The translations under genes were made by a program, and so were the position numbers. From the NCBI GenBank assembly GCA_025350695.1, contig JANXXI010000064.1, positions 1 through 42,615 on the forward strand: a DNA stretch of 42,615 nucleotides, written 5' to 3'. Of this stretch, positions 1 through 42,615 are shown piece by piece (the first letter of the stretch is position 1; each line of letters opens with the position of its first letter). The notes under the pieces are model-generated. The model ran no database searches. It was not told the DNA's origin and saw only the letters and a list, made by a program, of their open reading frames with translations. The stretch is from Acidobacteriota bacterium. Its GTDB lineage: Bacteria; Acidobacteriota; Terriglobia; Bryobacterales; Bryobacteraceae.

Positions 1-996
1 GCCGCGCACGCCTCCGGTTGCATTCAGATGAACACCGGATCTGTGCTCATCGGCAAGCCAAGCCTCGGCTCCTGGCTGACCTACGGTCTTGGCTCGGCCA
101 ACGAAAATCTGCCGTCCTACGTCGTGATGAGCGACCCGCGCGGTGGCCCCATCGGCTCGGCCTCAAATTGGTCCGCAGGCTACATGCCTGGCGCTTTTCA
201 AGGCACGCTCTTCCGCAGCGGCGGAGCACCAGTGCTCGACCTGGCTACGCCCCAAGGCGTTACCAACAAATCCCAGCGCAGTTCGCTTGACCTGCTCCAA
301 AACCTCAACCGCCAGCATCAGGAAACTCGTCCGGCCGAGGCGGAACTCGAAGCCCGCATCCAGTCCTACGAACTTGCCTACCGCATGCAGACCACGGCCG
401 CCGAAACCGTCGACCTCGACAAGGAAACTGAAGAAACCCGCCGCATGTACGGCATCGACAACCCTCGCACCGCCGACTTCGGTCGTAAATGCCTAATCAC
501 CCGCCGCTTGTTAGAACAAGGCGTCCGCTTCATCCAGCTCTATTCCGGCGGAGGACACCTTGAAGATACATGGGATGGTCACTCCGATTGCATTACGAAT
601 CATAAACTCCATGCCAGTGAGACCGACCAGCCCATTGCCGCACTGATCGCCGATCTAAAGCGAACCGGCCTGTGGGAAGAAACCATTCTGGTATGGGGCG
701 GGGAATTCGGCCGCACTCCAACCAGCGAGGGACTGGACCGCCCCGGTCGCGATCACGATTGGCACGGCTTCTCTATGTGGATGGCCGGAGCAGGCGTCAA
801 AGGCGGACAAGCTGTCGGCGCAACGGATGAGCTAGGCTTCAAGGCCGTGGAAGACCCCATCCACGTTTCCGACCTGCACGCCACGATTCTCCATTTGCTG
901 GGTCTCGACCACACCAAGCTGACCTATTTTTACCAGGGTTTCAATCAACGCATAACCGGAGTGCGGGGCAATGTGGTGCGCAAGGCTCTTGCTTAG
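1..996 (+). CDS. DUF1501 family protein (5' end outside window)
   Basis: The reading frame is open from base 1, so only the C-terminal ~331 residues are present; the first ATG (base 28) is internal. The family is an exported sulfatase/alkaline-phosphatase-fold group of unknown substrate, common in Planctomycetes and Acidobacteria and usually Tat-exported with a DUF1549/DUF1553 cytochrome partner. Visible family blocks are VWGGEFGRTP, the stretch GRDHDWHGFSMWMAGAGVKG, and HATILHLLGLDH near the C-terminus, all in the expected order. The natural C-terminus is present. The upstream partner, if any, is outside the window. The family is clear; the biochemical role is not established. Confidence 0.9.
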   Translation, partial: AAHASGCIQMNTGSVLIGKPSLGSWLTYGLGSANENLPSYVVMSDPRGGPIGSASNWSAGYMPGAFQGTLFRSGGAPVLDLATPQGVTNKSQRSSLDLLQNLNRQHQETRPAEAELEARIQSYELAYRMQTTAAETVDLDKETEETRRMYGIDNPRTADFGRKCLITRRLLEQGVRFIQLYSGGGHLEDTWDGHSDCITNHKLHASETDQPIAALIADLKRTGLWEETILVWGGEFGRTPTSEGLDRPGRDHDWHGFSMWMAGAGVKGGQAVGATDELGFKAVEDPIHVSDLHATILHLLGLDHTKLTYFYQGFNQRITGVRGNVVRKALA

Positions 997-1020
997 GACT
1001 CCTTAGGAACCGCGCATAAA

Positions 1021-1530
1021 CTAGTTCACATTTGAACGCGCGATCGTGCAGTTCCACTTGGGGAGGACTGTGGACCGGGTGATTGAAGTTCGTTCAGTCG
1101 CGCTGGCGAGGGCTGTTGCTTTAGAGGATAGTCCTTGCGGTTCAGATAGGCGCGGACTTTGGACCCAGTCGACGTGACGGCGTTGCGGATGAGGTCGAGG
1201 ATTTTGTCGTAAGTGGTGAGCGGCTCGGCGGCCCAGTTTCTGGAGATCTGTCTAAACAGTTGGCGCTCGACAGGGTTGTACTCGGACGCGCCGACGGGGT
1301 AGCGTGCAACGGTGACGGTGGGTCCAAGTTCGTCGCAGAGCCGTTGCTGGATTTGGTCCTTCCAAGCCCCCAGGTGGCGGAGTTGCTGCCTCCGGTGTCG
1401 GCCACGATGAGCAAGCATTGGAACTCCGGGTAGCGCTGGCGGCCTTCGCGTTTCCACCATTGGGAGGTGAATGGACGGCAAAAGCGAAAGTTCGTGCGAG
1501 ACGCCAACGAACACCGAACCGCGATTGGCC
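1021..1530 (-). pseudogene. Decayed ISAzo13-family transposase (C-terminal part)
   Basis: The minus strand encodes recognisable pieces of the DDE transposase of ISAzo13 elements, spread over several frames. In order they are FVGVSHE, then QCLLIVADTGGSNSA (catalytic-Asp block), then a frame change to LGAWKDQIQQRLCDELG, then YPVGASEYNPVERQLFRQIS (catalytic-Glu block) through SKVRAYLNRKDYP. Another frame change gives the family-like tail PKWNCTIAR before a TAG at 1021-1023. The N-terminal half is absent, so this is a truncated fossil, not an active element. I see no terminal inverted repeats or target duplication. It abuts the 3' end of the LIC_10091-like gene, and the insertion may have shaped that gene's end. 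Assignment rests on recalled family motifs. Confidence 0.8.
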
Positions 1531-1536
1531 TAAACA

Positions 1537-2640
1537 TCATAAATGCCGCAGGGCAGGGCGGCTCGCTTCCAAAATGTTGCGGTACGAACCCAAACGCCCA
1601 GCATCCCAACCCCGTGTGAACTCCTCCACCGGTTGAATCAGTTGCTCGCTGTAGGAACTTCCGCTCGTCCGTCGTGAATAATAACCAAAGCTGCTGCGAA
1701 TGATCAGACTCTTTGCATCCCGTGGAAGCGACTTCACGTTTTCTGCAAATTTATTCAAATCCCCTCCCCGGCCCAAATACTGTTCCACGTTCGACGTATA
1801 AAACGCCCGCAGGACCAGGCTCTTTTCATGGGCATAAGCCCCGATACTTCGCAGCGCCTTCGATCCCGCCAGGTTTCCCACGATAGGGATCATGCGGTTC
1901 TCCATCTGCATCTTCTTCACCACGCCGAAAAGTTCCTCATTCGCCAAGTAACTCTCCGGCGCCCCGGACGCCCCTCGAGCCAAGATGAGATCCCGGAACT
2001 TAGGGTAATATGGCTGCGGCTCGCGACCGTGCGTGTTGAACCGCAAATCCAAACCATCATCAAAGAAGCGCTGATGGAATCCCGCCATTGTTTTAACATC
2101 GCCCTCGCTCAGTGCAAGCCCGAACCCAGCCGCTCTCCGGCGAACTTCAGCCGACGTCCGCTCGAATAAATCCTTCTTCGCCGGAACTTCGTCCAGATAT
2201 GCTGCAATCTTCGAAATCGGTCGGCTATTCCACGCTTCTAAATCAGATGGAACCGGCTTGCCCAATAACAGGCACAGATACTCCATTCGATTCCGGGCCT
2301 GTTCAAACAACGCACGGAAGAGCAAATGCTCCAATAAATTTCCGCGCCGAATGTCGACCAAAAACGCGAGATTAGGCCGTAAATGGGCGATGTACGAAAA
2401 ATTCTGATCCGGTCCAACACCAACATAAATACCGCCAGAGCCCTCCATCTCCCGCAACGCCGCAGCCGCATCCAGATAGGTTGTTTCGTTCGAAATCAGA
2501 TTGTCTGTGTCAAAGTATCCATCTGGCTCGGAGAACTCCGTCACCATCCGGACAAACTCTGTGCGGCTCGCGGACTGCGGAAAAGCAAACAGCGAGAGCG
2601 AAAGCGAAAGCAGACAAAGAGCCAGTGGACGACGCGGCAT
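1537..2640 (-). CDS. LIC_10091-like secreted protein
   Basis: A 367-residue protein beginning MPRRPLALCLLSLSLSLFAF, a Sec signal peptide ending near FPQSAS. The open frame runs further upstream to 2841, but that extension lacks a signal and overlaps the divergent pseudogene, so ATG 2640 is preferred. Conserved-looking blocks are DNLISNE (about residue 45), GIYVGVGPDQNFSYIAHLRP and FLVDIRRGNLLEHLLF, the pattern of the LIC_10091 family, a fold related to methyltransferase-like proteins but of unknown activity. The last residues (EASRPALRHL) lie at the border of the transposase remnant, so the C-terminus may be slightly altered. Divergent from the 2734 pseudogene with a 93-bp gap that should hold both promoters. 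Confidence 0.75.
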   Translation of the reverse strand: MPRRPLALCLLSLSLSLFAFPQSASRTEFVRMVTEFSEPDGYFDTDNLISNETTYLDAAAALREMEGSGGIYVGVGPDQNFSYIAHLRPNLAFLVDIRRGNLLEHLLFRALFEQARNRMEYLCLLLGKPVPSDLEAWNSRPISKIAAYLDEVPAKKDLFERTSAEVRRRAAGFGLALSEGDVKTMAGFHQRFFDDGLDLRFNTHGREPQPYYPKFRDLILARGASGAPESYLANEELFGVVKKMQMENRMIPIVGNLAGSKALRSIGAYAHEKSLVLRAFYTSNVEQYLGRGGDLNKFAENVKSLPRDAKSLIIRSSFGYYSRRTSGSSYSEQLIQPVEEFTRGWDAGRLGSYRNILEASRPALRHL

Positions 2641-2733
2641 TCCTATATTCGACCACGAACCGCCGCCGCATGGAAGCCCCCCCAATTCCTGCGTCCGCAT
2701 CGAATCTTTACATTGTGGTGTTAACAATAGAAC

Positions 2734-3823
2734 ATGAAAAACCTTGCGTTTGTAATTTCTCTTACCATGCCGTTGTTCGCCCAAGGGCCGCCGCGTCCCA
2801 GGACTCCAACCGACAAAAGCCGGTTTCAATAACGTCATCAAGCTGAATGCCTACGTCGACAATTGGTGCATGATCTACATCAATGGTAAATTGGCCGCCG
2901 TGGACCAAATAGAATTTCTACCGCATAATTTGTCTCGGTGAAGGTCCTGCCCACTTATCCCTTGACGATCCCGGTTCTTGCAAAAGACAATGCCGACCCC
3001 AGCACTGGCCTCGAATACGGCACAAACATCGGGGATGCCGGTTTCATCCTTAAGCTGTCCGACGGCGCCGTAATCAGCTCGAAGTGGAAAGCAAAGAGCT
3101 TCTTCAAAGGGCCGTTGAACGGCGACGCCAAGAATCCGAAAGTACTCCATACCCCCATCCCCGCCCACTGGTTTGCGCCGGATTTTGACGACAGCAGTTG
3201 GCAGGCGGCCAACGAATACACTGCGGCGCGCGTGAAGGCCGACGTTGATTTCTCCAGCTACGATTTCTCCAGCTACGATTTCACTGGGGCCAATTTTATT
3301 TGGTCCGAAGATCTCGACCTCGATAACACAGTCATCTTCCGTTACACAGCTCCCAAGCCGGCCAGCTTCACCAAGACCTGGAACGCTGATGGCGGCATCG
3401 ACATCACTAACATCGTGAGCGAAGCGAACCTGCCGACGTTGACTGCTCCTAATTTGTTCAGCGTGAATCGCAACGGCCTCCTACCGGCTATATGACCCGT
3501 GTTCGAGGCAGTCAACAACTCACCGAACAGTTCGCCCAAACTACCGCCGGCGTGACTGCGGCCATGCCTATTGACCTTGGAGCCGCCACCGGCCAGGAGT
3601 TCCTAATCCTCTATGGAAGTAACCTGGGTATGTTAGGTCGTCCAACGCAAACACCGGAGGCGTTCCGGTTGACCTGCTTTATGCCGGGCCGTTGACACCA
3701 GCCAACGGAGTTGCTCAATTCAACCTTCCCGTGCCACGTTCATTAATCGGGGCCGGTAATGTCGATATTTTTGTAACCATCAACGGCAAACAGTCAAACG
3801 CCGTCAGCGTCAACATCAAGTGA
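2734..3823 (+). pseudogene. Frameshifted secreted protein with TIGR03437-like C-terminal domain
   Basis: It starts with a good signal peptide, MKNLAFVISLTMPLFAQG, but hits TAA after 32 codons. The next frame carries AGFNNVIKLNAYVDNW and INGKLAAVD, then the first frame resumes at VLPTYPL and runs through GDAGFILKLSDG and FIWSEDLDLDNTVIFR to a stop at about 3494. A third frame gives TGQEFLILYGSNLG. Another shift gives VPVDLLYAGPLTPANG and NGKQSNAVSVNIK with stop at 3821-3823. That ending resembles the TIGR03437 domain characteristic of Solibacter-type secreted proteins. At least four frame changes make this a dead gene unless sequencing is poor here. A 15-bp tandem duplication at 3247-3276 repeats the codons for DFSSY. 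Function of the intact parent is unknown. Confidence 0.8.
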
Positions 3824-3848
3824 TTGCGTCAGTGATACAATTTCCCCG

Positions 3849-5288
3849 ATGCGTAACATTCTTTTAGTAGCCACCCTTGCCGTCGCGACGCAAGCTATCG
3901 AAATCACTTCGCCGGTGGAATTCCAGGTCGTTCAACGCGCGGATCACAATCGCGCCGACATCAAAATAACCGGCAAGGCAACAGGCAATATCGAAGCCCG
4001 CGTTGTCAGCCGCTCCGGAACCGTACTGCCGGGTCTCGATTGGAAGCCTCTAGGGCCTGCGCGTTCCGGGGCCTTTAGCGGGTCGATCGCGCAAGTGCCC
4101 ATAGGCGGGCCTTACACGCTTGAAGTGCGGGCGGCCGGACAAACTGCCTCCGTCAAGAACATCCTTGTTGGCGACCTGTGGATTCTCGCGGGACAGTCTA
4201 ATATGGAAGGTGTTGGAAACCTTACCGACACCATGCCGCCACATGAGATGATCCACAGCTTCGATCAAAGTGACGTCTGGCAAGTGGCTACCGAACCGCT
4301 GCACTCGTTGCCCGATTCGGCGGACCCTGTCCACTGGCGCAAGAACCAAGAAGGCAAACTGGAACGGCTAATCGGCGACGCCAAAGCAACGTATATGCAG
4401 ACCCGCAAAAAAGGCGCCGGCCTGGGTTTGCCGTTTGCTGTCGAGCTGTTTCAACGCACCAACGTTCCCATCGGCCTGATCCCTTGCGCGCATGGTGGCA
4501 CGTCGATGGCTCAGTGGAATCCTGAGCTTAAATCCAAAGGCGGCGACTCGCTTTATGGATCCACGATCCGGCGCTTCGATGCGATCGGAGGCAAGGTTGC
4601 CGGCATCCTCTGGTATCAGGGCGAATCCGACGCCTCGCCCGTGCCCCTCGGCGTTTTTGCGGATAAGTTTGAGAAGCTAATCGCCGCCTTTCGCGCTGAC
4701 TTCAAGCAACCCAACCTGCCGTTCTACTACGTGCAAATCGGCCGTCATGTGGCGGCGAACAACTTCGTCGAGTGGAACAAGATTCAGGAACTGCAACGCA
4801 ATGCCGAGGCAATTCCCAACACTGGGATGATCGCCTCGATCAATTCGACGCTTGATGACGGCATCCATGTCGGAACTGCGGACCAAAAGAAACTTGGCCG
4901 CAATTTCGCAATGATGGCTTGCCACGACCTGTTCCCCGGAGTGGGCGCCTGTCGAGATTATCAGCGCGGACCGCGTCCAAGTGCGATTACGACCGTGGGC
5001 GAAGGCCCGAAGTTTGCCGTACGCGTGAAATTCAATTCAGTGAACGACAAGCTGCGAGCCGATGGGCGAATTTCCGGCTTCACCATTTTGAACAAGGACA
5101 GCCAGCCGGTGATGGCGATCTACAAAGCAGTCGTGGATCCGCAGGATCCGACGGCCGTGCTGCTTTACATCTCCGGCAAATTACCAGAAGGGGCGCAGTT
5201 GATGTACGGGTACACGCGCGACCCGATCTGCAATTTGGAAGACGCCTTGGGTATGGCGGTTCCAGTGTTCGGCCCGCTTCCCATTTAA
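3849..5288 (+). CDS. Secreted SASA/DUF303-type carbohydrate esterase (sialate O-acetylesterase-like)
   Basis: A 479-residue exported esterase with signal peptide MRNILLVATLAVATQA. An N-terminal beta-rich region (about 20-108) precedes the SGNH-like hydrolase core. Family motifs are GQSNMEG (Ser117 as nucleophile), FAVELFQRTNVPIGLIPCAHGGT, WYQGESDA, and a C-terminal Asp-His block DDGIHVG that would complete the triad. The C-terminal ~120 residues form another beta domain. The family removes acetyl groups from sialic acids or acetylated xylan; the substrate cannot be read from sequence. Its stop TAA overlaps the next ATG (TAATG), indicating translational coupling to the HELFH protein. No strong Shine-Dalgarno is visible before the ATG. 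Confidence 0.88.
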   Translation: MRNILLVATLAVATQAIEITSPVEFQVVQRADHNRADIKITGKATGNIEARVVSRSGTVLPGLDWKPLGPARSGAFSGSIAQVPIGGPYTLEVRAAGQTASVKNILVGDLWILAGQSNMEGVGNLTDTMPPHEMIHSFDQSDVWQVATEPLHSLPDSADPVHWRKNQEGKLERLIGDAKATYMQTRKKGAGLGLPFAVELFQRTNVPIGLIPCAHGGTSMAQWNPELKSKGGDSLYGSTIRRFDAIGGKVAGILWYQGESDASPVPLGVFADKFEKLIAAFRADFKQPNLPFYYVQIGRHVAANNFVEWNKIQELQRNAEAIPNTGMIASINSTLDDGIHVGTADQKKLGRNFAMMACHDLFPGVGACRDYQRGPRPSAITTVGEGPKFAVRVKFNSVNDKLRADGRISGFTILNKDSQPVMAIYKAVVDPQDPTAVLLYISGKLPEGAQLMYGYTRDPICNLEDALGMAVPVFGPLPI

Positions 5289-5803
5289 TGCCTTCCATAA
5301 CAGGCACTACGATCCGCATTGAGTTCAGGCCCGAACTGACGTCATGGCGCGGAAAACTCCTGAGTGGAGATCCTCGCGGCGAGCAGATTCACGCCACGTC
5401 TTTCCTTCGAAAGCGGTTGATCGTTTTGGATAGCGAACTCGCGCAGGATTGGCCGGAATTGAGCCGGATCTTGGTACACGAACTGTTCCACTTTGCCTGG
5501 GTGCGGTTGGGCAATCCGATCCGGTTGTCGTACGAGGATTTGTTGCGAGGTGAGTTGAAATCGCGGGCACGAGGGGAGTTGGGCTGGTCGGCGGAGTGGC
5601 GTAAAAAGGCTCTAAGGCCGACCGATGTCGCCGAGCGAAACCGCAAATGGCGCGAGTATATGGCCGAGAGCTTTTGCGACACCGCCGCGTTTCTCTATTC
5701 CGAGTGCCCCCACCATGACGAATACACGCTAAAGAGCCGCTGGCGGCAGCAACGAATGCGTTGGTTTGCCCTACTGCTAGAAAAACGACCCATTCAACTC
5801 TAA
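5288..5803 (+). CDS. Small zincin-like protein with HELFH motif
   Basis: A 171-residue protein, start chosen at ATG 5288 because it overlaps the previous TAA as TAATG; the open frame extends upstream only as a shadow of the esterase gene. Around residue 60 lies ILVHELFHFAW, an HExxH zinc-metallopeptidase motif. A downstream glutamate-containing helix, YMAESFCDTAAFLY (about residue 125), is placed like the third ligand region of gluzincins. There is no signal peptide or transmembrane segment, so it is probably cytoplasmic. I do not recognise a named family. Co-translation with a secreted esterase suggests linked expression but does not reveal a substrate. Peptidase activity is an inference from the motif only. 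Confidence 0.75.
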   Translation: MPSITGTTIRIEFRPELTSWRGKLLSGDPRGEQIHATSFLRKRLIVLDSELAQDWPELSRILVHELFHFAWVRLGNPIRLSYEDLLRGELKSRARGELGWSAEWRKKALRPTDVAERNRKWREYMAESFCDTAAFLYSECPHHDEYTLKSRWRQQRMRWFALLLEKRPIQL

Positions 5804-5878
5804 CCTTAGGACGCAACCCCCTAGCCTCCCGCCGCATCCAAACCTTAAGAGGAATATTTCGTCCTGTGCAGGTATCTA

Positions 5879-5884
5879 TATAAT
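5879..5884 (+). promoter_or_regulatory. Possible -10 box upstream of the TlpA operon
   Basis: The spacer 5804-5906 contains a perfect TATAAT hexamer 23 bases before the GTG start of the first TlpA gene. No convincing TTGACA-like -35 is seen at 16-18 bp, so this is a weak candidate. No other gene lies in this spacer, so some promoter for the five-gene operon is expected here. Confidence 0.3.
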
Positions 5885-5906
5885 AGGTAGAGGCTAATCA
5901 CTCGTC

Positions 5907-6515
5907 GTGCTCCGTCGTTCCCACATTCTCGCGGCTTGCGCACTGCTCGCGCTGACGGCTTGCTACAACGGAGAACAGGCGCGTTCAAAAGGCCTCAAGC
6001 CTGTCGAAAAACGCAATGCAGCGCCAAACTTTGCGCTGAAGGACGCCACTGGCAATCCGCTGAAACTGGCCGATCTCAAGGGCAAAGTCGTCCTGCTTAA
6101 CTTCTGGGCCACTTGGTGCGGGCCGTGCCGCACGGAAATTCCGATGCTGATTGAGCTCGAACAGAAATATCGCGATCAAGGGTTTGCGGTCGTGGGTGTT
6201 GCCATGGATGACGATGGTTGGAGCGTCGTCAAGCCCTACATGGAAAAGTCGAAGATCAACTATCGCATGGTTCTGGGCGACGCCATGATGGCCCAGCATT
6301 ACGGGGGCGTCGACTCGATTCCGCAGACATTCGTAATTGACCGCGAAGGTCGCGTTAGCGCCGTCCATATGGGCGTGATCCGGAAAAAGGAATACATTGA
6401 TGAAATTGAACAACTGCTTGTCCCGGCGCAAAATGCTCGGCTCGACGATGCTGGGCAGCCCGCTTCTTTTCCTGGGACAACAGAAGGGCCTGGGGCAAAC
6501 GAAGGCTCCCGCTAA
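5907..6515 (+). CDS. TlpA-family thioredoxin lipoprotein
   Basis: A 202-residue protein from a GTG start. The signal ends in a lipobox LTAC (Cys19), so it is a membrane-anchored periplasmic lipoprotein. The thioredoxin domain spans about 38-172 with redox motif WCGPC (Cys71, Cys74) and the cis-proline block SIPQTF (Pro139). Proteins of this type reduce or isomerise disulfides, often for cytochrome c or exported enzymes. The domain ends at DEIEQLL; the final ~30 residues (from VPAQNA) are low-complexity and exist only because the frame runs through the start of the next gene. That overlap is 116 bp and out of frame. First gene of an apparent five-gene operon. Confidence 0.9.
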   Translation: MLRRSHILAACALLALTACYNGEQARSKGLKPVEKRNAAPNFALKDATGNPLKLADLKGKVVLLNFWATWCGPCRTEIPMLIELEQKYRDQGFAVVGVAMDDDGWSVVKPYMEKSKINYRMVLGDAMMAQHYGGVDSIPQTFVIDREGRVSAVHMGVIRKKEYIDEIEQLLVPAQNARLDDAGQPASFPGTTEGPGANEGSR

Positions 6516-6993
6516 GTCTCCTTACCCAAAACCCGCGATAGATTTCACGCTTACCGATTCCACCGGCAAAGCCCAGAAGCTCAGCGACTACAAGGGTAAA
6601 GTGGTGCTGCTCAATTTCTGGGCCACTTGGTGCGGGCCGTGCAAGATTGAAATTCCTTGGTTCAACGAATTCCAGGATAAGTACAAAGCGCGCGGGTTTT
6701 CTGCCTTGGGCGTGGCGATGGATGACGAGGGTTGGGAGATGGTCCGGCCGCATCTTGCGAAGAACAAGATTTCTTATCCGATTATGGTTGGCAACGAGGC
6801 GCTGGCGGATAAATACGGCGGAGTGGAATCGCTGCCCACCACTTTTATCATCGACAGGCAAGGCCGCATCACATCGATGCATGTTGGGTTAGTATCGAAG
6901 GGAGATTATTCGAATGAGATTGAAAAGCTACTGGGTCAATCTGGCCCCGGCCCTTCTGCTAAGCAGCCTCCTAGCCCAGCCGGTCGCAAATAG
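6400..6993 (+). CDS. TlpA-family thioredoxin with Tat-like signal
   Basis: A 197-residue paralogue of the preceding gene, start ATG 6400 (a TTG codon directly upstream is less likely). The N-terminus has LSRRKMLGS followed by a hydrophobic stretch, a plausible twin-arginine signal, so this copy may be exported folded while its partner is a Sec lipoprotein. The thioredoxin domain is very similar to the neighbour: same KGKVVLLNFWATWCGPC block (Cys78, Cys81), GVAMDDEGW, and ESLPTTFIIDRQG with the cis-proline. Its start lies inside the codons for DEIEQLL of the first copy. Its own NEIEKLL codons contain the start of the third gene. The repeated arrangement points to tandem duplication. Confidence 0.88.
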   Translation: MKLNNCLSRRKMLGSTMLGSPLLFLGQQKGLGQTKAPAKSPYPKPAIDFTLTDSTGKAQKLSDYKGKVVLLNFWATWCGPCKIEIPWFNEFQDKYKARGFSALGVAMDDEGWEMVRPHLAKNKISYPIMVGNEALADKYGGVESLPTTFIIDRQGRITSMHVGLVSKGDYSNEIEKLLGQSGPGPSAKQPPSPAGRK

Positions 6994-7390
6994 CGTTCTT
7001 ACGGCCCAGGCTCCGCCGCACACCGTCTTGAAAAAAGGCGGCGAAGCGGAGATAAAAGTAATCGTCAGCCTGAGGCCGGGGTACCACGTGAACTCGAACA
7101 AGCCAGCGGATGATTATTTGATTCCGTTGCGGCTCTCGTTTGACACAACGCCCCTTGAGGCCGTGTCTGTTCAGTTTCCTCAACCGAAGATGGAAAAGTA
7201 CGCGTTCTCGGAAAAGCCACTGTCGGTTTATTCGGGGAGCTTCGAGATTAACGCCAAAGTGAAGGCCAAGGTCGATGCGCGCATGGGTATGAATTTCGCT
7301 AATGCTAAGTTGCGATATCAGGCTTGCGATGAAAATTCCTGCTTGCCCCCGAAAACTATCGAAGTTCGTATCCCATTTGATCTGAATTGA
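6914..7390 (+). CDS. Orphan DsbD N-terminal (alpha) domain protein
   Basis: A 158-residue exported protein with a hydrophobic N-terminus (APALLLSSLLAQPVA). Residues ~35-155 match the immunoglobulin-like alpha domain of DsbD: RPGYHVNSNKP near the start and YQACDENSCLPP, giving Cys138 and Cys143, spaced almost as in the DsbD pair. In full DsbD this domain receives electrons from the transmembrane beta domain and passes them to periplasmic partners. Here beta and gamma domains are absent from the window, so an electron donor such as CcdA would have to be elsewhere. The start overlaps the second TlpA by 80 bp. The stop TGA overlaps the next TTG start. The neighbouring TlpA proteins are its likely partners (inference). 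Confidence 0.82.
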   Translation: MRLKSYWVNLAPALLLSSLLAQPVANSVLTAQAPPHTVLKKGGEAEIKVIVSLRPGYHVNSNKPADDYLIPLRLSFDTTPLEAVSVQFPQPKMEKYAFSEKPLSVYSGSFEINAKVKAKVDARMGMNFANAKLRYQACDENSCLPPKTIEVRIPFDLN

Positions 7391-8154
7391 CACGGACTCT
7401 GCTGATACGGCCCGGGGCGATTGGCGACGCTATTGTGTCGCTACCAGCGCTTGAGTTTTTGCGCGGCGACTTCACAGAAGTATGGGCTCCCTCCGTGAAT
7501 TTGCCTCTGTTTAGCGGGGTGGCTGACAAGGTTCGGTCCATCGCTTCCACTGGACTGGATCGCATCGGCATATTCGACGAACCGGTTGAGAAGGCGCTGC
7601 TCGGGTTTGATCGAATCGTCTCCTGGTACGGGGCTAATCGCGATGAATTTCGCCAAGCCGTGCGTAATCTTCCCTTCGAGTTTCATCAGGCGCTACCGCC
7701 TGTGGACTGCGATTCGCATGCCGTCGATTTTTACCTTCGTCAAGTAGGTGGGCCGATGGGGGCCGTCCCGCGATTCCGCGTCTCAGCATCGAAGCGCAAC
7801 TTTATTGCCGTGCATCCATTTTCCGGCAGCCTCCGAAAGAACTGGCCGCTTGAAAACTTTCAGCAAATGGCTGCGAGGCTGCCATTACCGGTGGAGTGGG
7901 CTGCTTCGGCGGATGGCTCGCATCGCTTGAATGATTTGGGCGAGATTGCTAGTTGGCTTGCTTCGGCCCGGGCGTATCTTGGAAATGACAGTGGAATCAC
8001 TCATCTGGCCGCGGCAGTAGGCACTCCAGTGGTCGTGCTGTTCGGCCCCACCGATCCGGCGGTGTGGGCGCCGCGCGGCGCCTCAGTCAACATCCTTAAG
8101 ATGGAAGAGGCCCATGTTGCCCAAGTTACCGAAGCCCTGTGCCGCTTGTGTTAG
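7387..8154 (+). CDS. Glycosyltransferase family 9 (heptosyltransferase-like)
   Basis: A 255-residue cytoplasmic protein starting at TTG 7387, overlapping the previous stop (TTGA), which decides the start. The N-terminus LLIRPGAIGDAIVSLPAL is the nucleotide-sugar transferase entry motif of GT9. The C-terminal block YLGNDSGITHLAAAVGTP and VVLFGPTDPAVWAP is the ADP-heptose-binding signature of WaaC/WaaF/RfaF relatives. It is shorter than typical family members (~340), lacking part of the middle. Likely transfers a heptose or similar sugar in LPS core or surface glycan synthesis; LpxC in this window shows LPS is made. Why it sits behind thiol-redox genes is unclear. Confidence 0.85.
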   Translation: MTRTLLIRPGAIGDAIVSLPALEFLRGDFTEVWAPSVNLPLFSGVADKVRSIASTGLDRIGIFDEPVEKALLGFDRIVSWYGANRDEFRQAVRNLPFEFHQALPPVDCDSHAVDFYLRQVGGPMGAVPRFRVSASKRNFIAVHPFSGSLRKNWPLENFQQMAARLPLPVEWAASADGSHRLNDLGEIASWLASARAYLGNDSGITHLAAAVGTPVVVLFGPTDPAVWAPRGASVNILKMEEAHVAQVTEALCRLC

Positions 8155-8166
8155 ACTCCATAACTG

Positions 8167-9222
8167 ATGAAACGGATTCTCGCCATACTCGTTTGCGCTG
8201 CCTCGTTGCACGCGGCTCCTAAGTTTTCCAAAGTTCACACCATTGCTGGAACCGGCCAAAAAGGCTTCAGCGATACGCTGATAGACAATCCCTTTGGCGT
8301 GATTATCGGCCCGGATGGCAACGTCTATTTTTGCGAGTATTTGAACCACTCAATTCGCAAGCTGAATCTGAAAACCGGGAAAACTATAGTCATCGCCGGA
8401 ACGGGAAAAGCTGGATACACGGGTGATGGCGGCCCTGCAATGTCCGCCACTTTTAACACGCCGCACGAAATCCGTTTTGATAAAGCGGGCAACATGTACA
8501 TCGCCGATATGGGCAACCACGCGATCCGGAAGATTGATACAAAGACGGGTGTCGTATCGACCGTCGCCGGGACCGGGGTTGCCGGATTTTCTGGCGATGG
8601 CGGACCTGCGGCCAAAGCTCTATTGCGGCAACCGCATAGCGTGCAACTAGACCCGCAAGGCAACCTATTAATTTGCGACGTTGGCAATCACCGCATACGG
8701 AAAGTGGATGTTAAAACCGGCATCATCGATGTTTTCGCCGGAAACGGCGAGCGCAAGCCAACGACCGACGGGGCGGCAATCAAAGGCGCTCCGTTGAACG
8801 GTCCCCGTGCCCTTGATTTTGATCCTCAGGGGAACATCTATCTGGCGTTGCGGGAAGGGAACCAGATTTTCAAGCTGGACTCAAAAAAAGGAACGCTCCA
8901 TCACATTGCCGGAACCGGAGAGAAGGGCTATACAGGCGATGGCGGTCCGGCCAAGCAGGCGAAGTTGAATGGACCGAAAGGCGTGGCTTGGTCGCGCGAT
9001 GGCGGCATTTATATCGCCGATACCGAAAGCCATGTCATTCGGCGGATCGACCTGAAGTCGGGTGTTATCACGACGGTGCTTGGCACAGGCGAAAAAGGAG
9101 ATGGACCGGAGCCCGATCCTCTAAAGTGCAAGCTGGCGCGGCCTCACGGTGTGTTCGTCGATAAAAAAGGCAAGTTGTATGTGGGCGATAGCGAATCGCA
9201 TCGCGTCAGGGTTGTGGAGTAA
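8167..9222 (+). CDS. Secreted NHL-repeat beta-propeller protein
   Basis: A 351-residue protein with signal MKRILAILVCAASLHAAP. The remainder is a six-bladed NHL-type propeller. Repeating blade motifs include GNVYFCEYLNHSIRKL, GNMYIADMGNHAIRKID, GNLLICDVGNHRIRKVD and GIYIADTESHVIRRID, each preceded by AGTGxxGYxGDGGPA loops typical of the acidobacterial version. Such proteins are binding scaffolds or lack known enzymatic activity; ligand unknown. It starts 12 bp after the GT9 stop and is probably the last gene of the operon. The convergent gene ends 15 bp downstream with no clear terminator between. Confidence 0.88.
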   Translation: MKRILAILVCAASLHAAPKFSKVHTIAGTGQKGFSDTLIDNPFGVIIGPDGNVYFCEYLNHSIRKLNLKTGKTIVIAGTGKAGYTGDGGPAMSATFNTPHEIRFDKAGNMYIADMGNHAIRKIDTKTGVVSTVAGTGVAGFSGDGGPAAKALLRQPHSVQLDPQGNLLICDVGNHRIRKVDVKTGIIDVFAGNGERKPTTDGAAIKGAPLNGPRALDFDPQGNIYLALREGNQIFKLDSKKGTLHHIAGTGEKGYTGDGGPAKQAKLNGPKGVAWSRDGGIYIADTESHVIRRIDLKSGVITTVLGTGEKGDGPEPDPLKCKLARPHGVFVDKKGKLYVGDSESHRVRVVE

Positions 9223-9237
9223 TCCTTCGTCGAGTAA

Positions 9238-10233
9238 TCACTTACTGAACACAAGCCGCCACCGTGATTCGCCGCCGACGAACAGGCGGGGCGATTCGCC
9301 CGCTACCGTATCGGTGTCCCCAACGCCTTCACCCATCACTTGCGGATACCAATCGCCACCGTCCATGATTTTGACCGGTGAGCGCCAGTAATTTGGTTTG
9401 TTGGGATTAGACAAATAACTAATGTAGATGCCTTCCTGTGGCCAACCCGTCGTGCAGCAGGAGTGGTTCAACAGCATTACGAATTTCCCTAGAAACCTGT
9501 TGTAGTGAACCGAGGGTCCCCAATAGGAGTCGGTCGATTCTGTATCCCATCCTCCAACGGCCTGGAAAATCGGGGTTAGATCGCCGCCAAGGCCGGGCTC
9601 GGTCCAATCGTCATTGAAGTATTTCCAGACATTCCCTACCGGGTTCTTCACGTCTTCAATGGCCATTCGAGCGGTGGCCACACCTTGCCTCGAAAGATCG
9701 CCACCGTAATTGTCGAAGTAAAAATAGAAATATTTTTGATCCTGTCCCAGGACAACAGAGAAATCCCCGTTTCCGCCGGCGAAGTAGCCATTCTTTGAAG
9801 CACAATTTGGAGTACCGGCTGACGACAAGATTATGCCGAGGTCGTAAAAAGTGGCGCCATGATCGTAGGAAACCACTGCTCCAATCTTAGGAGCCGTCAG
9901 ATAAGGCGCGTTACAGATTCCGCCTGGTTCGTGATGATACCAACCGTAGACGGTCCCATCGGTATCCTGCCAGACTGATTCGATCCACTTTGTAACGCGA
10001 CCGTAATCATAGAACATGACAGCGCGGGCACTGCCCAAGCGTTTGATGTCATTACCGTCAAAACGGACGGGCATCCCCGAGGACGTGAACAGATATAGCT
10101 TATTGTTCCACCAGAATGATGGAGAGTTGGAGTCAACAGCGCCGCTTAGAGCGATCTGTTCGGCCGGTTCAACGGAGACGGACTGAGCAAACGCAAAAGA
10201 TGCGGTCAAGATGAGGGGTAATATCCGGACCAT
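9238..10233 (-). CDS. Secreted five-bladed propeller-like protein, function unknown
   Basis: A 331-residue protein. ATG 10233 is preferred over an upstream GTG (10248) because it begins the signal peptide MVRILPLILTASFAFAQ directly. The mature part is rich in aromatic and glycine residues with motifs such as NNKLYLFTSSG, YDHGATFYDLG, GNGDFSVVLG and DSYWGPSVHYNRFLGKFVMLLN. That layout resembles five-bladed propellers of the GH43/GH32/DUF4185 type that bind or cleave carbohydrate. I cannot identify catalytic carboxylates with confidence, so a hydrolase label is not justified. It is monocistronic between convergent NHL and upstream GT39-like genes, which share its strand (47-bp gap). Confidence 0.6.
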   Translation of the reverse strand: MVRILPLILTASFAFAQSVSVEPAEQIALSGAVDSNSPSFWWNNKLYLFTSSGMPVRFDGNDIKRLGSARAVMFYDYGRVTKWIESVWQDTDGTVYGWYHHEPGGICNAPYLTAPKIGAVVSYDHGATFYDLGIILSSAGTPNCASKNGYFAGGNGDFSVVLGQDQKYFYFYFDNYGGDLSRQGVATARMAIEDVKNPVGNVWKYFNDDWTEPGLGGDLTPIFQAVGGWDTESTDSYWGPSVHYNRFLGKFVMLLNHSCCTTGWPQEGIYISYLSNPNKPNYWRSPVKIMDGGDWYPQVMGEGVGDTDTVAGESPRLFVGGESRWRLVFSK

Positions 10234-10280
10234 GTTTGTTAAACGCACTCATCGGCCAAAAGTTTCACTTCTTAACTATT

Positions 10281-12137
10281 TTAATTTTGCAATAATCGAA
10301 TCGACTGGACGATTAACCCTAAATTGCGTTGATCGTTTGGGGGACTGAAAACCTTATCTATGGTCACCGATACTGAGATTTGAGGGGTAGTGAAGGGCGG
10401 CAAATGAGCCTTGATCTGACCGGGACCCGGGCCCTTAAGAGTAACCTGATGAACAAGTTGCCCGTCGACGAACAGTTCTATATTCTTTCCAGGCAAAATA
10501 TCAGGAAGGGCATAGCTCAGAGCTATTTCCGTTTGGTTGGGCTCCCTCTTCAATAGAACTGTCCCTTTGCCAGACATCCAGCGCCAACGGCCATCTTCGA
10601 TATGATAGAAACCGCCGGCTATCTGTGACTCTGATTCGGGCGCACCCATATTTACATAGGACAGCGAAGCTTTTTTCTCAACAATTATTTCAGCTGTGAC
10701 AATATCCACAGGTTTTTCCACAACCAACCCGAAGGATTCGAACCCTTTTTCCACAGTTGAGTACCCGGAGTGCGCGTCGAGCCCGATCAATTGGAAGGGA
10801 AGCGATGGCTTGACCTGCCATTCCCGCATGGCCACCCGTGTTCCTCCGCCAGTGGCGAATGGAACGGGATAGCCCAGCTTGCTAGACACCACGATTTCCC
10901 CTGGTTGAACGGATTGGCTTTCGAGGATTGGCAAGGCTCCGTTAGCTTCGAAATAATGGCGAAGCCAGTCGTTATTTACCCAGACACGTTTGTCTTTGGT
11001 TTGGCTTTCGAACTCCTTGGCAATAGAACGGTAAGCCTCCCAATGTTGATAGTTCGCCGAGGCCAGGGCAAGGCTCACGACTAGATTTGCGGCGACTGCC
11101 CACGTGAGAATTCGCGGGTAAGGCAGCCTGCTGAGCAGGATCGCGAGCGGGGCTGCCAACGGTAAAAGATAGCGTGCCGATCCGGCGAAGAACAATACAA
11201 GTGCCGCGGTGAAATAGATCAGGATCCAGCCGGCTAGGAATCTTCGTTCGGGTTCGGAGCGTCGCATCGTCCAGATGCAGAATGCCAGCAGGGTCACGCC
11301 AAGCAGGAAGGGCAGCGCGATGCGAGAAACAAAGAAACCGAGAGTGAAAGAAGAAACGCTGGCCCCCAAGTGGATCGTCAGAGCGGCGGCGTTGAACATT
11401 TTGTTATGCAGAGTTTGCAACGCATATTTCTGGAAGTTGCCGGCCAAGGCGGCGAGGGGCACTGCTTTGGTGGTCATTCTTTCAAAGGCTTGGTAGAGCG
11501 TGATTATAAGAGGAGTTGTGAGTAACGCTGCCCAGGCGGGCGCCCATCGATTGCTGAAGCACCATAAGTAGAGGCCGCAGATGGGCAACAGCAGGACGGA
11601 TTGATAGGCATCCATTGCGGCGAGGGCCATCAGGATCATTGCGCCTGCGAGGCGTCCGGGGGAACGTTGCTCTGAGGCGGAAATGAAGCACGCCATTGAG
11701 GCCATCCAGAGGCCCAGTAACGGCAGGTCAGCCTCTAGCGATGTTCCGTTGATTACGAAGGCGGGCGTGGCGATGAACAGCATCGTTGCGGCCAATGGTC
11801 GGGGTGTCCAGCGCCGGGCAAGCGCGTAACAGGACAGCGCCGCCATCAAAGAGAACGGGATGTAGGCAAGGTGGAAGGCGGGCTCTCTTACATCGCCTAC
11901 TAACAATAGAATCAAACCGAGGTACCAGACGTTGAACGGAGGATGGGTGTGGCCTTGCATGGAGACCATTTTTCCGGACAGCGGGAATTCCACATTCTTG
12001 GGATGCAGCGGCTCGATTTGCGCGTGCCTCGCGCCGGTGAGATAGAAAACGTCGTCGCCCTGAATTGCCTGATTGAGGAAGGGCAACCGCAAGGCGAACA
12101 CGGCAACGATGACGAGGATGAATCCGCGAGCCAACAC
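10281..12137 (-). CDS. GT39/ArnT-like membrane glycosyltransferase
   Basis: A polytopic membrane protein. Reading from GTG 12137 gives 618 residues beginning just before the first membrane helix (GFILVIVAVFALRLPF). The open frame continues to an ATG at 12395 (704 residues), but that would overlap the divergent permease start by 92 bp and add a non-conserved tail. The first periplasmic loop has QGDDVFYLTGARH, matching the acidic catalytic loop of dolichol-phosphate-mannose/ArnT-type transferases. About ten to eleven hydrophobic helices follow to roughly residue 380. The C-terminal ~230 residues are a soluble beta-rich periplasmic domain. Expected role: transfer of a sugar from a lipid carrier to protein or lipid; acceptor unknown. 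Confidence 0.75.
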   Translation of the reverse strand: MLARGFILVIVAVFALRLPFLNQAIQGDDVFYLTGARHAQIEPLHPKNVEFPLSGKMVSMQGHTHPPFNVWYLGLILLLVGDVREPAFHLAYIPFSLMAALSCYALARRWTPRPLAATMLFIATPAFVINGTSLEADLPLLGLWMASMACFISASEQRSPGRLAGAMILMALAAMDAYQSVLLLPICGLYLWCFSNRWAPAWAALLTTPLIITLYQAFERMTTKAVPLAALAGNFQKYALQTLHNKMFNAAALTIHLGASVSSFTLGFFVSRIALPFLLGVTLLAFCIWTMRRSEPERRFLAGWILIYFTAALVLFFAGSARYLLPLAAPLAILLSRLPYPRILTWAVAANLVVSLALASANYQHWEAYRSIAKEFESQTKDKRVWVNNDWLRHYFEANGALPILESQSVQPGEIVVSSKLGYPVPFATGGGTRVAMREWQVKPSLPFQLIGLDAHSGYSTVEKGFESFGLVVEKPVDIVTAEIIVEKKASLSYVNMGAPESESQIAGGFYHIEDGRWRWMSGKGTVLLKREPNQTEIALSYALPDILPGKNIELFVDGQLVHQVTLKGPGPGQIKAHLPPFTTPQISVSVTIDKVFSPPNDQRNLGLIVQSIRLLQN

Positions 12138-12303
12138 GTTATTGTAACCGGACAGTGCACGACATAGAAATGAAGAGTGCCGCGAAGGAATGTAAGATTG
12201 ACGAAGTTCGTAATTATTCCAATGCCTGAGCAGGGCGTCCTTCCGGGCCGCCGCCGAAGTGGCTTGGCCCACCTCGGGAGTGGTTTTCGCTATCCTCACA
12301 GGG

Positions 12304-13608
12304 ATGCGGCGGCTTGCGGAATATTTTGAATTCGAAAAACTTGGGACGAATTGGCGGCGGGAAAGTGGGGCGGCGCTGGCTACCTTCGTTACCATGGCCT
12401 ACATCATCGCGGTGAATCCGTCGATTCTACGGGAAGCGGGCGTTCCCGTCGAGGGCGCTACCGCGGCCACGTGCTTGTCGGCTGGGTTCGCCAGTATACT
12501 GATGGGCCTCGTGGCGCGTTACCCGATCGCACTTGCGCCGGGTATGGGATTGAACGCCTACTTCACCTACGTGGTTGTGAAGGGGATGCACGTGAGTTGG
12601 CAGACGGCGTTGGGTGCGGTGTTTGTTTCGGGCTTCTTGTTCCTGCTACTCACTGCGGCGGGCGTCCGTCAAAAGATCGTGGAAGCCATCCCGAAGGAGT
12701 TGCATGCTTCGGTTGCGGTTGGCATCGGATTGTTTATTGCACTCCTTGGACTGCGGTCGGCAGGGGTAGTGGTTTCGAACCCGGCTACGATGATCGGTTT
12801 GGGAAATCTACGATCGCCGAACACTCAACTGAGCGTGGCGTCATTCAGTTTGATGGCCATCCTTCATGTACGGCGGGTACGCGGGGCCATTCTCTACGGC
12901 ATTCTTGGCGCGACTCTTGGTGCGTGGTTATTTGGATTGATGCCCCCGGCCGGGCCGCAATTCAACTTTGCGCGTTTGGGAGATACAGCTTTTCAATTGG
13001 ACATACCTGGAGCACTGAGACTGGGCATCGTTGAGATTATCTTTGTCTTCTTCTTTGTGGATCTATTCGACAATTTGGGTACGCTGATGGCCGTGACGAA
13101 AAAAGCCGGGTTGGCGAACGCCGACGGCAACATTCCAAGGTTGGGCCGCATTTTGACAGTGGACGCTATCGCCACCATGGTTGGATCCATGGCGGGGACT
13201 TCGACTGTAGTTAGCTATATCGAGAGCACGGCGGGCATAGCAGCAGGAGGACGTAGTGGCGCCGTTGCGGTGATGGTGGGCTTGCTGTTTCTGGCTGCGA
13301 TTCCACTTGCGCCATTGGTTGGAATCATTCCCATTGCGGCGACTGCGCCGGCGCTAATTCTTGTTGGGGCAATGATGATCAGCCACACGCGCGAGATTGA
13401 TTGGGACGATCCGGCGATTGCCGTGGCAAGCTTTCTAACGATGGTGGGGATTCCGTTGACATTCAGCATCGCGACCGGATTGGCGTTCGGGTTTATCGCG
13501 TACGTGGTGTTGATGGTTGCCGGTAACAGAGCCGGAAAGGTGCATTGGTTGTTGTACGCTCTGGCGGGGCTATGCCTGGTGCGATTCGCTTATTTTGGCC
13601 GGGATTGA
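12304..13608 (+). CDS. NCS2-family purine/uracil permease (AzgA/GhxP-like)
   Basis: A 434-residue inner-membrane transporter. Start ATG 12304 is chosen because MRRLAEYFEFEKLGTNWRRE aligns with the usual short cytoplasmic N-terminus before ALATFVTMAYIIAVNPSIL, the hallmark of the AzgA-like NCS2 branch (adenine, guanine, hypoxanthine). Other family blocks: YPIALAPGMGLNAYFTY, FFFVDLFDNLGTLMAV, and GTSTVVSYIESTAGIAAGGR, which carries the substrate-binding region. About twelve hydrophobic segments are present. It would be a proton-coupled nucleobase importer. The 3' end overlaps a convergent small membrane protein by 19 bp. No purine riboswitch-like element is evident in the upstream 166 bp. Confidence 0.88.
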   Translation: MRRLAEYFEFEKLGTNWRRESGAALATFVTMAYIIAVNPSILREAGVPVEGATAATCLSAGFASILMGLVARYPIALAPGMGLNAYFTYVVVKGMHVSWQTALGAVFVSGFLFLLLTAAGVRQKIVEAIPKELHASVAVGIGLFIALLGLRSAGVVVSNPATMIGLGNLRSPNTQLSVASFSLMAILHVRRVRGAILYGILGATLGAWLFGLMPPAGPQFNFARLGDTAFQLDIPGALRLGIVEIIFVFFFVDLFDNLGTLMAVTKKAGLANADGNIPRLGRILTVDAIATMVGSMAGTSTVVSYIESTAGIAAGGRSGAVAVMVGLLFLAAIPLAPLVGIIPIAATAPALILVGAMMISHTREIDWDDPAIAVASFLTMVGIPLTFSIATGLAFGFIAYVVLMVAGNRAGKVHWLLYALAGLCLVRFAYFGRD

Positions 13609-14030
13609 CGAGGGGGAATGCGACGGGCAGGCATTGGACCTCTACCGAGTCCCTCATCGAATATTGGCTCCGATTCCGGCGAAAGCAACGCCCACAATCC
13701 GTAACATCCAATGAGTGAACCGAGAGGTACGCTGAGGATACTTAAGGCGCAGACAATGATGCTCATGGAACGGGCCCACGGTTTGAATTTGCGAAGTCCG
13801 ATGCCGCCAACGATGAGCAAGGGGGCCAACAGAATGGAGAGCACCGCCAACATTCCGGTGAAGATTCCCCAAACGGGAGTGGACGCTAGGGTGCCGGGGC
13901 GGCCATAGTCGGAATTCCCCATAATTCCGGCAAAGCCTCCAAAAGCGATAAGGGCGAAAATTGCGCCTACCGCCCCAACAACCCCCAGAATGATCATTAA
14001 TAAGCCGACTGTCTTGATGTGTTCTAACAC
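13590..14030 (-). CDS. Small integral membrane protein, unknown function
   Basis: A 146-residue protein from GTG 14030, preceded at a suitable distance by AAAGAGA as a modest ribosome site. Three to four hydrophobic helices are apparent: TVGLLMIILGVVGAVGAIFA, the region FTGMLAVLSILLAPLLIVGG, and SIIVCALSILSVPLGSLIGC followed by GLWALLSPESEPIF. The C-terminal tail is basic and proline/arginine-rich. The C-terminal GLWALL segment resembles the DUF2127/DUF4870-style small membrane families only loosely, so no family is claimed. Its last 19 bp overlap the 3' end of the convergent permease gene. The AT-rich spacer 14031-14160 upstream should hold its promoter. Confidence 0.6.
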   Translation of the reverse strand: MLEHIKTVGLLMIILGVVGAVGAIFALIAFGGFAGIMGNSDYGRPGTLASTPVWGIFTGMLAVLSILLAPLLIVGGIGLRKFKPWARSMSIIVCALSILSVPLGSLIGCYGLWALLSPESEPIFDEGLGRGPMPARRIPPRQSRPK

Positions 14031-14160
14031 GGTCTCTTTCTATTTTTTGAGCAGGTTTTTGAAAGTAATATTGATTACAGTCTTCTAACATATTAGCAGC
14101 ATGAACACGGGCGGCTACAATTTTTGATACCGAAGAGAGATCTGGGCGCAGCCTGGCGTA

Positions 14161-14292
14161 TTGAGACTCAAGGACATGCGGAGATTGGCCGGTTACAAAG
14201 TTCCCAAGCGCTGGGAGTTCCTTGCACCGGAGTTGCCGAAGAACGGAACGGGCAAATTATCGAAGCGCAAGTTTGCGCGCTCCGTTCTGTAA
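14161..14292 (+). pseudogene. Fossil C-terminal tail of an AMP-forming acyl-CoA synthetase/ligase
   Basis: One frame of this gap, ending at TAA 14290-14292, reads RRLAGYKVPKRWEFL then APELPKNGTGKLSKRKF. That is the hallmark end of the AMP-binding C-terminal domain (PF13193): the AGYKVPK approach and the TGK loop carrying the catalytic lysine. Only about 40 codons of this ~500-residue family remain, and nothing upstream resembles the rest, so it is a gene remnant left after deletion. It sits convergent to serS, 26 bp before that gene's stop. Confidence 0.7.
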
Positions 14293-14318
14293 GGACCAGG
14301 CTCGACAGGTTGGTTAGG

Positions 14319-15599
14319 TTACGCCAGCTTACCTTGCTTAGTAATCACTTCGGCATTGAGATAAGGTTGCAGCGCCTTCGGTACTGACACGCTTCCATCT
14401 TTCTGTTGATAGTTTTCGACGATAGCGACCCACGTACGGCCAACCGCTAAGCCGCTGCCATTAATCGTATGCGCGGGCTCAGTCTTCTTCCCGGCGCGGA
14501 CGCGAATGCCCGCCCGGCGTGCTTGGAACGCTTCGAAATTAGAACAGGATGAGATTTCCTTGTAGTCGTTCTGACCTGGCAGCCACACTTCCAGGTCGTA
14601 CGTTTTGGCCGAAGAAAAGCCCATGTCGCCGGTGCAAAGAAGCATACGGCGGAAAGGCAATTCCAGGCGCCGCAAAATGTCCTCGGCGTCGCACGTCAGC
14701 TTTTCGTGTTCGGCATGACTTTGGTCTGGGCGCGCGAATTTCACCAACTCCACTTTTTGAAATTGATGCTGGCGGATGATGCCTCGCACGTCACGGCCGT
14801 GGCTGCCCGCTTCGCTACGGAAGCAAGGCGTATAGGCTGTCAGGTTGATGGGCAGCGCTTCGGCGTCCAACGTTTCATCGCGGAACAGATTGGTGACTGG
14901 CACTTCTGCCGTTGGCGCTAGCCAAAAATCGCTGTTCTCAATCTTGAACAGGTCCTGCGCGAACTTTGGCAAATTGCCTGTGCCATAGAGGCTGGCGGAA
15001 TTGATCATGAACGGCGGCAGCACTTCTGTATAGCCATGCTCACGCGTGTGAACGTCTAGCATGAAGTTGATCAATGCCCGTTCGAGACGTGCGCCGATGC
15101 CGCAATACACCACAAATCGCGCGCCGGTAATTTTGGTAGCGCGTTCAAAATCGAGCAGACCGAGTTCTACCCCTAGGTCCCAATGCGGTTGTGGTTCAAA
15201 ATCGAATTCGCGGGGCTCACCCCATTTGTGAATTTCAGCGTTGTCTTCGGCGCTTTTGCCAACCGGAACGGATTCATGCGGCAGGTTGGGAATGCCGGCC
15301 AATTCGGCTCGAAAAACTTCATCTAGTTCGGCGGCGCGCTTTTGCAAATCGGCGATTTTCTCGCCGGTCTGCCGCATTTGGGCCTGTTTTTCAGTGGTGT
15401 CCTCGCCTGCCTTCTTCGCTTTGGCGATCTCTCCGCTGGCGGCGTTGCGCTGCGCTTGCAGTTGCTCGGCTTCCGTCATGGCCGCGCGGCGCTCTGTATC
15501 TTGCGCGCGCAAGCCATCCGCGTTCAGTTCGAATCCCCGGGTCGCCAGGCGATCTTTGATGACATCCAGATGCCCGCGAAAGTATGATAAATCGTGCAC
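14319..15599 (-). CDS. serS: Seryl-tRNA synthetase
   Basis: A 426-residue class II synthetase charging tRNA-Ser (and tRNA-Sec). The N-terminal tRNA-binding coiled coil spans about 28-105 ([20 protein letters not shown] region). Class II motif 2 is [18 protein letters not shown], followed by [11 protein letters not shown]. Motif 3 is [17 protein letters not shown] with VPKALQPYL, typical of Ser[12 protein letters not shown] supplies the serine/adenylate pocket. Start is GTG at 15599; MHDLSYFR is the normal family beginning. The length is full. The start faces that of the large lipoprotein cytochrome only 6 bp away, so the promoter must lie inside that neighbour's coding sequence. Confidence 0.97.
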
Positions 15600-15605
15600 C
15601 TTTCC

Positions 15606-18600
15606 ATGCTATCGCAAAACCGCATTGGCCTACTTTTGTTTGTACCGTTGGTCCTCATTACGGGCTGCGCCAAGAAGGCTAATCATCCCGATCAAGAATC
15701 AATGACGCCGCGGCAGTCGCTAGCGGCCATTAAACTTTCGGAAGATTTCAAGGTGGAACTTTTCGCGACTGAGCCACAAGTTGTCGATCCGGTGGAAATG
15801 GTGTGGGACGAAAACGGAAAAATCTATGTGGCCGAAATGAGCGACTATCCAGATGATCCGCCGCCCGGCAAACCGGCGCTCTCTCGCATTCGCGTTCTGG
15901 AAGACACCGATCATGACGGCAAGATCGACAAGAGCTACATTTTCGCCGACCATATTCTGGAAGTCAGCAGCATGTTGCCTTATCGCGGTGGCCTTATCGT
16001 GGGGGCGGCTCCCGACATCATTTATCTGAAAGATACTGATGGCGATGGCAAGGCTGATAAGCGCGACGTGCTGTATACAGGATGGCCGATGGTGAATCCG
16101 GAGGGGCGCATCACCAACTTGCGCTATGGCATCGACAACTGGATTTACGCGGCTAATAACGGCGCCGATGCGAAGGTGAGTGTACCGGGAAAGACCGGTG
16201 AACCCTTGCTGTTGCGTGGCGCTGATTTCCGGTTCAAGCCCGATACGGGGCAGTTTGAACGAGCCTCCGGCCCCGCGCAATTCGGCTTGACGATGGACGA
16301 TTGGGGTAACCGCTTCATCACGCAAAATACGATCCACGTGCGCAACCCGATTGTGCCCGCGCAATACTTGAGTCGCGCTCCGACCCTGGAGATTGGCGCC
16401 GTATCGTTCGATATTTCCGATCACGGCAAAGGCACGTCGGCCATGTATCCTCTGACGAAGCCGCAAGCGTGGCGGGTGGCCCGCACCGACATTCGACAGA
16501 AGCGCTATAACGAAACCAATCCAGGACGCGTTGAACTTTTGGAAGGGTTCTTCACGGCTGCCAGCGGCGGTACGATCTACACGGGCGACGTGTTTCCCGA
16601 GGAGTACAACAACAACCTGTTCACGGGCGACGTGAGCGCAAACCTGGTGCATCGCGACGTTATCACGCCTGATGGCGTTACGTTCAAAGCAAGCCGGTCG
16701 AAGGATAAGACGGAGTTTTTGGCGTCCACCGATATTTGGTTTCGCCCTTGCCACTTTGCTAATGCCCCGGATGGATTGTTGTACATCACCGACATGTACC
16801 GCGAGTTCATTGAGACGCCTGAATCCATTCCCGAAGAGTTACGGAAGGACATGGATTTTTGGAGCGGCATGGATAAGGGGCGCATCTATCGTCTGGTTCC
16901 GAACAACCCTCGGAAGAAGAGAAGTCTTGAGGTGAAACTCGGTTCAGCATCGGCGGCTGAGTTGGTGAGGACGCTTGAGGAGACCAACGGTTGGCATCGA
17001 AATACGGCGCAAAGGCTGTTGGTGGAACGGCAGGATACATCCGTTGTTCCGGCGTTGGTGGCGATGGCAGGCAAGAGCGAGCTGCCCCAAGCGCGGTTGC
17101 ATGCGTTATACGTGCTGGAGGCGTTGAAGGCATTGGCTCCAACGCAGATTGAAGCGGCCTTAAAAGATGGGAATTTGTACGTTCGGGAACATGCACTGCG
17201 TTTGAGCGAGCCGTTCCTTGCGGCGCATCCTTCGTTGCAACGGTCGGTTCTGAAGATGGTGGGCGACCAGGAAGTACGGGTGCTTCATCAACTGGCTTAC
17301 ACGTTGGGCGAGGTTCCTGGCGCGGCGGCGAAGCTGTCGCTGGCGCGGCTTGCGAACCAGCAAGCCAACGACAACTGGTTCCGCATCGCGATTCTGACTT
17401 CAGCGGCAAGCGCGCCGGCGGATTTCATGGAGACGATGATGGCCACGGGAAAAGATTGGCAAGTGCCAGCGTTTGTACAACAGTTTGGATCGATGATTGG
17501 CGCGCGGCGGAATACGGCGGAGATTGGCAAATTGCTGGCTTTGACGGGTCGGCTGAAAAATCCGGAATCCGCATTTGCCGGGCTGGCTCGTGGATTAGAA
17601 TTAGCGTCAGGCAAAAGGATGGATGTGCCTGGCGCCGAGGCTGTGTTTACCCGCGTACTAAATCAACCGGAACCTAAGTTGGAAGCAGCAGCGTGGCGGG
17701 CGGCGCGTTTCTTCAACCTGCCCGCAATTTTGAGAAAGGCCACTGTGGACGCGGTGAACGAGGACTTGGCGCCGGTCAAACGCGCGGCTGCGGTGCGTGC
17801 TTTGGCAAGCGCTGACTATGCCGTGGCTGCGCCCTTGATCGAAAAAGTGTTCGCCTCGCAGCCGCCTGATTCCGGCTTGCACATGGCGGCGATGGAGACC
17901 TTAGGCTTGTTTGGCGAACTGGAAGCAGCAAAGCAAATCGCCAAGCACTGGAAAGAGAGTGGCCCTGCCGCGCGCAATAAGGGCGTGGCTGGATTGCTGA
18001 GTCGTCGTGATTCGGCCCCCGTGCTGCTGGATGCGATCGACAAGGGTGAAGTGGACGCGTCTGCGATTGAAGTAGGCGCACGTGCGCGGCTCCTTGAATC
18101 GAAGGATGAACGCATTGCGGCCCGTGCGAAAAAGCTGTTCCAGGCTGCGGCAGGGGATCGGGCGAAGGTAGTGGCGCAGTTCGCTGATGCAGTGAATCTG
18201 AACGGCGATCCGCTGAAAGGGAAGCCGCTGTTTGAGGAAAACTGCTCCAGGTGCCATTCGCCGCGTAAGGTGGGTGGGCGTGTTGGTCCGGATCTTTCGG
18301 GCGTGAATAACAAGTCGAAGCGTGAGTTGCTGGAGTCGATTCTGAATCCGAGCGCGGCCATTGATCCACGATTTACGAACTATATGGTGACGACGAAAGA
18401 CGGGCGCGTGTTCGACGGCATCATCGCCAATGAGACGCCTGGGGCGATTACGCTGCGTGGCGGCTCTGATGATGGGGATGCGACGATTTTGCGTACGAAT
18501 ATCGCGGAAGTGAGAGCGTCGGCGATTTCGTTGATGCCGGATGAGCTTGAGAAGCAATTGGGCAAGCAGGGGCTGGCGGATGTGATTGCGTATCTGCGGG

Positions 18601-18611
18601 CGGGGTTGTAG
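15606..18611 (+). CDS. Large lipoprotein: propeller + HEAT repeats + CxxCH cytochrome domain (PVC-type)
   Basis: A 1001-residue exported lipoprotein. Start ATG 15606 begins [12 protein letters not shown] and the signal ends in lipobox LITGC; an in-frame GTG at 15594 is less likely. Residues ~40-420 form a membrane-bound-dehydrogenase-like propeller (DUF7133/TIGR02604 type), with Ca-binding-like loops [10 protein letters not shown] and [10 protein letters not shown]. Residues ~440-840 are helical HEAT-like repeats. The C-terminus has the CSRCH heme site (Cys880, Cys883, His884) followed by [12 protein letters not shown] and [15 protein letters not shown], the PVC-type heme domain (TIGR02603). 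Probably an outer-facing or periplasmic oxidoreductase of sugar-like substrates; electron acceptor unknown. No cytochrome maturation genes are in the window. Confidence 0.9.
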
Positions 18612-18787
18612 GCTTAGAGAATGGTAAAGACTCGGCTGAGGGACGTGCCCGGCATGTTCAGCCAAGGTGAGACCTCGGTGGAGCTTGAAGCTAATATTCA
18701 GGAAGTTTTTCAGTTGACGACCGGCGCTTCGGAAATTCCAAGAAGTATTGCCTTGGAAATAAGTCGCCCGTAAGGCTGACGGATTAC
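18612..18787 (+). other. Short intergenic stretch, no confident gene
   Basis: Contains one 50-codon open frame from ATG 18621 to TAA 18771-18773 (beginning MVKTRLRDVPG). It has no recognisable domain, no signal and no good ribosome site. I regard it as unsupported. No convincing terminator for the upstream cytochrome gene is visible. Confidence 0.3.
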
Positions 18788-19173
18788 ATGCCTCTCTTCC
18801 TACTAGCTCTCTTAAGTGCAATTGTCGTGGCCGTTGCAATGCCCTTTTGTGCTTTCGGACTGTTCGATTTGTTGGTGTCTATTTGATTTTTATGTCGATC
18901 GGCGGATTGTTGATCTCATTTGTCGCCTCCACTTTAGCAATCATGCTTTCCGCTTGGCTTCCGCAAGTGTTTGACCTGCCAAGAGTGGTGGTTGCAGTCG
19001 GTCTAGTATCGGGTTATTTGGCTGGACTGTCATTGGGCGGTCTGCTTGGAATCTTGTCGGGCGCATACTTGGCGCACAAGTTAAACAACCGTTTCGGCTG
19101 GTATCCACAAACGGCGTATAAATTGGTTTGTCTATTCCCGTTTACCCCCTCCCCCAACCAGTTACCATGGTGA
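18788..19173 (+). pseudogene. Small membrane protein, probably frameshifted
   Basis: Two overlapping frames both encode hydrophobic helices. From ATG 18788, MPLFLLALLSAIVVAVAMPF continues to LFDLLVSI and a TGA at 18884-18886. A second frame, open from TTG 18847, gives LIFMSIGGLLISFVASTLA, then VVVAVGLVSGYLAGLSLGG and AYLAHKLNNRFGWYP, ending at TGA 19171-19173. Joining them near 18885 would give one ~125-residue protein with three helices, which is why a frameshift is suspected. Alternatively only the second part (ATG 18892) is a real ~93-residue protein. Its end overlaps the nadD ATG. No family recognised. Confidence 0.4.
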
Positions 19174-19751
19174 GATTGAAAGTCGCAATCTTCGGCGGTA
19201 CCTTCGACCCTATACACACAGCTCACCTGGAACTGGCGCGCGAAGCCGCCGAGATTTTCCATTTGAACAAGATCTTGTTTATCCCGGCCGCGCACCCACC
19301 GCACAAGTCCCGCATCCTCGGCGCAAGCTTCGAGGACCGCTTCCGCATGGTGCAATTGGCGTGCTCCGTGGACCGGCGCTTCGTGCCATCTAGGCTCGAA
19401 CAAAGTTCCGAAAAAAGCTACTCAATAAACACGATTGAAAAGCTGCTGGCCGATCTTACCCCGGCCGACGAGCTGTATTTCCTAATCGGCGCTGACGCCT
19501 TTTCGGAAATCGAAACCTGGCATCGCTACCAGGATGTCCTGAAGCTTGTCACGTTCATCGTCGCCTCCAGACCCGGCCACCAATACGATATTCCGGAACG
19601 CGCTCAGGTCCTGCGGCTTGACCACGTGGACCTGCCGATCTCAAGTTCCGAGATCCGTGAGGAACTCAGCCACGGCCATCGCATTAGCTCGCTACCGTTT
19701 CCAGTGTTTGATTACATTCGCGCCAACGGGCTCTACAAGCGATCGGCGTAG
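19167..19751 (+). CDS. nadD: Nicotinate-nucleotide adenylyltransferase
   Basis: A 194-residue enzyme making deamido-NAD from nicotinate mononucleotide and ATP, the key step of bacterial NAD synthesis. ATG 19167 is chosen so that MVRLKVAIFGGTFDPIH begins the Rossmann fold. The nucleotidyltransferase motif GGTFDPIHTAHL is at residues 9-20. PPHK (about 46) and ELYFLIGADAFSEIETWH are typical NadD substrate blocks. ISSSEIREEL near the C-terminus is the ISSTxxR ATP-binding motif. Length is normal. An upstream in-frame TTG adds only a non-conserved tail. It converges with the amidohydrolase operon with a 6-bp gap. Confidence 0.95.
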   Translation: MVRLKVAIFGGTFDPIHTAHLELAREAAEIFHLNKILFIPAAHPPHKSRILGASFEDRFRMVQLACSVDRRFVPSRLEQSSEKSYSINTIEKLLADLTPADELYFLIGADAFSEIETWHRYQDVLKLVTFIVASRPGHQYDIPERAQVLRLDHVDLPISSSEIREELSHGHRISSLPFPVFDYIRANGLYKRSA

Positions 19752-19757
19752 CCGCGT

Positions 19758-21056
19758 CTATTTGCGACTGTTGTACTTTTCGTAAAGCCTCGTCTGGCGA
19801 TTATCTAACGCCACATTCTTACCGTTGATGAACAGCATTTTTACCTGCGTCTTCACTTCCAACGGATCGCCGTCGGTTACAACGAAGTCGGCGGACTTAC
19901 CCTTGTCGAGCGAGCCTGTGACGTTGCCGACTCCGAATATCTCCGCGGCATCGATGGTCAGCGCCTTCATCGCGGCCTCATACGGTAACCCATAGGCCAC
20001 TGCAAAGGCCGCCTCAAACGGTAAGTTGCGGGCGAACTGATTGTCGTAGGTGCCGAACGCAAATTTGATGCCGGCTTTGTACAATTGGCCCGGCAGGCTA
20101 TATGCGGCGTCGTACGGATCATCTTCATCCAGGGGCAGGTTGGTTGGCTTGCCGACGACCACCGGAATGTTGTTTTCCTTGATCAGGTCAATCGACTTGC
20201 CCGGTTTCTGCACGTCCAACAGGATCAGTTTTACCTTTTGCTTTTTTGCGAAAGCAATGACCTCGCGAATGGTCCGCTCTCGTTCAGCTGGCACAAGCAG
20301 CGGAGCCTTACCTTCAAGGAGGGGCAGCATCGCTTCATATTGCACATTGGGCTTGAAATCCGCGGCCTTGGCTAATTTCGCAGTTTGATAGCGCCTCGCG
20401 GCATCGAAGAAGTTGTCGACTTTTTTCAACTCGGCGTCGTAAATCTTTTTCGCGTCGGCGAAAGGAATCGCCGCAGCCGTGGCGCCTTCAAACGCGCTCA
20501 CTCGGGCCGTTACGATCTGCGGAAAACGCATCAACAATCCGGCATTCCGGTTGATGCCCATGTCTTCCCAGTTCCAACCGTCCATATGGACCACCGCCGC
20601 TTGGCCACGAAGAATACTTTGCGCAGCACCGCCCGCTCCACGCCCCTCCGTTAGCGATGCCGGCATTGTCACAACGCTAGTGATGCCGTTAACCCGAGTC
20701 ACCGGCACATGTTCGCTATCTGGATTGAACGCGATTACGGCGCGAACCTGCGGAACAAATTCGCCGATCTCGTTCGTGTCGTTCGACTCGCGAACCGAGG
20801 TCACCTCACTGATGCCCATAAGTGTCGCGCAGTTGATCATGCCGGGATAAACGTGCAGTCCCTTGCCATCGATCACTTTCACGTTCTTCGCGGCGGCCAC
20901 CTTGGCTCCATACTCTACAATCTTGCCGTTGGCCACTGAGATGGATCCGCCCGCGATCTCCGGCGCTGTTACCGGATGAATCGTGACGTTCCTTAGAACG
21001 AAAGCCTCTTGGGCGAAAATGGGCGCCGCCAGGAAAAGCAAATTAGCGAACTTCAT
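19758..21056 (-). CDS. Secreted amidohydrolase-fold protein lacking the HxH metal motif
   Basis: A 432-residue exported protein (signal MKFANLLFLAAPIFAQ), last gene of the amidohydrolase trio. The composite N-terminal beta domain (NVTIHPVTAPEIAGGSI), the barrel and the C-terminal return GNVTGSLDKGKSADFVVTDGDP are those of imidazolonepropionase-like amidohydrolases. However, where active members have PG-x-IDAHxH, this one has PGMINCATLM, so Asp, His and His are replaced by Asn75, Ala77 and Leu79. The late aspartate region reads FGTYDNQ. Hence it probably cannot bind the usual binuclear metal site. It may be a structural or regulatory partner of the paralogues. The start overlaps the upstream gene by 14 bp. 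Confidence 0.85.
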   Translation of the reverse strand: MKFANLLFLAAPIFAQEAFVLRNVTIHPVTAPEIAGGSISVANGKIVEYGAKVAAAKNVKVIDGKGLHVYPGMINCATLMGISEVTSVRESNDTNEIGEFVPQVRAVIAFNPDSEHVPVTRVNGITSVVTMPASLTEGRGAGGAAQSILRGQAAVVHMDGWNWEDMGINRNAGLLMRFPQIVTARVSAFEGATAAAIPFADAKKIYDAELKKVDNFFDAARRYQTAKLAKAADFKPNVQYEAMLPLLEGKAPLLVPAERERTIREVIAFAKKQKVKLILLDVQKPGKSIDLIKENNIPVVVGKPTNLPLDEDDPYDAAYSLPGQLYKAGIKFAFGTYDNQFARNLPFEAAFAVAYGLPYEAAMKALTIDAAEIFGVGNVTGSLDKGKSADFVVTDGDPLEVKTQVKMLFINGKNVALDNRQTRLYEKYNSRK

Positions 21057-22410
21057 CGGATTGTGGCCCTCCCTGTGGCGCGGAATCTTTTTTGGGTTGA
21101 GGCGGTATTTGCTGGGCTTTGGCTTTTTCTTCCAACGCCTTCTTCCTCGCCTCTTTCGCTATTCGGCTCGATACGTCGGTGTCGCGATCGAAGTACAAGC
21201 TGCCGTCAATATAAACTTTCTGCGGCACCGCATAACTGGAAAGCGGAGGCTTGTTCCAAATCACAAGATCGGCATCTTTGCCCACCTCGATCGAGCCAAT
21301 GCGGTCGTCCACCTTCATATGCCGCGCCGGGTTGATGGTGATCAACGCGAGCGCCTGATCTTCGGTGAGGCCTCCATACTTCATGGTCTTCGCCGCCTCG
21401 GTATTGAGCCGTCGCATCAGACCAGCATCATCGGAATTCACAGCCGCCATAACTCCCTTCGAGGTCATTAACGCCATGTTGTAGGGAATGCCGTCCACCA
21501 CTTCCATCTTGTAGGCCCACCAATCGCTGAAGCCCGATCCGCCCACTCCATGCTCCACCATTTCCTTGGCGATCTTGTAGCCTTCCTGCACGTGCTGGAA
21601 CGTTGCTATGCGGAAGCCGAACTCTTCGGCCACACGCATCATCATCAACATTTCATCGCCGCGATAGGCATGGCAATGCACCAGCCGCTTGCCCTCCATG
21701 ATCTCCACGAGCGGCTCCAAACGAAGGTCGCGCCGAGGCTCCACCGTGCTCTTGCCCGATTTGAAATCAACCCACGCCTTCTGATATTCCTTCGCCTCCG
21801 TGAAAGCTTGGCGGTAAATATCTTCAACTCCCATTCGTGTCGCCGGATAACGCGCGACGGTTGTTGGTCCGCCTGGTGCTGGTGTTGGGTTGCCGGACCG
21901 CTTCGGATTTTCTCCCAGCGCGAACTTGATGGAAGGCGGACCACCGTCGAACAACATCTCCACCCCGGTTTTACCCCAGCGCATTTTAATCAACCGGTTC
22001 TGTCCGCCAATGGCGTTGGCGCTGCCATGCAAAATGTTGGCCGAAGTGACGCCGCCTGCCAGCGCGCGGTAAATCGCAACACTTTCCGGATCGACGAAAT
22101 CTTCAATGCGCACCATCGAAGAAACCGAAACGGAACCTTCGTTGATGCCGCCCGCACCGGCCGCGATATGCGAATGGGCGTCAATGATTCCCGGCGAAAG
22201 ATGCATGCCCGCCGCATCCACGATCCTGGCCCCACTGGGGGCCGCCAGGTTCTGACCCACTTGTTTAATCTTGCCGTCTTCAATCAACACCGAACCCTTG
22301 AAAGTCCCTTTGGTGACTGTATAGACGGTGGCGTTTTGAATGAATATCGTTTCCGCATACGTGGCGGCGCTTGCTAGTAGTAATAGTGCGAATCTCATAA
22401 TGTGTTTCAT
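21043..22410 (-). CDS. Secreted metal-dependent amidohydrolase (imidazolonepropionase-like)
   Basis: A 455-residue periplasmic enzyme with signal MKHIMRFALLLLASAATYAE. It keeps the amidohydrolase metal ligands: PGIIDAHSHI (His79, His81), LVHCHAYRGDE (about 258-268), TFQHVQEGY, and a late aspartate in NSDDAGLMRRLN. The C-terminal block IGSIEVGKDADLVIWN is standard for the family. The C-terminal tail is charged (EEKAKAQQIPPQPKK). It likely hydrolyses a cyclic amide, peptide or related bond; substrate unknown. Middle gene of three; it begins 3 bp after the previous stop (TAG-AGG-ATG) and its end overlaps the next start. It is the only one of the trio with the complete HxH. Confidence 0.9.
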   Translation of the reverse strand: MKHIMRFALLLLASAATYAETIFIQNATVYTVTKGTFKGSVLIEDGKIKQVGQNLAAPSGARIVDAAGMHLSPGIIDAHSHIAAGAGGINEGSVSVSSMVRIEDFVDPESVAIYRALAGGVTSANILHGSANAIGGQNRLIKMRWGKTGVEMLFDGGPPSIKFALGENPKRSGNPTPAPGGPTTVARYPATRMGVEDIYRQAFTEAKEYQKAWVDFKSGKSTVEPRRDLRLEPLVEIMEGKRLVHCHAYRGDEMLMMMRVAEEFGFRIATFQHVQEGYKIAKEMVEHGVGGSGFSDWWAYKMEVVDGIPYNMALMTSKGVMAAVNSDDAGLMRRLNTEAAKTMKYGGLTEDQALALITINPARHMKVDDRIGSIEVGKDADLVIWNKPPLSSYAVPQKVYIDGSLYFDRDTDVSSRIAKEARKKALEEKAKAQQIPPQPKKDSAPQGGPQSDEVR

Positions 22411-22413
22411 CCT

Positions 22414-23745
22414 CTAGCGTGGCCTGCGGCCAGTTCCTTGTGGAGCAGTTGGCGTGGGTGCGCCATCGGCGGTTGGCACGTAATGCATTCCATCCACGAA
22501 CACGTACTGAATTGCCGGCTTTTCTGTAAGCAGATCGCCCTTGGTCACAACCAGGTTGGCGATCTTACCTTTTTCGATGGAACCCAAGCGATTGGATACA
22601 CCATGGATTTCCGCTGCCGAAAGCGTCATGGCCTTCACCGCGTCATCGTGGGAAAGTCCACGTGTCACTGCTAGACGGACGCCCTTCAAAAATTCCGCCG
22701 GCGTTTGACCATCGGAATAGAATGCGAACTTCACTCCCTCTTTGTTGAGTGTCACCGGCGTGGATGCTGCGCTTTCGCGCAACTCCAAAGTTCGAAGTGG
22801 CTCTTCGGCTTCAGGGTCGGCGGTGGGTGGCCTGGTTGGCCACTTAGCGCTGATCAGCACGCTGGCGTTGGCTTGTTTCAATACGGAAGCGGCGCGATAT
22901 CCTTCGTGTACCCCATAAAGTACGAACGGCATTTTCAATTCCGAGGCTAATTTGATGACGCGCTCCATCTCTACCTTTGAGGTTGCGGGCATCAGCAAAC
23001 GGCCCGATTCTTTCACGCCTTCCAGCGCTCGATCGTAAGCAGGCCGTTGCTTGCCTGATGGGTTGGCTTGATAGGCCGCCTTGGTCCGTTCGTAGTAATC
23101 AAGGTCAATGAAAATCTGCCGCACGTAAGCGTAGACGCCCATACCGGAACTTGGAAAGCCCCGAGCACCTCCGGCGCCACCTCCACCCGTCAGCGTCATA
23201 TATTGCCCCGCCGGTGATTCAATAATCATCTTTGAGGGGTTGTCGCCTGCGAGATTTACGACTGCGCCCTGGCCCGCGAAAATTCCGGTGGTTGGAAAGA
23301 TAACTGCACTTGTGAACCCAGCATTTCGCGCCGATTCAATACGCGGATCATTCGAACGAAACTTATCGGCCGCGCGTTCCCAACTGGTTGTGCGGGGCCG
23401 GTCTTCTGGGCCTCGTGCTGGCGGCGCTGGCGGCGCCAAGGCGGTCGCCGTAATAGCCCCGGTTACCGGGCCGGTCGGCGCCGGAGGAGCTATGCCAATG
23501 TTGCTGATGCTGTCGATCAAGCCCGGATACACAGTTAAGCCGTCGCCTTCAATGACCCACGCCCCATCAGGAACGGTAGCGTTTTCGCTTGCTTCCTCAA
23601 TAAGTCCGTTGCGCAGCACCACCGTCCCTTTGGCAATCACTGGTCCGGAAATAGTTACAAGTTTTGCGTTGCGAATGGCTACAGTCACCGGAGTCTGGGC
23701 CAAGGAAAACATCGCAAGGGAAATAAAAAGCAGGAACTGCTTCAT
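22414..23745 (-). CDS. Secreted amidohydrolase-fold protein, HxH lost, first of trio
   Basis: A 443-residue exported protein with signal MKQFLLFISLAMFSLAQ. The fold matches its two downstream paralogues: N-terminal beta domain, barrel, and C-terminal IHGVSNRLGSIEKGKIANLV. The metal motif has decayed: PGLIDSISNIG replaces PG-x-IDAHxH, so both histidines are missing (Ile80, Asn82), though Asp78, LYGVHEGY and YSDGQ are retained. A glycine/alanine/proline-rich insert (TGAITATALAPPAPPA) follows, possibly a surface loop. It starts the operon, with a 68-bp spacer to the divergent DinB-like gene that must contain both promoters. Catalytic activity is doubtful. Confidence 0.85.
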   Translation of the reverse strand: MKQFLLFISLAMFSLAQTPVTVAIRNAKLVTISGPVIAKGTVVLRNGLIEEASENATVPDGAWVIEGDGLTVYPGLIDSISNIGIAPPAPTGPVTGAITATALAPPAPPARGPEDRPRTTSWERAADKFRSNDPRIESARNAGFTSAVIFPTTGIFAGQGAVVNLAGDNPSKMIIESPAGQYMTLTGGGGAGGARGFPSSGMGVYAYVRQIFIDLDYYERTKAAYQANPSGKQRPAYDRALEGVKESGRLLMPATSKVEMERVIKLASELKMPFVLYGVHEGYRAASVLKQANASVLISAKWPTRPPTADPEAEEPLRTLELRESAASTPVTLNKEGVKFAFYSDGQTPAEFLKGVRLAVTRGLSHDDAVKAMTLSAAEIHGVSNRLGSIEKGKIANLVVTKGDLLTEKPAIQYVFVDGMHYVPTADGAPTPTAPQGTGRRPR

Positions 23746-23813
23746 GTTCGTTAAGTTGCTCCCGATTCTAACTATGTTAGACGGTTTCCCGGTAGAATGT
23801 CATTCAGGACCCT

Positions 23814-24278
23814 ATGGAACTAAATCTTCGACACACGTTGGCTACACTCGCATACCGCGCCGGCAAGGCATTGCGCGATGCGCCCGAATCATTCGCGCAC
23901 TTCAAGGCGAACGATCGTTCCCGCGCTCCCGTTCAAATTGTGGCGCATATGGGGGACCTCTTCGATTGGGCTCTTTCGTTGGCGAAAGGAAAGCATGAGT
24001 GGCGCGACGCGTCGCCGCTTCAATGGGACGAGGAAGTGTCGCGATTCTTTCGGTCATTAGAGGCGTTCGATTCCCATCTTGCTTCCGGTGGAACCCTTGG
24101 TTGCTCCGCCGAGCAATTATTTCAAGGCCCCATCGCCGATGCGTTGACTCACACTGGTCAATTGACTTACTTGCGAGGGCTGGCGGCGGCGCCGGTTCGC
24201 GCCGAAAACTATTTCAAAGCGACAATCGAGGCCGGTCGTGTTGGCAAAGAGCAGGCTAAGCCAAAAGTTGAGTTCTAA
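23814..24278 (+). CDS. DinB-like four-helix metal-binding protein
   Basis: A 154-residue cytoplasmic protein of mostly helical character. It fits the DinB/YfiT superfamily pattern: an N-terminal helix (LRHTLATLAYRAGKAL), VAHMGDLFDWAL with His45, and late DALTHTGQLTYLRGLAAAP with His113, the positions that usually bind a divalent metal. The C-terminal NYFKATIEAGRVG is also typical of the soil-bacterial members. Many family members are thiol (bacillithiol/mycothiol) dependent transferases or have no known activity; no specific reaction is supported here. It is divergent from the amidohydrolase trio and 15 bp upstream of a pseudogene. Confidence 0.75.
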   Translation: MELNLRHTLATLAYRAGKALRDAPESFAHFKANDRSRAPVQIVAHMGDLFDWALSLAKGKHEWRDASPLQWDEEVSRFFRSLEAFDSHLASGGTLGCSAEQLFQGPIADALTHTGQLTYLRGLAAAPVRAENYFKATIEAGRVGKEQAKPKVEF

Positions 24279-24293
24279 CTGGAGGACTGATCC

Positions 24294-24984
24294 ATGGATC
24301 GCAGATATTTCGGACTCTTAATCGGAAGCGCCCCCTTCTTGAGGGCGGCGGATCCGTGGAAGGATAAGCAACCAGCCGACTGGACCAATTCCGATATCCA
24401 GAAGTAGCGTGAGCGTTCGCCTTGGGCCAAAGAAGCTGAAGCATCTCAAACGTCGAAGCCGATGCTCGGGAGCAATATCCCATCGGCCACTTCGGAAGGG
24501 GCCGGCGCTACAGGCGGCAGCAGAACGGTCGATAGGTCCGCGCTTGATGGCGGCGAGCCGCTAAGGGCGTGGGTGCGTTGAGTGCCCAGCCTCTAATCGA
24601 CTCCGCCAAACAGCCTCGCTCCAAACAGGCGGAGATGTTTTACATTGTCAGCGCATCAGGCCTGCCGGTTTATCAGCAACATATTGAGCCGAAAGATCCA
24701 TCGGCGGTGGGTGAACAGGTTGTTTTGGAAAACAAACCTATAATCATTCGTCTCAAGGAACGCACCACCATTGAGCGAAAAGGGAAAGATCCAATTCGAC
24801 CCGAGCGCGTGAACTTATAGAGGGGAAGGGAATGCGGGTCCCTGTCTTCTTCTTTGCCCGGCAACGCAACCCAATCACCCTCGAAGACAAAGAAGTGATC
24901 TTTCATTCGAGGTATGGCGCAATCGAGTTGAAAACCAAGTTTACGCTGAAAGACATGGTTTATCAGGGGAAACTTGAACTTTAG
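24294..24984 (+). pseudogene. Decayed GWxTD/SPW-type acidobacterial secreted protein
   Basis: It has an intact ribosome site (GGAGGA, 24281-24286) and start MDRRYFGLLIGSAPFLRAAD, but meets TAG 38 codons in, just before RERSPWAKEAEAS in the same frame. The middle is missing or scrambled. Downstream, a second frame (from 24569) encodes EMFYIVSASGLPVYQQH and ERKGKDPIRPERVNL. A third frame (from 24832) encodes ARQRNPITLEDKEVIFHS and FTLKDMVYQGKLEL with stop 24982-24984. The order WxxxDIQK, SPWAK, VSASGLP, LKDMVYQGKL matches a secreted family abundant in Acidobacteria whose function is unknown. The 3' end overlaps the convergent GNAT gene by 4 bp. The downstream copy needs all three frames, so it is non-functional. 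Confidence 0.8.
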
Positions 24985-25439
24985 AGTTCCTTGTAGAAGA
25001 AGCTGCAGTCATCCATCTGGGACGAATGTGGGTCGCGTGCATAGCGCGGAATCACTCCCATAAGGTTGTAGCCCATCGATTGGTACAGCGGCTCAGCGGA
25101 GTCGCCAGAGCGCGTATCAAGCGTAATCAAGGTGCGCCCTTCCGCCCGCGCCACGTCTTCAATCGCCAGCATCAGTGACCCGGCGATACCTTGCCGCCTG
25201 GCCCGTGGATGCACCAGCAATTTAGCCACTTCCGCCCGATGATGCTGATTCGGCGGTGTGCCCATATCCAGTTGAACGGACCCAAGGATTGCATCATCCT
25301 TCCGCGCCACCAAGAGCATCCGTGAACCAGCTTGTAAGCCCGGACCAACTTTTTCCAACCAGAACCGCCGGGCTTCTTCGAGCGAAAAAGGCAGGACAAA
25401 ACTGATGCTGGCTCCGGCGTGTACACAAGCATGAAGCAA
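24981..25439 (-). CDS. GNAT-family N-acetyltransferase (5' end probably frameshifted)
   Basis: The intact frame gives 152 residues from a weak TTG (25439). GNAT features are clear: AILGSVQLDM (beta 4), VAKLLVHPRARRQGIAGSLM with the acetyl-CoA loop (RRQGIAG), then LDTRSGDSAEPLYQSMGYN. The natural N-terminus appears to lie upstream in another frame. A GTG at 25497 overlaps the regulator's stop as GTGA and reads VIEPLK; deleting one A from the AAA that follows would read on as VIEPLNAGSIASEIEALSAL into the intact frame. So either one base is wrong or the gene is damaged. Acceptor substrate unknown. It is the last gene of the operon with the NtrC-type regulator. Confidence 0.8.
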   Translation of the reverse strand: MLHACVHAGASISFVLPFSLEEARRFWLEKVGPGLQAGSRMLLVARKDDAILGSVQLDMGTPPNQHHRAEVAKLLVHPRARRQGIAGSLMLAIEDVARAEGRTLITLDTRSGDSAEPLYQSMGYNLMGVIPRYARDPHSSQMDDCSFFYKEL

Positions 25440-25493
25440 CGCGGAAAGCGCTTCGATTTCCGAAGCAATAGACCCGGCATTTCAACGGCTCAA

Positions 25494-26810
25494 TCACGTG
25501 ATCCCCATGCGCTCCAATTTACGGTAGAGGGTTTTACGTTCAATACCCAGTAACTTCGCGGCGTGGCTTTTGTTACCACCCACAGCCTTCAACACCTTTT
25601 GAATTTGATCCGCTTCGGTATCGGCCAAAGACTCGCTGGCTTGTTCCCGATTGTCCATCGCTTGGATTGCCTCACTCACAACTTCGTCATTGATCCGGCC
25701 TTGCGGCGCCAGAATTACAAGTCGCTCCATCATGTGTTGCAACTGGCGAACATTGCCCGGCCACAAATAAGATTGAAGCGCTTTCTGCCCGCTTGGCTTA
25801 ACCTCAGCCTGCTGGCCATAGCGTTCGTTATAGCGTGTAAGAAATGTTTGCGCGAGCAACGGAATATCGCCCCGCCGTTCGCGTAGCGGAGGAATATGCA
25901 AGCTTACGACGTTCAATCTGAAAAGAAGATCTTCGCGGAATTTCTTCTCCTCCGTCAACTTGCGCAAGTTCTTGTTCGTCGCTGCAACCACGCGAACATC
26001 AACCGGTTTGGCGCGGGCTGCGCCAAGCGGCCGCACTTCATGTTCTTGTAGGAAACGCAGCAGCTTTAGTTGAAACGGTTGATCGATCTCGCCAATCTCG
26101 TCCAGGAACACCGTGCCAAGATTAGCCGCCTCGAACACACCGGCCCGATCACGATCAGCTCCGGTGAATGCGCCCTTCATGGCGCCGAATAGTTCGCTTT
26201 CAATCAGGCTGGGCGCGATTGAGCCACAGTCAACCGCTACAAACGGTTTTTCGTGCCGGGGCGAATAACGATGCACCATTCGGGCAATTAACTCTTTGCC
26301 GGTTCCCGTCTCGCCTTCAATTAAAACGGTTGCTGTAGTCGGCGCCACCTTTGCGATCGTTTTGAAAATATCCATCATCTGTGGCGACGTGCCGATCATT
26401 TCTGTTTCGGGAATATCGTCGATCCAGACACTTTCCTCATCGTCCTTTTCAAACGATTTTTCGGCGCGCTTCACCACGTCCATCAAGTCATCCAACTCGA
26501 ACGGCTTGGCCAGATACTCAAAGGCGCCACCGCGCGTCGCCGCCATCACCGTTTCCATGCTGCCGCGGCCAGACATCAGGATTACGGCGCAATCGGGATT
26601 CGCGTTCTTTGCGGCGCCCAACACATCAAGCCCCGTGCGCTCGTCCAGGTAGACGTCGGAAATGACGATCGGAAAACTCTCTTCGCCCAAGCGCCTGATG
26701 GCGTCGCGCGTTGTACCTACAGCCATTACGCTGTAGTTTTCCAATTCAAGAAATTGGCCGATTGTGAAGCGCAAGGAATTGTCGTCTTCAACTAAGAGGA
26801 TGCGTGACAA
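25494..26810 (-). CDS. NtrC-type sigma-54-dependent response regulator
   Basis: A 438-residue three-domain activator. The receiver domain covers 1-120 with phospho-acceptor Asp52 (VISDVYLDE), Ser80 and Lys102. The AAA+ domain covers ~138-375 with Walker A GETGTGKE (165-172), the sigma-54-contact loop GAFTGA (213-218), and FLDEIGEI as Walker B. The C-terminal Fis-type helix-turn-helix is [20 protein letters not shown]. When phosphorylated it would remodel sigma-54 RNA polymerase at target promoters. Its start overlaps the 3' end of the CHASE2 kinase gene by 19 bp, making that kinase the obvious partner. Target genes cannot be deduced; no clear -24/-12 promoter was found nearby. Confidence 0.95.
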
Positions 26811-28657
26811 ACTTGGCCGCCTCCAACGGGTAGAACAATCGTGAAACAGGAACCGCGTCCAGGCTGCGAGACCACTTCCATCTCTCCGCCATGGTGCGTT
26901 ACTATCTGTTTCACGATTGAAAGACCAATGCCCGTACCCGCCTCGCCTGTGGCCTCAGCCCGCTTGGTCCGGTAAAATTTTTGGAATATTTGTTTTAATT
27001 CTTTTTCGTCCATACCAATGCCTTCATCATTTACAGAAAGACGCAGGACGGGACCTTCGAGGGATGTTTTTACTGTAACACGAGTCTCAGCGGGAGAGTA
27101 TTTGATGGCGTTATTCAACAGATTGTAGAATGCATATTCCATTAATTCACGGTCGCCTTCCAGAATCACCGATGGTGCTTGGTCAGCCGTGATGACAATT
27201 TGCTTTCGCTCGGCCAGCGGCGTAACCCGGTCAAGACAAGCTTCCATTAAGTCGACCAACGCAAACGGCTCGCGCTTTAACTGCATTTGGCCGTCGGTAA
27301 GCCGCTCCACATCAAGGAAAGTTTGGATCATCTTCGCTAAGCGCTTGGATTCTGCGTTGATCATTTGAGCCATCTGTTTTCGTTTATCGTCGTTCATGTT
27401 GTAGCGGGTCATTAGCTCACTTGACCCTTGGATCGCGCTTAGCGGCGAACGCATTTCGTGCGCCACGAAGTGAATCGCTTGTTGATAGCGGCGCGTCTCT
27501 GATTCAGATGCGAATAGTTGGCGCCGCGTTAGGAAGTAGGCGAAACTAGCGGCGGTGGATACGCAAAGCCACGTTATGGCGACCGGCGCGAAGTACGGAA
27601 ACATGACCCCGTTCATGAAGAACAAATGGGGGATGGCGATGGCGGCAATCATTAGCGCCGCTCCGGTTAGGTAGGCCGGCACGCCAGACAGGAAAAAGAA
27701 AGTGGCCCCGCCCGCTGCCGCCAGTACCAGCCCTAGAAGCAAACCCAAGCTTAAGCTAGCGTCGGCCAGAAACCGGCGGCTGGCCAGCGTTTCGTAAAGG
27801 TGGGCGTGTATCTCAACGCCCGGCATGGGGATCGCTTTGGCGAATGGAGTCATGTAACGGTCGCGCATGGCCGATTGCGCAGTTGCTCCAACGAACACTA
27901 CTTTTCCCCGCGCCAGTTCGGCTTTCGTTGGATTTTCGATCAGGTCCTTTAGCGTCAGTTGAGGGATGGCCGACGAGCCTTCTTCGTTTGGCGGAATAAA
28001 GCGGATGCGCAGGCTACGGCCGCCGTCACTCTGTTTCGCCGGGATCACCATGCCGTCGAGTTCAAGATCGGTTGGCGATTCTATTACTTGCTTGACTCCA
28101 TGAGCCATCATGTATGCTTCCATCGCCAACGCCCAATGTCGCACTTTCCCGGCCGCCTTTTCCAGCGGTGCGTGGCGTGTTACGCCGTCCCAGTAGTCCG
28201 GTTCGGCCTCCACGTGGCCAATCGTTATTGCTGTCTGGACAAACATTGGAAGCGGTTCTTCCCAACCCGGCTTCATCAATTGTGCGGGAAGTATGATGTT
28301 GCCACACGCGCGAAACGCCGCAGCTAATTCCCGATTTTGCCCATCATCGCCTTTGTCCGCCAGCAGCACGTCAATCGCCACTACCTTCGGCTTCACCGCC
28401 GCGAGGATTTGCAGGCCTTGGGCAATCTCGCGGCGGATGAAAGACACGCCGCCCATGTGTTCAAACGTTGCATCATCCATGGCAAGGATGATCGATTCGG
28501 GTTGCCACGCGGGCGGCTTGTGAATCGCAAAAAGAAAATCCGCGGCGTAGTTGTCGATGCGGTGGGCCAGTGGCGAGATGGATGCCATCAAGCCCAATCC
28601 GGCAACGGCGGCCAGAGCCAATGAATACGTCGCGGCTGGAATTCCTTTGCCGGCCAT
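26792..28657 (-). CDS. CHASE2-domain sensor histidine kinase
   Basis: A 621-residue membrane kinase. Start ATG 28657 (MAGKGIPAATYSLAL) is preferred over an upstream ATG (28723), which would overlap the aminopeptidase gene; 28657 leaves a 7-bp gap. An N-terminal helix leads into a periplasmic CHASE2 domain (~30-300; ILAMDDATFEHMGG, VVAIDVLLADKG, GKVVFVGATAQSAMRDR). Three hydrophobic helices follow (~315-390). The kinase core has HFVAHEMRSPLSAIQGS (phospho-His), NLLNNAIKYSP (N box), DEGIGM (G1), FQKFYR, and GTGIGLSIVKQI (G2). CHASE2 usually senses an extracytoplasmic signal that is unknown here. It overlaps the NtrC-type regulator and would phosphorylate it. Confidence 0.93.
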   Translation of the reverse strand: MAGKGIPAATYSLALAAVAGLGLMASISPLAHRIDNYAADFLFAIHKPPAWQPESIILAMDDATFEHMGGVSFIRREIAQGLQILAAVKPKVVAIDVLLADKGDDGQNRELAAAFRACGNIILPAQLMKPGWEEPLPMFVQTAITIGHVEAEPDYWDGVTRHAPLEKAAGKVRHWALAMEAYMMAHGVKQVIESPTDLELDGMVIPAKQSDGGRSLRIRFIPPNEEGSSAIPQLTLKDLIENPTKAELARGKVVFVGATAQSAMRDRYMTPFAKAIPMPGVEIHAHLYETLASRRFLADASLSLGLLLGLVLAAAGGATFFFLSGVPAYLTGAALMIAAIAIPHLFFMNGVMFPYFAPVAITWLCVSTAASFAYFLTRRQLFASESETRRYQQAIHFVAHEMRSPLSAIQGSSELMTRYNMNDDKRKQMAQMINAESKRLAKMIQTFLDVERLTDGQMQLKREPFALVDLMEACLDRVTPLAERKQIVITADQAPSVILEGDRELMEYAFYNLLNNAIKYSPAETRVTVKTSLEGPVLRLSVNDEGIGMDEKELKQIFQKFYRTKRAEATGEAGTGIGLSIVKQIVTHHGGEMEVVSQPGRGSCFTIVLPVGGGQVCHASS

Positions 28658-28664
28658 CAGCTTG

Positions 28665-29921
28665 TTATTTTCCCGCTGCCAGAAACTTTTGTATGGCTTC
28701 CGGATCGCGGGGCAGGGCGCCACTCAATACTTTGGCCCCGGTAGCTGTAATCAGCAACGTATCTTCAATCCGTACGCCAATACCTTCTTCAGGGATGTAG
28801 ATCCCTGGTTCGATGGTGATCACGTGGCCTTCGGCCAATTCCTTGTCCGGCATCCAGGGGTCATGCACGTCAAGCCCAACGTGATGGCCAAGCCCGTGTG
28901 TGAAGTACTTGCCTAGCGGTTCGCCCTTGAGATCCTTGCCGTGGGTGTTGATGTAGTCAAAGGCAATTTGGTGCAAGCTCTTTGCGTCGCCCGTGCCTCG
29001 GATTATCATCCCGGGCTTGGCTGCGTCAATGGCGGCTTGCTGTGCGCCCAACACAATCTCATAAATCTCGCGTTGCCGCGGTGTGAATCGTCCATTCACC
29101 GGAATCGTGCGCGTGATGTCGGTTGCGTAATAAGAACACTCGGCGCCCACATCCATCAGCACCAGTTCGCCCGAATCCATTTTGCGGCCGTTCTTGTTGT
29201 AATGCAGGATGGTCGCGTTTCCACCGGAGCCAACAATAGGAGCATACGCATTCCGCTCGCAGCCATTCTCAAAATAGACGTCGGTCATAGCGGCCGACAA
29301 TTGATACTCGTACAGCCCGGCCCTCGTTTTACGCCATGCTGCTTTGTGGGCATCCACGGAGATATCAGTGGTCCGCTGAATCATTGCGATCTCGTTGGCC
29401 GACTTCTTGGCGCGCAGTGCGTACACTAGCGGCCTTGCATCCTCTGTCTTGCGTAGAGCCAGCACACCCTGGTATTTCCCGGAAGCAGGATTGGTGAAGT
29501 CCGTATATATTTTTCGAGGCGTTTCTAAGCGGCGGAACAACTGCGGTTCAAATTGCTCGATATCCATCACTCGTTGGAAGCCCGTCACCGTTGCCGCCTC
29601 AGCGCTTTCGGCCGTGAGCTTCTTCCCTGTGTATCGTTCCCGAATTGGGTTCGCCTTTGGCAAGAACAGTATCTCCGATTCGCCATCCATTAAAAGCAAT
29701 GCGCCAGGCTGCGTCCAGCCCGTCAAGTAATAGAAATTGCCATCTTGGAAGAAGCCAGAACGTCCGTCGCCGTGGTCGCTTTCCGATGCTCCAACAATTA
29801 CAAACACCCCGCCATCAAGCGATTTGCGGAGCGCCTGCCGGCGAGTGCCAAATTCTTCGAGCGGGATGCCGGCGCCAAGGCACAGCACCGCCGAAAGGAG
29901 GAACAAAATAAACCTACGCAT
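28665..29921 (-). CDS. Exported M24B (Xaa-Pro) aminopeptidase
   Basis: A 418-residue metallopeptidase with a signal peptide MRRFILFLLSAVLCLGAG, so periplasmic rather than cytoplasmic like standard PepP. The N-terminal creatinase-like domain contains FFQDGNFYYLTGWTQPGA (about 58-75), typical of PepP. The pita-bread domain keeps all five metal ligands: LMDVGAECSYYATDITRT (two Asp), THGLGHHVGLDVHD (His), TIEPGIYIP (Glu) and VRIEDTLL (Glu). It removes N-terminal residues preceding proline. It is the first gene of the operon with the CHASE2 kinase and regulator. Its start is only 30 bp from the divergent esterase start. Confidence 0.93.
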   Translation of the reverse strand: MRRFILFLLSAVLCLGAGIPLEEFGTRRQALRKSLDGGVFVIVGASESDHGDGRSGFFQDGNFYYLTGWTQPGALLLMDGESEILFLPKANPIRERYTGKKLTAESAEAATVTGFQRVMDIEQFEPQLFRRLETPRKIYTDFTNPASGKYQGVLALRKTEDARPLVYALRAKKSANEIAMIQRTTDISVDAHKAAWRKTRAGLYEYQLSAAMTDVYFENGCERNAYAPIVGSGGNATILHYNKNGRKMDSGELVLMDVGAECSYYATDITRTIPVNGRFTPRQREIYEIVLGAQQAAIDAAKPGMIIRGTGDAKSLHQIAFDYINTHGKDLKGEPLGKYFTHGLGHHVGLDVHDPWMPDKELAEGHVITIEPGIYIPEEGIGVRIEDTLLITATGAKVLSGALPRDPEAIQKFLAAGK

Positions 29922-29951
29922 ATATTCAAGGTATATGATAGGGGCTCTACT

Positions 29952-31055
29952 ATGAAAGCTGCTCTACTATTTCTCGTTCTGGCATGGACCGTTTTGCCCC
30001 AAGCCCCGCCGCAAGACAACTTGGTTTCCCCGTATATTGAACCAGACCGCAAGGTTATTTTCCGCATCCGGGCCCCCAAGGCTACCGATGTTTTCATGTA
30101 TGGCGATTGGATGCCATTAGGCTCAAAACAACCTTTGACAAAAGGTGGCGACGGAGTTTGGTCCGTCACGGTGGGTCCTGTTGACGTGGGCATGTATCTG
30201 TACAGTTTCACTGTCGATGGCATGACCATTGCCGATCCCATCAATCCCCGGATGAAGCTTCGAAGCCGGACATCGGCCAGCATTATCGAAGTGTCCGGCG
30301 AAGCCCCAGCCTTCTGGCAAATGCGGGATGTACCGCATGGTTCGGTAGACATCAACTGGCAGAAATCGAAAACGATCAATGGCGAGACGCGGCCCATCTG
30401 GGTCTATCTTCCACCCGCCTATGAAAAGAATCCGGGCAAGCGTTACCCCGTGCTCTACCTGCTGCACGGCAGTAATGACACAGCCGCTGGGTGGGTCACT
30501 GCCGGCAACGCGAATCTGATCATCGACAACTTGATAGCTGAAAAGAAGGCGATGGAGATGGTTGTGGTTATGCCCTACACGCATGCCGTGCCATTCGGTT
30601 CGCCGCGTGAGATGCAGGCAAAGAACACGCCTCTGTTTGAAAAATATCTTCTGGAAGACGTGATGCCCTATACCGAATCCAAATACCGCATCAAGAAGGG
30701 CAGCACAAACCAGGCGCTGGTCGGATTGTCCATGGGTGGTGGTCATTCGCTTCATATCGGGTTGAGCCATCTTGGCCTGTTCCATACTGTGGGCGTTTTC
30801 AGTTCCGCCCCGGGAGCCGACTTCGAGACAAAATACGCCGACGCCCTTGATCACGCGGCCACCACCAACAATAAGTTGAAGCAGTTGTGGATTGGCTGCG
30901 GACGCCAGGACACGGCATTCCCGCGCGCCAAGAAGCTTTCAGAATCTTTGAATGCGCACAAGATTAAACATACCTTCCGCGAAATTGATGGCGAGCATAC
31001 TTACACTGTTTGGCGTCAATTTCTTTATGAAGTGGCGCCTTCGCTGTTCCGGTAG
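29952..31055 (+). CDS. Secreted alpha/beta-hydrolase esterase with N-terminal Ig-like (CBM48-type) domain
   Basis: A 367-residue protein. Start ATG 29952 begins the signal MKAALLFLVLAWTVLPQ; an upstream open extension is a shadow of the aminopeptidase gene. Residues ~30-115 are an early-set domain (FRIRAPKATDVFMYGDW, MYLYSFTVDG) like those in CE1 esterases and glycan-binding modules. The catalytic domain carries YPVLYLLHGSNDT (oxyanion), GLSMGGGHS (nucleophile Ser), GCGRQDTAF (Asp region) and DGEHTYTVW (His). Family members are feruloyl/acetyl-xylan esterases or enterochelin-esterase relatives. Plant-polymer deacylation is likely but unproven. The Gfo/Idh gene starts 9 bp downstream, suggesting an operon. 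Confidence 0.88.
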   Translation: MKAALLFLVLAWTVLPQAPPQDNLVSPYIEPDRKVIFRIRAPKATDVFMYGDWMPLGSKQPLTKGGDGVWSVTVGPVDVGMYLYSFTVDGMTIADPINPRMKLRSRTSASIIEVSGEAPAFWQMRDVPHGSVDINWQKSKTINGETRPIWVYLPPAYEKNPGKRYPVLYLLHGSNDTAAGWVTAGNANLIIDNLIAEKKAMEMVVVMPYTHAVPFGSPREMQAKNTPLFEKYLLEDVMPYTESKYRIKKGSTNQALVGLSMGGGHSLHIGLSHLGLFHTVGVFSSAPGADFETKYADALDHAATTNNKLKQLWIGCGRQDTAFPRAKKLSESLNAHKIKHTFREIDGEHTYTVWRQFLYEVAPSLFR

Positions 31056-31064
31056 AATATCCTC

Positions 31065-32405
31065 ATGAATCGACGTCAATTCTTAAGCGCCGGCGCGGCT
31101 GGCATTTTCAGCGCATCCAACTACGCGGCTCCGTTTGCCGATACGAAGCCGAAACGCGTGGGAATGATCGGCTCTGGCTGGTATGGCAAAAGCGATTTGC
31201 TGCGTCTGGTGCAAGTGGCGCCGGTGGAAGTAGTCTCGCTTTGCGATGTGGATTCGCACATGCTGGCGGAGGCGGCTGAATTGGTTTCCACTCGGCAGGC
31301 GTCGCACAAAAAGCCTCGCACATATTCCAGCTACAAAAAGATGCTGGCGGAAAAAGATCTCGACCTGGTGATCATTGATACGCCGGATCATTGGCACGCG
31401 TTGCCGATGATTGAGGCCGTTAAGGGTGGGCTTGATGTTTGGGTTCAGAAGCCAATCAGCGTGGATATCGAAGAGGGCTACGCCATGCTGGCCGCCGCGC
31501 GCAAGTACAACAAGGTGGTTCAAGTGGGTACGCAGCGGCGCTCCACGCCTCATTTAATCGAGGCGCGCGACCAGTTCATTCGCGAAGGCAAACTGGGCCA
31601 GATTGGGGTCGTGGAAATTTATTGCTACTATCACATGCGGGCAACCACGAATCCGCCGGATACTACGCCGCCCGACTATTTCGACTATGAAACGTGGACC
31701 GGACCCGCCCCCATGCGCCCCTATAACGAGTTGGTGCATCCTCGCCGCTGGCGTGCGTTTGAAGAGTATAGCAATGGCATTATGGGCGACATGTGCGTCC
31801 ATATGTTGGATATGACGCGTTGGATGATGGACCTCGGCTGGCCGAAGAGCGTTTCCTCTTCGGGCGGCATCTTGGTGGACAAGAAAAGCAAGGCAAACAT
31901 TCCCGACACGCAGACCGCCACTTTCGATTTTGGTGACTTGAAGGTGATCTGGAATCATCGCAGCTATGGCGCCGCGCCCGATCCAAAGTATCCGTGGGGG
32001 GCTACGTTTTATGGTGAAAAGGGAACCCTGAAGACCAGCGTGATGGGCTACGATTTCATCCCGGAAAAGGGTGCGCCCGTTCACAAGGACGTCGTCTACG
32101 AATACGAACAGTTCCCCGAAGACCGCACTGAAAAGGATTTGGAGCGGCACGTTGCCCCGGCGATTCGCGGCCATATGAAGAACTTCCTTCAGTGTATTGA
32201 GTCGCGCGAAAAGCCCGTGGCCGATATCGAGCAAGGGCACATTTCAACCGCCAGTTGCATTCTGGCGAACATGTCGATGAAGTTGGGGCGGACGCTCACA
32301 TGGGATCCTGCTAAGCATCGAATTGTCGGAGATGAGGTGGCGAACAAATTGCTTCGGCGGCCATATCGCAAGGGCTACACCCATCCGGCTGCTTCGTTGG
32401 TGTAA
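31065..32405 (+). CDS. Tat-exported Gfo/Idh/MocA-family oxidoreductase
   Basis: A 446-residue protein beginning MNRRQFLSAGAAGIFSAS, a strong Tat signal, so it would fold with its cofactor before export. The Rossmann domain has VGMIGSGWYGKSDLL (NAD(P) binding), LCDVD, and DTPDHWHALPMIEA. The usual EKP motif appears as VQKPIS. The C-terminal domain contains NGIMGDMCVHMLDMTRWMM with the catalytic histidine region, and GPAPMRPYNELVHPRRWR as in bacteroidal and acidobacterial secreted members. Members act on sugars or sugar derivatives; some secreted ones are glycosidases using bound NAD. It is probably co-transcribed with the upstream esterase, consistent with carbohydrate catabolism. Confidence 0.92.
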   Translation: MNRRQFLSAGAAGIFSASNYAAPFADTKPKRVGMIGSGWYGKSDLLRLVQVAPVEVVSLCDVDSHMLAEAAELVSTRQASHKKPRTYSSYKKMLAEKDLDLVIIDTPDHWHALPMIEAVKGGLDVWVQKPISVDIEEGYAMLAAARKYNKVVQVGTQRRSTPHLIEARDQFIREGKLGQIGVVEIYCYYHMRATTNPPDTTPPDYFDYETWTGPAPMRPYNELVHPRRWRAFEEYSNGIMGDMCVHMLDMTRWMMDLGWPKSVSSSGGILVDKKSKANIPDTQTATFDFGDLKVIWNHRSYGAAPDPKYPWGATFYGEKGTLKTSVMGYDFIPEKGAPVHKDVVYEYEQFPEDRTEKDLERHVAPAIRGHMKNFLQCIESREKPVADIEQGHISTASCILANMSMKLGRTLTWDPAKHRIVGDEVANKLLRRPYRKGYTHPAASLV

Positions 32406-32416
32406 GAAGAATCTCC

Positions 32417-33037
32417 TTATTTCACTATCGTAACGGTCTTGATAAAATCCATCCGGGGAAACGCACGGTCCATGTACCCGTTCGCTTCCAACTCCATGCG
32501 CTTGGGGTCCGGACCACTCCCGCTTGGCGGATGATCTCCATATAAGAACGACAATTTATCAGCGACGTCCATCCCCTCGATGACTTTCCCGATGGGGGCG
32601 AATCCGTCCTTATCCAAATCAGTGTTGTCCTTTAGATTGATGAATAGCTGTGTTGTTCTCGTGGATGGTCCGCGTGCGGCGAACGTCACTACCCCTCGTA
32701 CATTCTTTTCTTTTACCGGATCGTCGATGATTTTCAGTTGCCGCCATAAGGCCTGAATCTTGGGATCTTTGTTCACGCCGAACTGCGCCACAAACCCCTT
32801 CAACACGCGATGAAACTTCGTTTCGTTGAAGAATTGTTCCTGAATTAATTCGTAGAAACGGTCAGCTCCCCTGGGCGCCCAATCGCGATGAATTTCCATC
32901 ACGATATCGCCCTTGGAAGTTTCCATCTTCGCCTTAAAAACTTCAGGAGTCGGCTCCTTCTTTTTCACCTCAACGGGCTTGTCAGTCCCGCAACCCGCCA
33001 ACGCAAGTAACCCCACCACCACCAGAATGTTTCTCAT
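32417..33037 (-). CDS. Cyclophilin-type peptidyl-prolyl isomerase lipoprotein
   Basis: A 206-residue periplasmic lipoprotein. Start ATG 33037 is chosen because MRNILVVVGLLALAGC gives a clean lipobox (Cys16) and overlaps the polA stop as ATGA, indicating coupling. The cyclophilin fold includes GDIVMEIHRDWAPRGADRFY, FNETKFHRVLKGFVAQFG, RGVVTFAARGPSTRTTQLFI and GFAPIGKVIEGMDVAD. The active-site arginine (FHRV) and the glutamine/phenylalanine blocks are present, with an insertion (DPKIQALWRQLKIIDDP) as in other bacterial versions. Expected role: cis/trans proline isomerisation of exported proteins. The coupling with polA is probably transcriptional convenience, not functional. Confidence 0.9.
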   Translation of the reverse strand: MRNILVVVGLLALAGCGTDKPVEVKKKEPTPEVFKAKMETSKGDIVMEIHRDWAPRGADRFYELIQEQFFNETKFHRVLKGFVAQFGVNKDPKIQALWRQLKIIDDPVKEKNVRGVVTFAARGPSTRTTQLFINLKDNTDLDKDGFAPIGKVIEGMDVADKLSFLYGDHPPSGSGPDPKRMELEANGYMDRAFPRMDFIKTVTIVK

Positions 33038-35547
33038 TTCGCATCTCTCCAATTTGGGCCAACACCAGCCTCCACCAACAGTGGAACTTTCAGTTTCACT
33101 ACCCCTTCCATTACGCGCTTCACCAATTCCGCAGCCGGCTTGGCTTCATCCGCCGGGGCTTCCAACAACAGTTCGTCATGCACCTGTAGCAGGACCCGCG
33201 CATGCATCTTTGCTTGAGCCAGTTCGCGGTCCAGCCGGATCATCGCCAGCTTTATTAAATCAGAAGCCGAACCTTGCAGTGGCGTGTTCACTGCCGTCCT
33301 CTCCGAAAATCCACGCATATTTGAGTTGCGCGATTGAATGTCGGGGATGGGTCGACGACGTCCGTGCATGGTTGTCGAATATCCTAGTTCCCGAACTTTC
33401 GCGATGGTTTCATCAATCCACTTCCTCACTCCGTGATATCGCTCAAAGTAATTCTTGATGTACATTTGCGCCTCGCCGCGAGGGATGCCTAGGGTCTGCG
33501 AAAGGCCAAAGGCTGTTTGTCCGTAGACGATGCCAAAGTTTACCGCTTTGGCGCTACGCCGCATTTCAGGCGTTACGAACATCAGGCCAGCGCCGAACAC
33601 CTCGGCCGCGGTGCGGGTGTGGATGTCCTCGCCGTTCTGGAAGGCCTCAACCAAAACGCTGTCGCCCGATAGGTGAGCCAAGAGCCGCAATTCGATCTGC
33701 GAGTAGTCGGCGGAAATCATCACCCAGCCAGGCTCTGGAACGAACGCCGCTCGGATTTCGCGGCCAAGCGCCGTGCGAATCGGAATGTTTTGCAAATTGG
33801 GGTCGGAACTGGAGAGCCGGCCGGTAGCTGCTCCCGTCTGATTAAACGTTGTGTGCACCCGTCCGGTAGCAGGGCGGATCATAGTGGGCAGCGCATCCAC
33901 ATAAGTGCTTTTCAGTTTTGAGGCTCCGCGGAATTCGAGCACCTTTGCCGCCACGCCATGCTCCGCCGCCAACAGTTCCAAAACATCAGCCGCGGTGGAA
34001 TAGTTTTTGGTCTTACCGGTCTTGCCCTGCACGGGCAAACCCATCTCTTCAAACAACACTTTTCCCAACTGCGGCGGAGAGTTGATGTTAAACGGATGAC
34101 CGGCTAATTCGTAAATCTCCGAAGTCAGCCGCGTGATCTCCGCTTCCATCTGTCCTGAAAGGCCGGCAAGCACGTCCGTATCCACGCGAATTCCGGTGCG
34201 TTCCATCTTTGCTAATACTGAGGCAACGGGCAGGTCGATCTGCTCATAGGCAACCTTGCCGCCCTCTTCGGCAACCCTGGGCCCCAGTTTTCCCGCCAGC
34301 TTCCAAATCAGATCCGCCTTCGCCGCCGCGCCCGGCAGGTGCTGTTCGCCGAAGTGTGTTTCTGATAGCTTGTCTAAACGGCAACCGCCAGGATCGGCAT
34401 TCAACAAAAATGCCTCGAGTTCTATATCCCGCGCGATTTCCGAAGCATGTTCAAAGTTGCGATAAACATCTTTTGAGTTATGGACGATCTTGGTTACGTT
34501 CCCGTCGTTGAACAATGCTTCAGCCAATTCACGTGGACCGCCTAGCGCCTTTCCATCGCGCGCGATTCCCAAGCTGGATTCTTCCACTACCGCTGCAACA
34601 GGCCCAACTCCGGTAAACTCACGGAGCTCCTCATAGGTGGCGAACGTTCCATACTCGACGACTCGGGCCGGTTGCGGAGCCGTCTTTTCCAAATCCTTCA
34701 GGAAGGTGAAGAACTCCATTTCTCTGTAAAAGTCCCGCAATGCGACGGCATCTGGCGGAGTCAGTTGCAGATCTTCAAGGGCGCAGACCACGTTATCTGA
34801 ACAGTCCACCGTGGCCAACCTCTTGCTGAGCAAGATCTGCTCCCGATTGTTTTGCAGACTTTCCCGATAGGTTTTTTTCTCCACTTCCGCCGCCCGTTCA
34901 AGAGCTGCTTCAACCGACCCAAACCGCAGGATGATGTCCTTGGCTCCCTTTTCGCCGATGCCCGGCGCACCTGGGATGTTGTCCACCGCGTCGCCCTTCA
35001 GCGCCAATAAATCGGCGACCTGGGATGGCTCAACACCCATAAACTCCTTCACTTGTTCGGGGCCATACATCATGTCATCTTTAGCCGGATTGAGCATGGA
35101 GACTTTGTTGGTAACCAACTGCAGCAGATCTTTGTCGGAGGAGACAATTACGACGTCGAATCCGTTGGCGGCATATTTCTTAGACAATCCCCCAATGACG
35201 TCATCTGCCTCGAACGCTGGGAACTCCAGGACCGGAATTTTCATTGCTTCCAGCAGACGCCGGACTAGAGGAATTTGATCCAACAGGTCCGGCGGAGTCT
35301 CAGTCCGATTGGCCTTATAGGCTGCGAATTCCTGTTCCCGAAACGTCGGTCCGGTGCTCTCGAAAATGGCCGCCAAATAGTCCGGCTTGTGGCTGGCGAT
35401 CAGCTTCTTCACCATGTTGTGGAAGATGAAAACAGCCTCAGTGGAAACGCCTTTGGAGGTCCGCATCGGCGGCGCTCCGGTTCGCGCTCTGGCATGGTAG
35501 GCGCGGAAAATGTAGCCGAAGGAGTCGATTAGAAAGAGCCGGGGCAT
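33034..35547 (-). CDS. polA: DNA polymerase I (apparently without active 3'-5' exonuclease)
   Basis: An 837-residue enzyme for Okazaki-fragment maturation and repair. Start ATG 35547 (MPRLFLIDSFGYIFRAYHA) fits family starts; upstream open codons are not conserved. The 5'-3' exonuclease domain (~1-290) keeps FEADDVIGGLS, SSDKDLLQLV and GDAVDNIPGAPGIGEKGA. The middle domain (~300-450) lacks the DxE motif of proofreading enzymes (region reads VAAVVEESSLGIARDG) and the late acidic YxxxD. The polymerase domain has motif A (SADYSQIELRLLAHLSGD), motif B (RRSAKAVNFGIVYGQTAFG) and motif C (LLQVHDELLLE). Length is like Taq polymerase. Divergent from lpxC across 258 bp. Confidence 0.95.
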   Translation of the reverse strand: MPRLFLIDSFGYIFRAYHARARTGAPPMRTSKGVSTEAVFIFHNMVKKLIASHKPDYLAAIFESTGPTFREQEFAAYKANRTETPPDLLDQIPLVRRLLEAMKIPVLEFPAFEADDVIGGLSKKYAANGFDVVIVSSDKDLLQLVTNKVSMLNPAKDDMMYGPEQVKEFMGVEPSQVADLLALKGDAVDNIPGAPGIGEKGAKDIILRFGSVEAALERAAEVEKKTYRESLQNNREQILLSKRLATVDCSDNVVCALEDLQLTPPDAVALRDFYREMEFFTFLKDLEKTAPQPARVVEYGTFATYEELREFTGVGPVAAVVEESSLGIARDGKALGGPRELAEALFNDGNVTKIVHNSKDVYRNFEHASEIARDIELEAFLLNADPGGCRLDKLSETHFGEQHLPGAAAKADLIWKLAGKLGPRVAEEGGKVAYEQIDLPVASVLAKMERTGIRVDTDVLAGLSGQMEAEITRLTSEIYELAGHPFNINSPPQLGKVLFEEMGLPVQGKTGKTKNYSTAADVLELLAAEHGVAAKVLEFRGASKLKSTYVDALPTMIRPATGRVHTTFNQTGAATGRLSSSDPNLQNIPIRTALGREIRAAFVPEPGWVMISADYSQIELRLLAHLSGDSVLVEAFQNGEDIHTRTAAEVFGAGLMFVTPEMRRSAKAVNFGIVYGQTAFGLSQTLGIPRGEAQMYIKNYFERYHGVRKWIDETIAKVRELGYSTTMHGRRRPIPDIQSRNSNMRGFSERTAVNTPLQGSASDLIKLAMIRLDRELAQAKMHARVLLQVHDELLLEAPADEAKPAAELVKRVMEGVVKLKVPLLVEAGVGPNWRDAK

Positions 35548-35671
35548 CCAGATCAGAATAGCGCGAGTAGGGGAAAGGCGACGCCCCGATGTGGGTAGCG
35601 GCCTTAGAATTAGAGAAATTGCTGTCCGGAGTTTATTTTCGTTGCAGTTTCGTAACAAATGGGGGCGAATA

Positions 35672-35712
35672 GCCACAGTTGTATATGCCAAGTGTGGCAT
35701 TTTGGCCACAGT
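35672..35712. promoter_or_regulatory. Cluster of inverted and direct repeats in the polA-lpxC spacer
   Basis: GCCACAGT occurs twice (35672-35679 and 35705-35712), exactly 33 bp apart, about three helical turns. Between them is TGTGGC (35693-35698), inverted relative to both, and a symmetrical ATGCCA-AGTG-TGGCAT (35685-35700). The surrounding sequence is AT-rich. This is what a dimeric regulator site can look like, but no regulator is known and chance is not excluded. Confidence 0.4.
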
Positions 35713-35744
35713 AAATAACATCTAAGTATTTGCATACGAGTTGC

Positions 35745-35774
35745 TTACCAAATTCCATATTTCTCTGTTACACT
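35745..35774 (+). promoter_or_regulatory. Candidate lpxC promoter
   Basis: TTACCA (35745-35750) and TACACT (35769-35774) form a weak sigma-70-like pair with an 18-bp spacer, ending 31 bp before the TTG start of lpxC. Each box matches its consensus in four of six positions. The preceding repeats lie just upstream, as an operator might. Confidence 0.35.
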
Positions 35775-35805
35775 GTCTGTTGTCTTCCCGAACGGAGTTC
35801 AGTTT

Positions 35806-36696
35806 TTGAGATTTGAAACCACGATTCAACGGCCGGTGGAAACATCCGGCGTAGGCCTCCATCATGGAGTGAAAGTTTCGATCCGCATTCTTCCGGCGCC
35901 CGCAGGTGCGGGTATAGTTTTCATTCGCACGGATCTTTCAAATTTTGCCATCCCAGCCAGTTGGCGCCACGTGGCCCGGGTAAGTTACGCCACCAGCCTG
36001 ATGCGACAAGGCGTGTTGATCTCCACTACCGAACATTTGCTGAGCGTTCTATTTTCGATGGGCATCGACAATGCCTATATTGAAATCGACAACCTGGAAG
36101 TGCCCATTCTTGACGGATCAGGGGAACCCTTCGTAAAGCTGATTGAACAGGCCGGTCTTAGGACTTACAAAAAGCGTAAGCGCTTCATGCGGATCCGGCG
36201 CGAAGTCTCAGTTGAGGCCAACGGAAAAGCCATCTCCATCCTGCCAAGCGAGAAATTCGAGCTCACCTGCAATATCTTTTTCGATCACCCCTTGGTCGGC
36301 CATCAGAGCATGGAATGTGAACTCACTCCGGAATTCTATGCGTCGGAAATTGCTCCAGCGCGCACCTTCGGTTTCAATCACGAATTGAATGCCATGCGCA
36401 ACATGGGTCTGATTCGCGGCGCCTCGCTTGATAATGCCGTCTGCTTTGACCAAGAGGGAGTAATGAATCCCGGCGGCCTGCGTTTTGCTGACGAATGTTG
36501 CCGTCACAAAGTACTTGATTTGATCGGAGATTTGGCGCTCATTGGAAAACCGCTCATCGGCCGGGTTATCGCGGAACGGGCAGGGCACGCCATGCACGCC
36601 GCGCTGGTGGCTCGTATCATGGCCGACCCTTCGCTTTACGAAATAGTCCATTACGAACAGCTGGAGTTGCGACACGCTCATGCTTTAGTAAGCTGA
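35806..36696 (+). CDS. lpxC: UDP-3-O-acyl-N-acetylglucosamine deacetylase
   Basis: A 296-residue zinc enzyme catalysing the committed step of lipid A synthesis in the cytoplasm. Start is TTG 35806 (MRFETTIQRPVETSGVGLHHG), with a GGAG-like ribosome site (35795-35798) upstream. Zinc ligands are visible: TTEHLLSVLFS (His77), CRHKVLDLIGDLAL (His234 and Asp238), and the general-base-associated GHAMHAALV (His261). ILDGSGEPFV and ARTFGFNHE complete the family pattern. Normal length. It shows an LPS-containing outer membrane. It is followed 9 bp later by a phosphatidyltransferase gene, pointing to a membrane-lipid operon. Confidence 0.97.
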   Translation: MRFETTIQRPVETSGVGLHHGVKVSIRILPAPAGAGIVFIRTDLSNFAIPASWRHVARVSYATSLMRQGVLISTTEHLLSVLFSMGIDNAYIEIDNLEVPILDGSGEPFVKLIEQAGLRTYKKRKRFMRIRREVSVEANGKAISILPSEKFELTCNIFFDHPLVGHQSMECELTPEFYASEIAPARTFGFNHELNAMRNMGLIRGASLDNAVCFDQEGVMNPGGLRFADECCRHKVLDLIGDLALIGKPLIGRVIAERAGHAMHAALVARIMADPSLYEIVHYEQLELRHAHALVS

Positions 36697-36705
36697 TAAT
36701 CTATT

Positions 36706-37203
36706 TTGCATCACATTCCCAACATCATTTCCGTGTTCCGGATTCTGCTGGTCCCTTGCATTCTGATGCTGCTCGATTCTCCTTGGGGCTTTCGTCTATT
36801 CTTCATCTCCGGCTGGAGCGATCTGGCTGACGGTTACCTTGCCCGCCACTTTCACTGGCAATCCAAGTTAGGCGCTTATCTGGATCCGATTGCAGACAAG
36901 TTACTGATGACTTCGCTCTACATCGCCTTAACCATGCGAGGCGTTTTCCCTTTTTGGCTTGCCGCCATTGTGTTGGGCCGTGACGTTATCCTAGCTCTGG
37001 GTGGTCTCCTTTTGATGCAGTTCACCAAGCTTCGCGACTTCCCGCCGACCGTCTCCGGAAAGCTGAGCACCTTCTGCCAAGGCATGACACTATTGGCCGC
37101 CATGGCCGGTTTCACTACTCCATATTTCTGGTACGTTACAGCGGCGTTTACAATTGGTAGCGGCTTACAATACTGCTGGCTTCGCGTGCGCGACCTCTGG
37201 TAG
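36706..37203 (+). CDS. CDP-alcohol phosphatidyltransferase (PgsA-like)
   Basis: A 165-residue inner-membrane enzyme from TTG 36706 (MHHIPNIISVFRILLVPCIL). The whole CDP-alcohol motif is present: Asp39-Leu-Ala-Asp42-Gly-Tyr-Leu-Ala-Arg47, then eight residues to Gly56, Asp60 and Asp64 (GAYLDPIADK). About five hydrophobic helices follow. It would exchange CMP of CDP-diacylglycerol for an alcohol; the PNIISVFRI start and DPIADKLL block favour the glycerol-3-phosphate enzyme PgsA, but other CDP-alcohols cannot be excluded. It lies between lpxC and the YncE-phosphoesterase gene, 9 bp from each, consistent with one transcription unit. Confidence 0.85.
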   Translation: MHHIPNIISVFRILLVPCILMLLDSPWGFRLFFISGWSDLADGYLARHFHWQSKLGAYLDPIADKLLMTSLYIALTMRGVFPFWLAAIVLGRDVILALGGLLLMQFTKLRDFPPTVSGKLSTFCQGMTLLAAMAGFTTPYFWYVTAAFTIGSGLQYCWLRVRDLW

Positions 37204-37212
37204 GCTAGGGCG

Positions 37213-39729
37213 GTGAACCGCAAAAGTTTTTTCCTCTGCCTGCTTCTTGCTACTGGCGTTGTGGCCCAAATGGCGCTGATGCGATCAAACATCGCAATCG
37301 GAAAGCAGAGCGACGGGCGCTACCTGCTTACCACCAATCAGCTGATTCGCCCGTGGGGAGCGCAAATGCCGATTCAAGGCCGCCCTGTGGCGCTGGCTTT
37401 TGATCCTAATTTTAAGACTCTCGCTGTTCTTAACTTTCGTGGCGTTGCTATTCTGGACGCTTCTACAAGCGCGCCTGTAGCGGAACTAAAATCGAAATCG
37501 ACCTCATACGCCGGCCTTGCCTACTCACCCGATGGCAAGGAACTTTGGGCCAGCGAAGCTACGCGGCCTGGGCCAGATTCCATTCTTGTCGCAGAGCTCA
37601 ACGATTTGGGTAAGCCGATGAAGGAATCACGGATCGCGCTTGCCGGCCACCCGGTTCCTGTCGGCATCGCGTTTGCCGGTGACCGCACTTGGGTTGCATT
37701 TAGCCGCAACAACAGTGTTGCGGTGATCAACGCGAAAACCCACCAAGTGGAGCGCGAAATCGAAACGGGAATGGCTCCGTTTTCCGTAGCGTACTCGAAA
37801 AAACAGAATCTTATCTTCGTCTCCAACCGGGCGGGCCGCAGGCCCAAAAAGGGTGATGTTACTGGTCCGACCAGCGGAGCCGTCGTCGTGGCGGATGCGA
37901 AAACTGGAGCTACCACTTCCGGGACGATTACGATCATCAACGCCACCACCTTCGCCACTAAGGAAATTGACGTCGGCCTTGCGCCATCGGAGATCGCCCT
38001 GAATGCCGACGAATCTCTGTTGGCCGTGGCCAACGGCCATTCGGATACGGTTTCTCTGATTGACACGAAAACTCTCGCGCGTGCTGACGTGAAGATACCG
38101 TCGTACCCGGCAGGCGTCCTGGGCAGCCAGCCGATCGGCGTGCAGTGGGCTAATGATGGAAGTCTTTATGTGGCGGCGGGCGGCATTAACGCTATCGTTG
38201 TAGTGAAGAAGACAAGCGGAACGTGGAACGTCGCTGGGATGATTCCTAGCGGCTGGTTCCCTTCGGCCATCGCAGTCGCTAAAGACGGTGGCCTTCGCAT
38301 TGCGAACGTGAAAGGCGTCGGCAACAACAAGGCGAAGAACGGGACGTTTAACACTTTGCAGCATGAAGGCTCGATCGAGAGCATTCCGCCTCCTTTGATT
38401 GGCCAACTGACGGCAGGTATGCGCGAAACTGCTTTGTTGAATGCTCCGCAGCTTGAGCCAGCGGGGGGAGTGCGCAACGTCGATTCGTTGGGCATTCAAC
38501 ATGTTCTGCTGATCATCAAAGAGAACAGAACTTACGATCAGGTTTTGGGCGACATGCCCAAAGGGAACGGCGATCCTTCGCTGACTATGTTCGGGAAAGA
38601 TGTCACGCCAAACCACCATGCGCTGGCTGATCAGTATGTGCTTGTGGACAACTTTCATACTGGCGGCGCTATTTCTTTCGACGGCCATCATTGGCTGATG
38701 CAGGGCTTTGTCAGCGACTACGTGGAACGCGCATTTGGCGCCTCCCCGCGCGGCTATGCCTGGAACATGAACGACTCGTTGACTATTTCTCCGACGGGGT
38801 TCTTTTGGCAATCGGCCAAGCGCCCGCTTGACGTTCGCATCTACGGCGAATTCTGTACTGCGGCCAAATTCGATCCCGTGAAGGATGTCGCCGTCGATAT
38901 GAATGAGCAGGACCAGACTTGGGGCCACTATTGGAACTTGTACAAATCCGGCAACTGGCGAAGCGAAGTGGGTTGCAAGCCCGGCGTGCCCGCCCTTGCT
39001 CCCATCATGAGCGCCGCCTTCCCATTCGGATCCACCAATATTACGGATCAGATGCGGGCGGAGGTATTTATCAGTGAGCTCGACAAATTCAACAAGAGTG
39101 GCAAGATGCCCAACCTGATGGTGATGACGCTTGATTCCGACCATACCAATGGGACTAAGCCGGGTTCTCCGACTCCGCGCGCCATGGTGGCCGACGACGA
39201 TTTGGCATTGGGACGCATTGTGGAAGCAGTTTCTAAAAGCAAGTTCTGGTCGAAGACTCTGATCCTGGTTACAGAGGATGATGCACAGAACGGCTATGAT
39301 CACGTGGATGGGCATCGTACGATTGCTCTGGCTATCGGTCCGCATGTGCGCCGCAATGCGGTGGTGAGCGATTTCTATAACCACACGAGCATGATTCGGA
39401 CTATTCAAGACATTTTCCGCATGACGCCGGCGACGCGGCACATGGCTTCGGCCCGAGCGATGACGTCGCTGTTTACCAAAGATGCGAAGGCTGAAACGTA
39501 TACATCGCTGACGCCCAAGATCGCGCTGGACGAAATGAATCCCCCTCTAAAGGCACTGCGAGGGCGCGAGCTTTGGGCCGCGCAAGAATCGGCGAAGATG
39601 AATTGGGCGGACATTGATGATGCTCCTTCTGAGACGTTGAACAAAATTCTTTGGTGGGCTACCAAGGGCTTCGACAAACCGTTGCCTAATCTGAAGAGGC
39701 CGGCTGCCAAGAATGCGGATGTCGACTAG
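37213..39729 (+). CDS. Secreted YncE-like propeller fused to a phosphoesterase domain
   Basis: An 838-residue exported protein from GTG 37213 with an N-terminal signal (SFFLCLLLATGVVAQ). Residues ~50-400 are YVTN/YncE-type propeller blades (PVALAFDPNFKTLAVLN, GLAYSPDGKELWASE, VAYSKKQNLIFVSN, GLAPSEIALNADESLLAVAN). Residues ~430-810 are a phosphoesterase of the phospholipase C/acid phosphatase group: VLLIIKENRTYDQVLGDMP, VDNFHTGGAISFDGHHWL, MVMTLDSDHTNG, LILVTEDDAQNGYDHVDGHR. The Glu-Asn, Asp, His and Asp-Asp blocks are the expected metal/phosphate residues. Likely releases phosphate from organic esters in the periplasm; substrate unknown. Last gene after lpxC and the phosphatidyltransferase. 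Confidence 0.88.
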   Translation: MNRKSFFLCLLLATGVVAQMALMRSNIAIGKQSDGRYLLTTNQLIRPWGAQMPIQGRPVALAFDPNFKTLAVLNFRGVAILDASTSAPVAELKSKSTSYAGLAYSPDGKELWASEATRPGPDSILVAELNDLGKPMKESRIALAGHPVPVGIAFAGDRTWVAFSRNNSVAVINAKTHQVEREIETGMAPFSVAYSKKQNLIFVSNRAGRRPKKGDVTGPTSGAVVVADAKTGATTSGTITIINATTFATKEIDVGLAPSEIALNADESLLAVANGHSDTVSLIDTKTLARADVKIPSYPAGVLGSQPIGVQWANDGSLYVAAGGINAIVVVKKTSGTWNVAGMIPSGWFPSAIAVAKDGGLRIANVKGVGNNKAKNGTFNTLQHEGSIESIPPPLIGQLTAGMRETALLNAPQLEPAGGVRNVDSLGIQHVLLIIKENRTYDQVLGDMPKGNGDPSLTMFGKDVTPNHHALADQYVLVDNFHTGGAISFDGHHWLMQGFVSDYVERAFGASPRGYAWNMNDSLTISPTGFFWQSAKRPLDVRIYGEFCTAAKFDPVKDVAVDMNEQDQTWGHYWNLYKSGNWRSEVGCKPGVPALAPIMSAAFPFGSTNITDQMRAEVFISELDKFNKSGKMPNLMVMTLDSDHTNGTKPGSPTPRAMVADDDLALGRIVEAVSKSKFWSKTLILVTEDDAQNGYDHVDGHRTIALAIGPHVRRNAVVSDFYNHTSMIRTIQDIFRMTPATRHMASARAMTSLFTKDAKAETYTSLTPKIALDEMNPPLKALRGRELWAAQESAKMNWADIDDAPSETLNKILWWATKGFDKPLPNLKRPAAKNADVD

Positions 39730-39772
39730 GTAACTGGTCTTCGATTGACGGGCCCGGCGTAAAATCCTAACA

Positions 39773-39861
39773 GGCTGGCCAGGGGGCCAGCCGCAGACGA
39801 GGGCGTCTGCCCCACTTCACAACTTCACAACTTCACAACTACCGAGCAGACACACGTCTGC
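39773..39861. repeat. REP-like array of short palindromes
   Basis: Two perfect hairpins stand back to back with the same loop: GGCTGGCC-AGGG-GGCCAGCC (39773-39792) and GCAGACG-AGGG-CGTCTGC (39793-39810). An 8-bp unit ACTTCACA then repeats three times exactly (39814-39837). A third hairpin GCAGAC-ACAC-GTCTGC (39846-39861) reuses the stem of the second with a new loop. Position 44 bp after the phosphoesterase stop suggests mRNA-end or REP-type function; none is followed by a T-run. Confidence 0.75.
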
Positions 39862-39960
39862 GTTGTGCTGAGACTTACATTTTGAATTGTTCGCGCCAGT
39901 GGGCTGCGGTTGCTTCAAGTGGAGACTGCCGCCAAGCAGTTTGCCTGATTTGCCAGGCTT

Positions 39961-39990
39961 GGCTGCGCCGGTTCCCCAACCAGCGCAGCC
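39961..39990. repeat. Long perfect-stem hairpin
   Basis: GGCTGCGC pairs with GCGCAGCC (8 bp), then a C-A mismatch, then GGTT with AACC, closing a CCCC loop; total 30 bases. It does not look like a tRNA arm in context and lacks a T-tract. It belongs to the same cluster as the REP-like array just upstream. Confidence 0.7.
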
Positions 39991-40042
39991 TATCCAATGA
40001 TTCCACGTCCACAACCCACTAACCACGAGTGAAAAACAACAA

Positions 40043-40092
40043 CTCGAACCGATTCGAGACCGTCCCTCTTGAAAGGGGAACGGTTTTGGTTT
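40043..40092 (+). terminator. Tandem hairpins with T-tract, candidate terminator
   Basis: CTCGAA-CCGA-TTCGAG (40043-40058) is directly followed by a hairpin with stem ACCGT-CCC and GGG-A-ACGGT (40059-40084) that runs into TTTT-GG-TTT. On the plus strand this resembles a rho-independent terminator. It lies about 330 bp after the phosphoesterase stop with no gene in between, so it may end that transcript or be another member of the hairpin cluster. Confidence 0.45.
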
Positions 40093-40867
40093 GAAGAGTA
40101 CTCCGGGCCCGGATTCGCTCTCTAGTCATAAGCTACTACGGGAGTGAGCTGAGGGTGCTTTTTTGTGAAGAGGCAAGTGGTTGATGATGTTAGGAATATT
40201 TCTTTTGAGAGGGTAGTGACGCGAATTCTTGGGTAGATTATCTTACTAATTTGATAGGGCAAACAAATAAGAATTGACATGCGACACATTCCACATTCCA
40301 GTAAAGAAGAGGCGATACGGTCGGTTCGCCACAAGGCCTAAGACGTCTTCAACAGGACGACGACTCACGCGGCTGATTTCCGAACAATAAGCTGCGCGCA
40401 TTCTGGCTTGTCTTGACGGCGAAAGTGGTTGCCGCTATGGATTTACCCGGATGCCGGTTGCACGCACTTAGTTGAACATGCGGATGTTGCGCCTGGTTAT
40501 CGCGCTTCACGGTTTCGCCACTGGTCAATGGCAATCGTGGGTCCTGGTTGGGAATGTCCCTTCGGTTGTCTAGGGCGTTCGGCGGCAGTGCCGTGAGCTG
40601 GTTGACGCGCGCTTACTGAGCTCAGTTGTCTGCCGGCCGTATCGTATAAAGGTCAAACGGTTGCAAGCGGCTACTTCTGTTTCGCTTAGGACACGTCGAC
40701 TTGTCCACGAATTACGGGTAAATCACCCATTACTTCGAAGCTTCTTTCGTTACCTGAGCAGTCGGGCGAGGGGGCCCCCCGCCGGCAAGGGGGTCCGGCC
40801 TACTGCACACAGCATTTTCCAATGTCCGAGGGAACCTATCGTCCTCGATTTCCCTCGCGGGAACGAG

Positions 40868-40914
40868 AAGAGCCGCCAACTTCGGTTATGGAGGTTACCA
40901 AGTTGGCGGCTCTT
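40868..40914 (-). terminator. Strong hairpin after katG
   Basis: AGAGCCGCCAACTT (40869-40882) is perfectly complementary to AAGTTGGCGGCTCT (40900-40913), extended by one A-T pair, with a 17-base loop. It begins 13 bp beyond the katG stop. On the katG strand the stem is followed by TCTCGTT, a weak T-tract; on the opposite strand by TTCGTCT. A terminator or mRNA-stabilising stem for katG is the simplest reading. Confidence 0.75.
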
Positions 40915-40927
40915 TCGTCTAGCGAAC

Positions 40928-42615
40928 TCAGGCCAGGTCGTAGCGATCCAGGTTCATCACCTTGGTCCATGCAGCCACGAAGTCGTTCACAAACATTTCC
41001 TTCGAGTCGCTGCATGCATAGACTTCGGCAATGGCCCTGAGCTGGGAGTTGGAGCCGAAAACAAGGTCGACACGAGTGCCGGTCCATTTGATTTCGCCCG
41101 TCGAGCAGTCGCGCCCATCAAACACGCCCTCAGCGGAGGAGGCTTCCCACTTCGTATTCATGTCGAGCAGGTTGACGAAGAAATCATTCGTCAGTGTTTC
41201 CGGCCGGTTGGTGAAGACGCCGTGTTTCGACTGTTCGAAGTTAGTATTCAGGGCGCGCATGCCGCCGATGAGGACTGTCATTTCGGGGGCAGTCAACGTC
41301 AGCAACTGTGCCCGATCCACCAGCATCTCTTCCGCCGCTCTATGGTGACCGCTCCGGAGGTAGTTGCGGAACGCGTCGGCGACCGGTTCCAGAACGGCGA
41401 ATGAGTTCACATCCGTCTGCTCCTGCGAAGCGTCCGTGCGCCCCGGAAGGAAAGGAATCGTCACGTTGCGCCCGGCCTTTTTCGCGGCTTCTTCGACGGC
41501 TGTGTTGCCGCCCAGAACAATTAGGTCTGCAAGCGACACCTTCTTACCGCTGGCCGTGTTATTGAAATCCTTTTGGATTGCTTCCAGCGTATCGAGGACT
41601 TTCACAAGCTCGACCGGCTGATTCGCTTCCCAAAATTTTTGCGGTGACAGGCGAATGCGCGCCCCGTTTGCTCCACCGCGCTTGTCGGAGCCGCGGAAGG
41701 TGGCCGCCGATGCCCAAGCAGTGGTGACCAATTGGGAGATGGACAGTCCGGAGGCGAGGATCTTGGCCTTCAGATCAGCAATTTCCTGCTGCCCGATTGA
41801 TTCATGATCCACCGCGGGTACGGGGTCTTGCCACAATTGGTGCTCCGCTGGAACGAGCGGGCCTAGGTAACGGGAGACGGGCCCCATATCGCGGTGGGTC
41901 AACTTAAACCACGCCTTCGCAAAGGCATCGGCGAACTCCTGCGGATTCTCCAAATACCGCTTAGAGATCGGCGCATAGATCGGATCTTCCTTCAGTGCGA
42001 GATCTGTTGTGAACATCATCGGAGCGTGCCGTTTTGACGGATCATGGGCATCCGGAACCGCGCCTGCCGCGGAGGGGTCCTTAGGAGCCCACTGGTTCGC
42101 ACCGGCTGGGCTCTTCACGAGCTCCCACTCATAACCAAATAGGTTTTCGAAGTAGTTGTTGTCCCACTTCACTGGGTTGGTGGTCCAGGCACCCTCTAAC
42201 CCGCTGGTGATCGTATGGGCGCCGTTGCCCTTGCCAAAGGTGTTTTTCCATCCGAAGCCTTGGTCCTCGATGGGGGACCCTTCAGGATCGACGCCGACAT
42301 ACTGGCCCGCATCGGCAGCGCCGTGGGCTTTGCCGAACGTGTGTCCGCCGGCAATGAGTGCAACGGTTTCCGCATCATTCATCGCCATGCGGCTGAACGT
42401 CTCGCGGATGTCCCTGGCAGCGGCGAGCGGATCTGGCTTTCCATTTGGCCCCTGCGGATTCACGTAAATCAGGCCCATCTGAACGGCGCCGAGATGCTCG
42501 TCGAGCTGACGATCGCCGGTGTAACGTTCGTCCCCCAGCCAGGTGCTTTCAGGTCCCCAGTAAATGTCTTCTTCGGGCTCCCAGATGTCCTCGCGCCCGC
42601 CACCAAAACCGAGGG
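40928..42615 (-). CDS. katG: Catalase-peroxidase (5' end outside window)
   Basis: The frame is open to the window edge, so about 561 C-terminal residues are present; the first ATG within the window (42478) is internal. Upstream codons read [19 protein letters not shown], including the tyrosine of the Trp-Tyr-Met adduct, followed by [19 protein letters not shown] with the adduct methionine. [13 protein letters not shown] contains the proximal heme histidine. The second, non-heme domain follows with [19 protein letters not shown] and ends [17 protein letters not shown]. KatG removes hydrogen peroxide as catalase and peroxidase. The distal Arg-Trp-His block lies outside the window. A strong hairpin follows the stop. 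Confidence 0.97.

Follow-up and report, generated by a model that had tools for sequence, protein, structure and literature searches.

An out-of-frame overlap between tlpA and dsbD-alpha is conserved in the order Bryobacterales

In the Bryobacteraceae and in two other families of the order Bryobacterales, the gene for a stand-alone DsbD-alpha protein typically starts in the +1 frame within the codons for the last helix of the TlpA protein encoded directly upstream. The overlap has a consistent geometry, is conserved, and is constrained at the codon level at both its start and its stop; it is not an oddity of a single genome. On balance, the embedded start, which is kept by the order, probably couples the translation of TlpA to that of DsbD-alpha.

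The analysis departed from one locus of an Acidobacteriota bacterium (assembly GCA_025350695.1). The window, i.e. the whole stretch of DNA analysed, comprises 42,615 nucleotides (positions 1-42,615, forward strand, of contig JANXXI010000064.1). Four genes follow each other on its + strand. The first, tlpA1 (5907-6515), was assigned from sequence, Pfam matches and trees and encodes a thioredoxin-fold protein with a lipobox-like LALTAC. The second, tlpA2 (6400-6993), starts with an ATG (6400-6402) within the GAT (Asp) codon 6399-6401 of tlpA1, and the two genes share 116 bp in +1 (6400-6515), where the tail of tlpA1 faces the N-terminal region of tlpA2. A Shine-Dalgarno-like AAGGA (6387-6391) lies within tlpA1 codons, 8 nt before this ATG. 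The same arrangement recurs at the next junction. The ATG of dsbD-alpha (6914-6916) lies within the AAT codon 6913-6915 of tlpA2 (Asn172, in the predicted helix 167-179), 9 nt behind a GGGAG (6900-6904) that is likewise Shine-Dalgarno-like and embedded in tlpA2 codons, and the tail of tlpA2 overlaps the predicted DsbD-alpha signal peptide by 80 bp in +1 (6914-6993). Both embedded ATGs thus begin at the second base of an Asp or Asn codon in the last TlpA helix. The positions, phase and lengths of the two overlaps had been proposed in the original prediction, as had the identical phase of the two starts, and the window sequence and its open reading frames confirm them to the base.

The dsbD-alpha gene (6914-7390) is followed by a GT9 (heptosyltransferase-like) gene (7387-8154) with a TTG start and a 4-bp overlap (TTGA). 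With 255 aa, the GT9 product is short, and its top-scoring stretches fit the C-terminal part of the models only; a GT9 match is found close behind dsbD-alpha in many relatives. Upstream of tlpA1, a + strand open reading frame (4919-5803) carries an HExxH-like HELFH string in the region of about 5289-5803 and has no Pfam match at an E-value of 0.001. Its long form overlaps a SASA esterase gene out of frame, probably due to a listed start that is set too early.

The products of tlpA1 and tlpA2 share 45% identity (192 columns) and match the Pfam families AhpC-TSA and Redoxin. The W, C, P and C of the WC.PC motif are invariant in 36 aligned TlpA rows, as in a thioredoxin fold with CxxC, and the thioredoxin core was modelled with high confidence by AlphaFold2. 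The best solved relatives are 3gl3 (named DsbE-like) and ResA 4nmu. With 108.1 and 103.4 bits against a curated cut-off of 170, both proteins are relatives of the NCBIfam family ResA (NF002854), not members. They share the thioredoxin fold, the WC.PC motif and an export-like N-terminal region with TlpA/ResA oxidoreductases, but differ from these in that the last helix holds the start of the next gene and that TlpA carries an overprinted tail in most family loci. The lipobox Cys is present in at least 90% of the 36 rows and absent from tlpA2. Near its start (6400-6500), tlpA2 encodes the string SRRKMLG, which we take to be twin-arginine-like and which the inner copy of a locus from the same genus (L010) does not share.

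The third protein matches the Pfam domain DsbD_N (PF11412) with an E-value of 2.7e-9 and 37.5 bits (gathering cut-off 25). This match is common to DsbD-alpha and the N-terminal (alpha) domain of DsbD; here, the domain forms a stand-alone protein with an N-terminal signal-like region. C138 and C143 are invariant in 25 sequences. No NCBIfam match was found at an E-value of 0.001, nor did the family profile hit any solved chain at 0.01.

A search for DsbD-alpha yielded a match in 194 of 200 family genomes. One locus per genome, mostly the best-scoring one, was examined in 138 of them (130 from the main searches plus L141 and L241-L247; L140, which duplicates L099, was excluded), while 56 other matching genomes, mostly with weaker matches, were left out. 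Among the named relatives are Bryobacterales, Bryobacteraceae, Bryobacter, Paludibaculum, Candidatus Solibacter and Candidatus Sulfopaludibacter, in line with the placement given in the original prediction. The tlpA/dsbD-alpha junction overlaps by more than 4 bp in 134 of the 138 loci and in 60 of 61 genera, always in +1 and with a median of 80 bp; these locus counts are not independent, since the loci are related by descent. The overlap reaches at least 20 bp in 129 loci, and an overlap of more than 60 bp is conserved among the orthologues of 90 loci and 47 genera. Of 20 genomes found for other families of the order, 13, from two families, were examined, and 11 of these 13 loci (7/8 genera) overlap, again all in +1, with a median of 23 bp.

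Outside the order, the picture is different. Of 35 class loci, six lacked an adjacent TlpA-like match and were dropped, and none of the remaining 29 shows an overlap. Seven of the 29 (L249-L254, L266) look like other proteins by their C-terminal sequence and in two (L257, L259) the distance is about 400 bases, which leaves a close TlpA outgroup of about 20. In other classes of the phylum, a TlpA-profile match on the dsbD-alpha strand was found in one of 43 loci. The inheritance of the overlap that had been suggested from the window alone is borne out within the order by 145 overlapping junctions, all in +1. Homologues with separate genes, named beforehand as the case against it, are limited to four of the 138 family loci and two of the 13 other order loci, but make up all 29 class loci outside the order.

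The position of the embedded start was mapped to the columns of the aligned helix. In the family (138 loci), column 20 carries a +1-frame ATG in 77 loci and column 18 in 40; each of the other columns from 10 to 26 does so in 0-8 loci, and column 9, which belongs to the HVG motif outside the helix, in 26 loci. This clustering in columns 18 and 20 indicates that the position in the helix is more than chance. A quick tree, which covers 144 of 151 loci, places ten switches of the start between the two columns (42 column changes in total, a number that also contains misplaced anchors), in agreement with the earlier suggestion that the helix codons repeatedly supply a start. The codons that bear the start (n=134) are GAT (48), AAT (44), TAT (31) and CAT (5), together 128, whereas the same residues use the T-ending (xAT) codon elsewhere at a rate of 0.25-0.35. 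Similarly, the Shine-Dalgarno energy is -4.30 compared to -3.43 for a synonymous null and is the stronger one in 101 of 134 loci (p 3e-6). Both tests depend in part on the start caller, because it prefers an ATG with a Shine-Dalgarno site; of 129 called starts, 65 have only a 3-base Shine-Dalgarno match and one has none. Some automatic calls are doubtful, namely those of L016, L020, L025 and L031, where a further ATG lies upstream, and that of L228, which was called at a TTG.

A check that is free of the caller gave the same picture. A +1 ATG in helix columns 13-26 is present in 122 of the 134 overlapped family TlpA genes, in 7 of 13 from the order and 1 of 13 from the class, and in one of seven TlpA genes from the four family loci without overlap. 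An ATG in +2 was found in these columns in none of the overlapped family (134), order (13) and class (13) TlpA genes. The first tlpA gene of L027 (369-977, in the dsbD-alpha orientation) retains a +1 ATG at column 18, and its next gene starts elsewhere; this ATG is a possible relic of an overlap.

The other end of the overlap is constrained as well. An expectation that TlpA tails are longer than chance was rejected, as the reverse is seen: tlpA stops at a median of 25 codons compared to 51 for a synonymous-codon null (134 loci). An AQ site was recognised in 125 loci; 54 of these have their stop two codons beyond its Ala, and in most of the cases inspected this stop is made by a T-ending codon with Ser or Asn behind it. 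Of 76 usable cases, 58 have a T-ending codon after the AQ site (11.4 expected). This position is T-ending in 64 of 129 loci, compared to 7-29 of 129 at the other scored positions, not counting the AQ Gln, as no Gln codon has a final T. The position of the TlpA stop, close to where the DsbD-alpha signal peptide ends, is maintained in spite of the codon bias. Relative to the hydrophobic core (n=145), the stop lies after it in 93 cases, before it in 30 and inside it in 22, the last count being based on crude core limits. TlpA can be stopped in its own frame only if the next codon begins with AA, AG or GA (Asn, Lys, Ser, Arg, Asp, Glu), and a hydrophobic core has no such residues. The stop codons used are TAG (84), TAA (41) and TGA (9 of 134).

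As originally predicted, the TlpA tails are overprinted, i.e. read from the signal-peptide codons of the next gene. They consist of 25% Ala, 16% Gly, 9% Pro and 8% Ser and are modelled as coil (pLDDT 63-72) past the confident last helix 167-179 (AlphaFold2, 36 rows). Fourfold sites, when pooled, show greater similarity in the overlap (0.658 versus 0.514; 120 of 141 pairs used), but this holds for only 21 of 41 pairs with enough sites, and the comparison gives no clear sign of a residue-level constraint on the tail.

Two tlpA genes are present in six of the 138 family loci; the starts of the inner copies were chosen by eye. Both junctions overlap in +1 in the window (L009, 116 and 80 bp), in L010 of the same genus (92 and 86 bp) and in L024 of genus g47 (32 and 32 bp). 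In L027, L066 and L079, in contrast, each of the two junctions is either a 4-bp overlap or a gap. Of the four family loci that lack the overlap, three have a doubled tlpA, compared to three of the 134 that have it; doubling may be as likely to break the overlap as to keep it.

The second overlap had been explained by either a tandem duplication that copied the first or a start supplied repeatedly by the helix codons. The latter part stands; duplication may be the source of the double arrangement. Trees were built on part of the loci (88, 77 and 40 rows). The first copy (T1) of the window genus clusters with the single tlpA genes found in genus g5 (100/91 in the larger tree, 96/86 in the smaller) and the DsbD-alpha of the window genus adjoins g5 too (91/80), so T1 looks vertical. 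The second copy (T2) of the window groups with the long-branched T1 of L079, from another genus, in the larger tree (97/84), but falls into the 9-row group of T1 in the smaller one (91/90). A single clade of T1 and T2 was not recovered for the window, and a constraint to such a clade was not rejected (p-AU 0.228). With chances somewhat short of even, a diverged tlpA was inserted and the second overlap formed anew from the start in the helix codons. The separate placements of T1 and T2 in the larger tree are consistent with this insertion, as is the DNA past the helix, which cannot be aligned between the tlpA1/tlpA2 and tlpA2/dsbD-alpha junctions (p 0.558; 0.756 in L010). The p-AU value and the smaller tree argue against it, and so does L024, where the outcome is the same and the two copies stay within a single genus: its T1 and T2 form one group with the single tlpA of L076 (99/83 in the larger tree, 96/78 in the smaller). 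L076 pairs with T1 of L024, so T1 and T2 of L024 are not sisters.

It is doubtful that the overlap is a duplicable cassette, a unit of TlpA core, start-bearing helix and DsbD-type signal peptide. One tandem duplication of such a unit would place the start of a second TlpA within the first and give this copy a cleavable signal in place of the lipoprotein signal. The lipobox Cys is indeed absent from the inner copies of the window and L024, but L010, of the same genus as the window, has a Cys in this column. The signal region of the inner L024 copy finds the DsbD-alpha signals of its own genus at ranks 2, 4, 5, 10, 18, 30, 45 and 83 of 138 (36 nt), with the best match from another genus, and the junction similarity of L024 is not significant (p 0.088). 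Ranks in the window genus are mixed (1 and 84 of 138 for 54 nt, 27 and 76 for 36 nt). On the evidence of junction similarity and signal ranks, the cassette model was put aside as weak at best.

With regard to function, translational coupling is the likeliest role, as inferred from the arrangement. The Shine-Dalgarno-like site and the ATG of the next gene are embedded, out of frame by +1, in the last TlpA helix with the pattern K-x-[DE]-Y-x-[ND]-[ED]-I, whose Glu-Ile-Glu codons yield Met-Lys/Arg in +1 and provide the charged start of a signal peptide. As the hydrophobic core lacks polar residues able to complete a stop in the TlpA frame, TlpA often continues with a flexible tail of Ala, Gly, Pro and Ser to the end of the signal peptide, where its stop comes from a T-ending codon ahead of Ser or Asn. 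Ribosomes on tlpA would expose the internal start and other ribosomes would initiate there, such that TlpA and DsbD-alpha are matched; where an extra tlpA lies between tlpA and dsbD-alpha, this site has been retained at both junctions. Short-range termination-reinitiation is tied to overlaps of a few bases in the available text of PMC10666635. The stop in the window, 80 bases past the start, is too far for it, and internal initiation by other ribosomes seems the better guess.

Codon constraint at start and stop indicates translation of both genes; it does not establish a use for the overlap itself. It may instead be a frozen accident, real and old, whose start and stop must stay although it brings no benefit such as coupling. 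This is less likely than coupling and remains a serious rival, since long phase-1 overlaps are modelled without selection in the accessible part of PMC3887535. In addition, according to PMC10666635, the loss of a stop codon typically leads to long overlaps without translational coupling, which lowers the confidence in coupling, and the tail residues lack a clear constraint. On the other hand, the overlap has persisted while its start moved ten times between columns 18 and 20 on the quick tree, and the four family and two order loci without overlap show that it can be escaped. The tlpA/dsbD-alpha pair resembles the overlaps in these two sources, as far as described there, in being co-directional, in phase 1 and with the start of the second gene inside the first. 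It differs from them in exceeding 60 bp in 47 of 61 sampled genera, with start and stop at near-fixed codons.

A survey from 2008 (PMC2478687) considered 715 co-directional overlaps of more than 60 bp, accepted none as real and proposed a rule that flags such calls as errors; conserved overlaps slightly shorter than 60 bp are also mentioned there. By the same reasoning, the true start of the downstream gene would lie past the TlpA stop, all the more so as the DsbD-alpha signal peptide is a prediction. We consider such an annotation artefact very unlikely here. If DsbD-alpha is exported, as predicted, a start that lies clear of TlpA must still allow 14 residues ahead of the AQ site, and 131 of the 134 loci offer no such codon, the exceptions being L016, L051 and L070. 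Moreover, the +1 ATG sits at fixed columns and is nearly missing where the overlap is missing. The gene-length comparison of PMC2478687 aside, the pair passes on conservation and missing alternative starts. A programmed +1 frameshift at the TlpA stop, which would skip the signal peptide and fuse TlpA to mature DsbD-alpha, fits the constant +1 phase and the 54 stops near the AQ site, where a shift would enter the mature domain, but was set aside as highly improbable, given that the stop contexts inspected by eye share no slippery sequence, the stop codons vary and DsbD-alpha has its own start and signal-like region.

No published account of the tlpA/dsbD-alpha overlap was found in the titles and abstract openings among the matches listed in the literature searched. 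The pair allows the reality of long same-strand overlaps, and the reasons for their persistence, to be tested on one simple operon. It also bears on annotation, since trimming long overlaps by rule could remove the predicted DsbD-alpha signal peptide across much of the order.
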